Source: Chromobacterium sp. ATCC 53434
GTDB taxonomy: Bacteria > Pseudomonadota > Gammaproteobacteria > Burkholderiales > Chromobacteriaceae
Length of the DNA: 64,000 bases
NCBI RefSeq assembly: GCF_002848345.1
Contig: NZ_CP025429.1
Coordinates: 2,232,001 to 2,296,000, forward strand
Direction: 5' to 3'
The translations under genes were made by a program, and so were the position numbers. The notes under the pieces are model-generated. The model did not search any database and was not told where the DNA came from. It saw only the letters and a program-made list of their open reading frames with translations. Positions 1-64,000 of the stretch are shown here, piece after piece; position 1 is the first letter of the stretch, and the number at the start of each line of letters is the position of its first letter.

Positions 1-624
1 CGTCGCCGTTTCGCCGTCTCGCAGCGCCAGCGGCTTGTTGAACAAGGGGCCGTCCACCACCAGCGTGTGGAACTCGCCCGCCTCGCCGCAGGGATCCACG
101 CCCTCGGCCAGCATGTCTTCTATCAGCTGCCGGTTGAAAGTCCGGCCCAGCCACTTTTCATCCACCAGCGCGGTATTGACCATCACCACGCGGGCGACGA
201 ATCCCGCATTGACGAACGCCCGCGCCAGATCGGCGCGGGCCTGCCGCCACAAAGGCAGGATCGCGCCGAGGCCCGCCTCGGCGCAGACGCCCTCTTCCCA
301 TTCGCGGTGCGCGTCCAGATCGATGTCGCCGAACACCACGGCCTGGACGCCGTCCGCTCTGGCCGCGCGCAAGCGCTCGATGAAGACCTCGCGATAATCA
401 TTCCAGCTCGCCTTCCCCAAACACTGGGGCAGCCCCAATGCCTGAGCCTGAAGCGCCAGCACCTCGGGCCGCGCGCCATGCGAGCGGGAGCGCCCGCCGG
501 TCTCGTCCAGCATGGTCAGCAGCGCCTTCGGCTTGGCGCCGGCCTGGACCGCGCGCCACAGGGCGAGGCAACTGTCCTTGCCGCCGCTCCACGACGCCAG
601 CACCGGCAGATCGCGCAAGATCAC
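1..624 (-). CDS. Dph6-type ATP-pyrophosphatase (adenine nucleotide alpha-hydrolase family), 3' end cut by window
   Basis: The reading frame starts at GTG 624, overlapping the riboflavin synthase stop (GTGA), and stays open to base 1, giving 208 codons with the C-terminus outside the window. The P-loop SGGKDS lies near residues 14-19 (LASWSGGKDSCLALWRA) and is the PP-loop signature of ATP-pyrophosphatases. A later stretch, DPCGEAGEFHTLVVDGP, is typical of the Dph6/DUF71 branch. Family members activate a carbonyl or amide by adenylation; diphthamide synthesis is eukaryotic and archaeal, so the bacterial substrate is unknown. The 4-bp overlap implies translational coupling to ribE. The family call is firm, the role is not. 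Confidence 0.85.
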   Translation of the reverse strand, partial: MILRDLPVLASWSGGKDSCLALWRAVQAGAKPKALLTMLDETGGRSRSHGARPEVLALQAQALGLPQCLGKASWNDYREVFIERLRAARADGVQAVVFGDIDLDAHREWEEGVCAEAGLGAILPLWRQARADLARAFVNAGFVARVVMVNTALVDEKWLGRTFNRQLIEDMLAEGVDPCGEAGEFHTLVVDGPLFNKPLALRDGETAT

Positions 625-1238
625 GCGGCCTGGCCGCGCTGAGCCAGCACGCGCTCGACGGTGTCGACGATGGCCTGGGTCTGCGGGTCTATCTCGATAT
701 TGATCTTGTCGCCCGGCCGGCGGCTGGCGATATTGGTCCGGTTCAACGTTTCCGGAATCAGATGGACGCAGAAGCGGCGACCCTCGACCGCGCCTATCGT
801 CAGACTGATGCCGTCTATTCCGATATAGCCCTTGGTGAACACGTATTTTTCCAGACCGGCCGGCAGCTCGAACCAGACGGTGTGGTTGTTCGGAGATTCC
901 ACGACGTCGGAAACCGCGGCGAGTCCCATTACGTGGCCGGACATCGCGTGGCCGCCGATGTCGTCGCCGAAGCGCGCCGCGCGCTCCACATTGACGCCGT
1001 CGCCGGCCTTCAGCGCGCCCAGATTGGTGACGCGCAGCGTTTCCTGCATCAGATCGAAATGAACGAGGTCGCCGTCGACGCGGGTGACGGTCAGACAGCA
1101 GCCGTTATGGGCCACCGAGGCGCCGAGCTGCAGGCTAGGAAGCATCGCCTGGGGCAGACGGACGATATGGGTGCGGAAATCCTGCTTTTCTTCGATGGCG
1201 ACCACTTCGGCCACGCCCTGGACGATACCGGTGAACAC
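621..1238 (-). CDS. ribE: riboflavin synthase, alpha subunit
   Basis: This 205-residue protein starts MFTGIVQG, the classic riboflavin synthase N-terminus, and contains two lumazine-binding repeats (about 1-95 and 96-195), including the MSGHVMG segment. It dismutates two 6,7-dimethyl-8-ribityllumazine molecules into riboflavin and a pyrimidinedione, the last step of riboflavin synthesis, as a cytosolic trimer. Length matches the family. No other rib gene is in the window. It is the first gene of a two-gene unit with the overlapping ATP-pyrophosphatase downstream. I see no FMN riboswitch in its short leader. Confidence 0.96.
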   Translation of the reverse strand: MFTGIVQGVAEVVAIEEKQDFRTHIVRLPQAMLPSLQLGASVAHNGCCLTVTRVDGDLVHFDLMQETLRVTNLGALKAGDGVNVERAARFGDDIGGHAMSGHVMGLAAVSDVVESPNNHTVWFELPAGLEKYVFTKGYIGIDGISLTIGAVEGRRFCVHLIPETLNRTNIASRRPGDKINIEIDPQTQAIVDTVERVLAQRGQAA

Positions 1239-1313
1239 GGCAAGCTCCTTCGCTTTGATTGTCGTTTGGACGATATTGTAGCCGAACGGCCGTTTTCCAA
1301 TCCGCCGCCGTCA

Positions 1314-1338
1314 TAAAAAAACCGGCCAGCGGCCGGTT
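1314..1338 (-). terminator. intrinsic terminator after the TonB receptor gene
   Basis: On the minus strand an 8-bp stem (AACCGGCC / GGCCGGTT, loop AGC at 1328-1330) is followed by a run of T. It lies 21 bases past the receptor stop and separates it from ribE. Confidence 0.85.
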
Positions 1339-1358
1339 CGGGAATGATGCGCGACGGA

Positions 1359-3602
1359 TCAGAAGCGCCAGGACACGCTGCTGCGGATCGCTCGGCCCAT
1401 GCCTTCGGCGCCCTCGGTCAGATACGGCTGGTAGCTGCGGTTGAACAGATTGTCGACCGACAGCCGCGCCTCCATGCCCTTCAGCGCGGCCTGCTTCGGC
1501 TGCCACACCGCGAACAAGCCCGCCAGCGCGTAACCGTGCTGGGCCGGATAGGCGTAGCTGACCGCCTCCGGATTGACGTTCTGCGGCACGCGGTCCTGGG
1601 CGCGGATGAATTTGCCCTGGGCGCCCAGCGTCAGTCCTATCGGCGCGATAGTGTAGCCGGCCGACAGCACGGCCTTGCGCGGCGGAACGTCCACCATAGG
1701 CTCGTCCTTGCCCCATGGGTCGCGCAGACTGTGGCGGCGCTCGCCGACGATGGACGACAAGGACAGGCCGGCGAAGAAGCCGCGCCACTGATAGCGGCTG
1801 TCGAACTCGAAGCCGTCTATCACATAGCCCGGCAGATTGCGGTAGAAGCCTATCACCGCCGGCAGCGGCGCGCCCGGCGCGTCGCCGCGATTCTGGCCGA
1901 TGCGCTGGCCGATGGCGTCGGTGACGTCCTGGCGGAACCAGGTCAGGCTGGCGGCCAGCTTGTCGCCGGCGGCCAACATGCCGCCGCCGTCGAAGGCCAG
2001 GCCCAGTTTCAGCGCTTTCAGCTTCTCCGGCTGAAGCTGGCGGCTGCTGGCTGTGGTGCTGCCCAGGGTCTGCACGTCGTAGACCTCGTCGGCGTTCGGC
2101 GCGCGCCAGGTGCGGGCGTAGCCGGCGTCCAGCGTCCAGTTCGGCAGGAAGCGCCAGCTGGCGGCCAGTCGCGGCGACCAGCCGGAGAAATGCAGCGGGC
2201 TGTAGTCGTGCCCCTTGGCCGGATTGTTGTAAGTGGAGGCCAGATTTCGCCGGCCGCGCACCTCGATGTCGTCGTAGCGCAGCGACGGCGTCAGGCTGAC
2301 GCCGTCCAGCGGCTTCCATTCATGCACCCAGTAGGCCGACTGCATCGTTTCGCTACCCGGCGGCGAGTAGCGCGGATTCATCAATCCGTAGTTGTAGGTC
2401 TTGTCCTTGGCCTTGCTCGGCATATAGGCCAGCGCGTCGCGGTCCTTGCGCGACCAGCTGGCGCCGACGGTCACGACCTGGCTGGTCCAGCCCTCGCCCA
2501 GACTGGCGACGTTGCGCAGCTCCCATTGCTTGTCGCGCTGGGTCACCCAGCTTTCCTTGCCGAACTGCGAATCGAAGGCAGTGCTGCTGGCGTTGTCGGG
2601 ACGGGTGTCGTGCTGGAAGCGGCGCGACTGGGCGTAGCTCAGCGTCAGGTCCAGCCACGGCATGCGGCTGCTGACGTAGTTCCAGCTGGCGGTCATCGAG
2701 TCTATCCGCTGCTCGCGCCAGACCGTTTTCAGCAGCCAGGCCTCGTCCAAACCGTACTTCTTGATGTCGGACGCCGACGGCGCCGGGATGTCGCCGCGCC
2801 TGGCGGCCCACGGCGTGCGCAACTCGTCGTCCTGGCGCACCAGGCCCAGCTTCAGGCTGTGGCCTTCGGCCGGGCGCCAGCCCAGCTTCAGCATGCCGCC
2901 CTGCTGCTCGCCGCCGGAGAAGCGGTAAGGCGTGCCGTCCGGCTGCACCCCGTCTCCGCCGCGGCTATGCGTGATATAGGCCAGGATGTCGGCCGGCTTG
3001 CCGGCGCCGCCGGCGTAGGCCGCCAGCGACTGGCTGAAACGGTGGCCGTTGTCCTGGTAGCCCAGCTTGGCGAAACCGCCGACGTTGCGGCCCGGCAGCA
3101 GCAACTCGTCCACGCTCTTGGTTTCCGCCTTCACCACGCCGCCGAAGGCGCCGTTGCCGTAGAACGGCGAGTGGCCGCCCTTGATCACCTCCACCGACCC
3201 GAGCAACTCGGGATCGACGAAGGACGTGCCCTGCTGGTATTTGTCGAAGCCCTGGCCGGCGCCGTCCAGATAGACCTGCACCTGCTCGACATCGCCGAAG
3301 CCCCAGACATTGATGGTCTGGCCGCCCGGACGCGGCGAGCCGCCGGCGTTGACGCCCGGCAGCACGTCCAGCACCTCGGCCAGCGACTGGGCCTGCGGGC
3401 GGGCGATCTCCTCCCGGCCGAGCTTGCTGACCGCCGGCGTCAATGGCACGGCGTCGGCGCTGACCTTGACGGTGTCGAGCTGCTGGCCGGCTTCGGCGCC
3501 AAGGGATGGCGAACTGGCGAGACTGAGGGAGAGGACGGTCAGGCAGAATGGGAAAACTGCGGACGGACTGCGGCCATTGGCCATGCTTTTCTGGTGCAAC
3601 AT
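1359..3602 (-). CDS. TonB-dependent outer-membrane receptor, haem/haemoglobin-type
   Basis: From the ATG at 3602 this is a 747-residue protein with a signal peptide (hydrophobic core FPFCLTVLSLSLA), a TonB-box-like segment (DTVKVSA), a plug domain over roughly residues 45-160 (EVLDVLPGVN, then VEVIKGGHSPFYGNGAFGG) and a beta-barrel ending SVSWRF with the terminal Phe of outer-membrane proteins. WRAPNADEVYD resembles the FRAP box of haem/haemoglobin/transferrin receptors; the NPNL box is not obvious, so the ligand could instead be a siderophore. A Fur box lies upstream, implying iron repression. An in-frame TTG at 3641 and an ATG at 3584 are alternative starts; the TTG lies inside the Fur box and is unlikely. 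No TonB, ExbBD or haem-transport genes are adjacent. Confidence 0.9.
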   Translation of the reverse strand: MLHQKSMANGRSPSAVFPFCLTVLSLSLASSPSLGAEAGQQLDTVKVSADAVPLTPAVSKLGREEIARPQAQSLAEVLDVLPGVNAGGSPRPGGQTINVWGFGDVEQVQVYLDGAGQGFDKYQQGTSFVDPELLGSVEVIKGGHSPFYGNGAFGGVVKAETKSVDELLLPGRNVGGFAKLGYQDNGHRFSQSLAAYAGGAGKPADILAYITHSRGGDGVQPDGTPYRFSGGEQQGGMLKLGWRPAEGHSLKLGLVRQDDELRTPWAARRGDIPAPSASDIKKYGLDEAWLLKTVWREQRIDSMTASWNYVSSRMPWLDLTLSYAQSRRFQHDTRPDNASSTAFDSQFGKESWVTQRDKQWELRNVASLGEGWTSQVVTVGASWSRKDRDALAYMPSKAKDKTYNYGLMNPRYSPPGSETMQSAYWVHEWKPLDGVSLTPSLRYDDIEVRGRRNLASTYNNPAKGHDYSPLHFSGWSPRLAASWRFLPNWTLDAGYARTWRAPNADEVYDVQTLGSTTASSRQLQPEKLKALKLGLAFDGGGMLAAGDKLAASLTWFRQDVTDAIGQRIGQNRGDAPGAPLPAVIGFYRNLPGYVIDGFEFDSRYQWRGFFAGLSLSSIVGERRHSLRDPWGKDEPMVDVPPRKAVLSAGYTIAPIGLTLGAQGKFIRAQDRVPQNVNPEAVSYAYPAQHGYALAGLFAVWQPKQAALKGMEARLSVDNLFNRSYQPYLTEGAEGMGRAIRSSVSWRF

Positions 3603-3624
3603 CACGGGGTGGACATTTTTGTAA

Positions 3625-3641
3625 TTGATAATCGTTATCAA
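3625..3641. promoter_or_regulatory. Fur box between the TonB receptor and prfC
   Basis: TTGATAA-TCG-TTATCAA is a perfect 7-bp inverted repeat matching the GATAAT...ATTATC core of Fur operators. It sits 23 bases upstream of the chosen receptor start and 78 bases upstream of divergent prfC. Repression of the receptor in iron-replete cells is the expected effect; an effect on prfC is not implied. Confidence 0.88.
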
Positions 3642-3718
3642 ATATTAACATATAAATTTCATCACCGCCTCAACTCCGGTAAAATGCCCGGTTTTACTGA
3701 ATTCTCAAGCCATCGCCC

Positions 3719-5329
<1,611 letters not shown>

Positions 5330-5332
5330 GGC

Positions 5333-6181
5333 ATGCGGACCATCCTCGACCTGATCGCCTTCCTGCGGGAGAACTACTCGCACGAGATCACCCGCTCGCT
5401 GCTGTTGATCCTGACGCTGCTGATCAGCCGCGTGGCGGTGGACCGGCTGCTGGCGGCCAACAGCCGCGTGCCGGTCGAGGCCCGCCGGCGCTGGTCCATC
5501 AACACCCGCAACGGCCTGTTCGTCACCGGCCTGGCCGGCATAGGCTTCATCTGGGCCAACGAGCTGCAGACGCTGGCCGTGTCGATGCTGGCCTTCGCCG
5601 CGGCGTTGATCCTGGCCACCAAGGAACTGATCATGTGCCTGTCCGGCGGCGTGGTTCGACAGATGTCGAACAGCTACACGCTGGGGGACCACGTCGAAAT
5701 CGGCACGGTGCGCGGCCGGGTGGTCGACATCGGCCTGTTGTCGACCACCGTGATGGAAATCGGCCCCAACCACAGCTCGCACCAGATGACCGGCCGCGCC
5801 CTCACCTTTCCCAACAGCCTGCTGCTGTCGACGCCGGTGATACGGGAAAACTATATGGGCGAGTACGTGATGCACATCATCAACGTGCCGATGGCCTACG
5901 CGGTGCCGCCGACGCAGGCGGAGCGAATGCTGATGTCGGCGGCCGAAGGCGCCTGCCAGTCGCATGTGGAGGTGGCGCGCCGCCACATGGAAGACATGGC
6001 CAAACGCTACCTGGTGGACATTCCGTCGGTGGAGCCGCGCATATCGATACAGCCAGTGGACGAAAAGCGCTATCAGTTGATCCTGCGCATCGCGATTCCG
6101 GCGCGGGAACGGCAACGTATCGAGCAAACCATCCTGCATCGATTCCTGGCCGATTGCTATCCCGTCGTCAATCCGCAATGA
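5333..6181 (+). CDS. MscS-family mechanosensitive ion channel, short form
   Basis: A 282-residue inner-membrane protein with about three N-terminal membrane segments (near 18-35, 60-75 and 82-102) followed by the MscS beta domain (LGDHVEIGTVRGRVVDIGLLSTTV) and an alpha/beta C-terminus. The pore-lining helix AVSMLAFAAALILATKE followed by LSGGVVRQM is less Gly/Ala-patterned than E. coli MscS TM3. Members release solutes under hypo-osmotic shock, but many paralogues have other roles. Translation is probably coupled to prfC, whose stop lies 3 bases upstream. Confidence 0.85.
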   Translation: MRTILDLIAFLRENYSHEITRSLLLILTLLISRVAVDRLLAANSRVPVEARRRWSINTRNGLFVTGLAGIGFIWANELQTLAVSMLAFAAALILATKELIMCLSGGVVRQMSNSYTLGDHVEIGTVRGRVVDIGLLSTTVMEIGPNHSSHQMTGRALTFPNSLLLSTPVIRENYMGEYVMHIINVPMAYAVPPTQAERMLMSAAEGACQSHVEVARRHMEDMAKRYLVDIPSVEPRISIQPVDEKRYQLILRIAIPARERQRIEQTILHRFLADCYPVVNPQ

Positions 6182-6247
6182 ATAGAGCAACAACTCCAAA
6201 CATCGTATACAATTGCGCTATGCGAAGTCCTTCCCAGCCGGTGCCTC

Positions 6248-6892
6248 ATGAGTAAAACCAGAATCAAGACCTACGACCGCATCATCCAAGAGAGCCTGAA
6301 GCTGTTCAACGAACAGGGCGAACGCAGCATCACCACCAACCACATCGCGGCGCATCTGGGCATCAGTCCCGGCAATCTCTACTACCACTTCCGCAACAAG
6401 GAAGAAATCGTCTACCAGATCTTCACGATGTACCGGGAGTTCATCAACCAGCGCCTGGCCGTGCCGGAAGACCGGAAGATGACGGTCGACGATCTGGTCA
6501 ATTACCTAGACACCGCCTTCCTGGCGATGTGGCAGTTCCGCTTCATGTTCTACGACCTGCCGGGGATGCTGGCGCGCAATCCGCAAATGCAGTCGGAGTA
6601 CCACCAGTTCGTCAATACCGAGCTGAAGAACATCCTGGGCGAGCATTTCCGCGAGTTCATCCGTCTTGGCTTGTTGAAAATGGACGAGGAAGACATCGAG
6701 GCGGTCAGCATCAACATCTGGCTGGTGGTGAAGTTCTGGTTCGCCTTCGAGCAGACCTCGCGGCCCAAGGCCCCGATCACCGAGGAGTCGGGCCACCGCG
6801 GCGTGCTGCAGGTGCTGGCATTGCTGAAGCCCTATGTGCAGCCCGAGTACATGCACGCCTTCCGCTCGCTGTGCGAGCGCCACGCCGTCTGA
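6248..6892 (+). CDS. TetR/AcrR-family transcriptional regulator
   Basis: A 214-residue protein with an N-terminal TetR helix-turn-helix over residues 10-57 (the ITTNHIAAHLGIS then GNLYYHFRNKEEI motif) and a helical ligand-binding domain with an aromatic-rich segment (MWQFRFMFYDLPGMLARN). It carries no metabolic neighbour that betrays its ligand: mscS lies upstream and a convergent hypothetical gene downstream. A TATACAAT-like -10 lies 40 bases upstream, so it likely has its own promoter. The effector and targets are unknown. Confidence 0.93.
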   Translation: MSKTRIKTYDRIIQESLKLFNEQGERSITTNHIAAHLGISPGNLYYHFRNKEEIVYQIFTMYREFINQRLAVPEDRKMTVDDLVNYLDTAFLAMWQFRFMFYDLPGMLARNPQMQSEYHQFVNTELKNILGEHFREFIRLGLLKMDEEDIEAVSINIWLVVKFWFAFEQTSRPKAPITEESGHRGVLQVLALLKPYVQPEYMHAFRSLCERHAV

Positions 6893-6910
6893 TACCCGCC
6901 GCCGGCAAGC

Positions 6911-6942
6911 AAAAAAGCCACTCCTCGGAGTGGCTTTTTTTG
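6911..6942. terminator. bidirectional terminator between convergent genes
   Basis: A 9-bp stem (AGCCACTCC / GGAGTGGCT, 2-base loop) is flanked by an A run on the left and a T run on the right. It can serve both the TetR gene on plus and the hypothetical gene on minus. Confidence 0.92.
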
Positions 6943-6955
6943 GCGCGCTGCCGCT

Positions 6956-7312
6956 TCAGGCTGCTGCTGCGGCGGTGCCGGGCACCAGATAACCCAGCAA
7001 TTCGCCATTAGCCAACAACTTGCGCAAATGACTGCCGGGGGCCGAGCCGGAGTACTCCAGCTGCCGCCCTGCGCGACGGGCAACGGTGCCGTCGGCGCAA
7101 ACTTCCATTTCCACTTCGAGATTCCAGAGCGCAGGGCGCGCATCCGGATCCACCGGCTCCAGCGATACGGTCAGCCGGTAGCGGCTGTCGCGGGAATAAA
7201 CGTCGAGCAGGCCGAGCAGGCCCAGGTTGTTGCGGACATCGGCATCATCCGCGTCAAAAGCACCCGCAGAGATGGCCTGCGGAACCAGCACTTCAGGAAA
7301 AGTCGCAGTCAT
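6956..7312 (-). CDS. hypothetical protein, acidic, 118 aa
   Basis: From the ATG at 7312 the protein is 118 residues, acidic and soluble, with no signal peptide or membrane helix. The N-terminal part (FPEVLVPQAISAGAFDADDADVRN) is followed by alternating strands (RYRLTVSLEPVD, ALWNLEVEMEVCADG) and an Ala-rich tail. An in-frame TTG at 7345 would add 11 residues and is less likely. I do not recognise a family. It is convergent with the TetR gene across a shared terminator and stands alone on its strand. Confidence 0.7.
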   Translation of the reverse strand: MTATFPEVLVPQAISAGAFDADDADVRNNLGLLGLLDVYSRDSRYRLTVSLEPVDPDARPALWNLEVEMEVCADGTVARRAGRQLEYSGSAPGSHLRKLLANGELLGYLVPGTAAAAA

Positions 7313-7610
7313 GGCATCTACCCCGAGGGTTTCCCCTCTAAACAAGCTGTTGGATTATTGTTCTTGCCGCCCCGGCTTGACCCAGGGTCTGCAATCCGAC
7401 ATTCATTGATGTCTTCCAGCATCATGCGGATATTTCTCGGCGTAGACAATGGCGCAGCGGGCAATTCCCTGGGCTACTAGACCAAACCTGTCCTTTTGGC
7501 CACTGCTTTCTTGGCGGCCGCGTCACAAGCGCAAGCCATTGATGTCAAATGCATTAAAAATGCACTGAAAACTGCCATCCGCTTAATCATTCGCGCGGCA
7601 AAGCATATGA
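7313..7610. other. intergenic region without a convincing gene
   Basis: About 300 bases upstream of the minus-strand hypothetical gene. It holds a small palindrome at 7550-7564 (TGCATT-AAA-AATGCA) with a TTGACA-like hexamer next to it on the minus strand, but no good -10 at the right spacing. A plus-strand frame through the region (7496-7750) has only a TTG start and runs into the aminotransferase terminator, so I do not call it. Confidence 0.5.
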
Positions 7611-7633
7611 AAACCCCGGCGGATGCCGGGGTT
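7611..7633 (-). terminator. terminator after the aromatic aminotransferase gene
   Basis: A 9-bp stem (AACCCCGGC / GCCGGGGTT with a 4-base loop) is followed on the minus strand by TTTT. It lies 21 bases past the stop at 7654. The U-tract is short. Confidence 0.75.
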
Positions 7634-7653
7634 CGCCCATCGAAAAACGTCGG

Positions 7654-8862
7654 TCAGCCCCGCACCACCGCGGCTATCGCCGTGGCCACGTACTCGACAT
7701 TGCGGCTGTTCAGCGCGGCCAGGCAGATACGCCCGGTGGACACCGCGTAAATGCCGAACTCCTCGCGCAGGCGCTCGACTTGCGCCGCGCTCAGGCCGGT
7801 GTACGAGAACATGCCGCGCTGCTCGGTGATGAAGGAGAAGTCGACGGCGACGCCGCGCGCCCGGATCGCCTCGAGCAGCGCCAGACGCATCGCGCGGATG
7901 CGATCGCGCATGCCGGCCAGCTCGTCCTCCCACTGCTGCCGCAGCTCGGCGCTGGACAGCACGGCGGCGACGATGGCGGCGCCGTGGATCGGCGGATTGG
8001 AGTAATTGGTGCGGATCACGCGCTTCAGCTGGGACATCACGCGAACCGATTCGTCCTTGCCGGCGGTGACGATGGACAGCGCGCCGACCCGCTCGCCGTA
8101 CAGCGAGAAGCTCTTGGAGAAGGAGCTGGCGACGAAGAACTGCAGGCCGGAGCCGGCGAACAGCCGCACTGCCAGCGCGTCGGCGTCGATGCCGTCGGCG
8201 AAGCCCTGATAGGCCATGTCGAGGAAAGGCAACAGACCGCGCTCGCGGCAAATCCTCACCACCTCTTCCCATTGCGCGGCCGACAGGTCGGCGCCGGTGG
8301 GATTATGGCAGCAGGCATGCAGCACGATGACGGAACCGGCGTCCAGCGAGGCCAGGCAGGCCTTCATCGCGGCGAAATCCACGCCGCGGCTGGCCGCGTG
8401 GTAGTACGGGTAGTTCTCCACTTCGAAGCCGGCCGACTCGAACAAGGCGCGGTGGTTTTCCCACGACGGGTCGCTGATATAGACCTTGGACTTCGGGTTC
8501 AGCTTGCGCAGGAAATCGGCGCCTATCTTCAGCGCGCCGGTTCCGCCCAGGGCCTGGGCGGTCACCACGCGGCCGGCGGCCAACAACTCGCTGTCCTGGC
8601 CGAACAGCAGTTTCTGCACCGCCGCATCGTAGGCCGCGCCCCCCTCGATCGGTTGATAGCCGCGCGCCGGCAGCGCTTCCAGCCTGGCCTTCTCGGCGGC
8701 GCGCACCGCGGCCAGCAGCGGGATCTTGCCATTGTCGTCGGAATAGACGCCGACGCCGAGATTCACCTTGGTGTCGCGGCCGTCCGCGTTGAAGGCCTCG
8801 TTCAAACCGAGAATGGGGTCGCGCGGCGCCAGCTCCACGCCGGCGAAGATCGAAGAAGTCAT
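7654..8862 (-). CDS. tyrB: aromatic amino acid / aspartate aminotransferase (class I, PLP)
   Basis: A 402-residue class I aminotransferase from the ATG at 8862, chosen for the GGAG 8 bases upstream; an in-frame start at 8949 would add 29 residues outside the fold. The PLP-binding lysine is K250 in SSFSKSFSLYGERVG, and NPTG is at 187-190. The pattern VNLGVGVYSDDNGKIPLL and the SFSLYGERVG context are those of the Ia subgroup (AspC/TyrB). The enzyme moves the amino group between Glu and aromatic keto acids or oxaloacetate, the last step of Phe and Tyr synthesis. TyrB versus AspC specificity cannot be settled by eye. It is divergent from a small membrane protein gene. Confidence 0.9.
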   Translation of the reverse strand: MTSSIFAGVELAPRDPILGLNEAFNADGRDTKVNLGVGVYSDDNGKIPLLAAVRAAEKARLEALPARGYQPIEGGAAYDAAVQKLLFGQDSELLAAGRVVTAQALGGTGALKIGADFLRKLNPKSKVYISDPSWENHRALFESAGFEVENYPYYHAASRGVDFAAMKACLASLDAGSVIVLHACCHNPTGADLSAAQWEEVVRICRERGLLPFLDMAYQGFADGIDADALAVRLFAGSGLQFFVASSFSKSFSLYGERVGALSIVTAGKDESVRVMSQLKRVIRTNYSNPPIHGAAIVAAVLSSAELRQQWEDELAGMRDRIRAMRLALLEAIRARGVAVDFSFITEQRGMFSYTGLSAAQVERLREEFGIYAVSTGRICLAALNSRNVEYVATAIAAVVRG

Positions 8863-9133
8863 ACCAGGCTCCATTGCTTTGCAGATCGGCCGGCGGCTTG
8901 ACGCCGGCCATAAGAAAAACCGTATCGTGCTGTTGCCTTCCGAATGCAAGGCTGTTCGCTGTCGAACAACAGTCTAACACGAGCGCGCCGGCCGGCGACA
9001 AACCACGACCCCTGGCCGGCACGGCAGGATATTGCGACCGCGCATCGACAAATCCCCATTGGTGGCATAATCAGAAGCATGACGCCGCCCACGCGGCGCT
9101 TTCCTGCCGCTCCATGCCATCCGGAGACACACG

Positions 9134-9412
9134 ATGAAAAAGGGAATCCTGCTGTTTTGGCCGTCGTTCATCATCGCCGTCATCGCCACCGGCGTGTTCT
9201 ACTCCATCTTCGACCCCGCCGAGCTGACGCTGCACGGCCACGCGCTGTTCGCCGACAAGCTGACCGCCTACTCGGTGTTCCTGCTGGTCAGCTGGGCCTT
9301 CGGCGCGCTGAACACGTCCATCGTGCTGCTGCTGGAAAAAAGCGCCCGCGACATCAACGGCTTCACGCCGCCGCCGGCCCAGGCGCCCGAGGAGGAGATT
9401 CCGCTGCCCTGA
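9134..9412 (+). CDS. small inner-membrane protein, 92 aa, unknown function
   Basis: A 92-residue protein with two predicted membrane helices (about 5-26, LLFWPSFIIAVIATGVFYSIF; and 45-67, AYSVFLLVSWAFGALNTSIVLLL) and a Pro/Glu-rich cytosolic tail ending EEEIPLP. The spacing and the FDPAEL loop recall short membrane proteins of betaproteobacteria, but I cannot name a family. A clear Shine-Dalgarno (GGAGA) lies about 10 bases upstream. It stands alone, divergent from tyrB and convergent with the symporter gene across a shared terminator. Confidence 0.8.
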   Translation: MKKGILLFWPSFIIAVIATGVFYSIFDPAELTLHGHALFADKLTAYSVFLLVSWAFGALNTSIVLLLEKSARDINGFTPPPAQAPEEEIPLP

Positions 9413-9427
9413 GCCGCGCCTGGATGC

Positions 9428-9456
9428 AAAAAAGGCCGGACATCGTCCGGCCTTTC
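9428..9456. terminator. bidirectional terminator
   Basis: A 9-bp stem (AAGGCCGGA / TCCGGCCTT, loop CATCG) has A residues on its left and Ts on the right. It lies between the convergent small membrane protein gene and the symporter gene. Confidence 0.88.
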
Positions 9457-9460
9457 CGTT

Positions 9461-10840
9461 TTAGAACACTTTCAGCCCTTTCAGCATCACCGCCAGAATC
9501 AACAGCGGCGAGACGAAGCGGAGCACGAAGAACAAGCCCCTCAGCAAGCGCTCGTTGCCCAGCGTCCCGCCGTTGCTCAGCGCGTCGCGGAAGCGGTCGA
9601 AGCCCCAGACCCAGCCGGTGAACAGGCACAGGCAGATGCCGCCCAGCGGCATCAGCACATTCGAGGTGATGAAGTCGAACAGGTCGAACAGCGTCATGCC
9701 GTGGATCTTGAAGTCCGCGGTCAGGCTGTTGGACAGCGCGCAACCGGCGCCGACCACGGCCAGCAGCAACAGATTGATCACGGTGGAGCGGACGCGGCTG
9801 ATGCCGAAGCGCTCGCTGAGCACCGACACCGGCACTTCCAGGATGGACAGCATCGCGCCGGTGGCGGCGATGGCGGCCAGCACGAAGAACACCACCATGA
9901 ACAGATGGCCCAGCGGCATGCTGGCGAATACCGCCGGAATGGTGATGAACAGCAGCGACGGACCGGCTTCCGGCTTGAAGCCGAAGGCGAACACCGCCGG
10001 GAAGATGGCGATGCCGGCCAGCAGCGACACGAACAGGTCGGCGCACATGACGCGGAAGGTCGTCAGCGGAATGTCCTGATCGTCGCGGAAGTAACTGCCA
10101 TAGGTGATCATCGTGCCCATGCCGATGGACAGTTTGAAGAAGGCCAGACCCATCGCCGTCAGCACTACCGCCGCGCTGATCTTGGAGAAGTCGGGCGTGA
10201 ACAGAAAGGCCAGGCCCTGGCCGGCGCCCGGCAGCATCAAGCTGCGCGCGCCGATGACGACCAGCAGCACGAACAGCAGCGGCATCAATTTCTTGGTCAC
10301 CGCCTCGATGCCCTTGGACACGCCCAGCAGCAGGATGCCGCCTATCAGCGCCAGCACCAGCCACTGCCACAGCAGCGACTGCAGCGGATCGGAAATCAGC
10401 GAGGAGAAGGCGTCCGACGTGACCTTGGGGTCGCGCGACAGGATCTCGCCGCCTATCGCCTTGAAGATGTAGGCGAACACCCAGGCCGCCACCTCGGAAT
10501 AGAAGGCCATGATCAGGAAGGCGGCGAACACGCCGAAAACGCCGACCAGCCACCACGGGCGCCCCGCCGGCCCCAGCTTGGCCAGCGTGGTCACGGCGTC
10601 GCGCTTGGCCTTGCGGCCCAGCATGATTTCGGAAATCATCACCGGCAGGCCGACCACCAGCGTGGCCAGCACATACACCACCAGGAAGCCGGCGCCGCCA
10701 TTGGTGCCGGTCAGATACGGAAACTTCCAAATATTGCCCAAGCCCACCGCCGAGCCCAGCGTCGCCGCCAGCACGCCGAAGCTGGACGTGAATCCGTCCC
10801 GCGACTTCGCCTCTCCACCCGATTTCGATTTGTCCTGCAT
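9461..10840 (-). CDS. sodium-dependent symporter, NSS (SNF) family
   Basis: A 459-residue integral membrane protein with about 11-12 helices. The NSS signature is near the N-terminus: FGVLAATLGSAVGLGNIWKFPYLTGTNGGAGF (residues 21-52) holds the GNIWKFPY unwound-TM1 segment that binds Na+ and substrate. Bacterial NSS members co-transport amino acids (tryptophan, tyrosine, leucine) with Na+. Substrate is not readable from the sequence, though the tyrB neighbour makes an aromatic amino acid a reasonable guess. It is monocistronic with a leader that contains an inverted repeat at 10864-10891. Confidence 0.93.
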   Translation of the reverse strand: MQDKSKSGGEAKSRDGFTSSFGVLAATLGSAVGLGNIWKFPYLTGTNGGAGFLVVYVLATLVVGLPVMISEIMLGRKAKRDAVTTLAKLGPAGRPWWLVGVFGVFAAFLIMAFYSEVAAWVFAYIFKAIGGEILSRDPKVTSDAFSSLISDPLQSLLWQWLVLALIGGILLLGVSKGIEAVTKKLMPLLFVLLVVIGARSLMLPGAGQGLAFLFTPDFSKISAAVVLTAMGLAFFKLSIGMGTMITYGSYFRDDQDIPLTTFRVMCADLFVSLLAGIAIFPAVFAFGFKPEAGPSLLFITIPAVFASMPLGHLFMVVFFVLAAIAATGAMLSILEVPVSVLSERFGISRVRSTVINLLLLAVVGAGCALSNSLTADFKIHGMTLFDLFDFITSNVLMPLGGICLCLFTGWVWGFDRFRDALSNGGTLGNERLLRGLFFVLRFVSPLLILAVMLKGLKVF

Positions 10841-10863
10841 ATTGTTCTCTCGCTAATGTAACG

Positions 10864-10891
10864 AGCCCGCGCGGAAATCTCCGAGCGGGCT
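10864..10891. repeat. inverted repeat in the symporter leader
   Basis: AGCCCGC (10864-10870) and GCGGGCT (10885-10891) form a 7-bp stem with a 14-base loop, 24 bases upstream of the symporter start. On plus it is followed by TTCTTTT and looks like a terminator, but no plus gene precedes it. On minus it would fold in the symporter 5' leader. Confidence 0.5.
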
Positions 10892-11039
10892 TCTTTTGGA
10901 GCCGGCAACAAAACCATGGTGTCGCGGCGCGCCAGGCTCGGGCGCGCTGCGTGATATTGTTGGCGGCTCGTCGACCTTCGATGCTACCGGGGCAGGATTT
11001 TGAGGCCTAACGCTGATACAGGCAAAGCATTTTTTAGGT

Positions 11040-12206
11040 CTATTTGATTAACTTGTTAGCCAGCGCCCCCAGCCAGTCGTAGCAGGCCTGCAGTTGCGAC
11101 GCTTCGATATACTCGTCCGGACGATGCGCCTGCTCGATCGAGCCCGGGCCCAGCACCACGCAGGGCATGCCGGCCTGGCTGAACAGCCCCGCCTCGGTGG
11201 TATAGGCGACGCCGGACCCGCCGTCGCAGCCGCACAGGCTGGCGACATACTGGCGAATGGCCGAAGCCGGGTCCGACTCGAAGGCCGGACTGTACACCGC
11301 CGGCTCGATGACGATGTCGGCCTCCGGCGCCACCTCCCGCATCTCCAGCAGCAGATTGGCGGCGTAGTCCGACACCGACGACACCAGGCGCTGCGGATCG
11401 TCGCCCGGCAGCCAGCGGCACTCGAACATGAACTCGCAGTCGGCCGGCACGATATTGCAGGCGATGCCGCCATGCACCAGGCCGGTCTGCATCGTGGTGA
11501 ACGGCACATCATATAAGGACTGTCGATGACCGAACGCCGCCTCGGCGTCGGCCAGCTTGCGGATGTGGGTGATCAGCCGGGCGGCGTACTCGATGGCGTT
11601 GACGCCCTGAGGGGTCAGCGACGAGTGCGCCGCCCTGCCCTTCACCTTGCAACGATAATGGGCGATGCCCTTGTGGGCGATCACCGGCCGCATCGAAGTC
11701 GGCTCCCCGACCAGGCAGCCGGCGATGTCTTCTCCATCGGTGAGCAAGGCGTCGATCAGGCGCCCGACGCCGAGGCAGCCGACCTCTTCGTCGTAGGACA
11801 GCGCGATGCCTATGCCCTGAGCCAGCTTGCCGTCGGCCGCCAGCGCGACGAACAACGGCACCCGCGCCAGCACGCAGGCGATGAAGCCCTTCATGTCGGC
11901 GCTGCCGCGCCCGTACAAGCGGCCGTCGTCGCCATCGCTGAGCTCGAACGGCGGCTTGCTCCAGTCCTGGCCATCGACCGGCACCACGTCGGTATGGCCG
12001 GACAGCACGATCAACGGCTGCCCGGGCGCGCCGATGCGCGCGAACAGATTGGCCTTGCCGCCGTCGTCGTTGTACGTCAGCCGGCTGGCGATGCCGAAGC
12101 CGGCCAGATAGGCCTGGACCCACTCGATCAGCTGCAGGTTGGAATAACGGCTGGTGGTGTCGAAGCGGATCAGTTCGGCCAGCAGGCTTCGAGCGTCGTT
12201 AGGCAT
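11040..12206 (-). CDS. argE: acetylornithine deacetylase (M20 family)
   Basis: A 388-residue M20 zinc amidohydrolase from the ATG at 12206, chosen for an AGGA 7 bases upstream and because an in-frame extension to 12317 has no family-like content. Metal-site motifs are LSGHTDVVPVDG (H71), YGRGSADMKGF and SYDEEVGCLG (catalytic Glu pair). HKGIAHYRCKVKGRAAHSS marks the dimerisation domain. It hydrolyses N-acetylornithine to ornithine in arginine synthesis. Length and motifs fit ArgE better than DapE. It is divergent from ffs, whose promoter lies in the shared intergenic region. Confidence 0.92.
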   Translation of the reverse strand: MPNDARSLLAELIRFDTTSRYSNLQLIEWVQAYLAGFGIASRLTYNDDGGKANLFARIGAPGQPLIVLSGHTDVVPVDGQDWSKPPFELSDGDDGRLYGRGSADMKGFIACVLARVPLFVALAADGKLAQGIGIALSYDEEVGCLGVGRLIDALLTDGEDIAGCLVGEPTSMRPVIAHKGIAHYRCKVKGRAAHSSLTPQGVNAIEYAARLITHIRKLADAEAAFGHRQSLYDVPFTTMQTGLVHGGIACNIVPADCEFMFECRWLPGDDPQRLVSSVSDYAANLLLEMREVAPEADIVIEPAVYSPAFESDPASAIRQYVASLCGCDGGSGVAYTTEAGLFSQAGMPCVVLGPGSIEQAHRPDEYIEASQLQACYDWLGALANKLIK

Positions 12207-12302
12207 GGGCAATCCTGTCGGTAGCGGTATCGGCAGAGTCTGCACCCGCCGTGCCCGGCAGGCAATAGCAGCCTCGGCGGCATCATTCCGCACAAAAAAT
12301 GC

Positions 12303-12331
12303 TTGGCAAATAGCCAATCATTAGATAGAAT
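12303..12331 (+). promoter_or_regulatory. sigma70-type promoter for 4.5S RNA
   Basis: TTGGCA (12303-12308) and TAGAAT (12326-12331) are separated by 17 bases, placing the start about 7-14 bases downstream, at the beginning of the SRP RNA helix. Confidence 0.65.
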
Positions 12332-12344
12332 TCGTTCTCTCTAT

Positions 12345-12445
12345 GGCGGGCCTCCCCGCATTGCACGGTAGCGAACCTGGTCAGGTCCGGAAGGAAGCAG
12401 CCACAGTTATTTAGTGCAAGTGCCGGGGGTTGGGCTCGCCACCCC
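12345..12445 (+). ncRNA. ffs: 4.5S signal recognition particle RNA (small bacterial SRP RNA)
   Basis: The region contains the invariant SRP core: GAACCTGGTCAGG, then TCCGGAAGGAAGCAGCC with the GGAA tetraloop. The ends pair (GGCGGGCC at 12345 with GGGCTCGCC at 12432-12440, plus CATTGCAC with GTGCAAGTG) to form the single long hairpin of the small bacterial form, about 100 nt. A T6 tract follows at 12457-12462. The RNA binds Ffh and targets nascent membrane proteins to FtsY. The exact 5' and 3' ends are estimates. Confidence 0.96.
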
Positions 12446-12550
12446 TCCCTTCTCCGTTTTTTGCTCAGTACAATTGCAAAATTGCGACACTTTTTCAGCC
12501 ATATTACGTCGTCCAGAATCAATTCCATTGTCCTTGACGATTAGATTCCG

Positions 12551-12583
12551 CTAACATTAGCAAAGCTGAATTTTCAAATTCAT
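12551..12583. promoter_or_regulatory. two adjacent palindromes upstream of the XRE regulator
   Basis: GCTAA-CA-TTAGC (12551-12562) and TGAATTT-TC-AAATTCA (12568-12583) lie 5 bases apart in an AT-rich intergenic stretch, about 125 bases before the small HTH gene. They have the size of repressor operators; autoregulation by the adjacent HTH protein is possible but inferred. Confidence 0.45.
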
Positions 12584-12708
12584 GGAACTTCACTAATTTC
12601 CCTGCATCATAAATATTCCTGTTGGATTTTTTTTGCTATTTTTAATAAGCAGGGCGAAGTCCTAAAAAAATATTAGAACCATTTGTTTCAGATACGAGAG
12701 GAACACTC

Positions 12709-13032
12709 ATGAAACTGTTTGAAAAAATCCCGAATCCGCGGGAGATTCGCCGCAAGCTGGGCCTGAACCAACAAGAGTTCTGGAGCCGCATCGGCGTGAC
12801 CCAGTCTGGCGGCTCCCGCTACGAAAGCGGCCGCAACATGCCGAAACCGGTCCGCGAGCTGCTGCGCCTGGTGCACGTCGAGCAGATCGACCTGTCCAAG
12901 GTCCGCCGCGAGGACTTCGAGATCGTCGAATACCTGAAGGAAACCCACCCCGATCTGTACAAGAGCCTGCGCAAAGCGGTTCGTACCAAGATCGAGGCTC
13001 AGGAAGGCGGCGCGGAAGTCGCAGCCGGCTAA
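12709..13032 (+). CDS. small XRE-type helix-turn-helix regulator
   Basis: A 107-residue protein with a Cro/C1-type HTH at about 10-57 (REIRRKLGLNQQEFWSRIGVTQSGGSRYESGRNMPKPVRELL). QQEFWSRIGVTQSGGSRYE replaces the usual SQEELA...S.WERG pattern but aligns with it. The C-terminus (KETHPDLYKSLRKAVRTKIEAQ) is a charged helix. No toxin-like gene is adjacent, and the upstream region is unusually AT-rich with two palindromes. A strong SD (GAGAGGAAC) precedes the start. Targets are unknown. Confidence 0.88.
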   Translation: MKLFEKIPNPREIRRKLGLNQQEFWSRIGVTQSGGSRYESGRNMPKPVRELLRLVHVEQIDLSKVRREDFEIVEYLKETHPDLYKSLRKAVRTKIEAQEGGAEVAAG

Positions 13033-13050
13033 GCGCCCTCCCCCGCAAGA

Positions 13051-13084
13051 AAGCCAGCCGAGCAATGCCCGGCTGGCTTTTTTA
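13051..13084 (+). terminator. terminator of the XRE regulator gene
   Basis: A 9-bp stem (AGCCAGCCG / CGGCTGGCT) with an 8-9-base loop is followed by TTTTTT, 19 bases after the stop. Confidence 0.9.
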
Positions 13085-13163
13085 TCGCCCGAATGTCGGA
13101 CAAGGCCGCACCCGCCCGACGGCGGCCCCGCCATCGGCTCGCCGCGGCGAATATGGCAAGCGG

Positions 13164-13613
13164 CTAGTCTTCCGGCGTGCGGAGCAATAATACCGGCATA
13201 TCCGCCACCTTCAGCAGGCCTTCCGCGACGCTGCCCATTAGCAGGTGCATCAGCCCGCCCAGGCCGTGCGTGCCCATCACGATCAGATCCGCGCCCCAAT
13301 CGGAGGCGTCGCCGGACAGCACGGCCGCGATCTTGTCGCCCCAACTCTCCAGTATCTTGCACTCGGGCTCGACGCCTAACGCCCGAGCGCGCTCGCCGGC
13401 CTGCCCCAGCACCTGCTCGCCGGCCTGCTTGATCGACTTCTGCAACTCGGTCGCATCGAGAAACTCGGTGCCGCCCCAGCCGAACTGGGCCAGATCGACC
13501 ACGTGGACCAGCTTGATCGACGAGCCGAAGATCTTGGCCAGCTTGCACGCCTCGTTCAACGCCAGGTTGGAGGTATCGCTGTCGTCCACGGGAACAAAGA
13601 TTCTCTGGTACAT
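13164..13613 (-). CDS. universal stress protein, UspA family
   Basis: A 149-residue single-domain Usp fold. The ATP-binding signature G-x2-G-x9-G-S is at GTHGLGGLMHLLMGSV near residues 114-129, and the N-terminal strand MYQRIFVPVDDSDTS holds the Asp that contacts adenine. Such proteins bind ATP as dimers and act in stress survival; a biochemical role cannot be assigned. It is monocistronic and divergent from the thioesterase-TerB-MoxR-xerC cluster, with 117 bases between the two starts. Confidence 0.94.
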   Translation of the reverse strand: MYQRIFVPVDDSDTSNLALNEACKLAKIFGSSIKLVHVVDLAQFGWGGTEFLDATELQKSIKQAGEQVLGQAGERARALGVEPECKILESWGDKIAAVLSGDASDWGADLIVMGTHGLGGLMHLLMGSVAEGLLKVADMPVLLLRTPED

Positions 13614-13730
13614 GATGTTCCACTCCTATGAAAGAGGGCATGTCCTCAGTCTATCAAATCCTGCCGGCCTGCGTTTGACAGCCGCCGGCTTTGTTTGACA
13701 TAAATGCCATGTCGCACTCGGAGAGCCCAT

Positions 13731-14159
13731 ATGGCCCGCATCGAACTGGCCCTGCCGGAACGCTTCGTATTCGAGACCTGTCTCGATGTCGGCATCGGCG
13801 ACATCAACTACGCCGGCCACCTCGGCAACGACGCCATGCTGCGCCTGGCTCACGAGGCCAGGATACGGTTGCTGAAACACCTGGGCTATCCGCACGAATT
13901 GCAGGTCGAGGGACTGGGCCTGGTGGTGGCCGACATCGCCGCCTGCTACAAGGCGGAGGCCTTTCACGGCGACAGACTGCGCTTCCGGATCGGCATCGCC
14001 GACCCCAGCCGCCACGGACTGGATCTGATTTATCAGGCAGTCGATGACAACAGCGGTACAGAAGTGGCAAGATTGAAAACAGGTATCGTCTTTTTCGACT
14101 ACCGGATACGCAAGATCGCCCATATGCCGGAAGCCTTTTCCGGGAAGCTCAGCCAATAG
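13731..14159 (+). CDS. acyl-CoA thioesterase-like hotdog protein
   Basis: A 142-residue hotdog-fold protein from the ATG at 13731, preceded by GGAG at 7 bases; a start 27 bases upstream is in frame but lacks this. The segment IGDINYAGHLGNDAMLRLAHEARIRLLKHLG matches the 4-hydroxybenzoyl-CoA thioesterase-type active-site helix, where an Asp or Asn near the N-terminus normally serves catalysis (D-x-N-Y-A-G-H-L here). The acyl substrate is unknown. It precedes the TerB-like gene by 18 bases, suggesting an operon with terB-moxR-xerC. Confidence 0.85.
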   Translation: MARIELALPERFVFETCLDVGIGDINYAGHLGNDAMLRLAHEARIRLLKHLGYPHELQVEGLGLVVADIAACYKAEAFHGDRLRFRIGIADPSRHGLDLIYQAVDDNSGTEVARLKTGIVFFDYRIRKIAHMPEAFSGKLSQ

Positions 14160-14177
14160 CAAACAAGGAATGGCGCC

Positions 14178-14591
14178 ATGAGACACTACCCGCCCAACAG
14201 CCCGGAGGCGATGGCCAGACTCCTGGCCATGTTCATGATCACCGATGGCAACATGGATCCGCGCGAACTGGAGTTGCTGGAAAAACTGCATGTCTACCAT
14301 TTGATCAATCTGCCTCGCAAACAGTTCTCCCAGGTGTTCCGAGACCTGTGCAACGACATTTCCGACGAGGCCGGCGACGACGGTTCGATCCGCCTGCTCG
14401 ACCGCGAACGGATAGACAATCTGCTGGCCGAGGTGACCGACCGCCGCAAACGCATCCTGACCTGCGTGCTGGCGATGGACATCAGCAAGTCGGACGGCAC
14501 CATCAGCGACAGCGAAATGGCGCTGCTGAGCCATATGATGAAGAGCTGGGGCGTCACGCTGGACGACCTGGCGCGGGAATTCACCCGCTAA
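14178..14591 (+). CDS. TerB-like (tellurite resistance TerB/DjlA-type) helical protein
   Basis: A 137-residue all-helical protein with the TerB acidic repeats: MFMITDGNMDPRELELLEKL near the N-terminus and CVLAMDISKSDGTISDSEMALLSHM near residues 95-120. The D-G-N/T-x2-x-E pattern recalls a metal-binding helix pair. TerB domains occur in tellurite/stress systems and in DjlA. Here it is followed by a MoxR ATPase rather than TerC/D/E, so a tellurite role is not implied. SD AAGGA precedes the start. Confidence 0.8.
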   Translation: MRHYPPNSPEAMARLLAMFMITDGNMDPRELELLEKLHVYHLINLPRKQFSQVFRDLCNDISDEAGDDGSIRLLDRERIDNLLAEVTDRRKRILTCVLAMDISKSDGTISDSEMALLSHMMKSWGVTLDDLAREFTR

Positions 14592-14660
14592 TTTCCCGGG
14601 CGGCCCGTAGCCGGCGCCGCCCTTTCGATCACTCACAATCCCGTACCACAGCCTATCCCG

Positions 14661-15512
14661 ATGACTACCCGCTTTACCGGCACCGAACGCTATATCGCCA
14701 CCGACGATCTGATGATGGCCGTCAACGCCTCCATCGCCCTGCAACGCCCGCTGCTGATCAAGGGCGAACCGGGCACCGGCAAGACCATGCTGGCCGAAGA
14801 AGTGGCCGCCAGCCTTGGTCGGGAATTGATCATCTGGCCGATCAAATCCACCACCAAGGCTCAGCACGGCCTGTACGAATACGACGCGGTATCGCGGCTG
14901 CGCGACTCGCAGCTGGGCGACGCCAAGGTGCACGACATCGCCAACTACATCGTCAAGGGCAAGCTGTGGCAGGCCTTCGAGGCCGACACGGCGCCGGTGT
15001 TGCTGATAGATGAGATAGACAAGGCTGACATCGAATTCCCCAACGACCTGCTGCGCGAACTGGACCAGATGGAATTCTTCGTCCACGAGACCCAGCAGTT
15101 CGTCCGGGCGCGCCAGCGCCCCATCATCATCATCACTTCCAACAACGAGAAGGAGCTGCCGGATGCCTTCCTGCGCCGCTGCTTCTTCCATTACATCCGC
15201 TTTCCCGAGCCGGAGACGATGCAGGCCATCGTCGACGTGCACTTTCCCGACATCCGCCAGCAGCTGGTCAAGCAGGCGCTGGAAGTGTTCTTCTCCATCC
15301 GCGAGCTGCCCGGCCTGAAAAAGAAACCTACCACCTCGGAACTGCTGGACTGGCTGAAACTGCTGGTCGGCGAGGCGGTCGCGCCGGATGAGCTGGCCGC
15401 TCGCCATGCGCAGAGCGCGCCGCCGCCGCTGGCCGGCGCGCTGCTGAAAAACGAGCAGGACCTGCAGTTGTTCGAGCGGCTGATGCAGATGGCGCGGCTG
15501 CGCCGGGGCTGA
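14661..15512 (+). CDS. MoxR-family AAA+ ATPase
   Basis: A 283-residue AAA+ protein: Walker A GEPGTGKT (35-42), Walker B VLLIDEIDKAD (about 112-122), sensor 1 IIITSNNEKELPDAFLRRCFF (arginine-finger-like RRC) and a C-terminal lid. MoxR ATPases are chaperone-like and usually sit next to a von Willebrand A protein (CoxE) they activate, with metal insertion as a common task. No VWA gene follows here: xerC starts one base after the stop. The partner must be elsewhere or absent. TerB and thioesterase genes precede it. Confidence 0.92.
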   Translation: MTTRFTGTERYIATDDLMMAVNASIALQRPLLIKGEPGTGKTMLAEEVAASLGRELIIWPIKSTTKAQHGLYEYDAVSRLRDSQLGDAKVHDIANYIVKGKLWQAFEADTAPVLLIDEIDKADIEFPNDLLRELDQMEFFVHETQQFVRARQRPIIIITSNNEKELPDAFLRRCFFHYIRFPEPETMQAIVDVHFPDIRQQLVKQALEVFFSIRELPGLKKKPTTSELLDWLKLLVGEAVAPDELAARHAQSAPPPLAGALLKNEQDLQLFERLMQMARLRRG

Positions 15513-15513
15513 C

Positions 15514-16410
15514 GTGGGCGATGAATGGGTCGACCGCTTCGCCGCCCACCTGACGGTGGCCGGCCGCAGCCCGCACACGCTGGCCGCCTACCGCGCCGAT
15601 CTCGCGCTGCTGCAGGACTTGCTGCAAGCGGTGCCGCTGCGCGACGCCGGCGCGACCGATCTGCGCAAGGCGCTGGCCCGGCTGCACGCCCAGGGCCTGG
15701 GCAGCCGCAGCCTGGCGCGGCGACTGTCCTCCTGGCGCAGCTTCTACCACTGGCTGCAGCAGGGCCTGCTGCGCGACGACAATCCCGCCGCCGGCCTGCG
15801 CCCGCCCAAGCGCGACAAGCTGCTGCCAAAGGCGCTGCCGGTCGACGGCGCCGCCGCGCTGCTGGACCGGATCGACGGAGACGGCGAACTGGACGTCCGC
15901 GACCGCGCGCTGTTCGAGCTGGTCTACAGCTGCGGCCTGCGGCTGTCGGAAACGGTGGGTTTGAATCTTCAGGATGTCGACTTTTCCGATCAGCTGCTGC
16001 GCATACATGGCAAGGGCGGCAAGACCAGACTGGTCCCGATAGGCGCCGAGGCGGCGCTCAGGCTGCGGCAGTGGCTGGCGTTGAGGCAGGCGTCCACCGA
16101 CGAGGCCGCGCTGTTCACCGGCCGCCATGGCAGGCGACTGGGCGGGCGCCAGGTGGAAAAGCGGCTGCGCGACTGGGCGATCAAGACCGGTGCCGATCAG
16201 CATGTGCATCCGCACATGCTGCGCCACTCCTTCGCCTCGCACCTGCTGCAGTCGTCGGGCGATCTGCGCGCGGTGCAGGAGCTGCTCGGCCACGCCAATC
16301 TGTCCAGCACCCAGATCTACACCGCGCTGGATTTCCAGCACCTGGCCAAGGTGTACGACAACGCCCATCCGCGGGCGCGCAAGGGGCGCAAACCCGATGA
16401 CGAGGACTAG
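15514..16410 (+). CDS. xerC: tyrosine recombinase XerC
   Basis: A 298-residue site-specific recombinase resolving chromosome dimers at dif with XerD. All catalytic residues are visible: R143 (GLRLSE), K170 (GKGGKTR), H234 and R237 (HPHMLRHS), H260 (LLGHANLSS) and Y269 (QIYTALDF). The C-terminal LDFQHLAKVYDNAHPRA is diagnostic of XerC over XerD. The start is GTG, one base after the MoxR stop. It is a housekeeping recombinase rather than a mobile-element integrase. It converges with pncC, overlapping by 4 bp. Confidence 0.95.
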   Translation: MGDEWVDRFAAHLTVAGRSPHTLAAYRADLALLQDLLQAVPLRDAGATDLRKALARLHAQGLGSRSLARRLSSWRSFYHWLQQGLLRDDNPAAGLRPPKRDKLLPKALPVDGAAALLDRIDGDGELDVRDRALFELVYSCGLRLSETVGLNLQDVDFSDQLLRIHGKGGKTRLVPIGAEAALRLRQWLALRQASTDEAALFTGRHGRRLGGRQVEKRLRDWAIKTGADQHVHPHMLRHSFASHLLQSSGDLRAVQELLGHANLSSTQIYTALDFQHLAKVYDNAHPRARKGRKPDDED

Positions 16411-16896
16411 GCCGCCCTGACGTGGCCCTGGATTCGCTCGATCAGCCGCGACAGGGCCTCCGCCGCGGCCTGCTCCCGCACCTGCTGGCGGTCGCCGGCG
16501 AAACGGCAGCTCCAGGCCTCGGTCTGGCCGCCCGGATGGGCGATGGCCAGCCAGACCAGGCCCACCGGCTTCTCCGGCGTGCCGCCGTCCGGTCCGGCGA
16601 TGCCGGACACCGCCACCGCCCAGTCGGCGTCGGCCAGCGCCTGGCCGCCGGCCGCCATCTCGTGCACGACCAGCTCGCTGACCGCCCCGTGGTTCATCAA
16701 CGACGACGCCTGCACGCCGAGCAACTGCTGCTTGGCCTGATTGCCGTAGCTGACCACGCCGTGGCTGAACCAGGCGGAGCTGCCCGGCACATCGGTGATC
16801 GCCGCGGCGATCAGCCCGCCGGTGCACGATTCGGCGGTCGCCACGCTCTCGCCGCGCGACAGCAAGGCCGCGCCCAGATCGGCGGCCAGTTGCCTG

Positions 16897-16907
<11 letters not shown>
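16407..16907 (-). CDS. pncC: nicotinamide-nucleotide amidase (CinA C-terminal domain)
   Basis: A 166-residue stand-alone CinA C-terminal domain. The ATAESCTGGLIAAAITDVPGSS segment (23-44) is the family hallmark and SGIAGPDGGTPEKPVGLVW (100-118) is the second conserved block. It converts NMN to nicotinate mononucleotide, a salvage step of NAD metabolism. Its start overlaps the 3' end of pgi by 11 bp, so it is the second gene of a pgi-pncC unit. Confidence 0.93.
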
Positions 16908-18549
<1,642 letters not shown>

Positions 18550-18581
18550 GTTTCCTGCCAAGAGGGATGAGGTGAACGCCG

Positions 18582-18610
18582 AAAAGGGCCGCCCGGATCC
18601 GGCCGGCCCT
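18582..18610 (-). terminator. terminator between orn and pgi
   Basis: On minus, a 7-bp stem (AGGGCCG / CGGCCCT) with a GC-rich 12-base loop is followed by TTTT. It sits 33 bases past the orn stop. Confidence 0.7.
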
Positions 18611-18642
18611 GCCGTCGCGACGATGGCCGCGCTTGTCGCTTC

Positions 18643-19188
18643 TTACAACTTCAGGAAGTGCTCGCGGTAATAGCGCATTTCCTCTATCGATTCCATGATG
18701 TCGGCCAGCGCCTCGTGCTTGCCGCGCTTGACCACGCCTTTGGCCACTTCCGGCTTCCAGCGCTTGCACAGCTCCTTCAGCGTGGAGACGTCCAGGTTGC
18801 GGTAATGGAAATAGGCTTCCAGCCTGGGCATCCAGCGCGCCATGAATCGGCGGTCCTGATGAATGGTGTTGCCGCACATCGGGCTGCCGCGCTCCGGCAC
18901 GTGCTGCGCCATGAAGTCCAGCAGCCGCTGCTCGGCCTCGGCCTCGTTGACGGCCGAGTTCTTCACCTTCTCGATCAGGCCGCTCTTGCCGTGGGTGTTC
19001 TTGTTCCAGTCGTCCATGCCGTCGAGGACGGCGTCGGACTGGTGGATCACCAGCACGGGGGATTCGGCCACCACGTTCAGGTTGCTGTCGGTGACAATCA
19101 TCGCCACTTCGATGATGCGGTCGCTGTCCGGACTCAGCCCCGTCATCTCCATGTCGAGCCAGATGAGGTTATTGGTATCTTGTGCCAT
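18643..19188 (-). CDS. orn: oligoribonuclease (DEDDh 3'-5' exonuclease)
   Basis: A 181-residue exoribonuclease that degrades 2-5-mers (and pGpG) to mononucleotides; essential in many proteobacteria. DEDDh motifs are [20 protein letters not shown] (D12, E14), [12 protein letters not shown] (the Asp of exo II) and [10 protein letters not shown] (the His-x4-Asp of exo III). The start at 19188 gives [10 protein letters not shown]; upstream in-frame codons have no family content. It is divergent from the M48 protease gene with 79 bases between starts. Confidence 0.97.
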
Positions 19189-19267
19189 ACTAGTCAATCT
19201 TTGGAAAACCCTGCCATTTTCCTTCATTGCCGCCCGCGCGGCAAACCCGATACCTGCACGGACACCC

Positions 19268-20515
19268 ATGACTGAAGCATTCTCCCTGCTATTCGCCGCC
19301 GCGCTGACGCTGACGCTGTGCCTGAAGCTGTGGCTGGGCTGGCGACACATCCGCCACATCGGCCGCCACCGCGACCAGGTGCCGGCCGATTTTCGCGACA
19401 GCATCACCGCGGAACAGCACCGTCACGCCGCCGATTACACCATAGCCAAAACCCGGCTGGGTCTGCTGGGCACCTGGGTGGACACCGCGCTGATCGCCGT
19501 CCTCACTTTCGGTGGCGGCCTGCAATGGCTGGCCGAACGCTGCATGCAATGGCTCCCGCAGCCGCTGCCGTCCGGCGTCGCGCTGATCGCCGCCGTCGCC
19601 GTCGTCTCCAGCCTGGTGTCGCTGCCGCTGACGCTGTACGGCACCTTCGGCATCGAGAGCCGCTTCGGCTTCAACAAGACCACCGTGGGCCTGTATCTCG
19701 TCGACCAGCTGAAGGGCATCGCGCTCGGCGTGGCGATCGGCCTGCCGCTGATCGCGCTGATCCTGTGGCTGATGGACGCGTCCGGCCCGCTGTGGTGGTT
19801 GTGGGTATGGCTGGTCTGGTCCGCCTTCCAGCTGTTGATGGTGGCGCTGTATCCGACGCTGATCGCGCCGCTGTACAACAAGTTCAAGCCACTGGAAGAC
19901 CAGGCGCTGAAGGCCAGGATCGAAGCCTTGCTGCAGCGCGCCGGCTTTCAGAGCCAGGGCGTGTTCGTGATGGACGGCTCGCGCCGATCCAGCCACGGCA
20001 ACGCCTATTTCACCGGCTTCGGCGACACCAAGCGCATCGTGTTCTTCGACACGCTGCTGTCCCAGCTGAGCCACGCCGAAATCGAAGCGGTGCTGGCCCA
20101 CGAACTCGGTCATTTCAAGCGCCGCCACATCGTCAAGCGCATCGCGGTGATCTTCGTCCTGTCGCTGGCGCTGCTGTGGCTGCTGGGGCAGTTGCTGCAT
20201 GCGCCGTGGTTCTACGCTGGACTCGGCGTCGCCGCGCCCAGCACCGCGATGGCGCTGATCCTGTTCTTCACCGCGGCGCCGGCCTTCGCCTTCCCGCTGA
20301 CGCCGCTGTCCAGCCGCCTGTCCCGCGTGCATGAATACGAGGCCGACGATTTCGCGTCCGAGCAGACCCGCGCCGACGACCTGATCGCCGCGCTGGTCAA
20401 ACTGTACCGCGACAACGCGTCCACGCTGACGCCCGACCCCATCCATTCGACTTTCTACGATTCGCACCCGCCCGCCACGCTGCGCATCCAACACCTGAAA
20501 GGAAACCGAGCATGA
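19268..20515 (+). CDS. M48-family (Ste24-like) membrane zinc metalloprotease
   Basis: A 415-residue membrane protein with several hydrophobic helices in the N-terminal half. The zinc-binding HELGH is in [20 protein letters not shown] (near residue 280) and the third ligand is the Glu in [11 protein letters not shown]. The [20 protein letters not shown] segment is the conserved M48 substrate-side strand. Homologues include CAAX prenyl protease Ste24, though bacterial members act in membrane-protein quality control. The stop overlaps phhB by 4 bp (ATGA). Confidence 0.92.
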
Positions 20516-20838
20516 ATCTGCTGGAACTGTCCTGCACCCCGCAACACGGCCGGGACCCGCTGGCCGACAACACCGTCACCCAGCTGCTGTCCGGCCTGCC
20601 CGGCTGGCAGGTCGACGGCATCGAGCTGAACAAGACCTACCATTTCGCCAACTACCACGAGACGATGGCCTTCGTGAACGCGCTGGCCTGGATCGCCCAT
20701 CGCGAAGACCATCATCCGGACATGTCGGTGCATTACAACCGCGCGGTGGTGAACTTCAGCACCCATGACGCCGGCGGCCTGACCCTCAACGACTTCATCT
20801 GCGCGGCCAAGACCGAAGCGCTGATGCGCCGCCCATGA
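20512..20838 (+). CDS. phhB: pterin-4a-carbinolamine dehydratase
   Basis: A 108-residue enzyme with the active-site EDHHPDMSVHYN motif (residues about 64-75) and VNFSTHDAGGLTLNDF. It dehydrates 4a-hydroxytetrahydrobiopterin so that the pterin cofactor of phenylalanine hydroxylase can be recycled. It overlaps the M48 gene upstream and rsgA downstream by 4 bp each, so it is translationally coupled in the middle of a three-gene operon. Phenylalanine hydroxylase itself is not in the window. Confidence 0.95.
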   Translation: MNLLELSCTPQHGRDPLADNTVTQLLSGLPGWQVDGIELNKTYHFANYHETMAFVNALAWIAHREDHHPDMSVHYNRAVVNFSTHDAGGLTLNDFICAAKTEALMRRP

Positions 20839-21713
20839 CCGCCAGCACCGGACAGATCATCCGCAGCCACGGCCGCCGCTTCATCGTCGAAGCCGCCGAT
20901 GGCCGCGTTTACGATTGCACCACCCGCGGCAAGCGCGTCGACTACGCCTGCGGCGACCATGTCGACATCCTGATCCAGAACCAGGAACAGGCGGTGATAG
21001 AACGCGCGCAAGAGCGCCGCAGCCTGCTCTACCGCCAGGACGACTGGAAAACCAAGGTGATCGCCGCCAACGTCAGCCGCATCCTGTTCGTGGTCGCCGC
21101 CGTGCCCAGCCCCAACGAGGAGTTGCTGGGCCGCTGCCTGATCGCCGCCGAGGCCGGCGACATCGAACCCATCATCGTCGTCAACAAGTCCGATCTGCCG
21201 GAAACCGCGCCGCTGCTGAAAAAACTGCAGCTGTACGCCGATTTGGGCTACCAGTTGCTGGTCCTGTCGGCCAAGCAGGACTTCTCGCCGCTGCGGCCGC
21301 TGCTCAGCGGCCATACCAGCGTGCTGGTCGGCCAGTCCGGCATGGGCAAGTCCACGCTGACCAATGCGCTGCTGCCGGACGCCAACGCCCGTATCGGCGA
21401 CATCTCCACCGCGCTGGATTCCGGCCGTCACACCACCACCCACGCCGCGCTCTACCATCTGGACGAGGACAGTCATCTGATCGACTCGCCCGGCTTGCAG
21501 GAGTTTGGCTTAAAACACTTGCAAGCAGCTGATTTGATCCGTTATTTTCCGGAAATGCGCCAGTATATCGGCCAGTGTCGCTTCCATAACTGTTCGCATT
21601 GCGTCGAGCCGAATTGTGCGATTATGGCCGCAGCGGACAAAGGCGGCATCGCACGGCATCGGCTAAGCTTGTTACAGAGGCTGACGCATGAACTGACGCC
21701 GGCTAGATTGTAA
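20835..21713 (+). CDS. rsgA: ribosome small-subunit-dependent GTPase A
   Basis: A 292-residue circularly permuted GTPase: G4 (NKSD) precedes G1 (GQSGMGKSTL) and G3 (DSPG). An N-terminal OB fold and a C-terminal zinc knuckle (CRFHNCSHCVEPNC, near 254-267) complete the RsgA architecture. It matures the 30S subunit and checks the decoding centre. The start overlaps the phhB stop by 4 bp. Confidence 0.96.
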   Translation: MTASTGQIIRSHGRRFIVEAADGRVYDCTTRGKRVDYACGDHVDILIQNQEQAVIERAQERRSLLYRQDDWKTKVIAANVSRILFVVAAVPSPNEELLGRCLIAAEAGDIEPIIVVNKSDLPETAPLLKKLQLYADLGYQLLVLSAKQDFSPLRPLLSGHTSVLVGQSGMGKSTLTNALLPDANARIGDISTALDSGRHTTTHAALYHLDEDSHLIDSPGLQEFGLKHLQAADLIRYFPEMRQYIGQCRFHNCSHCVEPNCAIMAAADKGGIARHRLSLLQRLTHELTPARL

Positions 21714-21829
21714 ATAAGAAAGCACACACTCTTTATTTACTTTTCATGGCTGCCTGAATATGCTGTAACAAAAGGGATCAAGCATCACGCAAGCATAAAA
21801 CTTCAAAATTCAACTGAGGAGCCAGCATC

Positions 21830-22570
21830 ATGACGAAACGGATTGCGCTTGTCACAGGCGGCATGGGCGGTATCGGAACCGCCATCTGCAGGGCCCTGGC
21901 CGAAGCGGGACACGTGGTGGTGACCACCTACAGCCGGCCCGGCCGCGAGCAGGCCTGGCATGCCGACATGAAGGGGCTGGGTTTCAACGACATTCACAGT
22001 TATCTGTGCGACGTCACCGACTTCGCCGCCTGCCAGGAAGTGACGGCCCGGATCGCCAAGAACATCGGCCCGGTCGGCATCCTGGTCAACAATGCCGGCA
22101 TCACCCGCGACGCCAGCTTCAGGAAGCAGAGCAAGGACGATTGGGACGCGGTGATCCGCACCAATCTGGACTCGGTGTTCAATATGACCAAGCCGGTGCT
22201 GGACGGCATGCTGGACTCCGGCTTCGGCCGCATCGTCAACATCTCGTCGATCAATGGCCAGAAGGGTCAGTTCGGTCAGACCAATTACTCGGCGGCCAAG
22301 GCCGGGATGCACGGCTTCACGATGGCGCTGGCCCAGGAAGTCGCCAAAAAGGGCGTGACGGTCAACACCATCTCCCCCGGCTACATCGCCACCGAGATGG
22401 TGATGGCGGTGCCGGAAGACGTCCGCAACAAGATCATCGCCCAGATTCCGGTCGGCCGCCTCGGCAAGCCGGAGGAGATCGCGGCGCTGGTCGGCTTCCT
22501 CTGCTCCGACAGCGCCGGCTTCATCACCGGCAGCAATATCGCGATGAACGGCGGCCAACACATGATGTAA
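21830..22570 (+). CDS. phbB: acetoacetyl-CoA reductase (PhaB/PhbB)
   Basis: A 246-residue short-chain dehydrogenase: cofactor motif TGGMGGIG (9-16), NNAGITRD (88-95), catalytic Ser in NISSINGQKGQFGQ and Tyr-x3-Lys in NYSAAKAG. VTTYSRPGREQAWHADMKGLG and the GQFGQTNYSAAKAGMHGF block are typical of acetoacetyl-CoA reductases that feed polyhydroxybutyrate synthase with (R)-3-hydroxybutyryl-CoA, rather than FabG. An SD (GAGGA) lies about 10 bases upstream. No phaC or phaA is adjacent. Confidence 0.94.
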   Translation: MTKRIALVTGGMGGIGTAICRALAEAGHVVVTTYSRPGREQAWHADMKGLGFNDIHSYLCDVTDFAACQEVTARIAKNIGPVGILVNNAGITRDASFRKQSKDDWDAVIRTNLDSVFNMTKPVLDGMLDSGFGRIVNISSINGQKGQFGQTNYSAAKAGMHGFTMALAQEVAKKGVTVNTISPGYIATEMVMAVPEDVRNKIIAQIPVGRLGKPEEIAALVGFLCSDSAGFITGSNIAMNGGQHMM

Positions 22571-22598
22571 TGCCTTCGGGCTCCCTCAGACTCCATTG

Positions 22599-22632
22599 AC
22601 GCCGCCCCGCTCCGGGCGGCGTTTTCTTTTCG
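22599..22632 (+). terminator. terminator of phbB
   Basis: A 9-bp stem (ACGCCGCCC / GGGCGGCGT, 6-base loop) is followed by TTTTCTTTT. Confidence 0.9.
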
Positions 22633-22683
22633 CCGAAGCCGTGTATGCTGTCAGGTCCACAATCCCGAAATATTGCGATACCG

Positions 22684-23175
22684 ATGGCAGAACACCTGAT
22701 CATAGAAGGCGCCAGCAAGGCGGAAAAATACCAGACACTGCTGCCGCAGGCCCACGCGCTGATTCAAGGCGAGACCGATCTCGTCGCCGCGCTGGCCAAT
22801 CTGTCGGCCGCGCTGGCGACCACCTTCGACTGGCTGTGGACCGGCTTCTACCTGGTCAAGAACGAACAACTGGTGCTGGGGCCGTTCCAGGGGCCGATCG
22901 CCTGCACGCGCATTCCGCATGGCCGCGGCGTATGCGGCAGCGCCTGGGCGCAGAACCGCACCTTGCTGGTCGACGACGTCGACGCCTTCCCCGGCCATAT
23001 CGCCTGCTCATCCAGCGCCCGTTCCGAAATCGTGGTGCCGATCCGCGACGCCGCCGGCAAGGTCGTGGCGGTGCTGGACGTGGACTCCGACCAGCTCGCG
23101 AGCTTCGACCAGACCGACGCCGACTATCTCGAGCGCATCGTCGCGCCGCTGGCGGCGCTGCTCCCCGCCGGCTGA
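22684..23175 (+). CDS. msrC: free methionine-(R)-sulfoxide reductase (GAF domain)
   Basis: A 163-residue single GAF domain with the three cysteines of fRMsr: C74 (IACTRI), C84 (GVCGSA) and C108 (IACSSS). SARSEIVVPIRDAAGKVVAVLDVDSD is the conserved GAF core. It reduces free Met-R-sulfoxide using thioredoxin. The ATG at 22684 (MAEHLIIEGA) is chosen over an upstream ATG at 22645, whose extra 13 residues are not family-like. It is monocistronic. Confidence 0.93.
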   Translation: MAEHLIIEGASKAEKYQTLLPQAHALIQGETDLVAALANLSAALATTFDWLWTGFYLVKNEQLVLGPFQGPIACTRIPHGRGVCGSAWAQNRTLLVDDVDAFPGHIACSSSARSEIVVPIRDAAGKVVAVLDVDSDQLASFDQTDADYLERIVAPLAALLPAG

Positions 23176-23190
23176 GGCCCGTCCCCATGA

Positions 23191-23219
23191 AAAAAGCCCG
23201 GCTTGTCCGGGCTTTTTTT
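23191..23219. terminator. bidirectional terminator between msrC and the FKBP gene
   Basis: A 7-bp stem (AGCCCGG / CCGGGCT, loop CTTGT) is flanked by five As and seven Ts, serving both convergent genes. Confidence 0.92.
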
Positions 23220-23237
23220 GCTCATGCGCTTCGCACC

Positions 23238-23645
23238 TTACTTCTGGATGTCCAGCAGCTCCACCTCGAAGTAGAGGTCGGTGTTCGGCGGGATCGCGCC
23301 CGGCGCGCCGCGGCTGCCGTAAGCGGTGGCCGCCGGGCAGAACAGCTTAGCCTTGCTGCCGACTGCCATCAAGCCGACGCCTTGCGTCCAGCACGGAATC
23401 ACGCGGTTCAGCGGGAAACTGATCGGACCGCCGTTCTTGTACGAGCTGTCGAACTCCTTGCCGTCCTTGAAGGTGCCGCGATAGTTGACCTTGACGGTGT
23501 CGGTCGGCTTGGGCAGCGCGCCCTTGCCGGCGACGAGGGTCTCGATCCTGACGCCGGATGGCAGCGTCTTGGTGACAGGGGCGGCCTGGGCGGCCGCGCC
23601 GCCGGCCAGCAGGGCCAGCGCGACGATGATGCTGAGTCGGGACAT
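23238..23645 (-). CDS. FKBP-type peptidyl-prolyl isomerase, exported
   Basis: A 135-residue protein from the ATG at 23645 (GGAAAG upstream) with a signal peptide (IIVALALLAGGAAAQAA) and one FKBP domain: VNYRGTFKDGKEFDSSY, FPLNRVIPCWTQGVGLM and AYGSRGAPGAIPPNTDLYFEVELL. It should catalyse proline isomerisation in the periplasm. The usual Trp of the pocket (VIPGW) appears as IPCWTQG. It lies downstream of and close to the folE-BLUF pair, and its 5' end upstream of the signal peptide overlaps none of them. Confidence 0.94.
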   Translation of the reverse strand: MSRLSIIVALALLAGGAAAQAAPVTKTLPSGVRIETLVAGKGALPKPTDTVKVNYRGTFKDGKEFDSSYKNGGPISFPLNRVIPCWTQGVGLMAVGSKAKLFCPAATAYGSRGAPGAIPPNTDLYFEVELLDIQK

Positions 23646-23706
23646 GATTCTTTCCGTGGGTTGGATGAACGGCGGGCCGAAACGGCCCGCCGGTGCGAAT
23701 ACGGCG

Positions 23707-24129
23707 CTACTGTATGCTGCCGGACTCGGCAAGGTCTTCCAGCAGCCGCTCGGCGCCGGCGCCCGGCATCGTGAATGGCTCCAGCATCGGCAGCGGGGAA
23801 TGACGCAGGATCAGCGAGGCGTTCAGCTTGTCCAGCGCCACCTCGGCCATGCTCCAGTTGGCGAACTTGCGCTGCTCGATCTCCTGGAAGGACAGCAGCG
23901 TCAGCGAGTGATGGCGGGCATCGTGGGCCAGCTTCAGATACAGGCGGTTGACATGGGCCCTGCTGCCTTCCAGCACCTGCATGAAGATGTCCTGGCTATA
24001 GCACAGCAGCCCGGTGATCCCCTGCGCCGGATTATTCCGCCTGGCGGCGCCGAGAATCTCATCGACCAGCGCCTTGCTGACCGGCTCCTGCGCCCTGCTA
24101 CAATAAATCAGGCGAACCAGCATGGCCAT
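23707..24129 (-). CDS. BLUF-domain blue-light photoreceptor
   Basis: A 140-residue single BLUF domain binding FAD. The light-sensing residues are present: Tyr9 (RLIYCSRA), Asn32/33 (RRNNPAQGITGLL) and Gln51 (IFMQVLEGSR), with Trp92 and Met94 in FANWSMAEV. BLUF proteins sense blue light through hydrogen-bond changes around the flavin and act by protein-protein contact. There is no fused output domain, and about 45 residues follow the core. It starts 7 bases after the folE stop, so it is very likely cotranscribed with GTP cyclohydrolase I. Confidence 0.93.
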   Translation of the reverse strand: MAMLVRLIYCSRAQEPVSKALVDEILGAARRNNPAQGITGLLCYSQDIFMQVLEGSRAHVNRLYLKLAHDARHHSLTLLSFQEIEQRKFANWSMAEVALDKLNASLILRHSPLPMLEPFTMPGAGAERLLEDLAESGSIQ

Positions 24130-24136
24130 GCCTCCG

Positions 24137-24838
24137 TTACGGTTTGTGCATCAGCGACAGGAATTCCCGACGCAGATTGGCATCGGTCAGGAACGATCCG
24201 CGCATGACGCTGTTGGTCATCTTGCTATTGCTGTCCTTGACGCCGCGCCAGTGCATGCAGAAGTGGTCGGCCTCCATCACGATGGCCAGGCCGTCCGGCT
24301 GCAACTTGCGCATCAGCAGATCGGCGATTTGCGACACCGCCTCCTCCTGGATCTGCGGGCGCGTCATCACCCAGTCTATCAGCCTGGCATACTTGGACAG
24401 GCCGATCAGATTGGAATTCTCGTTCGGCATCACGCCCACCCAGACGCGGCCGATGATGGGGCACAGATGATGCGAGCAGGCGCTGCGGACGGTGACCGGG
24501 CCGACGATCATCAGTTCGTTCAACCGTTCCACATTGGGAAACTCGGTGCTGGGCGGCATCTGCACATAGCGGCCGCGGAACACCTCGCGCAGAAACATCT
24601 TGGCCACCCGTCTGGCGGTATCCTGGGTGTTGTGATCGTTCTCGGTGTCGATCACCAGGCTTTCCAACACCCCCTTCAGCTTGGCCTGCACCTCGTCCTG
24701 CAAGGCCTCCAGCTCGCCGTCCTCGATGAAATCGGCGATATTGTCATTGGCGTGAAAACGGGCTCCCGCCTGCTGCAGGCGGTAACGAATCTTGTGAGAA
24801 ACGGCTTCCTGCTGGTTCTGCTTGTCGATTTTGCTCAT
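24137..24838 (-). CDS. folE: GTP cyclohydrolase I
   Basis: A 233-residue enzyme opening the GTP ring to dihydroneopterin triphosphate, the first step to folate and pterins. Zinc ligands are C121 and H124 (ACSHHLCP) and C194 (DHFCMHWRGV). The core LSKYARLIDWVMTRPQIQEE is typical. An N-terminal extension of about 45 residues precedes the family core. Downstream BLUF gene is 7 bases away. A promoter candidate (TTGCAT-17-TACCAT) lies at 24956-24984. Confidence 0.96.
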   Translation of the reverse strand: MSKIDKQNQQEAVSHKIRYRLQQAGARFHANDNIADFIEDGELEALQDEVQAKLKGVLESLVIDTENDHNTQDTARRVAKMFLREVFRGRYVQMPPSTEFPNVERLNELMIVGPVTVRSACSHHLCPIIGRVWVGVMPNENSNLIGLSKYARLIDWVMTRPQIQEEAVSQIADLLMRKLQPDGLAIVMEADHFCMHWRGVKDSNSKMTNSVMRGSFLTDANLRREFLSLMHKP

Positions 24839-25093
24839 TGTTTATTACGTGTTCGCAAGAAAATGGAAATCATTCCGGGTATGTGACAACCGCGCGTGGC
24901 GGCTGCAAGAGCCTGGTCTGCCATCAACATGCCGGAAGCCTGACATGGTGCGCCGATGGTAGAACAGCCGGCAATTCGATGCAAACGCTAGCATCGCCGC
25001 CCTTCCCGCACCCGCGGGCATCGGGCGCAAACCATTAATGCTATATAATTGAAAGCGTCGCAGCAATACCTGACATTGACATTACCACAAGCA
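24839..25093. other. folE upstream region, no gene seen
   Basis: About 255 bases hold the promoter candidate for folE and nothing else I can support. A TATAAT-like hexamer occurs near 25043, but no partner -35 is evident on either strand. Confidence 0.5.
24956..24984 (-). promoter_or_regulatory. sigma70-type promoter for folE-BLUF
   Basis: Minus-strand TTGCAT (24984-24979) and TACCAT (24961-24956) are 17 bases apart, giving a leader of about 110 bases to the folE start. TATATA-like sequences nearer 25045 are an alternative. Confidence 0.5.
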
Positions 25094-25130
25094 AAACTAA
25101 AGCGGCATTCCCCTTGCGAAGAATGCCGCT
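25094..25130 (-). terminator. terminator of the nitronate-monooxygenase-like gene
   Basis: On minus, AGCGGCATTC and GAATGCCGCT form a 10-bp stem (loop about 10) followed by TTAGTTTT. It sits 19 bases past the stop. Confidence 0.82.
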
Positions 25131-25148
25131 CCATCCTAAGAGCCTACG

Positions 25149-26417
25149 TTAGCCCACCAGCAGGCACTCCTCGCGCTTGGGCAGCGCGATCTGGTGGTCG
25201 CGACTGTACTGGTAATCATGGAACACGTGCTCGGCGCTGAGCAGCTGATAGCTGCCGTCGACGCGGCGGTGGGACGTGTCCTTCAACCTGTAGGCGTAAT
25301 GGCCGCAGGTCCAGCAGTCGAAATTGCGCATATGGGTGCACAAACAGGTCTTTTCCCACACCGGCACGCGCTTGACCCCCGGATTTTCCGCCTGGGCCTT
25401 CTGGTAGGCCTCGATGTAGGAGCAGCTGCCCTTGGCGTCCAGCAGATAACCGTAGGCCTCGCAATTCGGCCGTATGCTGTCGCCGATGGCCGGGCAACTC
25501 TTGATCATCCGCATCGGATAGCCGGTCGGCGACAGCTGGTTGACCTCGATATCGTCCTCGCTGGCCTTGAAGTATTCCTGCTGCACTTTTTCCGGCAGGC
25601 CGCATTCGCGGGCCACGGTGAAGCGGGTCGCCACCTGCACCGCGCCGGCGCCGGCTTCCAGGAAGGCGGTCGCGTCGCTGCCGGTGAAGACGCCGCCGGC
25701 AGGAATCAGCGGGATGTCCAGCTGCTCGGCGCGCAGCCAGTCGCGAATCTCGGCGAAGATGGTGCCGAGATCGTACTGGGCCCAGTCCATGCCGAAGCCC
25801 AGGTGGCCGCCGGCCAACGGGCCTTCCACCACCACATAGTCGGGCTGGCGGCCGCTGCGGCCGTTTTTCTTCAGGAACAGCTGCAGCGCGCGCAGCGACG
25901 AAACGATGATGCCGAGCTTGGCGTCGTGAAAACGCGGATGGTCCTCGATCAGCGAGAACGAACCCAGGTGCAGGCCGGCCGCCAGCGTGATGCCGTCGAT
26001 GCCGGCGTCCAGCGCCGCGCGCATCCGCGTCCGCAGCGTCTCCTTCGGCGCGTTCATCGTCAGTTTTTCCATGCAGTTGATGAATACCAGGCCATCGCCC
26101 TGCTTCTGCTGCATGGTGTTGCCGACGTGCAGGCGGGTCGCCTCTTCCAGCACGCCGAGGTCGAAGCGAACCACGGACTTGTCCGGGTTCTCGACATTGA
26201 ATTTGTATTGGGCCAGCTTGCTCTTGACGAACTTGGTATTGAAACGGCGATCGGTCACCGTCGGCACCATCGCGTCGGAAATATGGCCGACGCCGCCCAG
26301 CCGCGCGGCTTCCAGCGCCAGTTGCGCGGTGGAAATATCGACGCCCATGCCGCCAATGACGACAGGCACCAGTTCATGCTTACCCAGCTTCAGGCGAAAA
26401 TCATCAACACACTTCAT
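25149..26417 (-). CDS. nitronate monooxygenase-like flavoprotein (NPD/2-nitropropane dioxygenase family)
   Basis: A 422-residue TIM-barrel FMN enzyme. IGGMGVDIS near the N-terminus, VVVEGPLAGGHLGFGMDW and IPAGGVFTGSDATAFLEAGAGAVQVATRF are the NMO core (Gly-rich phosphate loop and the catalytic-region His in GGHLG). The C-terminus is unusual: after the barrel a Cys-rich stretch (CPAIGDSIRPNC, GSCSYIEAY, TCLCTHMRNFDCWTCGHY) could hold a metal site. The start at 26417 follows the conserved MKCVDDF; an upstream GTG is in frame. A family NMO is usually 320-360 aa, so the C-terminal extra domain explains the length. It is monocistronic. Confidence 0.85.
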   Translation of the reverse strand: MKCVDDFRLKLGKHELVPVVIGGMGVDISTAQLALEAARLGGVGHISDAMVPTVTDRRFNTKFVKSKLAQYKFNVENPDKSVVRFDLGVLEEATRLHVGNTMQQKQGDGLVFINCMEKLTMNAPKETLRTRMRAALDAGIDGITLAAGLHLGSFSLIEDHPRFHDAKLGIIVSSLRALQLFLKKNGRSGRQPDYVVVEGPLAGGHLGFGMDWAQYDLGTIFAEIRDWLRAEQLDIPLIPAGGVFTGSDATAFLEAGAGAVQVATRFTVARECGLPEKVQQEYFKASEDDIEVNQLSPTGYPMRMIKSCPAIGDSIRPNCEAYGYLLDAKGSCSYIEAYQKAQAENPGVKRVPVWEKTCLCTHMRNFDCWTCGHYAYRLKDTSHRRVDGSYQLLSAEHVFHDYQYSRDHQIALPKREECLLVG

Positions 26418-26520
26418 CGTGACGGGTCTCTCCGTATAACTGGGCCGAATTATCACCTGCGGAACGATGGAAATCCATATTTTTAGAGTTTTTGCTCATG
26501 CCCGCGCCAAACGCGCCAAA

Positions 26521-27102
26521 CTATCTCGCCAACACCTCCCTCACCCGCCTGCGCAGCGCCGGCAGCAACTCGGTTTCGAACCAGCGGTTGCGCGCCAGCC
26601 ACATCTGATTGCGCGGACTCGGATGCGGCAGCGGAATCACGGCCGGCCAATACTCGCGCCAGGCCGCCACCGTCTCCGTCAGCGTGCGCTTGCGCGCAGG
26701 CAGGTGGCAGGCCTGCGCGTAAGCGCCCACCGCCAGCACCAGCTCCACCCGTTCAAGCAGCGGCAGCAGGCGCGGATGCCACAGCCGGCGGCATTCCGGC
26801 CTGGGCGGCAAATCGCCGTTCGGCCCGGTGCCGGGGTAACAGAAACCCATAGGCACGATGGCGAAGCAGGCCGGATCGTAAAACGTATCGACATCGATGC
26901 CCAACCACTCTCTCAAACGCTTGCCGCTGGCGTCATCCCAGGGCACTCCGCTCTCGTGCACCTTGCGTCCCGGCGCCTGGCCGGCCAGCAGAATGCGGGA
27001 GGCGGCGGCGGCCCGGAACACCGGCCGGGGCCCGCAGGGCAATGACGCCTCGCAGGCCCGGCAGTCCGCGATCTCCGTCAGCAAGACCTCCAGCACGCTC
27101 AT
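26521..27102 (-). CDS. uracil-DNA glycosylase-superfamily protein
   Basis: A 193-residue protein with the UDG-superfamily motif A as LLAGQAPGRKVHESGVPWDDASGKRLREWLG (37-67) and motif B HPSPRNQMW near the C-terminus. Two N-terminal Cys (CRACEAS) suggest a partial Fe-S arrangement but not the full set of family 4. The catalytic Asp position of family 1 (GQDPYH) is replaced by GQAPG. Function could be uracil or other base removal; unproven. It overlaps the DAHPS-like gene start by 4 bp and is the third gene of a coupled trio. Confidence 0.82.
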   Translation of the reverse strand: MSVLEVLLTEIADCRACEASLPCGPRPVFRAAAASRILLAGQAPGRKVHESGVPWDDASGKRLREWLGIDVDTFYDPACFAIVPMGFCYPGTGPNGDLPPRPECRRLWHPRLLPLLERVELVLAVGAYAQACHLPARKRTLTETVAAWREYWPAVIPLPHPSPRNQMWLARNRWFETELLPALRRRVREVLAR

Positions 27103-28034
27103 TCGACGGCGCCGTCCAACCATTCCCGCCAGGCCGGCGCCTCGTCGTCGCTCCACGCCGCGCCATCCAGCATCAGGCCGCAGGCGCCGGTGATCATCGC
27201 CGCGCGCGCCAGCGCCACGCCCCCCGCCATCGGCGCGGCGACGATCAAGGGCAGATGGGTCCGCCTGCGCAGACTGGCCAAACCGCCGACGTCCAGGCTG
27301 ACGGACTGGCCGTCGCCGCCGCATTCGCACAACACGATCTGGTGATTGCCGCCGAGCGCGACATGTTCCGCCGCGGCCAGCCACTCGTCCAGGGTCAGAC
27401 GATTGTCCCGCTGCAAGATGACAGCTTTATTGATGCGGCCGACTTCCCGCAACAATTCGACATTGCCAAGCGATTGCGGCGGCAGCAGCAGCGCCTCCGT
27501 CTGCCGCTCCAGGTGCGCGTCCAACAGGCGGACGTCGCGCAATTCGGCCACGGCGTCCAGGCCGGCCTCGCCGGCGACGTCGTGCAGGCGGTCCAGCTCG
27601 GACACGCCCAGGGTCCGGTAATGGTAGGGACTGGCGTGGCTGCGTCCGCCGCCGGCGTACAACAGCTTGCCGCCGGCCGCCGCGACCTGGCGCGCGACGG
27701 CGCGCAGCGCGTCCTCGCTCCAGTCCTGCGCGCTGCCGCCCAGCCATGCCGTCCCGCCGGCGCCAAACACCGCCCGCCCCATTCTGACCCGCGTGTCCTG
27801 CGGCTGCGCCGCCCTCGACACGATGCGGTAATCGCCGACCACTCTCAGCGCGCGCTCGACGCCGGCCATCGATTCGAACGAGGCCGCGTCCATTCCCCTC
27901 TCCTCGCCCACCGCGCCGATCACCGTGCGCTCGATGCCGCGGGACACGTGGGCTGCCAGGCCGGCTCCCTCTATTCTGGACACCACGTCCCGCACTTCGG
28001 CCTCGCTCGCGCGAGCACTCATCACGACAATCAT
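27099..28034 (-). CDS. DAHP-synthase-like (type I-beta) protein lacking catalytic residues
   Basis: A 311-residue protein that follows the I-beta DAHP synthase architecture, with an N-terminal ferredoxin-like domain (MIVVMSARASEAEVRDVVSRIE, then ERTVIGAVGEER) and a barrel (GYFT-like GGTAWLGG, YAGGGRSHASPYHYRTLG, VAAPMAGGVALA, CGLMLDGAA). Compared from memory with Thermotoga DAHPS, the metal Cys in GPCS is S101, the KPR substrate loop is R131-S-H133, the metal His in DPSHSGG is M269, and the metal Glu is D290. The catalytic apparatus is therefore gone. It is translationally coupled on both sides. A role as a regulator or binding protein is an inference. Confidence 0.8.
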   Translation of the reverse strand: MIVVMSARASEAEVRDVVSRIEGAGLAAHVSRGIERTVIGAVGEERGMDAASFESMAGVERALRVVGDYRIVSRAAQPQDTRVRMGRAVFGAGGTAWLGGSAQDWSEDALRAVARQVAAAGGKLLYAGGGRSHASPYHYRTLGVSELDRLHDVAGEAGLDAVAELRDVRLLDAHLERQTEALLLPPQSLGNVELLREVGRINKAVILQRDNRLTLDEWLAAAEHVALGGNHQIVLCECGGDGQSVSLDVGGLASLRRRTHLPLIVAAPMAGGVALARAAMITGACGLMLDGAAWSDDEAPAWREWLDGAVE

Positions 28035-28618
28035 CTATCAGTCTCCTTGCCCTCGAGCGCCGAGGACACGTTCCGGCGCAGGCGGTCGGCCAGCCGCCGG
28101 GCAAGGCGGGTCAGCGGCGACGGCTGCGCCCAGAAGCGGCGCGCCCGCATTTTCGCCAGCCTTGCCCAGCGCCATGGCAGCGAACCCCGCAACCGTTCGA
28201 ACACCCAGGCGCGCAAGCGGCCGAAACGCTGATACCAGCGCACGAACCACGGCACCGACATCAGCGCCGGCCGGGTCAGCGTGAACAGCCAGGCGGCCAG
28301 CGCGGTGCCGCCTACCTTGGCCAGCAGGATCACCGCCAGGCCCAGCAGCGCATGGCCCTGCTCGATCAGGAACAGCGCCGCCAGCTTGACCGGCAGCAAG
28401 GCCAGCGCCGGCACCAGGAACAGGGCCAGCGCCGTCTTCGGCTGACGACTCGCCACCCAGCTCTCCAGCGCGGCGAACGGCGGCCAGCGCCCAAGCCTGG
28501 CCAGCGCCGCGGCCAGCTCGTCCCACGCGTACTCTTCAAAAACGATGATGGCCGCCAGCAGCAGCGCCAGCGGCCAGGCCATCGCCCGTCGCGCGCGCAG
28601 CCATGGCGACGCCCGCAT
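28031..28618 (-). CDS. membrane protein of unknown function, 195 aa
   Basis: A basic protein with about three membrane helices (residues 13-29; near 63-81; and 85-108) and an Arg-rich cytosolic tail from about 120 to the end. The ATG at 28618 is preferred over one 15 bases upstream because GGGAAAGG lies just before it. Stop and the next start overlap as ATGA, so it leads the trio with the DAHPS-like and UDG-like genes. I do not recognise a family. Confidence 0.75.
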   Translation of the reverse strand: MRASPWLRARRAMAWPLALLLAAIIVFEEYAWDELAAALARLGRWPPFAALESWVASRQPKTALALFLVPALALLPVKLAALFLIEQGHALLGLAVILLAKVGGTALAAWLFTLTRPALMSVPWFVRWYQRFGRLRAWVFERLRGSLPWRWARLAKMRARRFWAQPSPLTRLARRLADRLRRNVSSALEGKETDR

Positions 28619-28642
28619 GTCAGCCTTTCCCATGGCTATCGC

Positions 28643-29224
28643 TCAGGTGCGGGTCAGGTCCAGCCACTTGGCGACGTGGCTGGGTCGGTATTGCCGCATC
28701 CAGTCGAGCAGCGCCGGCAGCTCCCGCTCGATGCGGAACAGGTCCAGATTGCCCTTGGGAACGAAACCCTCGCCGACCGCGTGTTCCACCAGCGCCCGCA
28801 ACGGCCGGTAGAAATCGCCGGCGTCGAGCACGCCTACCGGCTTGTTGTGCACCGACAGCTGCGCCCAGGTCAGGATCTCGAACAATTCGTCGAAGGTGCC
28901 GAAACCGCCCGGCAGCGCGATGAAGCCGTCGGACAGCTGCGCCATCATGGCCTTGCGCTGATGCATGGTTTCGGTGACATGCAGCTCGCTCAGTCCCATA
29001 TGGGCCACTTCCTTGGCTTTCAGGAACTCCGGAATCACGCCGATCACCCGGCCGCCGGCTGCGAGCGCCGCGTCGGCGGCCACGCCCATCAAACCCACCT
29101 TGCCGGCGCCGTAGACCAGGGTGATGCCCTGTTCGGCCAGCGTGCGGCCGAAATCCCGCGCGGCGGCCTCGTACTCGGGCCGCGTCCCCTTGTTGGAACC
29201 GCAGAACAGACAGATCGATTTCAT
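28643..29224 (-). CDS. LOG-family phosphoribohydrolase (TIGR00730 family)
   Basis: A 193-residue Rossmann-like protein with the LOG motifs YGAGKVGLMG (near residues 38-47) and PGGFGTFDELFE (near 105-116, catalytic Arg/Glu region). Members cleave cytokinin riboside monophosphates or related nucleotide 5'-monophosphates to base plus ribose 5-phosphate; several bacterial ones are general nucleosidases. The ATG at 29224 (MKSICLFCGSN) is chosen; a TTG 18 bases upstream is in frame. It follows the pheA terminator and precedes the membrane protein trio by 24 bases. Confidence 0.93.
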   Translation of the reverse strand: MKSICLFCGSNKGTRPEYEAAARDFGRTLAEQGITLVYGAGKVGLMGVAADAALAAGGRVIGVIPEFLKAKEVAHMGLSELHVTETMHQRKAMMAQLSDGFIALPGGFGTFDELFEILTWAQLSVHNKPVGVLDAGDFYRPLRALVEHAVGEGFVPKGNLDLFRIERELPALLDWMRQYRPSHVAKWLDLTRT

Positions 29225-29241
29225 TTTGTTTATCCGTTTCA

Positions 29242-29332
29242 AAAAATAAGAGCCTGCTCATGATCCTTTTATCAGCGCCCCGGGGCCGTTTCTGCAAATG
29301 GCCGCTGCCGGGAAAAGATCGCGAGCAGGCTC
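29242..29332 (-). terminator. large branched terminator after pheA
   Basis: GAGCCTGCTC (minus 29332-29323) pairs perfectly with GAGCAGGCTC (29259-29250), enclosing about 63 bases that contain further complementary segments. A T-rich tract (TTATTTTTT) follows on minus. A second perfect 8-bp hairpin (GGGGCCGG / CCGGCCCC) lies at 29336-29357 between the pheA stop and this element. Confidence 0.75.
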
Positions 29333-29373
29333 CAGGGGCCGGAAGATCCCGGCCCCGGATCATGCCGGACGGC

Positions 29374-30444
29374 TCACAACACCGCCGTCGGGTAGGAGCC
29401 CAGCACCTTGACGAAGGAGGTGCGTTCGGACAGCCCCTTCAGCGCGCGCTGCACGTTTTCGTCCTGGCGGTGGCCTTCCAGGTCGATGAAGAACACGTAG
29501 TCCCACAAGCCGGCCCGGGACGGCCGCGATTCGAACTTGCTCATCGACACGCCGTTGGCCGCCACCGGCTCCAGCAACTGATGCACCGCGCCCGGCCGGT
29601 TCGGCGCCGACACCACGATGGAGGTCTTGTCCTGGCTGGTGGCGCCGACGTCCTGCAGGCCCAGCACCAGGAAGCGGGTGGTGTTGTTCGGCTCGTCCTC
29701 GACGTTTTCCGCCAGTTTCAGCAGGCCGTAGCGCTCGGCCGCGGCCTGGCCGGCGATGGCGGCGGCCGATTCGTCCTCGGCCGCCAGCCGCGCCGCTTCG
29801 GCGTTGCTGGCCACCGATACCCGTTCGACATCGGCGGGCAGGTTCTTGTTCAACCACTCATGGCATTGCGCCAGCGCCTGGGCGTGGGCGTAGACGCGGC
29901 GGATGCCGTCCAGGCCCTCGGTCTGGCGCAGCAGATGGTGGTGAATGCGCAGCACCACCTCGCCGCAGATCTTCAGCGGCGAGGTGACCATCAGGTCCAG
30001 CGTCCGGCCGACCGCGCCCTCGGTGGAGTTCTCCACCGGCGCCACCACGTAGTCCAGCGCGCGCGACTCGACCAGGCGGAACGCTTCGTCCACCGAGGAA
30101 CAGGCGACGGTGCGGGCGGCGTGGCCGAAATGCTTGATCGTGGCCAGCTGGCTGAACGTGCCCTCCGGCCCCAGATAGGCGATGGACAGCGGCTTTTCCA
30201 GGGCCAGGCACTCGGACATCACTTCGCGGAACAAGCGGGCGATGGACTCGCTCGGCAGCGGCCCCGGGTTTAAGTCCTTCAGGCGGCGCAGCACATGGGC
30301 CTCGCGCTCCGGGCGGTAGATGACGCCGCCGCCCTTGATCTCGCCGATCTCGCGGGCGTGGCTCGCGCGTCGATTCAGCAGGTTGAGGATTTCGACGTCG
30401 ATGGCGTCGATGGCGTCTCGGTGTTGCTTCAGCAGGTGTTCCAT
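29374..30444 (-). CDS. pheA: bifunctional chorismate mutase / prephenate dehydratase
   Basis: A 356-residue protein with a chorismate mutase domain (1-88; DAIDVEILNLLNRRASHAREIGEIK), a prephenate dehydratase domain (about 90-270; AYLGPEGTFSQ, PVENSTEGAVGRTLDLM and NNTTRFLVLG, with the catalytic Thr) and a C-terminal ACT domain with ESRPSRAGLWDYVFFIDLEGH (the Phe-binding ESRP). It makes phenylpyruvate; Phe feedback through ACT is expected. Start chosen at ATG 30444; a GTG two codons upstream is in frame. It has its own large terminator. Confidence 0.96.
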   Translation of the reverse strand: MEHLLKQHRDAIDAIDVEILNLLNRRASHAREIGEIKGGGVIYRPEREAHVLRRLKDLNPGPLPSESIARLFREVMSECLALEKPLSIAYLGPEGTFSQLATIKHFGHAARTVACSSVDEAFRLVESRALDYVVAPVENSTEGAVGRTLDLMVTSPLKICGEVVLRIHHHLLRQTEGLDGIRRVYAHAQALAQCHEWLNKNLPADVERVSVASNAEAARLAAEDESAAAIAGQAAAERYGLLKLAENVEDEPNNTTRFLVLGLQDVGATSQDKTSIVVSAPNRPGAVHQLLEPVAANGVSMSKFESRPSRAGLWDYVFFIDLEGHRQDENVQRALKGLSERTSFVKVLGSYPTAVL

Positions 30445-30544
30445 CGTCACAGGCTTCGGTCTTTCATGCAGGCTGGAGTTAGCCTTAGTTTCCGCGAGAA
30501 CACCATCCGTCGCAAGCCTTGTCGCGCCGCAGCAAGGCCGGCGG

Positions 30545-31339
30545 TCAGCCGCGCGGCAGCCGCTCCAGCAGTTCGAGGATGTGATCGGCGGCTTGCAGCG
30601 GCCGCTCCAGCGGAAATAGATGGCTGCCGGGATGGTATTCGACCTGGATGCCGAACTGTCGGCGCATGAAGCGGATGTCGGCCCCGCCCAGCACGTCGGA
30701 CGCCTCGCCGGCGATGACGGCCGCCGGCACTTTCAACCCTCCCTTGTGGCGCGGGAAGTCGTGCGGCAGCGTCGCATAGATGTCGTGCTCGACCTGGGGG
30801 CGGAACTTCAGCCGTCGCCCGCCATGGCCGTCTTCCTGCGTGCCGAGTTCGGCATAGTCGGCCAGGCAGTCCGGATCGAAGCGCGCGAACATGGTCTTGC
30901 GGGCGAAATAGTCGCGCGCCATCGCCGCCGAGGCCCAGTTGTCCCGCCGCTTCAGCGAGTTGCCGCCGGGCGTCACCCGCTGGATGAAGCCGAAGCGCTT
31001 GGCCAGCCAGATGCCGAACGAGCGCGACGGCCCCATCAACGGCGAATCGAGAATGACGATGGCGCGAAACAGCTCGGGCCGCTTCAGAGCGGCGTAGAAC
31101 ATCAGGAAGCCGCCCAGCGAATGGCCGACGCCGACCACCGGGCCGGCGTAATTCCGCTCGATGTAGGCGATGCTCTCGTCCACCAGATGCGGCCAGCAAT
31201 CGGTCACCGGATAGGCCGGATCGTGGCCTATGGTGTCCAGAAAGCCGACCTGGTGATGCTCGCCCAGCCGCGACAGCAGCTTGCGATAGACCGACGCCGG
31301 AAAGCTGTTGGCGTGGGCGAAATGGATGGTTTCCCTCAT
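30545..31339 (-). CDS. alpha/beta-hydrolase, 264 aa
   Basis: An alpha/beta-hydrolase fold: nucleophile elbow GVGHSLGGFL (Ser near residue 80), oxyanion-region HAN near the N-terminus (HFAHANSFP), acid in AGEASDVLG and the catalytic His in PGSHLFPLERP. GHSLGG is common to many lipase-, esterase- and epoxide-hydrolase-like proteins; substrate unknown. The ATG at 31339 has GAGGG 5 bases upstream. It precedes pheA on the same strand, but 95 bases separate them. Confidence 0.88.
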   Translation of the reverse strand: MRETIHFAHANSFPASVYRKLLSRLGEHHQVGFLDTIGHDPAYPVTDCWPHLVDESIAYIERNYAGPVVGVGHSLGGFLMFYAALKRPELFRAIVILDSPLMGPSRSFGIWLAKRFGFIQRVTPGGNSLKRRDNWASAAMARDYFARKTMFARFDPDCLADYAELGTQEDGHGGRRLKFRPQVEHDIYATLPHDFPRHKGGLKVPAAVIAGEASDVLGGADIRFMRRQFGIQVEYHPGSHLFPLERPLQAADHILELLERLPRG

Positions 31340-31357
31340 AAATCCCTCTGAAAACCG

Positions 31358-31374
31358 GCTCAAAGTCCTTGAGC
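31358..31374. repeat. short palindrome near the hydrolase start
   Basis: GCTCAA-AGTCC-TTGAGC is an inverted repeat with 6-bp arms, about 20 bases upstream of the hydrolase ATG. It may be an operator; the adjacent region holds TATACT-like -10 sequences for both directions. Confidence 0.4.
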
Positions 31375-31578
31375 GGGCTTGATATACTCATTCTTATTTT
31401 TCACAAGCCGGGCGCTGTCGCCGTCCCGGTGGCGGGGCTATACTGGCCCCCTGGCGCGCATCGCCGTTTGCCGGATCGTGCCATTTGATGCATATTGCAT
31501 CACGATTCGGCGGCACGGAACCGATGCCGAGACCGCCGCGTCAGAACCCTATCGCCAACCCCAGAACAGAGTCTGCAA

Positions 31579-33363
31579 GTGCAAGCATACCTCAACTCCC
31601 TTTACCGCTCGGCCTGGCGCTGGCTGGCGGCGCTCGTCGCCTGCCTGAGCATCGCCCTGCCCGCCCACGCGGTCAATCAGGACGACCTGCTGCCGCCGGA
31701 GAAAGCCTTCGCCGCCCAGGTCAGCCGCGACGGCGACAAGCTGCAGCTGACGCTGGACGTCGCGCCCGGCTACTACCTGTACCGCAACCGCATCCACATC
31801 AGCACCGTGCCGGCCGATCTGGCGGGCAAGCCGGAACTGCCGGCCGGCCAGGAAAAGTCCGACCCCTATTTCGGCAAGCAGACCATCTACCACGGCAAAC
31901 AGCTGATCACCATCCCGCTAACCGCCGGCGCGCCGGCCGACTTCCGGCTGGACGTGAAGCTGCAGGGCTGTGCCGAGGCCGGCGTCTGCTATCCGCCTTA
32001 CACCCACAAGCTGCAAGTCGGCGGCGCCGGCGGCAAGCTGGGCGCGTGGACGGGAGGCGCCGACGCCGCGGGAAAAGCGTCGGCCGGTAACAGCGAGTTG
32101 GCCGGCCGCGGGTGGCTGGCCACACTGGGCACTTTTCTGCTGGCGGGACTGGGCATGGCGTTCACCGCCTGCATGTATCCGCTGCTGCCCATCGTTTCAT
32201 CGCTGATTGCCGGCCAGGGCGCCACCATCACCCGTCGCCGCGGTTTTCTGCTGTCGCTGTTGTATGTGCAGGGCCTGGCGCTGACCTATACCGCCGTCGG
32301 CGTCGTCGCCGGCCTGACCGGTTCGCTGCTGACCGTCTGGCTGCAGCAGCCGGCCGTGGTGCTGTCCGCCAGCGCGCTGATGGTGGTGTTCGCGCTGTCG
32401 ATGTTCGACTTGTTCACGATCCAGCTGCCCAACAGCCTGCAGTCGCGGCTGGCCGACACCTCCAACCGCCTGTCCGGCGGCAAGGCGGTCACCGTGTTCC
32501 TGATGGGCGCGCTGTCGGCGCTGATCGTAGGCCCGTGCGTCGCGCCGCCGCTGGCGCTGGCGCTCGGCTATATCGGCAGCACCGGCGACGCCGCCCTCGG
32601 CGGCGCGGCGCTGTACGCGATGGCGCTGGGCCTGGGTCTGCCGCTGATCGTCATCGGCACCTTCGGCGGCCATGTGCTGCCGCGCGCCGGCAACTGGATG
32701 AAGGCGGTCAAGTCAGTGTTCGGCGTGGTGATGCTGGGCCTGGCCATCTGGCTGGCCACGCCCTTCCTGCCGGCGTCGCTGGTGATGCTGCTGTGGGCGG
32801 CGCTGCTGATAGGCGCGGCGGTCTTCCTCGGCGCCTTCGACAGCCTGTCCGCCGGCTCCGGCGCGCGCGCGCGCCTCGGCAAGGCGCTGGGCCTGCTGCT
32901 GTTCCTGCTCGGTGGCGCGCAGCTGCTGGGCCTGCTGTCCGGCGCCGACAATCCGCGCTATCCGCTGAAGCTGATCGCCGCCAGCAACGCCGACGCGCAC
33001 GCCCAGCAGAACTTCCAGCCGGTCGGCTCGATCGCCGAGCTGGACGCGAAGCTGGCCGAGGCCAAGGCCGCCGGCAAGCCGCTGCTGTTGGACTTCTACG
33101 CCGACTGGTGCATCGCCTGCAAGGAAATGGAGGCGGAAGTGTTCCCGCAGCCGCAGGTGGCTGCGCAGATGCAGCGCTTCGCGCTGCTGCGCGCCGACGT
33201 CACCGCCAACAAGGCCGAGCATCAGGCGCTGCTGAAGCGCTTCGGCCTGTTCGGCCCGCCAGGCATCATCCTGTTCGACCCGCAGTCCCGCGAAGCCGGA
33301 CGCGTCGTCGGCTACACGCCGGCCGCCGCATTTGCCGGCGAACTGGGCAAGGTGGCAAACTAG
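31579..33363 (+). CDS. dsbD: thiol:disulfide interchange protein DsbD
   Basis: From a GTG at 31579 this is a 594-residue protein with a signal peptide, an N-terminal alpha domain (GCAEAGVCYPP, Cys pair), eight membrane helices with the Cys pair in FTACMYPLLP and GPCVAPPLA, and a C-terminal thioredoxin domain with DWCIACKEME (CxxC). It carries electrons from cytosolic thioredoxin to periplasmic isomerases. The start is uncertain: an ATG at 31495 opens the same frame but adds 28 residues before the signal sequence, and the GTG has only a weak SD. Confidence 0.93.
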   Translation: MQAYLNSLYRSAWRWLAALVACLSIALPAHAVNQDDLLPPEKAFAAQVSRDGDKLQLTLDVAPGYYLYRNRIHISTVPADLAGKPELPAGQEKSDPYFGKQTIYHGKQLITIPLTAGAPADFRLDVKLQGCAEAGVCYPPYTHKLQVGGAGGKLGAWTGGADAAGKASAGNSELAGRGWLATLGTFLLAGLGMAFTACMYPLLPIVSSLIAGQGATITRRRGFLLSLLYVQGLALTYTAVGVVAGLTGSLLTVWLQQPAVVLSASALMVVFALSMFDLFTIQLPNSLQSRLADTSNRLSGGKAVTVFLMGALSALIVGPCVAPPLALALGYIGSTGDAALGGAALYAMALGLGLPLIVIGTFGGHVLPRAGNWMKAVKSVFGVVMLGLAIWLATPFLPASLVMLLWAALLIGAAVFLGAFDSLSAGSGARARLGKALGLLLFLLGGAQLLGLLSGADNPRYPLKLIAASNADAHAQQNFQPVGSIAELDAKLAEAKAAGKPLLLDFYADWCIACKEMEAEVFPQPQVAAQMQRFALLRADVTANKAEHQALLKRFGLFGPPGIILFDPQSREAGRVVGYTPAAAFAGELGKVAN

Positions 33364-33426
33364 CGCCGTATCCGGCCGGCGCCATCGCGCCGGCCGCCAT
33401 TTCCGCCACCTAGAACGGATGCCTCC

Positions 33427-34521
33427 ATGCCTCCCCTGCCCAACGCTTTTTCCAATGTCAGCATACTCGGCGTCTTCCGCGTCGCCATTCTGGCGCTGCT
33501 GGTGGTCTCCTGCCTGAAAGTGCTGCAGCCCTTTCTCGGCGCGCTGACCTGGGCCGCCATCATCGCCATCTCGGCCTGGCCGCTCTATTGCCGGCTGAAG
33601 CTGCGGCTGCACGGACGTCACAAGCTGGCGGCGCTGTTGATCGTGCTGGCGCTGTCCGCTGCGCTGGCCATTCCGATCGGCCTGATGGCGCTGACGCTGG
33701 CCGACACGCTGCCGCACCTGGCCAATCTGGCGCACGATCTGACCAGCTTCCGGCTGCCTGACGCGCCGGCCTGGCTGGTCAATCTGCCGGTGGTCGGCGA
33801 CAGCCTGCAAAAGCTGTGGCAGAGCACCCAGGCCGACCTGCCCGGCTTCTTCGAGAAAATCCGTCCGGCGATCAATCAGGCGGCGTTGTGGCTGTTGTCC
33901 GGCGGCGCCAATCTGGGTCTGAGCCTGCTGGAAATCGTGCTGGCGATCGCCGTCGCCGGCCTGCTGCTGATCAACGGCGACAAGCTGTGGGAGCTGGTGG
34001 AGCGCATCGTGATCAAGCTGGGCGGCGAAACCGCCAGCGAGCTGCCGGAAGTGATCGCGCGGACGATACGCAGCGTCACCACCGGCGTCGTCGGCACGGC
34101 GCTGGCGCAGACCATCTTGTGCGTGATCGGCCTGTTGATCGCCGGCGTGCCCGGCGCGCTGGTGCTGGGCTTCGTCTGCTTCATCGTCGCCGTCGCCCAG
34201 CTGCCGACGCTGATCGTCTGGCTGCCGGCCGCCGCCTGGGTGTTCTACACCGGCCACACCGGCCTGGGCGTCTTCCTGCTGATCTGGGGCTTCCTGCTGA
34301 TCAACACCATAGACAACGTCCTGAAACCGCTGTTGATCAGCCAGGGCGCGCAGATGCCGTTGTCGGTGATCTTCCTCGGCGTGATCGGCGGCCTGATCGC
34401 CTGGGGCGTGATCGGCCTGTTCATCGGCCCGACGCTGCTGGCGGTGGGCCTGACCATGCTGCGCCACTGGCTGGAGCAGGACGACAACGAGGAGCTGGCC
34501 TGCGAGGGCGAGCAAGGCTGA
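33427..34521 (+). CDS. AI-2E family (PerM-like) transporter
   Basis: A 364-residue integral membrane protein with eight or so helices in the family layout: paired N-terminal helices (AILALLVVSCLKVLQPFLGALTWAAIIAISAWPL), a long loop, and a C-terminal set ending GVIGGLIAWGVIGLFIGPTLLAVGLTML. DNVLKPLLI is the conserved family motif. Some members export autoinducer-2, others act as Na+/H+ antiporters; substrate cannot be read here. It follows dsbD by 63 bases. Confidence 0.88.
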   Translation: MPPLPNAFSNVSILGVFRVAILALLVVSCLKVLQPFLGALTWAAIIAISAWPLYCRLKLRLHGRHKLAALLIVLALSAALAIPIGLMALTLADTLPHLANLAHDLTSFRLPDAPAWLVNLPVVGDSLQKLWQSTQADLPGFFEKIRPAINQAALWLLSGGANLGLSLLEIVLAIAVAGLLLINGDKLWELVERIVIKLGGETASELPEVIARTIRSVTTGVVGTALAQTILCVIGLLIAGVPGALVLGFVCFIVAVAQLPTLIVWLPAAAWVFYTGHTGLGVFLLIWGFLLINTIDNVLKPLLISQGAQMPLSVIFLGVIGGLIAWGVIGLFIGPTLLAVGLTMLRHWLEQDDNEELACEGEQG

Positions 34522-34547
34522 GTCCACCAGGTGCGGCCAGGCAAAAC

Positions 34548-34574
34548 GAAAGCCCCCTGACGGGGGCTTTTTTC
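34548..34574. terminator. bidirectional terminator
   Basis: AAAGCCCCC-TGA-CGGGGGCTTT forms a 9-bp stem with six further Ts on plus. It ends the AI-2E gene and lies 12 bases from the ferredoxin stop on minus. Confidence 0.9.
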
Positions 34575-34585
34575 ATCGCGCCGGC

Positions 34586-34924
34586 TCAATCGTCCGGACA
34601 CAGGACTTTCCAGTCCGCGCCCTCGTCCACCTCCAGGTGGCAGGCCAGCCGCCACGGCTCCGCCTCGCGCCACTCCTCGCTGGCCGCCAGCGCGGCGTCT
34701 ATCGCGCCGGCGCGCAACAGCACATTCCTCTCCTTGCGTCCAAGCCGCTGCGGCGGGGCCATGCCGGCTATCCTGACCCTGCAAGTACCGCAGGTGCCCT
34801 GGCCGCAGCGCCAGTGCAGCGGCACGTCGGCCAGCCGGGCGACGTCGAGCAGATTGTCGCCGGCCATCGCCTCGGTCTCGTTCAGCAAGGCGCCGTTCTC
34901 GGCGACGAAGCGGATACGGCTCAT
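34586..34924 (-). CDS. [2Fe-2S] ferredoxin, plant-type fold
   Basis: A 112-residue ferredoxin with the [2Fe-2S] ligands C40, C45, C48 (RCGQGTCGTCRV) and C95 (RLACHLEVD), spacing Cx4Cx2C...C. Its ATG overlaps the moeA stop (ATGA), so it is translationally coupled to molybdopterin biosynthesis. Partner and electron route are unknown; a role supporting a molybdoenzyme or MoeA-linked step is a guess from the overlap alone. Confidence 0.93.
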   Translation of the reverse strand: MSRIRFVAENGALLNETEAMAGDNLLDVARLADVPLHWRCGQGTCGTCRVRIAGMAPPQRLGRKERNVLLRAGAIDAALAASEEWREAEPWRLACHLEVDEGADWKVLCPDD

Positions 34925-36114
34925 TGCCCGTCCAGCGGCAGGTAGCGCAGCTCGTCGCCCGGCGCCACCGTCTGGCCCGCCTCCAGCCAGGCCAGGCCGT
35001 CGGCCCAGGCGCAGGAGGTCAGCGCGCCGGAGCTTTGCTGCGGATACAGTTGCAGCGTCCAGCCGTCGTCGCCGGCCACCCTGCGCACGCGCAGAAACTC
35101 GCTGCGCCGCGGATCGGGACGCGTCCATTCGAAACCGGCCCGGTGCCGCGCCGGCGGCGCCTCGTCCGTCCGCAGGCCCATGCGCAGCTGCATAAAGGGC
35201 CGGATCAGCGTCTGCAAGGTGACGAAGCCGGACACCGGGTTGCCCGGCAGGCCGATGAAGTCGGCCTCGCCGACGCGGCCGAAAGCCAGCGGCTTGCCCG
35301 GCTTGATCGCCACCTGCCACAAGGTCAGCTCGCCCTCGGCCTCGACCGCCGCGCGCACATGATCCTCCTCGCCGACCGACACGCCGCCGCAGGTGACGAT
35401 GACGTCGGCCACCGCGGCGGCGTCGCGCAGCAGCTGCCGCGTCGGTTCCAGCGCGTCGCCGACCTGGCCGAGGTCTATCACCTCGCAGCCCAGCCGCTGC
35501 AAGGCCGGCTGCAGCCAATAGCGGTTGGAATTGTAGATCTGCCCCGGCGCCAGCGGCCGGCCGGGCTCGACCAGCTCGTCGCCGGTGAAGAACACCGCCA
35601 CCCTCAAGGCCGGCAGCACCGGCAGCGTGGTCAGGCCGATCGAGGCGGCCAGACCCAGGTCGGCCGGCGACAGGCGGCGGCCGGCGGCGATGACGCATTG
35701 GCCGCGGGCGATGTCCTCGCCGCGCGGACGGATGTTCTGCCCCGGCCGCGGCGCGGCGGAAAAGCTCACCAGGCCGGCGTCGTCCACCGTCGCCTGCTCC
35801 TGCATCACCACCGCGTCGGCGCCAGCGGGTATCGGCGCGCCGGTGAAGATGCGCGCGACGCTGCCCGGCTGCAACGGCTGCGGGTCCGAACCCGCCGGAA
35901 TCCGCTGCGACACCGGCAGCGGCCCGCCCAGCTCCGCGCAGCGCACGGCGTAGCCGTCCATCGCGCTGTTCGGATGCGGCGGCACGTCGATGCCGGCCTC
36001 CACCGGCTCGGCCAGCACCCGGCCGGCGGCCTGCGGCAGCGCCACGGTTTGGCGCAGGGTCAGCGGCCTGGCGCGCGCTTGCAGCCAGTCGCGCGCCTCT
36101 TGATAGCTCAGCAT
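34921..36114 (-). CDS. moeA: molybdopterin molybdenumtransferase
   Basis: A 397-residue MoeA: N-terminal region (MLSYQEARDWLQARA, then PPHPNSAMDGYAV), the domain III motif TCGGVSVGEEDHVRAA (molybdate/MPT binding) and the KPGKPLAFGR and GLPGNPVSGFV motifs. It inserts molybdate into adenylylated molybdopterin. The start is the ATG at 36114; an in-frame extension of 30 residues upstream is not family-like. The ferredoxin gene is coupled downstream, with no moaA/moaB in the window. Confidence 0.95.
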   Translation of the reverse strand: MLSYQEARDWLQARARPLTLRQTVALPQAAGRVLAEPVEAGIDVPPHPNSAMDGYAVRCAELGGPLPVSQRIPAGSDPQPLQPGSVARIFTGAPIPAGADAVVMQEQATVDDAGLVSFSAAPRPGQNIRPRGEDIARGQCVIAAGRRLSPADLGLAASIGLTTLPVLPALRVAVFFTGDELVEPGRPLAPGQIYNSNRYWLQPALQRLGCEVIDLGQVGDALEPTRQLLRDAAAVADVIVTCGGVSVGEEDHVRAAVEAEGELTLWQVAIKPGKPLAFGRVGEADFIGLPGNPVSGFVTLQTLIRPFMQLRMGLRTDEAPPARHRAGFEWTRPDPRRSEFLRVRRVAGDDGWTLQLYPQQSSGALTSCAWADGLAWLEAGQTVAPGDELRYLPLDGQ

Positions 36115-36186
36115 GGCGAAACGTCCTGTTGATGGGCGGGTCCCGCCCGCCCGACAAGCCCCCATCATAGCACGGCCCAGCATGAG

Positions 36187-36219
36187 AAAAGCCCGCCGGG
36201 CCATGCCGGGCGGGCTTTT
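36187..36219 (-). terminator. terminator of the BMP transporter operon
   Basis: An 11-bp stem (AAAAGCCCGCC / GGCGGGCTTTT) with an 11-base loop; on minus the Ts follow the stem. It ends the ABC transporter operon and separates it from moeA. The same As make a weaker plus-strand terminator. Confidence 0.85.
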
Positions 36220-36237
36220 GCAGACCAGGTCGCCGCT

Positions 36238-37203
36238 TCAGCGCGACTTGACGAAGGGCACGCCTATCGCCTTCGGCGCCAGCGCGCGGCCGACGAAGCC
36301 GGCCAGCAACAGCACAGTCAGCACGTAAGGGATCACCGCGATCGCCTGCGACGGAATCTGGCCGATCACCGGCAGCGCCACGCCCTCCAGACGGATCTGG
36401 ATCGCGTCGGCGAAGGCGAACAGCAGGCAGCCAATCACCGCCGGCACCGGACGCCACTTGCCGAAGATCAGCGCGGCCAGCGCCAGAAAGCCCTTGCCCG
36501 CCGTCATTTCCTTGATGAAGCTGCCGGTCTGGTAGACGGACAGATAGGTGCCGGCCATGCCGCACAGGATGCCGCCCCAGAACAGCGCGGTATAGCGCAC
36601 TCTGGCCACCGAGATGCCGGCGGTGTCGGCCGCGTGCGGATTTTCGCCGACGGCGCGCAGGCGCAGGCCGAAACGGGTCTTGTACAGCACCCAGGTGACC
36701 AGCGGGATGACGACCAGCACCGTCAGGTAGACCAGGATGCTGTGGCCCGATATCAGCTTGCTGTAGACCAGGCCCAGCACCGGCACGTCGCGCACGGCGT
36801 CGGCGAACGGCAGCGTGATCTCGTGAAAGCGGCCCTCGTCCGGCAGCTGCGGCGAGTTGCCGCCCTGCTGGAACCAGGCCAGGCCCAGCACCGGCGTGAT
36901 GCCGGAAGCGATGGTGTTGATCGCCATGCCGGAAATCAGCTGGTTGCCGTTGTAGGTGACCGATACGAACGCGTGCACCATGGCCAGCGACACGGCGGCC
37001 ATCATGCCGGCCAACAGGCCGATCCACGGGTTGTGGGTCAGATAGGCCGCCGCCGCGGAGGCGAAGGCCGCCGCCAGCATCTTGCCTTCCAGGCTGATGT
37101 CCACCACGCCGGAGCGCTCGGAGAACATGCCGGCCAGCGCCGCCAGCACCAGCGGCGTGGCCACGCGCACGGTGGAATCGAGAAGACTGAAGAACATTTC
37201 CAT
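36238..37203 (-). CDS. ABC transporter permease (BMP/nucleoside type, second permease)
   Basis: A 321-residue permease of the branched-chain/nucleoside superfamily (YufQ-type). About nine membrane helices; FSERSGVVDISLEGKMLAAAFA near the N-terminus is the signature of this subunit, and RAVGENPHAADTAGISVARVRYTALFWGG the coupling loop. It lies immediately after the first permease, sharing no overlap (start 37203, previous stop 37204). Together with the other three genes it forms a nucleoside uptake system. Confidence 0.92.
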   Translation of the reverse strand: MEMFFSLLDSTVRVATPLVLAALAGMFSERSGVVDISLEGKMLAAAFASAAAAYLTHNPWIGLLAGMMAAVSLAMVHAFVSVTYNGNQLISGMAINTIASGITPVLGLAWFQQGGNSPQLPDEGRFHEITLPFADAVRDVPVLGLVYSKLISGHSILVYLTVLVVIPLVTWVLYKTRFGLRLRAVGENPHAADTAGISVARVRYTALFWGGILCGMAGTYLSVYQTGSFIKEMTAGKGFLALAALIFGKWRPVPAVIGCLLFAFADAIQIRLEGVALPVIGQIPSQAIAVIPYVLTVLLLAGFVGRALAPKAIGVPFVKSR

Positions 37204-38295
37204 TTACTTGTCCTTGCGCTTGAACAGGCCGGCGATGAACGGCTCGAACAGGTTTTCCAGCGCGCCGCAGAACAGGATGATCAGGCCCTGGATGAACAGG
37301 ATCATCTCGCGGGTGATCATCGGTTTCTCGAACGACAGGTCCGAGCCGCCCTGGGTCAGCGCGCCGAACAGCAGCGCCGACAGGATGATGCCGACCGGAT
37401 GGTTGCGGCCCATCAGCGCCACGGCGATGCCGACGAAGCCGACGCCGTTGGTGAACAGCACGTTCATCCGGTGCGAGGAGCCCAACAGGTCGTTGACCGA
37501 CGACAGGCCGGCCAGCGCGCCCGATACGCACATCGCGACGATGATGACGCGGCTGACGCTCATGCCGGCGTAGCCGGCGGCGTGCTCGTTGGTGCCGACG
37601 GTGCGCAATTCGAAGCCCCAGCGGCTGTGCCAGACGATCAGGTAGAACAGGCCGGCGGCCAACAGCGCGAACACGAAGCACAGGTTCAGCGGCGAGCTGG
37701 GCAGGCCGGAGAACAGCTCGTGCGCCTGCGGAATCCAGCCGCTCTGGCCGAACAAGCGGGTCGTCGGGTTCTGCGAGCCGGCTTCGATCAACTGGTGGCT
37801 GATCAGGTACAACATCAACGAATAGGCGATGAAGTTGAACATGATGGTGGTCACCACGATGTGGCTGCCGCGCTTGGCCTGCAGATAGGCCGGGACATAG
37901 GCCCAGGCCGCGCCGAAGCCCATCGCCGCCAGCATCGCCAGCGGAATCAGCACATAGGACGGCAGCACGTGGTCGAAGCCCAGCATCACCAGCGTTACGC
38001 CCAGGCCGGCCAGATAGGCCTGGCCCTCGCCGCCGATATTGAACAGGCCGGCGTGGAAGGCGGTGGCGACGGCGAGGCCGGCGAAGATGAAGCTGGTGGT
38101 GTAGAACAGCGTGTAGCCTATGCCCTCGCCGTAGCCGAAGGCGCCGTGGATCAGCAGCTTAAGGCATTCCCACGGATTCTCGCCAATCATCCAGGTGACG
38201 AAGCCCGTCACCAGCAAGGCGGCCAGCAGGTTGAGCGCCGGCAGCACGGTCAGCTGCGCCCAACGCGGCAAGGTGGATGGTTGTCCGAATTTCAA
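37204..38295 (-). CDS. ABC transporter permease (BMP/nucleoside type, first permease)
   Basis: A 363-residue permease (YufP-type) with about ten helices. TVGTNEHAAGYAGMSVSRVIIVAMCVSGALAGL is the cytosolic coupling helix that docks on the ATPase. N-terminal region NLLAALLVTGFVTWMIGENPWECLKLLIHGAFG is family-like. Its start overlaps the ATPase stop by 4 bp, and it abuts the second permease. Confidence 0.92.
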   Translation of the reverse strand: MKFGQPSTLPRWAQLTVLPALNLLAALLVTGFVTWMIGENPWECLKLLIHGAFGYGEGIGYTLFYTTSFIFAGLAVATAFHAGLFNIGGEGQAYLAGLGVTLVMLGFDHVLPSYVLIPLAMLAAMGFGAAWAYVPAYLQAKRGSHIVVTTIMFNFIAYSLMLYLISHQLIEAGSQNPTTRLFGQSGWIPQAHELFSGLPSSPLNLCFVFALLAAGLFYLIVWHSRWGFELRTVGTNEHAAGYAGMSVSRVIIVAMCVSGALAGLSSVNDLLGSSHRMNVLFTNGVGFVGIAVALMGRNHPVGIILSALLFGALTQGGSDLSFEKPMITREMILFIQGLIILFCGALENLFEPFIAGLFKRKDK

Positions 38296-39821
38296 TGCTT
38301 GTGCCCCCCCATCAGCAGGCCGAGGGAAATGGTATCGGCATCCTTGGCCGCCACTTCGCCGGTAATCTGCCCGCCCGCCATCACCAGGATGCGGTCGGCC
38401 AGCGCCAGGATTTCTTCCAGTTCCACCGAGACCAGCAAGATGGCCTTGCCCTGGTCGCGCAGCTCGACGAGCCGCTTGTGGATGAACTCGATCGCGCCGA
38501 TGTCGACGCCGCGCGTCGGCTGGCCGATCAACAGCAGGTCCGGATCAGCGTGGATCTCGCGCGCCAGCACCACTTTCTGCTGGTTGCCGCCGGACAACAG
38601 GCCCACGCGCAGCAGCGGATTGCCCGGACGGATGTCGAACTGGGCGATGAAGTCGCGGGTGCGCTCCACCAGCTTCTTGCGCGAATACAGCGGGCCGCGG
38701 CTCAGCGACTTGTCATCGTGGTAGCCCAGTATCGCGTTCTCGAACGTCGAGAAGGCCTTGACCAGGCCCTCGCGCGAGCGGTCCTCCGGCACGTGGCCGA
38801 TGCCGCGCTGGCGGTAGACGGCAGCGCGCGGCGTGTGGCGGCACGGCAGCTTCAGCAGGTCCTCGCCCTTGTAGACGATGCTGCCGGCGCTGGGGTCGCG
38901 CATGCCGGCCAGCACCTCCAGCAATTCGGACTGGCCGTTGCCGGACACGCCGGCGACGCCGACGATCTCGCCGGCTCTGACCTGGAAGTTCAGATTGTCG
39001 AGCAGCTTGACCTGGCGCGCGTCTATCAACGTCAGGCCGCTGACGTCGAGCACGGCGGCGCCGGGCTTGCAGTCGGCCTTGTCCACCTTCAGCGACACCT
39101 TGCGGCCCACCATCAGGTCGGCCAGCTTTTCCTTGTCGACGTCGCAGGTGCGGACATTGTCCACCACGGTGCCGGCGCGCATCACGCTGACGTTGTCGGT
39201 GATGTCCATCACCTCGCGCAGCTTGTGCGTGATCAGGATCACCGTCTTGCCCTGCGCCTTCAAGGAACGCAGGATGTGGAACAGGTGGTCGGCCTCCTGC
39301 GGCGTCAACACCGCGGTCGGCTCGTCCAGGATCAACACGTCGGCGCCGCGGTACAGCGCTTTCAGGATTTCCACCCGCTGTTGCAGGCCGACACCCAGGT
39401 CGCTGATCAGCGCGTCCGGGTCCACCTCCAGCGAGTAGCTGTCGTTCAACTGCTTCAGATGCTCGCGGGCCTCGTCCATGCCGCCCTTGAGCAGCCGGCC
39501 GCCTTCGGCGCCCAGCACGATGTTCTCCAGCACGGTGAAGGTTTCCACCAGCATGAAGTGCTGATGCACCATGCCTATCCCCAGGCGGATCGCTTCCTGG
39601 CTGTTGCGGATGCGCGCATCCCTGCCGTTGACGCGGATGGTGCCGCTGTCGGCGTGGTAATAGCCGTACAGAATGCTCATCAACGTCGATTTACCGGCGC
39701 CGTTCTCGCCGATGATGCCGTGGATGCTTCCCTTCGGCACGCTCATCGTCACGTCGCGGTTGGCCTTGACCGCACCAAAACTCTTGTTGATGCCGGCCAG
39801 CTCAATGGCAAACTCGGTCAT
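38292..39821 (-). CDS. ABC transporter ATPase, sugar/nucleoside type with two nucleotide-binding domains
   Basis: A 509-residue duplicated ATPase (YufO/RbsA-like). The first half has Walker A GENGAGKSTL (35-44), signature LGVGLQQRVEILK and Walker B LILDEPTAVLTP. The second half has GVSGNGQSE (degenerate Walker A), LSGGNQQKVVLARE and LLIGQPTRGVDIG. The degenerate second Walker A is normal for this type. It energises import through the two permeases; the substrate is bound by the BMP-type protein encoded 115 bases upstream. Confidence 0.93.
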   Translation of the reverse strand: MTEFAIELAGINKSFGAVKANRDVTMSVPKGSIHGIIGENGAGKSTLMSILYGYYHADSGTIRVNGRDARIRNSQEAIRLGIGMVHQHFMLVETFTVLENIVLGAEGGRLLKGGMDEAREHLKQLNDSYSLEVDPDALISDLGVGLQQRVEILKALYRGADVLILDEPTAVLTPQEADHLFHILRSLKAQGKTVILITHKLREVMDITDNVSVMRAGTVVDNVRTCDVDKEKLADLMVGRKVSLKVDKADCKPGAAVLDVSGLTLIDARQVKLLDNLNFQVRAGEIVGVAGVSGNGQSELLEVLAGMRDPSAGSIVYKGEDLLKLPCRHTPRAAVYRQRGIGHVPEDRSREGLVKAFSTFENAILGYHDDKSLSRGPLYSRKKLVERTRDFIAQFDIRPGNPLLRVGLLSGGNQQKVVLAREIHADPDLLLIGQPTRGVDIGAIEFIHKRLVELRDQGKAILLVSVELEEILALADRILVMAGGQITGEVAAKDADTISLGLLMGGHKH

Positions 39822-39876
39822 GCTTGATATGTTCCCGATTCTTCTTCGATTCGTGTTTCCCCGGCGGCATGAACAA

Positions 39877-39906
39877 ACAGCCGCGATGATGGATCACCGC
39901 GGCTGT
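39877..39906 (-). terminator. intercistronic hairpin between BMP protein and ATPase genes
   Basis: ACAGCCGCG and CGCGGCTGT form a perfect 9-bp stem with a 12-base loop, followed on minus by TTGTT. It is too weak to be a full terminator and fits a partial-readthrough or 3' stabilising element that raises solute-binding protein over the membrane subunits, as in other ABC operons. Confidence 0.65.
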
Positions 39907-39936
39907 GCCCCACTTTCCGGGGAAGTCGCTGCCGGT

Positions 39937-40941
39937 TTATTGCACCGGGCAGCTGTTGTTGGCGCGGTAGTCGACCACCTTGATCTTGCCGGCCATGATC
40001 TCGGTCTTGGCCTCGTTGATCTTCTTCTCCATATCCGGCGTGATCTGCGGACGGTTGTACTTGTCCAGCGCCCAGTCGACGCCGTGTTCCTTCAGGCCCA
40101 GCACCTTCACGCCGGACTTCCAGGAACCGTCCTTGGCTTCCTTGAAGGTGTTGTAGACGGCGACGTCCACTTTTTTCACCATCGAGGTCAGCACCGAGCC
40201 CGGGTACAGGTAGTTCTGGTTGCTGTCGACGCCGATGGAGAACTTGCCGGCGTTCTTGGCGGCTTGCAGCACGCCCAGGCCGGTGCCGCCGGCGGCGACG
40301 AAGATCACGTCGGCGCCGCGGTCAAACTGGCTCTTGGCCAGCTCGGTGCCGCGCGCCGGGTCGTTGAAGGCCTGCGGGGTGGTGCCGGTCATGTTCTGCA
40401 GCACCACGACGTTCTTGTTGGCGTACTTGGCGCCCTGGGCGTAGCCGCAGCCGAAGGCGCGGATCATCGGGATGTCCATGCCGCCGATGTAGCCGACTTT
40501 GCCGGTCTTGGACTTCAGCGCCGCGGCCATGCCGGTCAGGAAGCTGCCTTCCTGCTCCTTGAACACGATGCTCTGCACGTTCGGGCCCTTGGCCACGGCG
40601 TCGATCAGCGTGAATTTGACCTTGGGGAACTCCTTGGCCACGGTTTCCACCGCTTGGGCGAAGTTGAAACCGACGGCGACGACGATGTCGGTGTCGCGGC
40701 CGGCCATCTTGCGCAGCAGCTGTTCCTTCTGCGCGTCGGACGAGATCTGGCCGTCGCGGTAGCTGACCTTGAAGTCCTTCTTGAAACGCTCTGCGCCGTT
40801 GTAGGCGGCTTCGCTGAAGCTCTTGTCAAACTTGCCGGCCTGATCGTAGATCACGGCCGGAGTGAAGTCCTTGGCGCAGGCGGCTGCGGACAGGACCGCG
40901 GCGGCGACTGCGAAGCTGAGTCGTTTCAGTTGAATGGTCAT
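39937..40941 (-). CDS. BMP-family (PnrA/Med-like) nucleoside-binding protein
   Basis: A 334-residue exported substrate-binding protein from the ATG at 40941. The signal region MTIQLKRLSFAVAAAVLSAAACAKDF ends near an AAAC that could be a lipobox or an Ala-x-Ala cleavage site. The periplasmic-binding core has YDQAGKFDKSFSEAAYNGAERFK, AVGFNFAQAVETVAKEFP and IGVDSNQNYLYPGSVLTSMVKKVD, typical of basic-membrane-protein/PnrA purine-nucleoside receptors. It is the first gene of the four-gene operon. Confidence 0.92.
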   Translation of the reverse strand: MTIQLKRLSFAVAAAVLSAAACAKDFTPAVIYDQAGKFDKSFSEAAYNGAERFKKDFKVSYRDGQISSDAQKEQLLRKMAGRDTDIVVAVGFNFAQAVETVAKEFPKVKFTLIDAVAKGPNVQSIVFKEQEGSFLTGMAAALKSKTGKVGYIGGMDIPMIRAFGCGYAQGAKYANKNVVVLQNMTGTTPQAFNDPARGTELAKSQFDRGADVIFVAAGGTGLGVLQAAKNAGKFSIGVDSNQNYLYPGSVLTSMVKKVDVAVYNTFKEAKDGSWKSGVKVLGLKEHGVDWALDKYNRPQITPDMEKKINEAKTEIMAGKIKVVDYRANNSCPVQ

Positions 40942-41402
40942 CTCTATAACTCTTGGTTGAGTTGGGTCAACGCGCATGGCTCCATGCAGGCGCGGCGATT
41001 GCAACAGCGCGGACTTGAATGGTGACAGCTTGGCTTGCGAGCGGCATGTAACCTGCCGACTACAGCTCCAGGTGTACCGAAGCGGTCTGGACCGCCTCCT
41101 GCGCAATGCAAAAACCGGCTGCAGACACCACTTTGTCGTTCTTCTGAGCGCGGCGAATTGTAATGAGCGTTAACCTGGCTGTAAACAATTTCCTCTCGAC
41201 TTTGAAATACCATGTCGCAAACATTTCTTCGCGTGAAAATATTGATTCGCCTGCAAGCCGCGCCAGCGCTGGATTACGCAAATGGCATTCCGCACTCATC
41301 ATGACAGTCGTCAAACAGATTGATCCAACACAAAACTTAACGGCTATATCCAAAGCAGCGTGCAAGCCCTACAATTCCGCCCTGCCCTAGACCTCCGTTT
41401 CC
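40942..41402. other. long intergenic region upstream of the BMP operon and truC
   Basis: About 460 bases. It holds the minus-strand promoter at 41157-41185 and a leader of roughly 210 bases before the BMP start. The leader contains a GCGGTC-TG-GACCGC hairpin (41082-41095). I see no riboswitch class I can name, and no gene that I trust on either strand. Confidence 0.55.
41157..41185 (-). promoter_or_regulatory. sigma70 promoter of the BMP transporter operon
   Basis: On minus, TTTACA (41185-41180) and TACAAT (41162-41157) are separated by 17 bases, five of six matches each to the consensus. Initiation is expected near 41150, giving a 5' leader of about 210 bases. Confidence 0.7.
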
Positions 41403-42149
41403 ATGCTGCAAATACTCTATCGGGACGATCGCCTGATCGCCATCCACAAGCCCGCCGGCCTGCTGGTGCACCGCACCGTGCTGGACCGCCACGAAACCCG
41501 CTTCGCCGTCCAGTTGCTGCGCGACCAGATCGGACAACGCGTCTATCCGGTGCACCGGCTGGACAAGGGCACCTCGGGTGCGCTGCTGTTCGCGCTGGAC
41601 AAGGACGCCGGCCGCGAGATGAGCTGGCAGTTCGAGCGCCAGCAGGTGGACAAGCGCTACCTGGCGGTGGTGCGCGGCCATACCGACGACGCCGGACATA
41701 TCGACCACCCGCTGAACCGCCGCCCCGACGATCTGGAATGGATAGGCGAGACGATGGAAACCGCGCCGCAGCCTGCCGTCACCGACTACCGCACGCTGGC
41801 CCGCGCAGAGCTGCCCATCATGGTGGAACGCTACCCCACGAGCCGCTACAGCCTGCTGGAGCTGACGCCGCAGACCGGCCGCCGCCACCAGCTGCGCCGC
41901 CACCTGAAGCATATCGCCCATCCCATCATCGGCGATTCCACCTACGGCAAGGGCCGCCACAACCGGATGTTCGCCGACGAGCTGGACTGCCGCCGCATGC
42001 TGCTGGCCTGCGTCGAAATGCGGCTGACGCTGCCGGACGGCGGCCCGCTGCTGCTGCGCTGCCCGCTGGAGCGAGACTTCTCCGCGCTGTTGTCGCGCCT
42101 GGGCTGGCTCGACGCCGTCGGCGCCGCCGGAATCGAATCAACCATCTGA
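41403..42149 (+). CDS. truC: tRNA pseudouridine(65) synthase
   Basis: A 248-residue RluA-family pseudouridine synthase. MLQILYRDDRLIAIHKPAG is the N-terminal strand, HRLDKGTSGALLFAL carries the catalytic Asp, and LELTPQTGRRHQLRRHLKHIAHPIIGDSTYG is the C-terminal RNA-binding core. The GPQPAVT-like MEAPQPAVTDYR block and the absence of an S4 domain fit TruC better than RluA/C. It modifies U65 in the acceptor stem of tRNA. It precedes rlmJ by 13 bases, so both are probably cotranscribed. Confidence 0.9.
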   Translation: MLQILYRDDRLIAIHKPAGLLVHRTVLDRHETRFAVQLLRDQIGQRVYPVHRLDKGTSGALLFALDKDAGREMSWQFERQQVDKRYLAVVRGHTDDAGHIDHPLNRRPDDLEWIGETMETAPQPAVTDYRTLARAELPIMVERYPTSRYSLLELTPQTGRRHQLRRHLKHIAHPIIGDSTYGKGRHNRMFADELDCRRMLLACVEMRLTLPDGGPLLLRCPLERDFSALLSRLGWLDAVGAAGIESTI

Positions 42150-42162
42150 AAGAACAAGACCG

Positions 42163-43011
42163 ATGCTCAGCTACCGCCACGCCTTTCACGCCGGCAACCA
42201 CGCCGACGTGCTCAAGCACCTGATCGAGATCGAGCTGCTGAACTACCTGGGCCAGAAGGACAAGCCCTACTGGTATATCGACACCCACGCCGGCGCCGGC
42301 GCCTATTCGCTGACCGAGGGCTACGCCGCCAAGAACGCCGAGTACGAAAGCGGCATCGCCCGGCTGTGGCGGCGCGACGATCTGCCGGAGGCGGTGCGCC
42401 AGTATGTGGACGTGGTCAAGCGGATGAATCCGGACGGCGAGCTGAAGTTCTACCCCGGCTCGCCGTGGTGCGCGGCCGACGTGATGCCGGAAAGCGACAA
42501 GCTGCGCCTGTTCGAGCTGCACCCCAGCGACGCGCAGATCCTGCAGCAGAATTTCGAGGGCAGTGGCCGCCGGGTGCAAATCCAGCAGGCCAGCGGCTTC
42601 GACGGCATCAAGGCCGTGCTGCCGCCGCCGCCGCGCCGCGCGCTGGTGTTGATCGACCCGCCCTACGAGGACAAGCGCGACTACCAGAACGTGGTCGCCG
42701 CGCTGAAAGAAGGGCTGAAGCGCTTCGCCACCGGCGTCTACGCCGTGTGGTATCCGTGCCTGCAGCGGGCGGAAATGAAGGAAATGCTGCCGGAGTTGAA
42801 GAAGCTGCCTGCCAAGAACTGGCTGCGCGCCGAGTTGCAGGTGCAAGGCCCGTCGGCCGATGGTTTCGGCATGCACGGCAGCGGCATGTTCATCGTCAAC
42901 GCGCCGTGGACGCTGCCGCAAACGCTGCAACAGGTGCTGCCCTATCTGGTGGAACACCTGGGCCAGGACGCCAAGGCCGGCTTCGTGCTGGAAACCGGTG
43001 GCGATCTGTAA
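42163..43011 (+). CDS. rlmJ: 23S rRNA (adenine-2030-N6)-methyltransferase
   Basis: A 282-residue enzyme with the RlmJ N-terminus MLSYRHAFHAGNHADVLKH, the SAM-binding motif YIDTHAGAGAY (near 38-48) and the catalytic DPPYE (near 166-170). GMHGSGMFIVNAPW is the conserved C-terminal block. It methylates A2030 of 23S rRNA and is missing or rare outside proteobacteria. An SD-like AAAG precedes the ATG by a few bases. Confidence 0.96.
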   Translation: MLSYRHAFHAGNHADVLKHLIEIELLNYLGQKDKPYWYIDTHAGAGAYSLTEGYAAKNAEYESGIARLWRRDDLPEAVRQYVDVVKRMNPDGELKFYPGSPWCAADVMPESDKLRLFELHPSDAQILQQNFEGSGRRVQIQQASGFDGIKAVLPPPPRRALVLIDPPYEDKRDYQNVVAALKEGLKRFATGVYAVWYPCLQRAEMKEMLPELKKLPAKNWLRAELQVQGPSADGFGMHGSGMFIVNAPWTLPQTLQQVLPYLVEHLGQDAKAGFVLETGGDL

Positions 43012-43030
43012 AGCCCGCCCTACCGAGACA

Positions 43031-43056
43031 AGCGCCCGTTCAGGGCGCTTTTTTTA
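43031..43056 (+). terminator. terminator after rlmJ
   Basis: A 7-bp stem (AGCGCCC / GGGCGCT, 5-base loop) with eight Ts, 19 bases past the stop. Confidence 0.9.
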
Positions 43057-43100
43057 CGCCCCGGGCGTTCCGCCCTCCCGCTTCCTCTCCCGCCCATCGC

Positions 43101-43159
43101 TTCATTTGAAGTATTTTCATGTGAAATAAAATTACATGACAAACGACTCTTCAAATGAA
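43101..43159. promoter_or_regulatory. three TTCANNTGAA repeats upstream of the nitroreductase gene
   Basis: TTCATTTGAA (43101-43110), TTCATGTGAA (43116-43125) and TTCAAATGAA (43150-43159) are three palindromic copies of one motif, with centres 15 and 34 bases apart. The outer two are also exact inverted repeats of each other over 11 bp. They lie in an AT-rich stretch 160-220 bases before the gene at 43320. A dimeric HTH repressor (MarR- or similar type) would fit; none is encoded next to it. Confidence 0.7.
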
Positions 43160-43319
43160 TAATGCCAATTGCATTTCAACGAAAAAGGCTGCCATGCTAT
43201 AGCCGGAAGGCGGCGGAATCAGCCACCGTCCGGCCAAACACGGGCATCGAAGACCGCGCCGCCGCCAATCCGCCGGAGCAAGGCCTCCGACGACGCTACA
43301 CCCACAGACAGGAGCCGCC

Positions 43320-44009
43320 ATGAGCAGATTGCCGTTCAACCAGGGCCAGCCGGCCTTCATCCCGCTGAGCACCTTCCAACGCTACCCCGAGGCCGAGATG
43401 GTGGAACGCTCCCGCGCCTTCTACGCCGACATCCGCCGCCGCAAGACCGTGCGCGAATTCACCGCCCAGCCGGCCCCCCGCGAAGTGATAGAGAACGCGC
43501 TGCTCGCCGCCGGCACCGCGCCGTCCGGCGCCAATCACCAGCCCTGGCATTTCGTCGTCGTCGAGGATCCGGCGCTGAAACGGCAGATACGCGAAGGCGC
43601 CGAGGCCGAGGAGCGCGAATTCTATACACACCGCGCGCCGCAGGAATGGAAGGACGCGCTGGCCCCGCTGGGCACCGACGCCGACAAGCCCTTCCTGGAA
43701 ACCGCGCCCTATCTGATCGCCATCTTCGGCCAGAAAAAGACCGTGCTGGCCGACGGCGGCGAGATCAAGAACTACTATGTGCCGGAGTCGGTGTCGATCG
43801 CCGCCGGCTTCCTGATCGCCGCATTGCACCATGCCGGCCTCGCCACGCTGACGCACACGCCCAGCCCGATGAACTTCCTGAACCAGCTGCTGGACCGTCC
43901 CGCCCACGAGAAACCCTACATCCTGCTGGTGGTCGGCTATCCGGCCGCCGATTGCATGGTACCCAATATCGGCAAGAAGCCGCTGGACGAGATCGTCAGC
44001 TTCCGTTGA
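43320..44009 (+). CDS. iodotyrosine-deiodinase-like FMN flavoprotein (nitroreductase superfamily)
   Basis: A 229-residue FMN protein of the nitroreductase fold. The FMN site is RRRKTVREF (39-47), [14 protein letters not shown] (65-78) and [16 protein letters not shown]. Compared with human IYD recalled from memory, it keeps the active-site trio: E98 and Y102 in the EEREFY loop and K123, with the Tyr-to-Lys distance of 21 identical. That trio separates IYD from ordinary nitroreductases, which lack the lid. Substrate is likely a halotyrosine or similar halophenol; not proven. It has its own promoter region with the TTCANNTGAA repeats. Confidence 0.85.
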
Positions 44010-44018
44010 GGAGGCGGT

Positions 44019-45050
44019 CTAGCGTCCGTTTGCGAACGCCGATCGCAGAAAGTCGGCGACAAGCGCCGGCGACTGTTCGCGACCGACCGGGTCCCCGCCT
44101 ATGGTGACGCCCCTGCTCAGACACGTCCGGGTCGCCTGCCGCGCCTCCTCTCCGGACACGACGCCGCTGCCGGCGACCATGGAGAAACGGCCCGAGTCCA
44201 GATCGTACGCGCCATGGCACAGCCTGGCGCTGGTCGCGCTCGGCACCGCACGCAACGGCGTGAACCGGTCGAAGGCATGGTAGGCGTCGGGATAGACCTT
44301 GACCGTCACCGGCGCGCCCTTCGCCTTCAGGCCGTCGGCATAGTCGATGCAGGGCGCGGCGGGCGTGTAGTCGTCCTTGCCGCCAAGCAGCATCAGCACC
44401 GGCGCGCCGTCCAGATGGTTCGAGTCGTAGTGGATGCCGCAGCTGGGATAGAAGGCGACATGCGCGGCAAAACGCAGGCCATCGTCGATGACGCCCTTTC
44501 GGAAGGGCTCAAGCGACGAATAGAGGGCGGCGACGCCTCCGCGCGAGAACCCCATCACCGCGATCCGCCTGGCGTCGATCGCCGGGTGCGTCGCCAGCAG
44601 CCGCAAGGCGGCGTAGCCGTCCGCGATATCGGCCGCCATCGACAAGCGCGTCTGGTCCTTCTCGGTCTCCGCGATGTTCCGCCCGGAAAAGCTGTCGACG
44701 ACGAAACTGGCATAGCCTAGCGCGTTCATCCGTTCCGCCCACATCCACTCCCCCGGATTGATGCCCAGGCTGCCGTGAAGAATGACGACGGCGGGAACCG
44801 GGCCTTTCGCCTGTTTGGGCAGCGACAGCATGCCGGTCACCACGGCCTTGTCGGCGGGCGCGCGCCGGACAAAGTCGATGATTTGCCGCGGCGTGACCGA
44901 CTCGAACGCGACCGCGCCGACCCGGCCGTCGGCCAGGCTCGCCACCGGCGCGCCCGAGACCGTGATTGACGAAGAGGCGCGGGCATGGCCGCCCGCGATG
45001 GCGCAGACTGTCAATCCGATGGCAAGCGCGCGGTTCAGGATGGCCGGCAT
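44019..45050 (-). CDS. exported alpha/beta-hydrolase, dienelactone hydrolase family
   Basis: A 343-residue protein with a signal peptide (LNRALAIGLTVCAIAGGHARA) and a DLH-type alpha/beta-hydrolase core: HGSLGINPGEW near residue 92, nucleophile GFSRGGVAAL (Ser in GFSRGG), acid in GGKDDYTPAAPC and catalytic His in PDAYHAFDR. DLH-family enzymes hydrolyse dienelactones, but secreted forms often act as esterases. Start has a strong GGGGAG SD. It converges with the nitroreductase gene. Confidence 0.9.
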   Translation of the reverse strand: MPAILNRALAIGLTVCAIAGGHARASSSITVSGAPVASLADGRVGAVAFESVTPRQIIDFVRRAPADKAVVTGMLSLPKQAKGPVPAVVILHGSLGINPGEWMWAERMNALGYASFVVDSFSGRNIAETEKDQTRLSMAADIADGYAALRLLATHPAIDARRIAVMGFSRGGVAALYSSLEPFRKGVIDDGLRFAAHVAFYPSCGIHYDSNHLDGAPVLMLLGGKDDYTPAAPCIDYADGLKAKGAPVTVKVYPDAYHAFDRFTPLRAVPSATSARLCHGAYDLDSGRFSMVAGSGVVSGEEARQATRTCLSRGVTIGGDPVGREQSPALVADFLRSAFANGR

Positions 45051-45236
45051 TGTCGATGACTCCCCTTGTTTGGAAACCTTGGATTGGAAGACGCGCCTCC
45101 GGGTGCATCTAGTTTTAGCGAATCCATATTACGATCTTTCCATTGCGGCCGCCCCGCGAGACGCGCGCCGGACCGCACAAGCCCGACGCATCATGATATG
45201 CTGCGCGCCCCGGCACCGCATCCGACCGACCACCCA

Positions 45237-45791
45237 ATGGCCAAACTGTTTTTCCGATACGCCGCGATGAACAGCGGCAAAAGCACCCAGCTGCTGCAGA
45301 TCGCCAACAACTACGAATCGATGGGCAAGGCGGTGGCGCTGTACACCAGCGCCATCGACGACCGCTACGGCGTCGGCATGATCACCTCCCGGCTCAACAT
45401 CCAGCGCGAATCCGCCACCTTCGACGCCGGCTTCGACTTCCTGGCGCAGGACTACGGCGACACCGCCTGCATCCTGGTGGACGAGGCGCAGTTCATGACG
45501 CCGGCACAGGTACAGCAGCTGCACCGGCTGGCCCACACCCGCAACATTCCGGTGATCTGCTTCGGCCTGCGCACCGACTTCCAGGGCCACCCGTTTTCCG
45601 GCTCGGCCTGGCTGCTGTCGCTGGCCGAGGACGTCGAGGAAATCAAGACCATCTGCCAGTGCGGCCGCAAGGCGACGATGCACATCCGCATCGACGGCGC
45701 CGGCCGCCGCGTCAAGGAAGGCCCTCAGGTGGAGATAGGCGGCGAGGCGCGCTACCGCGCCGTGTGCGGCAACTGTTTCCACGCCGACTGA
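45237..45791 (+). CDS. tdk: thymidine kinase
   Basis: A 184-residue type II thymidine kinase: Walker A AAMNSGKST (9-17), lasso-domain ILVDEAQFM and FGLRTDFQGHPFSGS, and zinc-binding C-x-C...C-x-x-C (CQCGRKA and CGNCFHAD). It phosphorylates thymidine for salvage. Start is the ATG at 45237 (MAKLFFRYAAMNSGK), as upstream frame has no family content. Confidence 0.96.
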   Translation: MAKLFFRYAAMNSGKSTQLLQIANNYESMGKAVALYTSAIDDRYGVGMITSRLNIQRESATFDAGFDFLAQDYGDTACILVDEAQFMTPAQVQQLHRLAHTRNIPVICFGLRTDFQGHPFSGSAWLLSLAEDVEEIKTICQCGRKATMHIRIDGAGRRVKEGPQVEIGGEARYRAVCGNCFHAD

Positions 45792-45833
45792 GGCCGCCGC
45801 GTCAACGCCGGGGCCGGCGATGCCAGCCCGCCG

Positions 45834-46202
45834 TCACACCGCCGCCACGTAAGCCCGCAGGCGGTGGCCGTCCGGATCCAGCGCGACAAAGGTACGGCCA
45901 AAATCCATTTCGGTGATCGGCTGGACAATGCGCAGCCCCTGCGCCCGCCAACTGTCGAAACAAGCCTCCAACGCGGCGGCATCGTCCAGCCGCACGGCCA
46001 GCTCTCCTCCTCCGCCCATCGCCTCGGCGCCCGGCTCCGCCGCCTCGCGCGACCACAGCCCCAGACGCATGCCCGACGCGAAACGGAACATCGCGAAGGT
46101 CGGCGTCTCCGCCAGCGGCGCCAGATCGAACAGCCGGGAATAGAAGCGCGCGCTTTGCGATGCCTGCTCGACATACAGAATGACAAGATCGGGATATTGC
46201 AT
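45834..46202 (-). CDS. VOC-superfamily (glyoxalase/bleomycin-resistance-like) protein
   Basis: A 122-residue betaalphabetabetabeta protein from the ATG at 46202 (AGGAG in front). LVILYVEQASQSARFYSRLFDL, MRLGLWSREAAEPG and ITEMDFGRTFVALDPDGHRLRAYV are the VOC strands; the second Glu in the last part is a likely metal ligand. Function in the family ranges from glyoxalase to antibiotic binding. Its promoter carries one copy of the 36-bp element shared with the DJ-1 gene. Confidence 0.9.
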   Translation of the reverse strand: MQYPDLVILYVEQASQSARFYSRLFDLAPLAETPTFAMFRFASGMRLGLWSREAAEPGAEAMGGGGELAVRLDDAAALEACFDSWRAQGLRIVQPITEMDFGRTFVALDPDGHRLRAYVAAV

Positions 46203-46250
46203 GGTGGTTCTCCTGGTTGATGCCGCTTTGCTGCGACAGGTCCCCATGCT

Positions 46251-46286
46251 AATCGGCACTGCTGTCAGTTTCTGTCAGTAGCGATC
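46251..46286 (-). promoter_or_regulatory. WYL-type operator candidate, copy A (VOC promoter)
   Basis: On minus the element reads CTGACAG-AAA-CTGACAG, a 7-bp direct repeat with a 10-bp period, followed 10 bases later by CGATTA. Its 36 bp match copy B at 28 positions without gaps. It lies 50-85 bases upstream of the VOC start and points at that gene; the tautomerase gene begins on the other side. Confidence 0.75.
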
Positions 46287-46361
46287 ATCCGGCAATCATG
46301 ACAACATGATCCCGCCATCCACCCATGGCGCCACCCAGCATACCAACAAAGGATTCAAGCG

Positions 46362-46565
46362 ATGCCCTACGTCAACGTACAGATCACCGCCGGCGCGACC
46401 CGCGAACAAAAAGCCGAACTGGTGAAGGACATCAGCGCGTCGCTGGTCCGCCATCTGGGCAAGAAGCCCGAGCACATCCATATCGTGATCCAGGAAATCC
46501 TCGAAGAAAACTGGGGCTACGCCGGCCAGCTGGTGGACGACTGGAAGCGCGGCGGCGCTCAGTGA
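46362..46565 (+). CDS. 4-oxalocrotonate tautomerase family protein
   Basis: A 67-residue tautomerase with the catalytic proline directly after the initiator Met (MPYVNVQITAG) and the short beta-alpha-beta pattern. RKKPEHIHIVIQE-like HLGKKPEHIHIVIQEILEENWGYAGQL follows the family. It likely isomerises ketone-enol pairs as a homohexamer; substrate unknown. It starts the plus-strand accessory run, 8 bases before the hydrolase gene. Confidence 0.93.
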   Translation: MPYVNVQITAGATREQKAELVKDISASLVRHLGKKPEHIHIVIQEILEENWGYAGQLVDDWKRGGAQ

Positions 46566-46572
46566 GGTCGGC

Positions 46573-47316
46573 ATGCGACATCACCACCGCCGCATAGACG
46601 GCGACCCGGCCCGCCCCTGCCTGGTCTTCCTGCACGAAGGACTGGGCTGCGACACGATGTGGGGCGGCTTTCCCGACCGGTTGTGCCAAGCCACGGGGCT
46701 GGCCGGCCTGGTGTACGACCGCCAGGGCTACGGCCGCTCCGAGCCGCTGGCGCGGCCGCGCACGATACACTATCTGCACGAATACGCGCTGCGCGAGCTG
46801 CCGGCGGTGCTGGCGGCCTGCCTGCCCGACCGCGACTACATCCTGATCGGCCATTCCGACGGCGGCAGCATCGCGCTATTGCACGCGGCGGAACAGCCGG
46901 CGCGGCTGAAGGGCGCGATCACCGTCGCCGCCCACGTCTTCGTCGAAGACGCCACGCTCGCCGGCGTGCGCACGGCGGTCGACGCCTGGCGGGCCGGCAA
47001 GCTCGACGGCCTGCTCAAATACCACGGCGACAAGGCCGAGACGCTGTTCCACGCCTGGTCCGACACCTGGCTGAGTCCCGCCTTCGCCCACTGGAGCATC
47101 GAATACGCGCTGCCGTCCATAGCCTGCCCGCTGCTGGCGCTGCAAGGCGCCGACGACCAGTACGGCAGCGCCGCCCAACTGGACGCCATCGCCGGCCAAA
47201 CGCGGAACGGCCGACAAACGACATTGCCGCGCTGCGGCCACAGCCCGCATCTGGAGGCGCCGCAAGCCACGCAACAGGCGATGGCGGACTTCATCGCCGG
47301 GCTTTGCGGCCCCTGA
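46573..47316 (+). CDS. alpha/beta-hydrolase, 247 aa
   Basis: Hydrolase fold: oxyanion HEGLG near residue 21, nucleophile GHSDGGSIALL (Ser near 94), acid in QGADDQYGS (near 194) and catalytic His in CGHSPHLEAPQAT (near 220). HSDGG nucleophile motifs are common in esterase-like enzymes. It follows the tautomerase by 7 bases and precedes a GNAT gene by 26, so it is probably in the same transcript. Confidence 0.9.
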   Translation: MRHHHRRIDGDPARPCLVFLHEGLGCDTMWGGFPDRLCQATGLAGLVYDRQGYGRSEPLARPRTIHYLHEYALRELPAVLAACLPDRDYILIGHSDGGSIALLHAAEQPARLKGAITVAAHVFVEDATLAGVRTAVDAWRAGKLDGLLKYHGDKAETLFHAWSDTWLSPAFAHWSIEYALPSIACPLLALQGADDQYGSAAQLDAIAGQTRNGRQTTLPRCGHSPHLEAPQATQQAMADFIAGLCGP

Positions 47317-47342
47317 CCCACCCCGCACAAGACGGAAAACCG

Positions 47343-47876
47343 ATGCTGTTCGACGCCATGCCCACGCTGGACCACCCCGACGCCGTTCTGCGGCCGCTGT
47401 ACCCGGACGACATCCTGAGCTGGTACGACTACCTGACGCTGCCGCAGGTGTTCGAACACACCAGTTGGAACCTGCAGGCCCCGTCCGAGCTGGAAGACTA
47501 CGCCTGGCAGCCTGAGCGCTTCACCGATTCCAGCGCCCTGCGCTTCGCCATCGCCGATCGGGGCAGCGACCGCCTGCTCGGTACCGCCGGCTTCCATACC
47601 GTCGCCCCGGTCAACGCCAGCGCCGAAATCACCTACGACCTGAGCCCGTCCGCCTGGGGCCGAAAGCTCGCGGCGGCCGCCTGCGCCGCCCTGCTCGACT
47701 GGGGCCACGGCCATGCCGGCCTGATCCGCATCCAGGCGACGGTGCTGCCGGAAAACGTCCGCTCGATACACGTGCTGGAAGGCAGCGGCTTCCAGCGCGA
47801 GGGCCTGATGCGCAGCTATCGCAAGGTGCGCGGCCCGTCGCGCGACTTCTGGATGTACAGCCATATCAAAAATTAG
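47343..47876 (+). CDS. GNAT acetyltransferase, RimJ/RimL-like
   Basis: A 177-residue GNAT. RPLYPDDILSWYDYLT is the N-terminal strand-helix, ITYDLSPSAWGRKLAAAACAALLDWGH the acetyl-CoA-binding region and LPENVRSIHVLEGSGFQREGLMRSYRKVRG the C-terminal core, all typical of RimJ/RimL-type N-acetyltransferases. Substrate is unknown. Confidence 0.93.
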   Translation: MLFDAMPTLDHPDAVLRPLYPDDILSWYDYLTLPQVFEHTSWNLQAPSELEDYAWQPERFTDSSALRFAIADRGSDRLLGTAGFHTVAPVNASAEITYDLSPSAWGRKLAAAACAALLDWGHGHAGLIRIQATVLPENVRSIHVLEGSGFQREGLMRSYRKVRGPSRDFWMYSHIKN

Positions 47877-47885
47877 GAGAAACCG

Positions 47886-48311
47886 ATGATCCAGCTGGCC
47901 CGGCAGGACCAGGAAATCGAGCGCTGCTTCGCCGTGATGCGGCAACTGCGGCCGCATCTGCGGGCCGACGCCTTCGTCGCTGCGGTGCGCGCGCAGATGG
48001 CCGAGGGCTATCAACTGGCCTTCCTGCAAGACGGCGACGCCATCGCCTGCGTGGCCGGCTTCCGTCTGCAGCGCACGCTGATCGCCGGCCGCAGCCTGTA
48101 TGTCGACGACCTGGCCACCGACGAGGCCGCGCGCTCGCACGGCCACGGCGCGGCGATGATGGCCTGGCTGCGCCGGCTGGCGCTGGCCGAGGGCTGCGGC
48201 GAAATCCATCTGGACTCCGGCGTGCAACGCCACCGCGCCCACCGCTTCTACCTGAACCGCGATATGGACATCGTCGCCCATCACTTCTCGGAGCGGCTGA
48301 CCGATGGCTGA
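47886..48311 (+). CDS. GNAT-family acetyltransferase, 141 aa
   Basis: A 141-residue GNAT with LYVDDLATDEAARSHGHGAAMMAWL (acetyl-CoA motif, an RxxGxG variant: RSHGHG) and a C-terminal RHRAHRFYLNRDMDIVAHHF. It starts after AGGAG and overlaps the GrpB gene by 8 bp. The residues RSHGHG keep the phosphate-loop glycine pattern. Acceptor unknown. Confidence 0.88.
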   Translation: MIQLARQDQEIERCFAVMRQLRPHLRADAFVAAVRAQMAEGYQLAFLQDGDAIACVAGFRLQRTLIAGRSLYVDDLATDEAARSHGHGAAMMAWLRRLALAEGCGEIHLDSGVQRHRAHRFYLNRDMDIVAHHFSERLTDG

Positions 48312-48864
48312 TGCGATAAACATCGTGCCGTACCAGCCTGGCTGGGCCGGCGAGTTCGCCGTCCTGGCCGAGCAGCTCGGCGCCGCGCTCGGCGGCCTGG
48401 CCCTGCGCATCGACCATATCGGCTCCACCTCGGTGCCCGGCCTGGCGGCCAAGGACGTGATCGACGTCCAGCTGACGGTCGCCGAGCTGGACGATGAAGC
48501 CGTCGCCGGCGGCCTGCTCGCCGTCGGCTTCGAGCTCAAGCCGTTCGACCGCGACCATCTGCCGCCGGGAGGCGACGATGCGCCGGCGCAATGGCGCAAA
48601 CTGTTCTTCCGCGAGAAGACGGGCCAGCGCCGCGCCCACATCCACGTGCGACGGGCCGGCAGCACCAACCAGCGCTACGCGCTGCTGTTCCGCGACTATC
48701 TTCGCGCCCAGCCGGCGACGGCGGCGGCCTATGGCGAGCTGAAACGGCGGCTGGCGGCCGGCCTGGCCGACCCGGACAGCTACCCGGACGTCAAGGATCC
48801 GGCGGTGGATCTGATCTATCTGGCGGCCGAGCAATGGGCGGCGCATACCGGCTGGCGGCAATAG
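48304..48864 (+). CDS. GrpB/UPF0157-family nucleotidyltransferase-like protein
   Basis: A 186-residue protein with DHIGSTSVPGLAAKDVIDVQLTV, the diagnostic GrpB signature of a minimal nucleotidyltransferase (GST...D-x-D-like ID-V-Q), and FFREKTGQRRAHIHVRRAGSTNQRYALLFRDYLRAQP. Its substrate is unknown. It is coupled to the GNAT by an 8-bp overlap. Confidence 0.9.
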   Translation: MADAINIVPYQPGWAGEFAVLAEQLGAALGGLALRIDHIGSTSVPGLAAKDVIDVQLTVAELDDEAVAGGLLAVGFELKPFDRDHLPPGGDDAPAQWRKLFFREKTGQRRAHIHVRRAGSTNQRYALLFRDYLRAQPATAAAYGELKRRLAAGLADPDSYPDVKDPAVDLIYLAAEQWAAHTGWRQ

Positions 48865-48885
48865 GGACGCGCGGCAGCCGGCGAT

Positions 48886-48921
48886 GAACGCTGCTGACAG
48901 AAACTGACCATCGCGTCGATT
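48886..48921 (+). promoter_or_regulatory. WYL-type operator candidate, copy B (DJ-1 promoter)
   Basis: CTGACAG-AAA-CTGACCA, in the same orientation relative to its downstream gene as copy A, with CGATTA 10 bases later. 28 of 36 positions match copy A. It lies 66-101 bases upstream of the DJ-1/PfpI gene. Confidence 0.75.
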
Positions 48922-48986
48922 AAGGTTTGTCATCCGCGGCGGAATCCGCCGTCGCGGACTCTCTACGACAAAGACAAGGAAACCCG

Positions 48987-49559
48987 ATGAAACGCGCCAT
49001 CACCATCCTTACCGAAGGCTTTTCCGACTGGGAAACCGCGCTGCTCAACGCCTCGGCTCGCTGCTATTACGGCTTCGACGTGCGCTACGCCGCGCCCGGC
49101 GGCAAGCCGCTCACTTCCGCCGGCGGATTGATGGTCACGCCGCATCTGGCGATAGACGCGATCGAGCTTGAGTCGCTGGACCTGCTGGTCGTCTGCGGCG
49201 GCACCATCTGGCAGACCCCCGAGGCGCCGGACCTCTCGGACCTGCTGGCCGCCGCCCGGGCCCGCGGCGTCGTCGTCGCCGGGATTTGCGACGGCACCCG
49301 CACGCTGGCGCAGGCCGGCGTGCTCAACGAGGTGCGCCACACCTCCAATTCGGCGGACAATCTGGCACTGCCCGGCTATGCCGGCGCCGCCCGCTACCAG
49401 GACGTCCCCCACGCGGTCGGAGACCAGGGCGTCGTCACCGCGCCCGGCACCGCGCCGGTCAGCTTCATGGCGGAAATCCTGACCGCGCTGGACATCGGCG
49501 GCGCCGACCTCGACGCCTACCTGGCGATGCACGCCGCCGAACACCGCAGCAGACGCTGA
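48987..49559 (+). CDS. DJ-1/PfpI-family protein (class I glutamine-amidotransferase fold)
   Basis: A 190-residue protein with the nucleophile Cys in VVAGICDGTRTLAQAG (near 101) and the LTSAGGLMVTPHLAID segment. MKRAITILTEGFSDWETALLNASARCYYGFDVRYAAPGG is the family N-terminus. DJ-1-like members range from deglycase to isonitrile hydratase to chaperone; no specific role is implied. An AAGGA SD precedes the start. It converges with the WYL regulator gene, 10 bases away. Confidence 0.92.
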   Translation: MKRAITILTEGFSDWETALLNASARCYYGFDVRYAAPGGKPLTSAGGLMVTPHLAIDAIELESLDLLVVCGGTIWQTPEAPDLSDLLAAARARGVVVAGICDGTRTLAQAGVLNEVRHTSNSADNLALPGYAGAARYQDVPHAVGDQGVVTAPGTAPVSFMAEILTALDIGGADLDAYLAMHAAEHRSRR

Positions 49560-49569
49560 GCCCCGGGCG

Positions 49570-50262
49570 TCAGGGCGCGTCCGCGGCGATGCCCAACAGC
49601 TGCCGCCACTCCTTCAACAGGGACTGGCGGCGGCGCGGATAGCGCTCGTCCAGGCTGTCGCAGCGCCCTATCCTGTCGCAGCGGAAATGGCGGAAATCCT
49701 GGCGCAGTTCGCACCAGGCCGCCAGCACCTGCGTCTTCTCGAAAAAACCCAGCGCGAACGGCCATACCACCCGCTGGCTGTCGCCGCCGTCGGCGTCCCG
49801 GTAGCGCAGGGCCAGCTTGGACTGGCGGCGTATGGCGTCGCGCAGCGCGGCCATGTCCACCGCGATGGCCGGCGCCGCTGCCGGTCCCACCAGCAGCGTC
49901 TCGTCATCCAGCCGCCGCCGCAGATCGTCCGGCAGCACCGCCGCCACCTTGGCCAGCGCGTTGCCGGCGGCGCCGGCCAGCCGGGCGTCCGCCCGCTTCT
50001 CCACCCAGCGCATGCCCAGCACCAGCGCCTCTATTTCCTCCTCGGCGAACATCAGCGGCGGCAACAGGAAACCCGGTCGCAGCTGATAGCCTATGCCCGC
50101 CTCTCCGGCGATGTCGGCGCCCTGCAGCTGCAGGCTGGCGATGTCGCGATAGACGGTGCGCACGCTGATCTCCAGCGCGTCGGCCAGCGCCTGCGCCGTC
50201 ACCGGGCGGCGATGCCGGCGCAGCAACTGCAACAGCGCCAGCAGGCGTTCGGAGCGCGCCAT
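49570..50262 (-). CDS. YafY-type HTH-WYL transcriptional regulator
   Basis: A 230-residue protein with an N-terminal DeoR/HTH_11 winged helix (MARSERLLALLQLLRRHRRPVTAQALADALEISVRTVYRDIASLQLQG) and a C-terminal WYL-domain-like segment (LALRYRDADGGDSQRVVWPFALGFFEKTQVLAAWCELRQDFRHFRCDRIG). Such regulators often sit beside VOC or DJ-1 genes. Two copies of a direct repeat nearby are the natural binding-site candidates. The gene follows map with only 3 bases between, on the same strand. Confidence 0.93.
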   Translation of the reverse strand: MARSERLLALLQLLRRHRRPVTAQALADALEISVRTVYRDIASLQLQGADIAGEAGIGYQLRPGFLLPPLMFAEEEIEALVLGMRWVEKRADARLAGAAGNALAKVAAVLPDDLRRRLDDETLLVGPAAAPAIAVDMAALRDAIRRQSKLALRYRDADGGDSQRVVWPFALGFFEKTQVLAAWCELRQDFRHFRCDRIGRCDSLDERYPRRRQSLLKEWRQLLGIAADAP

Positions 50263-50265
50263 CGC

Positions 50266-51057
50266 TCAGCTCAGCGCCGGATAGCCGCCCAAGCCGTCCG
50301 GCCAGGCGGTCAGCACCTCGAAGCCGTCGTCGGTGACGGCAACCATATGCTCCCACTGCGCCGACCACGAGCCGTCCTGGGTCACCACCGTCCAGCCGTC
50401 GCCCAGCTGCCGCGTGCCCGCCTTGCCGGCGTTGATCATCGGCTCGATGGTGAACACCATGCCCGGTTTCAGCTTCAGGCCGGCGCCGCGACGGCCGTAG
50501 TGCAGCACCTCCGGCTCCTCGTGATAGACCCGGCCGATGCCGTGGCCGCAGTATTCGCGCACCACGCTGAAGCCGGCGGCCTCGGTCACGTTCTGGATCG
50601 CGTGGCCGACATCGCCCAGCGTGGCGCCGGGACGGACCGCCAGGATGCCTGCGCGGGTGGCGTCGTAGCAGGTCTCGACCAGCCGCCGCGCCTCCGGCGA
50701 CGGCGTGCCGGCATAGAACATCCGGCTGCTGTCGCCATGCCAGCCGTCCTTGATCACCGCCACGTCGATGTTGACGATATCGCCGTCGCGCAAGACCTGG
50801 GTCTGGGACGGTATGCCGTGGCACACCACCTGATTGACCGACGAGCAGATCGCCTTCGGATAGCCGTAATAACCGACATTGGCCGCCTTGGCGCGCTGCA
50901 CCTTGACGATGTATTCGTGACAACGCGCGTCGAGCTCCTCGGTGCTGACGCCGGGCTTCACATGCTCGCCTATCATCGCCAGCAGCTCCGCCACCAGTTT
51001 TCCCGCCTCGCGCGCCTTGGCCACCTCGGCCGGCGACTTGATCACCACCTTGCTCAT
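50266..51057 (-). CDS. map: methionine aminopeptidase, type I
   Basis: A 263-residue metalloenzyme removing initiator Met. Metal ligands appear as the Asp pair in VNIDVAVIKDGWHGDSSRMF (D97 and D108 region), the His in CGHGIGRVYHEEP, the Glu in FTIEPMI and the Glu in QWEHMVAV; the substrate His is in CHGIPS. It is short of the usual N-terminal SH3 extension, as for type I. Its start overlaps the ParD-like stop (ATGA), so it is coupled to that small protein. It is probably a second, accessory map. Confidence 0.94.
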   Translation of the reverse strand: MSKVVIKSPAEVAKAREAGKLVAELLAMIGEHVKPGVSTEELDARCHEYIVKVQRAKAANVGYYGYPKAICSSVNQVVCHGIPSQTQVLRDGDIVNIDVAVIKDGWHGDSSRMFYAGTPSPEARRLVETCYDATRAGILAVRPGATLGDVGHAIQNVTEAAGFSVVREYCGHGIGRVYHEEPEVLHYGRRGAGLKLKPGMVFTIEPMINAGKAGTRQLGDGWTVVTQDGSWSAQWEHMVAVTDDGFEVLTAWPDGLGGYPALS

Positions 51058-51281
51058 CGCGCCGCCTCCTCCGCCCGTCGTTGAATGTCCAGCCCGCTCC
51101 CGTCCTGCCCGGCGCGCAGCAGCAGCTGGCAGATCTCGCTGTAGCGCATGTCCGGATTCAGCTCGGCCAGCATGCCGATGCGCAGCCAGTGTTCGGCCTG
51201 GGAGTTGATCGAGCGGCTCAGCGCCTCGCTGGCCGCGCGCAGATTGTCATGCATCTGCTCGGAAATCTTGACGATGCCCAT
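51054..51281 (-). CDS. ParD-like ribbon-helix-helix protein
   Basis: A 75-residue protein from the ATG at 51281 (MGIVKISEQMHDNLRAASEALSRSINSQAEHWLRIGMLAEL), matching the ParD_like family (a short RHH with SRSINSQAEHWLRIG). It is the first gene of the ParD-like/map pair. A TATACGTTT...AAACGTATA dyad with 9-bp arms lies 13-38 bases before the start. No ParE-type toxin is present, so this is not an ordinary ParDE module. Confidence 0.88.
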   Translation of the reverse strand: MGIVKISEQMHDNLRAASEALSRSINSQAEHWLRIGMLAELNPDMRYSEICQLLLRAGQDGSGLDIQRRAEEAAR

Positions 51282-51293
51282 AAGCGGCTCCGA

Positions 51294-51319
51294 TATACGT
51301 TTAATATATGAAACGTATA
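51294..51319. promoter_or_regulatory. inverted repeat operator of the parD-like/map unit
   Basis: TATACGTTT (51294-51302) and AAACGTATA (51311-51319) are perfect 9-bp arms around 8 bases, 13 bases before the ParD-like start. The position and symmetry fit autoregulation by a ribbon-helix-helix dimer. Confidence 0.7.
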
Positions 51320-51456
51320 ACAATTGACGAAAACTGGCAAGCGCGCCGTGCGCTGTCTCCGATTGCCAACAGCCGGCCGGGCCTGATCCGGCGCGGCTCC
51401 GACGTTCTTTCCGCGTATCCTGGCCCCGATGCGGCGCCGGCTTTCTTGCAATTCCG

Positions 51457-51478
51457 TTTGATATTGTACAGAATCAAA
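51457..51478. promoter_or_regulatory. dyad operator at the umuD-like gene
   Basis: TTTGAT-N10-ATCAAA with a TGTACA-like centre, 18 of 22 positions symmetric. It overlaps a weak TTGCAA-17-CAGAAT promoter and ends 2 bases before the ATG. Autoregulation by the encoded protein, or SOS control, is inferred. Confidence 0.6.
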
Positions 51479-51480
51479 TC

Positions 51481-52077
51481 ATGGACAAGGACACACCCAA
51501 ACAACACGGCGGCAAGCGCTCCGGCGCCGGCCGAAAATCGGTCTTCGGCGGCGACAGGACGGTGGCCCTGCGCGTGCCGGAACCGCTGAAGCCCATCCTG
51601 CAGCAGTGGCTGGACGACTACCGCAGCTGGCGCACCGCGGACAGCGCGCAGGCATCCGACTTTCGCACGCTGGGCGCCCAGCTCAGCGAGCTGTCGCTGC
51701 CGCTGTTCGCCGGCAGCGTGCCGGCCGGCTCGCCGGTGCCGGCGGACGATCTGAAAGAGGCCGACATCGACCTCAACACCCATCTGGTCAGCCGTCCCGG
51801 CGATACCTTCATGGTCACGGTGAAGGGCGATTCGATGCAGGGCGCCGGCATACACGACGGCGACCTGCTGCTGGTGGAGCGTGGCCGCGAACCGCGCAAC
51901 GGTAAGGTGGTGGTGGCCGCGCTGAACGGCGAATTGACGGTGAAACGGCTGGAGCGCGGCCCGAACGGCCTGCGGCTGCTGCCGGAAAACCCGGCCTATC
52001 GGCCGATAGACGTGCCGGAAGATGCCTCGTTTCATATCTGGGGCGTGGTGACCAGCGTCATCCACAAAGTGGACTAG
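51481..52077 (+). CDS. UmuD-like S24 peptidase with N-terminal extension
   Basis: A 198-residue protein. Residues 72-198 align with UmuD: PLFAG-like region, cleavage site A82-G83, catalytic S118 (KGDSMQGAG) and K155 (GELTVKRL). The distances G-to-S (35) and S-to-K (37) equal those of E. coli UmuD. Residues 1-71 are extra: GKRSGAGRKS followed by TVALRVPEPLKPILQQWL, which resembles a ribbon-helix-helix start. No umuC follows. Leader is absent or very short. It may act as a cleavable regulator like Acinetobacter UmuDAb, an inference. Confidence 0.88.
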   Translation: MDKDTPKQHGGKRSGAGRKSVFGGDRTVALRVPEPLKPILQQWLDDYRSWRTADSAQASDFRTLGAQLSELSLPLFAGSVPAGSPVPADDLKEADIDLNTHLVSRPGDTFMVTVKGDSMQGAGIHDGDLLLVERGREPRNGKVVVAALNGELTVKRLERGPNGLRLLPENPAYRPIDVPEDASFHIWGVVTSVIHKVD

Positions 52078-52095
52078 CCAGCGAGGGAGACAGCG

Positions 52096-52242
52096 ATGGG
52101 ACAGCAAAACGACAGCATCAAGATGAAATTCAACGACTGGAAGCGCTTGCCGCGCCCCTACCGCGCGATGATAGCCGGCCAGCCGCAAGTGCTGGTCAGC
52201 CGTCCCGGGCGCGACTACTTCATGCCGGTGCAATTCGTCTGA
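52096..52242 (+). CDS. small protein, 48 aa, downstream of the umuD-like gene
   Basis: A frame of 48 residues with a good SD (AGGGAGA 7 bases upstream), starting 18 bases after the UmuD-like stop. MGQQNDSIKMKFNDWKRLPRPYRAM and LVSRPGRDYFMPVQFV; the latter resembles the UmuD segment LVSRPGDTFMVTV of its neighbour. No family is recognised. It might be a regulator or partner of the UmuD-like protein, or may be nothing. Confidence 0.6.
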   Translation: MGQQNDSIKMKFNDWKRLPRPYRAMIAGQPQVLVSRPGRDYFMPVQFV

Positions 52243-52245
52243 GCG

Positions 52246-52264
52246 GCCGCTGGCGACCAGCGGC
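52246..52264 (+). terminator. hairpin after the 48-aa gene
   Basis: GCCGCTGG-CGA-CCAGCGGC is a perfect 8-bp stem just after the stop at 52242. There is no U-tract, so it may be a 3' stabiliser or a weak terminator. Confidence 0.5.
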
Positions 52265-52398
52265 GCGGACGCCCCGCTCCGACTCCGGACTCTGGCAAGA
52301 ACTCCGGCGGCGGGAGACGTTTCGCGGACCGCGGCTGGCGTTGCCCCCGTCGCCCGGCGGAAGCCGGCCGCGGCGCGATAAAGCCCCGGCACAACGGC

Positions 52399-53931
52399 TC
52401 AGTGCTTGCTGAGCCCGAAGAAGTTGCGGATCCGGTCCACCAGCTCGCCGCGGCGCGGCGCGCTGCCTGCGGCGTCCTGCCAATCGTCCGGCATGCGGTT
52501 GCGCCTTTCCTCCAGCCGCTCGGCCAGTATCGCCGAAATGGCTTCGGCCAACTCCTTGCGCGACTCCAATATCGACTGGAAGGCCTCCTTGTCCAGCCGC
52601 AGGCACTCCACATTGGAGCGGGCGATCACCGTCCCCGAACGCGACTCGCCGGTCATCAGCCCCATTTCGCCGAAGAAGCTGCCGGCCTTCAGCACGTCGA
52701 CCAGCTTGCGCTCGCCGTCCGGCAGCGCCACCCACACCTCCACCTCGCCGGACAACATGATGTACAACCAGTGCGCCACCGATCCCTGGTGCATGATGAT
52801 GTCCCCGGTGACGAAGGGCGTGAACTTCAGCTGATCGGCCAGAATCACCATCTCCTCGTCGTTCAATCCGGACAACAGCTCCACCCGGCGCAGCGCCTGC
52901 ACCCGCTCCTCCAGGTGCTTCTTCATCCGCGCCTCCATGTACTTCTCGTTCTCCTTGATCGTCAGCACATTGTAGTGGGGCGACGCCATGCGCAGATTGT
53001 GCCGGCGCAACGCGGCGTCGATATGGGTGCGCACGATGGAATCGGTCAGGTCGTCGGCCGCCAGATTGGTCAGCCAGTAACGGACGGCGTAACGGCTGTA
53101 GCCGTTTTCGAAACCCATCAGGATGCAGTTGGGCTCCGGCGTCAACGCCACGCCGGGCAGCTGCGCCTCGCGCAGCGACTTCTCCACCACCGAGATGATC
53201 TGGGTAGGCAGCGTGTCCCAGCTGATGCTGAACCACACCCAGCGCCGCCATTGTTGCGGGCAGCCGTGGCGCTTGCCGAGGATGGCGAAGTGGTTCTTCA
53301 TCAGCACGCTGTTCGGGATCACCAGCGTTTCCCAATTGCGCGTCTCCACCGTGGTGGCGCGCCAGTTGATCTCCACCACCCGGCCAACCAGGTCGCCGAC
53401 CTTGATCCACTCACCGATCTCGACCGAATTGTCGAACTGCAGCGACAACCCGGCCAGGATATTGCCCAGCGTGTCCTGCATCGAGAAAGCCAGCACGGCG
53501 GTGATGACGGCGGAGGTGGTGACGATGTGGCTCAGATCCAGGCCGGCCAGCCGCAGCAGCACCAGCCCCCAGCCGACGTAGCCTATCGTGACCAGGATGT
53601 CTTCGAGAATGCGGGGCGGATGCAGCCGCAGCAGCGGCATCAGCAAGCGGAACAGCAGCATCGCCCACAGCCGGATCAGCGCCAGCCCCATCACGATCAG
53701 CGCCGTCTGCCGGACGATCTCGCCGGCGCCGGCCTGGCTGCTGAAGTTGACCACCAGCAAGGCCGCCAACGCGATCAGCAAGGTGCGCAGCGTCCGTTTG
53801 CGGCTATCCGACCGCAGCAGATAAAGCAAGGCCGCGAACGCGGCGGTCACGCCGACGGAAACCGTCAGCGAGCCATACCATACTGCCGGAATGAGTTGCT
53901 CCAGCCAGCCTACCCCGGGGGTGGACGCCAT
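52399..53931 (-). CDS. MscS-family channel with C-terminal cyclic-nucleotide-binding domain
   Basis: A 510-residue inner-membrane protein: four or so hydrophobic helices (residues 15-155), the MscS core (LAFSMQDTLGNILAGLSLQFDNSVEIGEWIKVGDLVGRVVEINWRATTVETRNWETLVIPNS, 143-210), an alpha/beta domain, then a linker and a cNMP-binding domain (about 355-480) with GDIIMHQGSVAHWLYIMLSGEVEVW and FGEMGLMTGESRSGTVIAR, where FGEMGLMTGE.R is the phosphate-binding cassette. This is the layout of cyclic-nucleotide-gated mechanosensitive-like channels. It is monocistronic. Confidence 0.93.
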   Translation of the reverse strand: MASTPGVGWLEQLIPAVWYGSLTVSVGVTAAFAALLYLLRSDSRKRTLRTLLIALAALLVVNFSSQAGAGEIVRQTALIVMGLALIRLWAMLLFRLLMPLLRLHPPRILEDILVTIGYVGWGLVLLRLAGLDLSHIVTTSAVITAVLAFSMQDTLGNILAGLSLQFDNSVEIGEWIKVGDLVGRVVEINWRATTVETRNWETLVIPNSVLMKNHFAILGKRHGCPQQWRRWVWFSISWDTLPTQIISVVEKSLREAQLPGVALTPEPNCILMGFENGYSRYAVRYWLTNLAADDLTDSIVRTHIDAALRRHNLRMASPHYNVLTIKENEKYMEARMKKHLEERVQALRRVELLSGLNDEEMVILADQLKFTPFVTGDIIMHQGSVAHWLYIMLSGEVEVWVALPDGERKLVDVLKAGSFFGEMGLMTGESRSGTVIARSNVECLRLDKEAFQSILESRKELAEAISAILAERLEERRNRMPDDWQDAAGSAPRRGELVDRIRNFFGLSKH

Positions 53932-53980
53932 GCCTGCTCCGCCATGGTTTTTGCTCTATTCATAGCTCACGGCGGCAGAT

Positions 53981-54007
53981 AAAAAAAATCCCTCCCGTGA
54001 GGGAGGG
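53981..54007 (-). terminator. terminator downstream of dusC
   Basis: CCCTCCC-GTGA-GGGAGGG, a 7-bp stem followed on minus by an A and eight Ts. It lies about 130 bases past the dusC stop, so the dusC mRNA has a structured 3' UTR that also holds a CCTGTTTT-ACC-AAAACAGG hairpin at 54069-54087. Confidence 0.88.
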
Positions 54008-54135
54008 GTGCAAGGTATCGGGGAAGTGTAAGATCCGCGGCCGAGCTGGCCGACAGAAATTACAGAGCCCTGTTTTACCAAAACAGGACACCATTTGATG
54101 TTAACAACAGTTCCCGGTTTCCGGTATGAGTATAT

Positions 54136-55083
54136 CTACTTACCCAATTTTGCCATCAGAATATCTTCAATGATTTCAGGACCTTGCTCACGTCGAATCT
54201 CATCGAACAAATGGCCCGCCTCCGGCCAGGTGCGTTTCAGCAGACCCAGCCACTGCTTCAGCCGCGCCACCGGGTAGCGGTTCTCGCCGGACTTGTCGCG
54301 GCATTGGCCAAAAAAGTCCAGCACCCACGGCAACATGTCGTTCCAGGACATCGGCTCGGCGGGCCCGCCGCCGGCGATGCGCCGCGCCAGATCCGGACAA
54401 GCCACCAGGCCGCGGCCTATCATCACCGTGTCGCAGCCGCTGTCGGCGCGGATCGCGCGATAGTCGTCCAGCGTCCAGACCTCGCCATTGGCCGTCACCG
54501 GTATCGCCACCGCCTCGCGGATGCGGGCGATCCAGTCCCAGTGGGCCGGCGGCCTATACCCCTCCACCTTGGTGCGCCCGTGCACCGTCAGTTCGGCGGC
54601 GCCGGCGCTGGCGATGGCCTGCGCGCACTCCAGCGCCCGGCTCTTGTCCTCGTAGCCCAAGCGCATCTTGGCGGTGACCGGCGTGGCCGCCGGCACCGCG
54701 CGCCGCACCGCGCCGACGATCTCGTGCAGCAGCTCCGGCTCGTTCAGCAACACCGCGCCGCCGCGATGGCGGTTGACAGTCGGCGCCGGACAGCCGAAAT
54801 TCAGATCAACGCCGGGCGCGCCGAGACTGGCCGCCTTGGCGCCGTTTTCGGCCAGGCAGGCCGCGTCCGACCCCAGCAGCTGCACCCGGACCGGCACGCC
54901 GGCGCGGGTTTTGCCGGCGTTCGCCAGCTCAGGCGCCAGCCGCATGAAGGTGCGCGTGGGCAGCAGCACCGAGGTGACGCGCACGAACTCGGTGACGCAC
55001 AGATCGATGCCGCCGATGCGGCTCAACACGTCCCGCATCACATCGTCAACCAGCCCTTCCATCGGGGCAAGCACCAGCTTCAT
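54136..55083 (-). CDS. dusC: tRNA-dihydrouridine(16) synthase
   Basis: A 315-residue FMN enzyme reducing uridine to dihydrouridine, length equal to E. coli Dus[26 protein letters not shown] is the N-terminus, [20 protein letters not shown] carries the catalytic Cys (FGCPAPTV), and [32 protein letters not shown] and [13 protein letters not shown] are the family core. FGCPAPTVN and the length match DusC. Confidence 0.95.
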
Positions 55084-55150
55084 TGTCTAACCTGCTGAAA
55101 AAGGGCGTTATTGTAACGCAGCGCGGATCAAATACATGAGGAGATTGTCG

Positions 55151-55606
55151 ATGAGCGCCAACCTCACCATCGCCACGCCGGAATCGGTCGGCAGCTGGCT
55201 GCCGCTGTTCACCGCCTACCTCGCCTTCTACCAGGTGAGCCAGCCCCCCGAGGCCTGCCTGGAATATCTGGGCGAGCGGCTGCGCCGGCGCCAGGCCGTG
55301 GCCTTCCTGGCTAGCATCGGCAATCGCCCGCAAGGCTTCGCTCTGATGTACACCGGCTTCTCCTCGCTGGCGTTGCAGCCCTGCTGGGTGCTGCACGACC
55401 TGTTCGTGGCGCCGGAGGCTCGCAGCCAGGGCATAGGCGCCCAGCTGATAGAACGCTGCCAGCAGTATGCGCGCGATCTCGGCGGCGGGCAGATCATGCT
55501 GCAAACCGCCCACGACAATCAGCGCGCGCAACAATTGTACGAGCGGCTGGGCTTCGTGCAGGACAAGGCTTTCCACGTTTACTACTGGAGCAGCGGCGCT
55601 TCTTGA
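55151..55606 (+). CDS. GNAT-family acetyltransferase, 151 aa
   Basis: A 151-residue GNAT: LHDLFVAPEARSQGIGAQLIERCQQYARDLGG (motif A with RSQGIG, the acetyl-CoA P-loop) and NQRAQQLYERLGFVQDKAFHVYYW. Start chosen at ATG 55151 with AGGAG 8 bases upstream. Divergent from dusC. Substrate unknown. Confidence 0.93.
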   Translation: MSANLTIATPESVGSWLPLFTAYLAFYQVSQPPEACLEYLGERLRRRQAVAFLASIGNRPQGFALMYTGFSSLALQPCWVLHDLFVAPEARSQGIGAQLIERCQQYARDLGGGQIMLQTAHDNQRAQQLYERLGFVQDKAFHVYYWSSGAS

Positions 55607-55664
55607 CGCTGCCGGCCGGCTGCGGCATTCTCGGCGCCCGTTCCCATCCGCACAGGAAGCCTGA

Positions 55665-55880
55665 ATGCCGTCTCCCGGAATCTACCAGCATTTCCGCAAC
55701 CGCCAGCGCTATCAGGTGCTGGGCATCGCCAAGCATTCGGAAACCCATGAACCGATGGTGATGTATCGCGCGCTGTACGGCGACTACGGCCTGTGGGTCC
55801 GGCCGGCGGCGATGTTCGACGAGATGGTGGAACACGAGGGGGCGCAGGTACCGCGCTTCACGCTGATCCAGCCGCTATAG
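55665..55880 (+). CDS. DUF1653 domain protein
   Basis: A 71-residue single-domain protein: GIYQHFRNRQRYQVLGIAKHSETHEPMVMYRALYGDYGLWVRPAAMF is the DUF1653 fold (YRHFKG..Y.VL..A.HSET.E..VVY..LY). Function unknown. It precedes the HDAC-like gene by 11 bases and follows the GNAT by 58. Confidence 0.93.
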   Translation: MPSPGIYQHFRNRQRYQVLGIAKHSETHEPMVMYRALYGDYGLWVRPAAMFDEMVEHEGAQVPRFTLIQPL

Positions 55881-55891
55881 ACCACAGACCG

Positions 55892-56818
55892 ATGCGCCTT
55901 TACCGCACCGACGCCTTCCCGCTGCCGCTGCCGACCGGACACCGCTTTCCGGCCGAGAAATACCGGCTGCTGGCGGAACGGGTGGCCGCCTGGGCCGCGC
56001 CGTGGATGGAAGTCGCCCCGGCGGCCACGCCGTACGAACTGACGCGCGCCCACGATCCGGCCTATGTCGCCGCGGTGGAGGACGGCTCGCTGGACGCGCG
56101 CTCGCAGCGCGAGATCGGCCTGCCGTGGTCGCTAGAGCTGGCCGAGCGCAGCCGCCGCTCGGTCGGCGCCACCATCGCCGCCAGCCGCTCTGCGCTGCAG
56201 CACGGTTGCGGCGTCAATCTGGCCGGCGGCACCCATCACGCCGGCCGCGACGGCGGCGCCGGCTTTTGCGTGTTCAACGACATCGCCGTCGCCGCCTTGC
56301 TGATGCTGGACGAGGCACGCGCCCGCCGCATCCTGGTGGTGGACCTGGACGTGCATCAGGGCGACGGCACCGCGGCCATCGCCGCCGGCGAGCCGCGCAT
56401 CTTCACCTTCTCGATGCACGGCGAGCGCAATTTTCCGTTTCGGCGCGTCGCCGGCTCGCTGGACATCGATCTGCCCGACGGCACCGGCGACGCGGTCTAT
56501 CTGGACGCCTTGCGGGACGCGCTGCCGCGAGCTTTCGCCGCCGCGCGGCCCGACCTGGTGTTCTACCTGGCCGGCGCCGACCCCTACCGCGGCGACCGGC
56601 TGGGCCGGCTGGCGCTGTCGTTCGCAGGACTGGCGGCACGGGACCGCTTGGTGATGGAGGCCTGCCGGCGCCACGACGCCGCGCTGGTGCTGACGATGGC
56701 CGGCGGCTACGCCGATCCCATCGCCGACACCGTGACAATCCAGGCCGAAACCGTCAGACTGGCCTGTCAGCTGTTCGGCGACGCCGCGCTCGGCCCGGCG
56801 GCGGCGCGGCACGGTTAA
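55892..56818 (+). CDS. histone-deacetylase-superfamily hydrolase
   Basis: A 308-residue arginase/deacetylase-fold protein. THHAGRDGGAGFCVFNDIAVAA holds the catalytic His pair, DLDVHQGDGTA (metal Asp/His) and AGADPYRGDRLGRL (metal Asp) the zinc site. Bacterial homologues act as acetoin- or acetylpolyamine-type deacetylases or as amidases. The catalytic Tyr of HDACs (GGY) is present in AGGYADPIA. It starts 11 bases after DUF1653 and precedes msrA by 17. Confidence 0.92.
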   Translation: MRLYRTDAFPLPLPTGHRFPAEKYRLLAERVAAWAAPWMEVAPAATPYELTRAHDPAYVAAVEDGSLDARSQREIGLPWSLELAERSRRSVGATIAASRSALQHGCGVNLAGGTHHAGRDGGAGFCVFNDIAVAALLMLDEARARRILVVDLDVHQGDGTAAIAAGEPRIFTFSMHGERNFPFRRVAGSLDIDLPDGTGDAVYLDALRDALPRAFAAARPDLVFYLAGADPYRGDRLGRLALSFAGLAARDRLVMEACRRHDAALVLTMAGGYADPIADTVTIQAETVRLACQLFGDAALGPAAARHG

Positions 56819-56835
56819 CCCTACACGGAGGAATC

Positions 56836-57381
56836 ATGGAAAAAGCGATTTTGGGCGGCGGCTGCTTCTGGTGCCTGGAGGCGGCCTTCTCCGGCCTGAA
56901 GGGCGTGCGGCGCGTGGTCTCCGGCTACTGCGGCGGCCATGTCGACAATCCAGACTACCGGGCGGTCTGCGCCGGCGTCACCGGCCACGTCGAAGTGGTG
57001 GAGGTCGAATACGATCCGGCCATCGTCGATTACGCCACGCTGCTGCAAGTCTTCTTCGCCGTGCACGATCCGACGACGCTGGACCGCCAGGGCCACGACG
57101 TCGGCAGCCAATACGCGTCGGTCATCTTCCACTTGAATGAGGTCCAGCGCGAAATCGCCGCCGGCACCGTCGCCGAGCTGGAACGGGAACAGGTGTTCGC
57201 CGACCCCATCGTCACCCGGCTCGCGCCGGCGCCGCGCTTCTATCCGGCCGAAGACTACCACCAGGACTATTACCGCCAGAACGCGCAGCAAAACTACTGC
57301 CAGCTGGTGATCTCGCCGAAGCTGGCCAAGATCCGGCGAAAATTTTCCCACCTGCTGCAGAACCCAGAGGCGCAAAGCTGA
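56836..57381 (+). CDS. msrA: peptide methionine-(S)-sulfoxide reductase
   Basis: A 181-residue MsrA with the catalytic Cys10 in GGGCFWCLEAAF, SGYCGGHVDNPDY and GHVEVVEVEYDP, FYPAEDYHQDYYRQN, and a resolving Cys in QQNYCQLVIS. It reduces Met-S-sulfoxide in proteins using thioredoxin. An SD (GGAGGAA) precedes the start. It is the last gene of the DUF1653-HDAC-msrA run; msrC lies elsewhere in the window. Confidence 0.97.
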   Translation: MEKAILGGGCFWCLEAAFSGLKGVRRVVSGYCGGHVDNPDYRAVCAGVTGHVEVVEVEYDPAIVDYATLLQVFFAVHDPTTLDRQGHDVGSQYASVIFHLNEVQREIAAGTVAELEREQVFADPIVTRLAPAPRFYPAEDYHQDYYRQNAQQNYCQLVISPKLAKIRRKFSHLLQNPEAQS

Positions 57382-57451
57382 ATGCGGCCGGTATAATGTT
57401 CGGCCGCCCCGCGGCACGAACCATATACTCGCACCCATCGAAACCAGAAGC

Positions 57452-59719
57452 ATGCCAGACGTTGAAGTGCCCCGCCCCTCTCCTCTTCGCGCGCTCAAGA
57501 CCCATCTGCAGTTGCTGCGCGCCTCCACCCCGCGCAGCAAATGGCTGGGCGCCCTGTGCTGGCTGCTGGCTTTCGGCCTGCTGCTGGCCCATGCGTTGCT
57601 GCAGGATCTGCGCCAGCAACGCCAGGCCTTCCACCAGGCGACCGAGCTGCTGCTGCAAAACAGCAGCCACCGGCTGCGCGGCAGCGAACTGCTGCAGGCC
57701 GAGGCGGCCGACATCGCCGCCCGCGCCCGCGACGACGGCCAGGAGCGCATCCGCGCGCTGGCGCTCACGGCCACGCGAAACCAGCCGCAGCTCTATTTCA
57801 TCGGCTACCAGCCGCTGGTCGGCCAGGAACAGCGGGCGGATTTCGAAGCGCGGCTGTCGCAACGGCTGGGCAAGCGCTACACCCTCCTCGACTACCTGCA
57901 CGGCCAGCACAACGACTGGCGCGACCCGGCCGCCTGGCGCCCGGCCCCGCCGCGCTCGCGCTACCTGCCGCTGAGCATGGCCGAGCCTGGCCTGGGCTCG
58001 ACCGACTGGCGCGAAATGGGCCTGGATCTGCTGAACGACAGCGTATTGTCCTCGTCGATCAACCGGGCGCTTGGCCATCTGCAGGCCTCGTCGCCGACGC
58101 TGCGGCTGCGCAATGGCGAGTTCGGCATCGCGCTGTTCCAGACCGTCTACCGCATCGCGCCGCCGTCGCCGGTGCCCATGGTGCGCATCGAGCAGGCCGC
58201 CGGCGTGGTGATGCAGGTGCTGTACCTGAAACCGCTGCTGGCCCTGCCGCCGTCGCTGGCCGGACGCTACTCGCTGCAATTGCTGCGCCGGGACGGCGAC
58301 GCCGCGCCGCTGCGCCTGGCCGTCGAGCGCGATGGCGGCCGGCTGGCCCGGCTGCTGCCGCGGCTCAGCCATCGCGGCGCGCTGTCGTCGCTGCCCTACG
58401 ACCTGGTGCTGGAGCGGCAGCTGCAGTTCGAGCGCCTATCCGCCGCCGAGCTGGCGCTGTGCATGCTGTTCGCGCTGGTTCCGGCCTATCTGCTGTGGAT
58501 GGCGCTGTCGCTGCTGGAATACAACCGCCAGGCGCGCGAGCAGATACAGGACGACATCTTCCGCGAACGCGAATACGCCAGCGTGGCGCTGCGCGGCATC
58601 GGCGACGCGGTCATCAGCGTCGACACCCGCCAGATCATCCAGTACCTGAATCCGGCGGCGGAAACGCTGCTGGGCCTGCCCGCCGCCCAGGCGCTGCAGC
58701 GCCGGCTGCAGCAGGTGGCGCCGCTGCACTACGAGTTCTCGCGCCAGCCGACGCAGGATCCGATGGAGCAGGCTATCGCCAGCCGGCAAGTGGTCCACCT
58801 GGCGCAGAACTGCTACCTGAAGCGCCATAGCGGCGAGAAATTGCTGGTGGAGGGCTCGGTGGCGCCGTTGCTCGGCCGCAACGGCCAGCTGATCGGCGCA
58901 GTGCTCACCTTCCGCGACACCGCGCCGATACGCCGTCGCATGCTGGCCGCGCTGGAAGCCAGCGAAACCCGGCTGCGCCAGCACGAAATGGAACTGGCGC
59001 GGGTGGCTCGCATCAATACAATGGGGGAGATGGCCTCCGGCATCGCCCACGAAATCAACCAGCCGCTGTCGGCCATCATGAGCTACTGTCAGGCCGGCCT
59101 CAGCCTGCTGGACGACGACGAGATCGACATGGCCATGCTGCGCCGCGCGCTGACCTCGTCGGTCAAGCAAGCGGACCGCGCCGGCCGCATCATCCACCGG
59201 CTGCGCGAATTCGTCACCAGAAAGAACCAGCAACTGGCGCCGGTACAGTTGAATCAGGCTGTACACAACGCGCTGTCGCTGCTGGATTACGAATTGCAGG
59301 ATCACGACATCCACATTGAGCAAAACTTCGCGCCCGAGTTGCCAGTGGTATACGCTGACACTATCCAGTTGGAACAAGTGGTGCTGAACCTGGCGCGCAA
59401 CGCGGTGGAAGCCATGGAGCATACCCGGCCATGGGGGCGGCTGAACATCACCACCCGTAAACAAGGAGAGCGGGTGCAACTGATCATCAGCGACAACGGC
59501 AGCGGCATTCCGGCCGACAAGCTGGACCGGATTTTCGATCCCTTCTTCAGCACCAAGCCCAACGGCATGGGGCTGGGCCTGGCGATCTGCCAGACCGCGA
59601 TCGAAGCTTTCGGCGGCAAGTTGAGCGCTGGCAACAAGCCCGGATCCGGCGCGGAGTTCATCATCGACCTGCCATGCGCGGCGCGCAGCATGGCCGTACC
59701 TTCCGGAGTAGAAGCCTGA
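57452..59719 (+). CDS. PAS-containing sensor histidine kinase, FixL-like
   Basis: A 755-residue membrane kinase: TM1 about 30-52, a periplasmic region of about 280 residues with no family I recognise, TM2 about 334-356, a PAS domain about 373-500 (GIGDAVISVDTRQIIQYLNPAAETLLGL), HisKA with H533 (SGIAHEINQPLSAIMSYCQAGL), and HATPase_c with NLARNAVEAM, DNGSGIP and GMGLGLAICQTAIEAFGG. The H-box E-I-N-Q-P-L is that of FixL/DctB-type kinases. Its stop overlaps the response regulator start by one base. The input signal is unknown. Confidence 0.94.
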   Translation: MPDVEVPRPSPLRALKTHLQLLRASTPRSKWLGALCWLLAFGLLLAHALLQDLRQQRQAFHQATELLLQNSSHRLRGSELLQAEAADIAARARDDGQERIRALALTATRNQPQLYFIGYQPLVGQEQRADFEARLSQRLGKRYTLLDYLHGQHNDWRDPAAWRPAPPRSRYLPLSMAEPGLGSTDWREMGLDLLNDSVLSSSINRALGHLQASSPTLRLRNGEFGIALFQTVYRIAPPSPVPMVRIEQAAGVVMQVLYLKPLLALPPSLAGRYSLQLLRRDGDAAPLRLAVERDGGRLARLLPRLSHRGALSSLPYDLVLERQLQFERLSAAELALCMLFALVPAYLLWMALSLLEYNRQAREQIQDDIFREREYASVALRGIGDAVISVDTRQIIQYLNPAAETLLGLPAAQALQRRLQQVAPLHYEFSRQPTQDPMEQAIASRQVVHLAQNCYLKRHSGEKLLVEGSVAPLLGRNGQLIGAVLTFRDTAPIRRRMLAALEASETRLRQHEMELARVARINTMGEMASGIAHEINQPLSAIMSYCQAGLSLLDDDEIDMAMLRRALTSSVKQADRAGRIIHRLREFVTRKNQQLAPVQLNQAVHNALSLLDYELQDHDIHIEQNFAPELPVVYADTIQLEQVVLNLARNAVEAMEHTRPWGRLNITTRKQGERVQLIISDNGSGIPADKLDRIFDPFFSTKPNGMGLGLAICQTAIEAFGGKLSAGNKPGSGAEFIIDLPCAARSMAVPSGVEA

Positions 59720-60387
59720 TGCAAAACACCACCCCTACCGTCTTCATCGTGGACGACGACACGGCGGTACTGGACTCCCTGGCCATGCTGATCACGGCCC
59801 AGGGCATGCGCACCGTCACCTATCCCAACGCGATGGAGTTTCTCGACGACTACCAGGGCAACCAGATCTGCTGCCTGGTGCTGGACATCCGCATGCCGCA
59901 GATCACCGGCCTGGCGTTGCAGGAACAGCTGCTGGAGCGCGGCATCCACATCCCCATCGTGTTCATCACCGGCCACGGCGACATCGAACAGTGCCGCCGG
60001 GCCTTCCAGAACGGCGCCAACGACTTCCTGACCAAGCCAATCGACCAGGCCCGGCTGATTTCCAGCCTGCGCAAGTGCATCCTGATCAGCATCCAGCAGC
60101 ACCAGCAGGAAGAGGAAACCCAGGAAGTGATGACCCAGCTGTCGCGTATCAGCGGCCGCGAGCGCGAAGTGCTGGAACTGGTGGCCGACGGCCTGTCCAG
60201 CAAGGAGATCGCCCGCGAACTGGATTTGTCGCCGCGCACCATCGAAGTGCACCGCGCCAATCTGTTCAGCAAGCTGGGCGTGGATTCGCTGGCCGACTTG
60301 ATCCGCTTCTACCTGAAAGCGCTGGAAGCCACAGGCAAAAAGCGCAACAAGGATATTTCCCTCACAGAAACGCCGCCGACCCAGTAG
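59719..60387 (+). CDS. FixJ-family response regulator
   Basis: A 222-residue regulator: receiver domain with the acidic pair in FIVDDDTAVLD, phosphorylation site D56 (LVLDIRMPQITG), Thr in VFITGHGD and Lys in LTKPID, then a LuxR-type HTH (REREVLELVADGLSSKEIARELDLSPRTIEVHRANLFSKLGVDSLADL). FixJ/NarL-type. Its ATG overlaps the kinase stop (TGATG). The kinase-regulator pair sits directly upstream of nadK, with only 9 bases between. Confidence 0.95.
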   Translation: MQNTTPTVFIVDDDTAVLDSLAMLITAQGMRTVTYPNAMEFLDDYQGNQICCLVLDIRMPQITGLALQEQLLERGIHIPIVFITGHGDIEQCRRAFQNGANDFLTKPIDQARLISSLRKCILISIQQHQQEEETQEVMTQLSRISGREREVLELVADGLSSKEIARELDLSPRTIEVHRANLFSKLGVDSLADLIRFYLKALEATGKKRNKDISLTETPPTQ

Positions 60388-60396
60388 AATCGCCGC

Positions 60397-61272
60397 ATGG
60401 AACGACTGTTCAAACATATTTGCCTGGTAGCCCGTCACAGCAAGCCCGGCATCACGCCGTCGCTGTTGCTGCTGGCCGACCACCTGGCCGCCGGCGGCGC
60501 CACGGTGCTGATCGACAAGGAAAGCGTGGGTCCGGACGAAGCCAACGGCCACGTACTGATAGACCGCAACGACATGGGCAAGCTGGCCGATCTGTGCATC
60601 GTGCTCGGCGGCGACGGCACCATGCTGTCGATAGCCCGCCTGCTGGCCCCGTACCGCGTGCCGCTGGTCGGCATCAACCAGGGCCGGCTGGGCTTCATGA
60701 CCGACATCCCGCTGCACGAGATGCTCAGCTCGGTCGACGCCATCCTGCACGGCCAGTTCGTGCCGGAGGACCGCATCCTGTTGCAGGCAGCCGTCGTCCG
60801 GGAGGAAGCCGAGGTGGCCAGCGCGCTGGCCTTCAACGACGTGGTGTTCAGCCGCGGCGCGGTGGGCTCGATGATCGAGTTCGAAGTCTTCATCGACAAC
60901 CAGTTCGTCTACAGCCAGCGCTCCGACGGCCTGATCGTGTCAACGCCCACCGGCTCCACCGCCTACTCGCTGGCCTCCGGCGGCCCCATCCTGCACCCGA
61001 CGCTGCAGGCCATCGCGCTGGTGCCGATCTGCCCGCAGTCGCTGTCCAACCGCCCGATCGCCGTCAACGACTCCTGTGAAGTGGAGTTCATGCTGACCCG
61101 CGGCCTGGACGCGCGCGTGCACTTCGACGGCCAACTGCACTGCGACCTGATGGAAATGGACCGGGTGCTGATCCGTCGCTACCGCAACCCGCTGCGCATC
61201 CTTCACCCCGAGGGATACAACTACTACGACATGCTGCGCCACAAGCTGCACTGGGGCGAGCGCCTGATCTGA
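60397..61272 (+). CDS. nadK: NAD kinase
   Basis: A 291-residue enzyme phosphorylating NAD to NADP. GGDGTML is at about 71-77, the catalytic Asp in GGDGT, and GINQGRLGFMTDIP, NDVVFSRG and DGLIVSTPTGSTAYSLASGGPILHP are the remaining family blocks. Length fits. It starts 9 bases after fixJ-like and precedes recN by 17. Confidence 0.97.
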   Translation: MERLFKHICLVARHSKPGITPSLLLLADHLAAGGATVLIDKESVGPDEANGHVLIDRNDMGKLADLCIVLGGDGTMLSIARLLAPYRVPLVGINQGRLGFMTDIPLHEMLSSVDAILHGQFVPEDRILLQAAVVREEAEVASALAFNDVVFSRGAVGSMIEFEVFIDNQFVYSQRSDGLIVSTPTGSTAYSLASGGPILHPTLQAIALVPICPQSLSNRPIAVNDSCEVEFMLTRGLDARVHFDGQLHCDLMEMDRVLIRRYRNPLRILHPEGYNYYDMLRHKLHWGERLI

Positions 61273-61289
61273 ACGGAACAGACCACACC

Positions 61290-62960
61290 ATGCTTCTCTC
61301 GCTGACCGTCAAGGATTTCGTCATCGTCGACAGCATCGCGCTGGACTTCGCCGCCGGCTTCACCGTGCTGACCGGCGAGACCGGCGCCGGCAAATCCATC
61401 ATGCTGGACGCGCTAGGCCTGCTGCTGGGCGACCGCGCCGAGGGCGCCCAGGTGCGCGAAGGCGCCGAGCGCGCCGAAATCACCGCAGAATTCTCGCTGG
61501 AACGGCGTCCCGAAGTGGAAGCCTGGCTGGCCGGCAACGAGCTGGCCGGCGACGAGGGCGTGCTGCTGCTGCGCCGGCTGGTGGACCGCGGCGGCCGCTC
61601 CAAGAGCTTCGTCAACGGCCAGGCGGCCACGCTGGCGCAGCTGAAGCAGCTGGGCGAGTTCCTGGTCGACATCCACGGCCAGCACGCCCACCAGTCTCTG
61701 ATGAAGAGCGAGACCCAGCGCCAGCTGCTGGACGCCTACGCCGGCTCCACCGCGCTGGCGCGCGACACCCACAAGGTGTGGCAGGAATGGCAGGCCGCGC
61801 GTCAGGCGCGCCAGGACGCCGAACGACTATCGCGCGAATCGGAAGTGGAGCGCGAACGGCTGACCTGGCAGATAGGCGAACTGAGCGAGCTGAACCTGCA
61901 GCCGGACGAATGGAACACGCTGAGCCAGAACCACACCCGTCTCTCCCACTCCGCCGAATTGGTGCAAAGCGCCGAGCTGGCGGTGGACATGCTGTCCGAA
62001 CAGGACAACAGCTGTCTGACCCAGCTGGCCCACGTGCAGAACCGGCTGTCCAAGCTGGCCAACCTCGACCCCCGGCTTGCCGACACGCTCTCGCTGCTGG
62101 ACTCGGTGGACGCCGAACTGCGCGAAGTGGTGTACAGCCTGCGCGACTACGCCAGCGACATCGACCAGGACCCGAGCCAATTGGCCGAGATGGAACGCCG
62201 GCTGGACCTCTTGATGAGCGCCGCGCGCAAATACCGCGTGCAGCCGGCCGACCTGGCCGACAAGCTGGCCGACTGGCAGCAGCAGCTGGCCGCGCTGGAG
62301 GCCAGCGTCGACGTCGAGGCGCTCAGCGTGGCCGAGGCCGCCAGCCTGGCCCGCTATCGCACGCTGGCCGAGGCGCTGTCCGGCAAGCGCCGCCAGGCCG
62401 CCAGCGAACTGTCCGAACGCATAGGCAAGGAAATGCAGCGGCTGGCGATGGGCGGCGCCCGCTTCGCCATCGAATTGTCGGCGCTGGCCGAGCCGGGCGC
62501 CCACGGCATGGAGTCGATAGAGTACCTGGTGGCGGCCAACGCCGGCACCAGCCTGCGCCCGCTGGCCAAGGTGGCCTCCGGCGGCGAACTGTCGCGTATC
62601 AGCCTGGCGATGCAGGTGGTGATCAGCCAGGTGGCCAGCGTGCCGACGCTGATCTTCGACGAAGTGGACGTCGGCATAGGCGGCCGGGTGGCCGAAGTGA
62701 TAGGCCACATGCTGCGCGAACTGGGCCAACGCTATCAGGTGCTGTGCATCACCCACCTGCCGCAAGTGGCGTCCTGCGGCCGCCATCACTGGCAGGTCAG
62801 CAAGCGCGAACAGAAGGGCCAGGTGCTCAGCCGCATCGCACCACTGGACGCCGAACAGCGGGTGCTGGAAATCGCCCGCATGCTGGGCGGCGCCGAACTG
62901 ACGCAGACCACGCGCGAGCACGCGGCCGAAATGCTGGCCGCCAACGCCGCCGCCCTCTAG
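61290..62960 (+). CDS. recN: DNA repair protein RecN
   Basis: A 556-residue SMC-like protein for double-strand-break repair: Walker A GETGAGKSIMLDALGLLLGDRA (29-50), a central coiled coil (about 150-380), signature VASGGELSRISLAMQ and Walker B LIFDEVDVGIGG with ITHLPQVA after it. SOS-induced in many species. It is the last protein gene before the tRNA locus. No LexA-type box is evident upstream of it; it probably shares nadK's transcript. Confidence 0.97.
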   Translation: MLLSLTVKDFVIVDSIALDFAAGFTVLTGETGAGKSIMLDALGLLLGDRAEGAQVREGAERAEITAEFSLERRPEVEAWLAGNELAGDEGVLLLRRLVDRGGRSKSFVNGQAATLAQLKQLGEFLVDIHGQHAHQSLMKSETQRQLLDAYAGSTALARDTHKVWQEWQAARQARQDAERLSRESEVERERLTWQIGELSELNLQPDEWNTLSQNHTRLSHSAELVQSAELAVDMLSEQDNSCLTQLAHVQNRLSKLANLDPRLADTLSLLDSVDAELREVVYSLRDYASDIDQDPSQLAEMERRLDLLMSAARKYRVQPADLADKLADWQQQLAALEASVDVEALSVAEAASLARYRTLAEALSGKRRQAASELSERIGKEMQRLAMGGARFAIELSALAEPGAHGMESIEYLVAANAGTSLRPLAKVASGGELSRISLAMQVVISQVASVPTLIFDEVDVGIGGRVAEVIGHMLRELGQRYQVLCITHLPQVASCGRHHWQVSKREQKGQVLSRIAPLDAEQRVLEIARMLGGAELTQTTREHAAEMLAANAAAL

Positions 62961-62986
62961 TCAAAAGCGGCGATTCGCTATAGAAT
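62958..62986 (+). promoter_or_regulatory. promoter of the tRNA-Ser transcription unit
   Basis: TAGTCA (62958-62963) and TAGAAT (62981-62986) are 17 bases apart with a G/C-rich discriminator (TGCGGGCTC), typical of stable-RNA promoters under stringent control. The predicted start near 62993 precedes the tRNA-like element and then tRNA-Ser. Confidence 0.6.
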
Positions 62987-63006
62987 TGCGGGCTCTTACC
63001 GAATCG

Positions 63007-63115
63007 GGAAGCGTGGCAGAGTGGTTTAATGCAACGGTCTTGAAAACTGTTGCATCCCCCCTGAACGCCAGTAAATACAAGGGTCCATTTCCGCAATTCG
63101 GAAATCGTTTCCGCA
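63007..63115 (+). pseudogene. tRNA-Ser-like element, degenerate
   Basis: The 5' part (acceptor strand GGAAGCG, D-stem GCA / TGC, anticodon loop CTTGAAA with anticodon UGA) matches tRNA-Ser(UGA), but the anticodon stem (ACGGT / ACTGT) and D-stem are changed with their partners, and the 3' half is replaced. Its 3' end CGTTTCC pairs with the acceptor strand with one G-T, followed by GCAA instead of GCCA. An ATTTCCG-CAATT-CGGAAAT hairpin takes the T-arm position without a T-loop TTCRA. It is transcribed first in the unit if the promoter call is right. No longer a functional tRNA as far as I can tell. Confidence 0.75.
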
Positions 63116-63127
63116 ACTAGACTGTTT

Positions 63128-63213
<86 letters not shown>

Positions 63214-63215
<2 letters not shown>

Positions 63216-63247
63216 AAAAAATGGCCCAAGCATCTGCTTGGGCCATT
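63214..63247 (-). terminator. terminator of the integrase gene
   Basis: A perfect 12-bp stem (AATGGCCCAAGC / GCTTGGGCCATT, loop ATCT) is followed on minus by seven Ts, which overlap the A residues after the tRNA CCA. It stops transcription from the integrase before the tRNA. Confidence 0.88.
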
Positions 63248-63261
63248 GCCGTTTCTGACGC

Positions 63262-64000
63262 CTACCGTGTGGGTTTGACCTTCTGGCCAACCCGGAGATA
63301 GACCTTCTTGGTGATCTCCTTGTCTGTGTGGCCCAACAGTGCGCTGGCCGACTCCAGATCCTCGATCTCGCTGGCCGCCTTGGGCCGGATGTCACGAAAC
63401 TGGAATGCCCTCACCCGCTCTGCCAGTGCCAGCCCCTCCGGCGTCTTTCCCTCTTCTGCCTTCTCCGCCGCGGCGGCGCGGGCAGTATCGAAGCGGCTGC
63501 GCAACGTCCACTGGTTCAGCGGCTGGCCGGCCGGCGTTGCGATCAGGAACAAACTGCGCACCTTGCGAGGGCGGGCACGGATCCGGTCCAACAGCAGGCC
63601 CAGCTCCGTCCGGCTGCCATCTGCCCGGTAAAGCTGGATGCTCAGCCTGGCGCGGGTCTTGTTCTGCTTGACCTCCAACGCACCATCCCTAACATCCGTC
63701 TCCCGCATTTTCAGCACGTCACCAGGTCGCTGGCCGGTCAAGTAGCTCAGGTCCATGGCATCCTGCAGCTCCTCGCAAGCCTGAGCGTAAACAGCGTCCC
63801 ACACGTCCGCACTGGCATAAAAATCGCGCGGCGTCTCTTTGTTCTTCCTCACACCCCGGACCGGGTTCTCCCGCGACGTATAGCCCCACTCCCGCGCCAT
63901 GTTGAACACGTGAGACAGCAGAGCGATTTCCCTGTTCGCGCGAACCCTGGCCGTCCGCTTGTCCCGATATTGCGCCACATGCTGAGGGGTAATCGCATCG
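63262..64000 (-). CDS. tyrosine recombinase (phage-type integrase), 5' end cut by window
   Basis: The frame is open to the right edge (upstream codons read ...DAITPQHV, then AQYRDKR), so the N-terminus is outside the window. The C-terminal catalytic domain has Arg in LTGQRPGDVLKM, Lys in KQNKTRARL, an HxxR box that reads RDIR (QFRDIRPKAASE; the His is Arg), His in ALLGHTDKEITKK and the nucleophile Tyr in KKVYLRVG. The 3' end faces tRNA-Ser at 47 bases, the usual layout of an element integrated into a tRNA gene. The element itself lies to the right. Confidence 0.9.
   Translation of the reverse strand, partial: DAITPQHVAQYRDKRTARVRANREIALLSHVFNMAREWGYTSRENPVRGVRKNKETPRDFYASADVWDAVYAQACEELQDAMDLSYLTGQRPGDVLKMRETDVRDGALEVKQNKTRARLSIQLYRADGSRTELGLLLDRIRARPRKVRSLFLIATPAGQPLNQWTLRSRFDTARAAAAEKAEEGKTPEGLALAERVRAFQFRDIRPKAASEIEDLESASALLGHTDKEITKKVYLRVGQKVKPTR

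Follow-up and report, generated by a model that had tools for sequence, protein, structure and literature searches.

How Chromobacterium and its relatives control an SOS response is an open question. A genome survey found lexA missing in C. violaceum and in Laribacter hongkongensis (PMC3135505), and the locus analyzed here raises the question of whether a UmuD-like gene with an N-terminal extension, which starts directly behind a palindrome, could stand in for it. The locus lies within 64,000 nucleotides (the whole stretch analyzed, here called the window) of a single-contig genome of 5.14 Mb. We put at about 0.78 the probability that the gene encodes a UmuDAb-type self-cleaving repressor that takes the place of LexA and controls its own operon, umuDC, and a few other genes, a reading suggested at the sequence level by its domains and catalytic residues, the homology of its N-terminal domain to that of UmuDAb, the conservation of its operator, and the set of sites at which that operator recurs. 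A candidate regulator, operator, and targets are named here; the features of the locus are collected in Table 1. If the reading is true, UmuDAb-style control of mutagenesis would not be an Acinetobacter oddity. Within the open-licence literature (PubMed Central), a scope that leaves the subscription literature mostly outside, we found no description of an N-extended or ribbon-helix-helix UmuD, of UmuDAb outside Acinetobacter, or of SOS control in Chromobacterium or Vogesella that matches the regulator.

Table 1. Features of the candidate regulator locus, in positions of the window unless residues are given
Feature	Position	Strand	Basis
Candidate UmuDAb-like cleavable repressor, 198 aa	51481..52077	+	ORF, domain matches, homologue alignment, AlphaFold2
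Regulator N-terminal domain: basic arm GGKRSGAGRK, TVALRVPEPL, helix 34-52	residues 1-71		
Regulator C-terminal domain, S24	cleavage site A82-G83, S118, K155		
Gene for conserved small protein, 48 aa	52096..52242	+	ORF, conservation, median dN/dS 0.19
Operator-like palindrome TTTGATATTGTACAGAATCAAA; arms TTTGAT/ATCAAA, core GTAC	51457..51478	.	sequence, orthologue upstream regions, genome-wide sites
Possible -35 element TTGCAA	51446..51451	+	8 of 12 consensus bases

The C-terminal two thirds of the protein form an S24 autoprotease domain that is closest to UmuD. Residues 71 to 194 align with E. coli UmuD (8gmt_B; E = 7.8e-25), PF00717 of Pfam spans residues 74 to 190, and NF007621, the NCBIfam model for the autoproteolytic subunit of pol V, spans residues 82 to 195 with a score of 136.2 against a cut-off of 110. 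Among aligned homologues, the alanine of the cleavage site, the serine, and the lysine are invariant and the glycine is at least nearly so, with 35 residues from G83 to S118 and 37 from S118 to K155. The first-pass annotation, which had aligned this part with UmuD and given the same residues and spacings, is borne out here, and the UmuD-like domain, the A-G cleavage site, and the Ser/Lys dyad are those of a UmuDAb-type protein. Foldseek searches with a first AlphaFold2 model likewise returned, as top matches, the C-terminal domains of UmuD or UmuD', LexA, and CI-type repressors, and the closest named relatives are proteins of Chromobacterium species.

A LexA of the usual architecture is not what these searches describe. 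No match to the full-length model TIGR00498 exceeds the cut-off in any of the 61 family genomes. Among 14 control genomes 6 have one that does, and the model must accordingly be regarded as strict. Against the regulator it reaches 91.1 bits (cut-off 110.95), through the C-terminal domain only, and below the cut-off it finds in the same genome the regulator and the UmuD of the umuDC operon. The LexA DNA-binding domain, PF01726, has no match in the regulator and none in its genome at E 0.01; in the family, weak matches occur in 38 of 61 genomes, one of them marginally over the cut-off, compared with 9 of 14 controls over it. The regulator would therefore have in common with LexA the S24 autoprotease domain and, by inference, the role, whereas the winged-helix domain is absent.

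What would take the place of that domain is an extension of 71 residues, extra relative to UmuD as had been noted at first pass, which is conserved in the homologues with the consensus GGxRxGAGRK...GExTxxxRVPxSLxP. Its closest described parallel is UmuDAb of Acinetobacter. In the sections of the source considered here (PMC4807011), UmuDAb is a UmuD relative with an extra N-terminal domain of 59 aa, cleaved at A83-G84 with S119 and K156, which represses its own gene, ddrR, and the umuDC genes; the need for both the N-terminal domain and the operator in repression is shown there by mutation, with changes at E24 or K40/R41 causing derepression, and a cleavage-dead mutant is not inducible. The A. 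baumannii umuDAb that we compared, from a chromosome-sized record in a collection of plasmids, encodes 203 aa from its ATG, has E24, K40, N41, and A83-G84 at the published places, and is preceded by the palindrome TTGAAAATGTAACTTTTTCAA. When only the N-terminal domains are compared by blastp, the regulator and UmuDAb share 41% identity over 44 residues (1 to 44; E = 1.9e-9), and a profile of the N-terminal domain built from 24 non-Acinetobacter rows gives the UmuDAb domain 54 bits, compared with at most 6.9 among 200 shuffles. A homologous N-terminal domain of about 60 to 70 residues is thus present in both proteins, which also have in common an A-G/Ser/Lys C-terminal domain, a length of about 200 aa, and a genus without LexA. 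In the tree they stand apart, with 12 Chromobacteriaceae-type proteins in a clade of their own (100/99) and UmuDAb in another (100/100) that also contains five Acinetobacter-type proteins; a joint clade of UmuDAb and the Chromobacteriaceae-type proteins is not rejected (p-AU 0.54), and the tree is compatible with one or two origins.

The fold of this domain is poorly predicted. Two AlphaFold2 runs gave a firm helix at residues 34 to 52 and a weak one at 61 to 69, with no strand formed in the monomer. No ribbon-helix-helix family appears in the Pfam matches of 94 homologues, and a profile search with 30 N-domain pieces returned eight weak and unrelated PDB matches with no ribbon-helix-helix chain among them. 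A ribbon-helix-helix fold is possible for the domain.

A dyad before the start codon had been pointed out in the first-pass annotation. It is indeed there, as part of a longer palindrome of 22 bp that ends two bases 5' of the ATG. The operator pattern used here, TTTGAWNNYGTACRNNWTCAAA, was drawn from the upstream regions of orthologues of this gene, and the sites at umuDC, recA, and rmuC discussed below were found with it; in the window it occurs once at up to 3 mismatches (0 at this locus), where shuffles lead one to expect 0.02. The suggested search for the same gene and dyad in relatives gave a clear answer, as the palindrome lies upstream of all 53 orthologues that could be located out of 54 tried. 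In the named contigs (L006 to L030 of 40 loci; Chromobacterium, Vogesella, Aquitalea, and a few other records), all 25 close orthologues have it with at most 2 mismatches, 25 to 40 bp 5' of the GG codon. In the whole genomes, 28 of 29 have it within the same limit, 27 to 40 bp 5' of that codon, the remaining gene (L067) not having been located by the script. The two sets overlap, so that the 53 reduce to 38 distinct upstream-plus-protein sequences, of which 20 have no mismatch, 16 have one, and 2 have two. The operator of UmuDAb, with TTGA/TCAA arms and a GTnAC core, is listed under features unique to Acinetobacter in the part of the source considered (PMC11332147). The arms match those found here at the regulator's own gene, and the GTAC core is one base shorter than that of UmuDAb. 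One orthologue match (L070, in G022) contains a single in-frame TAG, which must precede the GG motif, since from that motif onward no stop interrupts the frame.

The dyad had also been said to overlap a predicted promoter, and of this claim only the dyad stands firm. A scan that needed at least 9 of 12 consensus bases reported no promoter on the regulator's strand, and the -35 element in Table 1 is a weak match; the same TTGCAA is present in L006, L007, L008, L009, L010, and L011 and not in L012. With a 17-bp spacer, a -10 element CAGAAT (51469-51474) would fall within the palindrome, leaving the mRNA almost without a leader. On the other side of this region, at 50266-51323 on the minus strand, lie two genes divergent from that of the regulator, one Map-like and the other small and ParD-like, as judged by eye.

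In the genome that carries the window, a search allowing up to 2 mismatches finds three sites for the pattern and none for its reverse. The three precede the regulator gene, umuDC, and a 112-aa gene with no Pfam match. The umuDC site (C1:1449653-1449674) lies 8 bp 5' of the umuD ATG, and sites at umuDC in trans are found in relatives as well, as for UmuDAb, whose operator is likewise at umuD genes. Allowing 3 mismatches adds eight sites (one in all for the reversed pattern), L049 to L056, which we rejected as targets, since most of them fall within unrelated genes or right where these begin. Across the family, 53 of 61 genomes carry a close orthologue of the regulator (E below 1e-70) and contain 198 sites, compared with 15 for the reversed pattern (means of 3.7 and 0.28), whereas the eight genomes without it contain 6 and 4, with no excess (Mann-Whitney p = 1.9e-5, not corrected for relatedness).

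This distribution bears on two other explanations. The protein might be an ordinary pol V UmuD whose tail has no regulatory function and which, left without a umuC beside it, serves a distant UmuC. Its NCBIfam name is that of the pol V autoproteolytic subunit, and UmuDs with the same extension precede umuC in other lineages (L146, L147, L150 to L152, L216, and L217). The NF007621 score is accordingly that of a pol V UmuD, but the neighboring umuC that would go with it was not found in the window, where tblastn with the UmuC of the same genome gave a best match of only E 0.098, in agreement with what had first been read from the letters. The genome already has a umuDC operon, about 834 kb away, with a UmuD that has no extension; the extension is conserved and homologous to the repression domain of UmuDAb; and the excess of sites is confined to regulator-bearing genomes. 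From pol V UmuD, with which it shares the C-terminal domain, the regulator thus differs in its 71-residue extension, its own-gene operator, and the lack of umuC in the window, and we regard this explanation as improbable.

We would give slightly less credit still to the palindrome being the damage operator of another regulator. The same genome does encode a second S24 regulator, a 252-aa protein at L003 (G000:C1:4818173, ORF 1051-1809) that is CI-like by eye, with an apparent helix-turn-helix, just 5' of a SIS-domain-like gene. It is possibly kin to gonococcal NG1427, a LexA-like protein cited, in the part of the source considered, for an SOS-like response to oxidative stress (PMC4913304). Most of the eight genomes without an N-extended regulator have other S24 proteins and yet show no site excess, and the operator resembles that of UmuDAb, with which the regulator has its N-terminal domain in common.

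The preferred reading, in which the regulator itself occupies these sites, can be put as a sequence of steps, of which we infer the binding as a dimer, the repression, the cleavage driven by RecA, the induction by damage, and the partnership with the 48-aa product. The regulator would dimerize through its UmuD-like C-terminal domain, and its N-terminal domain would bind the palindrome at the start of its own gene. In the bound state it would block its own operon, made up of itself and the 48-aa partner, along with umuDC and a few further genes. Upon DNA damage, RecA filaments would provoke self-cleavage at A82-G83 by Ser118 and Lys155, which would part the two domains and free the operators; the error-prone polymerase and, in some relatives, also RecA and RmuC would then be made. 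As far as sequence can speak to it, the N-domain homology, the conserved dyad, the umuDC site, and the likeness of the operators support the first-pass suggestion of a factor that regulates itself, can be cleaved, and resembles UmuDAb in layout.

The extent of the regulon is another matter. The surroundings of 52 sites in relatives were read (31 plus 21), picked by us among the matches listed and not at random, with most of the regulator's own sites left out. By reading, they comprise 10 umuD or umuD-like genes, 3 umuD remnants, 3 short S24 proteins, 5 RmuC (each where PF02646 matches), 7 SnoaL-like proteins, 4 relatives of the 112-aa protein (by eye), and 3 recA. We do not claim 17 of the 52 (L118, L119, L131, L135 to L139, L157, the first site of L159, L166, L167, L168, L171, L172, L158, and L164); L158 and L164 adjoin a heptosyltransferase-like gene. 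Of the genome groups, g1 is the Chromobacterium group, and g2, g7, and g10 have the tentative labels Aquitalea, Paludibacterium, and Vogesella. Upstream of recA, scanned in 50 of the 60 recA-bearing genomes, strong sites were found in 16, namely all 13 of g10 and 3 of 6 in g7, with a weaker variant in both g4 genomes. No strong recA site was seen in the 13 regulator-bearing g1 genomes scanned (the present one included), in 5 of g2, 2 of g9, and 1 of g6, or in the eight genomes without the regulator. At the g7 recA loci L185, L188, and L190, two operator-like palindromes lie 12 bp apart, 5' of recA. For rmuC, 2 of 30 loci scanned have strong sites, both in g2, and sites are present in some g2 and g10 genomes; none was found in the present genome or in any of the 17 regulator-bearing g1 genomes scanned.

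It is therefore conceivable, given the lack of a strong recA site in all 13 Chromobacterium genomes, that the regulon of Chromobacterium, with its three clear sites in the present genome, may be small. Taken further, the regulator might be a local switch that controls only itself and umuD genes, with the recA and rmuC sites of relatives as side branches and no LexA-like SOS response in Chromobacterium. The three own-genome sites and the missing recA and rmuC sites of the group fit such a switch, as does UmuDAb, whose targets in the part of the source considered are mainly polymerase genes, recA not being among them (PMC4807011). Against it stand the recA sites of every g10 genome, which differ from that published regulon, the paired sites of half the g7 genomes, and further genes preceded by the box in the Chromobacterium group, such as the SnoaL-like one. 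We hold this narrower role to be a serious contender, though one we would tentatively rank below a wider LexA-like control by the regulator.

Two of the gene families behind these sites can be described further. The operator stands upstream of a family of 112- to 121-aa proteins in Chromobacterium-group genomes (L046:1154-1489 on the minus strand, L129, L130, L133, and L134), which is a candidate damage-induced gene. It also stands upstream of the SnoaL-like protein of 129 to 141 aa in g2 and g1 (L121, L122, and L124 to L128), unexpected for a damage regulon; in Pfam, L125 gave one weak match below the cut-off and L121 none.

The small gene that follows the regulator starts 18 bp past its stop codon, behind an AGGGAG stretch that resembles a ribosome site, and is likely part of the same operon. 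It lies about 8 to 47 bp 3' of the regulator at 23 of the 25 named orthologous loci, and at the other two (L009 and L010) elsewhere in the locus, outside the 90 bp searched. The dN/dS value in Table 1 derives from 20 distinct sequences, a set from which the script's pattern missed five loci with V at the first compared residue, though they were seen by reading, and variable columns number 18, 16, and 34 by codon position. The gene is conserved, co-directional, and under purifying selection. At E 1, neither Pfam nor NCBIfam matches its product, and a search found seven relatives, the named ones all being hypothetical proteins of Chromobacterium and one being labelled a transposase in UniRef. 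The frame noted at first pass is thus a gene; its reported resemblance to UmuD comes down to one 14-residue stretch (E = 0.009) that, by eye, the versions from Vogesella and Aquitalea do not have in common with the regulators beside them, and we reject UmuD mimicry as a conserved trait and take the likeness to look incidental. Because of its position and co-inheritance with the regulator, it could be speculated that the protein acts as a co-regulator by analogy with DdrR. UmuDAb has a divergent ddrR, encoding the corepressor DdrR, where the regulator has this co-directional gene instead, and a comparison with the small divergent ORF next to umuDAb, which we take to be ddrR by its position, showed no similarity.

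The extension is also found on other UmuDs, in g3, g5, and g7 genomes, on an Acinetobacter plasmid and a Sulfuricella plasmid, and at L216 and L217. Most of these, unlike the regulator, are followed by umuC and may do both jobs; umuC follows at L146, L147, and L150 to L152, and at L154 another Y-family polymerase-like frame. TTGA-type dyads, TTGATTTTTGATGCAATAATCAA (L154) and variants, lie upstream at 6 of 9 N-extended loci (L146, L147, L148, L149, L153, and L154), and L150, L151, L152, L206, L207, and L208 have other, partial, or no such dyads. The Acinetobacter plasmid umuD (L205) is preceded by TTGATTATGTTACATATTCAA and that of L216 by TTGATTACTGTGTCAATAATCAA; the cores differ from the regulator's. 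All of these dyads were chosen among the top palindromes in front of each gene, with no shuffled control. As TTGA-type dyads are often found just upstream of N-extended UmuDs, these sequences suggest that the extension generally serves as a DNA-binding domain for autoregulation, and the main reading, if true, would suggest in turn that such UmuDs in general double as repressors. We would give even chances to a broader scenario, in which N-extended UmuDs form a class of self-regulated repressors and polymerase managers with UmuDAb as one branch, and in which one Chromobacteriaceae member lost umuC, gained the 48-aa co-regulator, became a family-wide replacement of LexA, and in some genera came to include recA among its targets. 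A lineage long thought to be without an SOS switch would in that case have one, with a different DNA-binding domain and a different operator.

When the phylum was sampled evenly, 2 of 398 genomes besides the present one (G162 and G452) gave a match with E below 1e-22 that reaches the first 15 residues, and in a third (G415, L215) the extension was recognized by reading; only 29 new loci were read, so the count is a lower bound. Three N-extended UmuDs in g3, which has no close orthologue (L148, L149, and L153), are followed not by umuC but by a membrane-like frame of 136 to 156 aa, carry a different dyad, TTGATTTTTGGTGCAATATTCAA, and may represent a parallel regulator. On viral contigs (L258 to L337, for example L270, L318, and L327), umuDs related to that of the Acinetobacter plasmid mostly begin past the basic arm and strand (MSxxxPSIIEIKPHL), many with a UmuDAb-like palindrome (such as TTGATTATGTAACRAAATCAA) just upstream. 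In the tree, finally, the UmuDs of Chromobacterium and Aquitalea that have no extension (L002, L116, and L140) group with extended g7 UmuDs, hinting that the extension was lost in their lineage.
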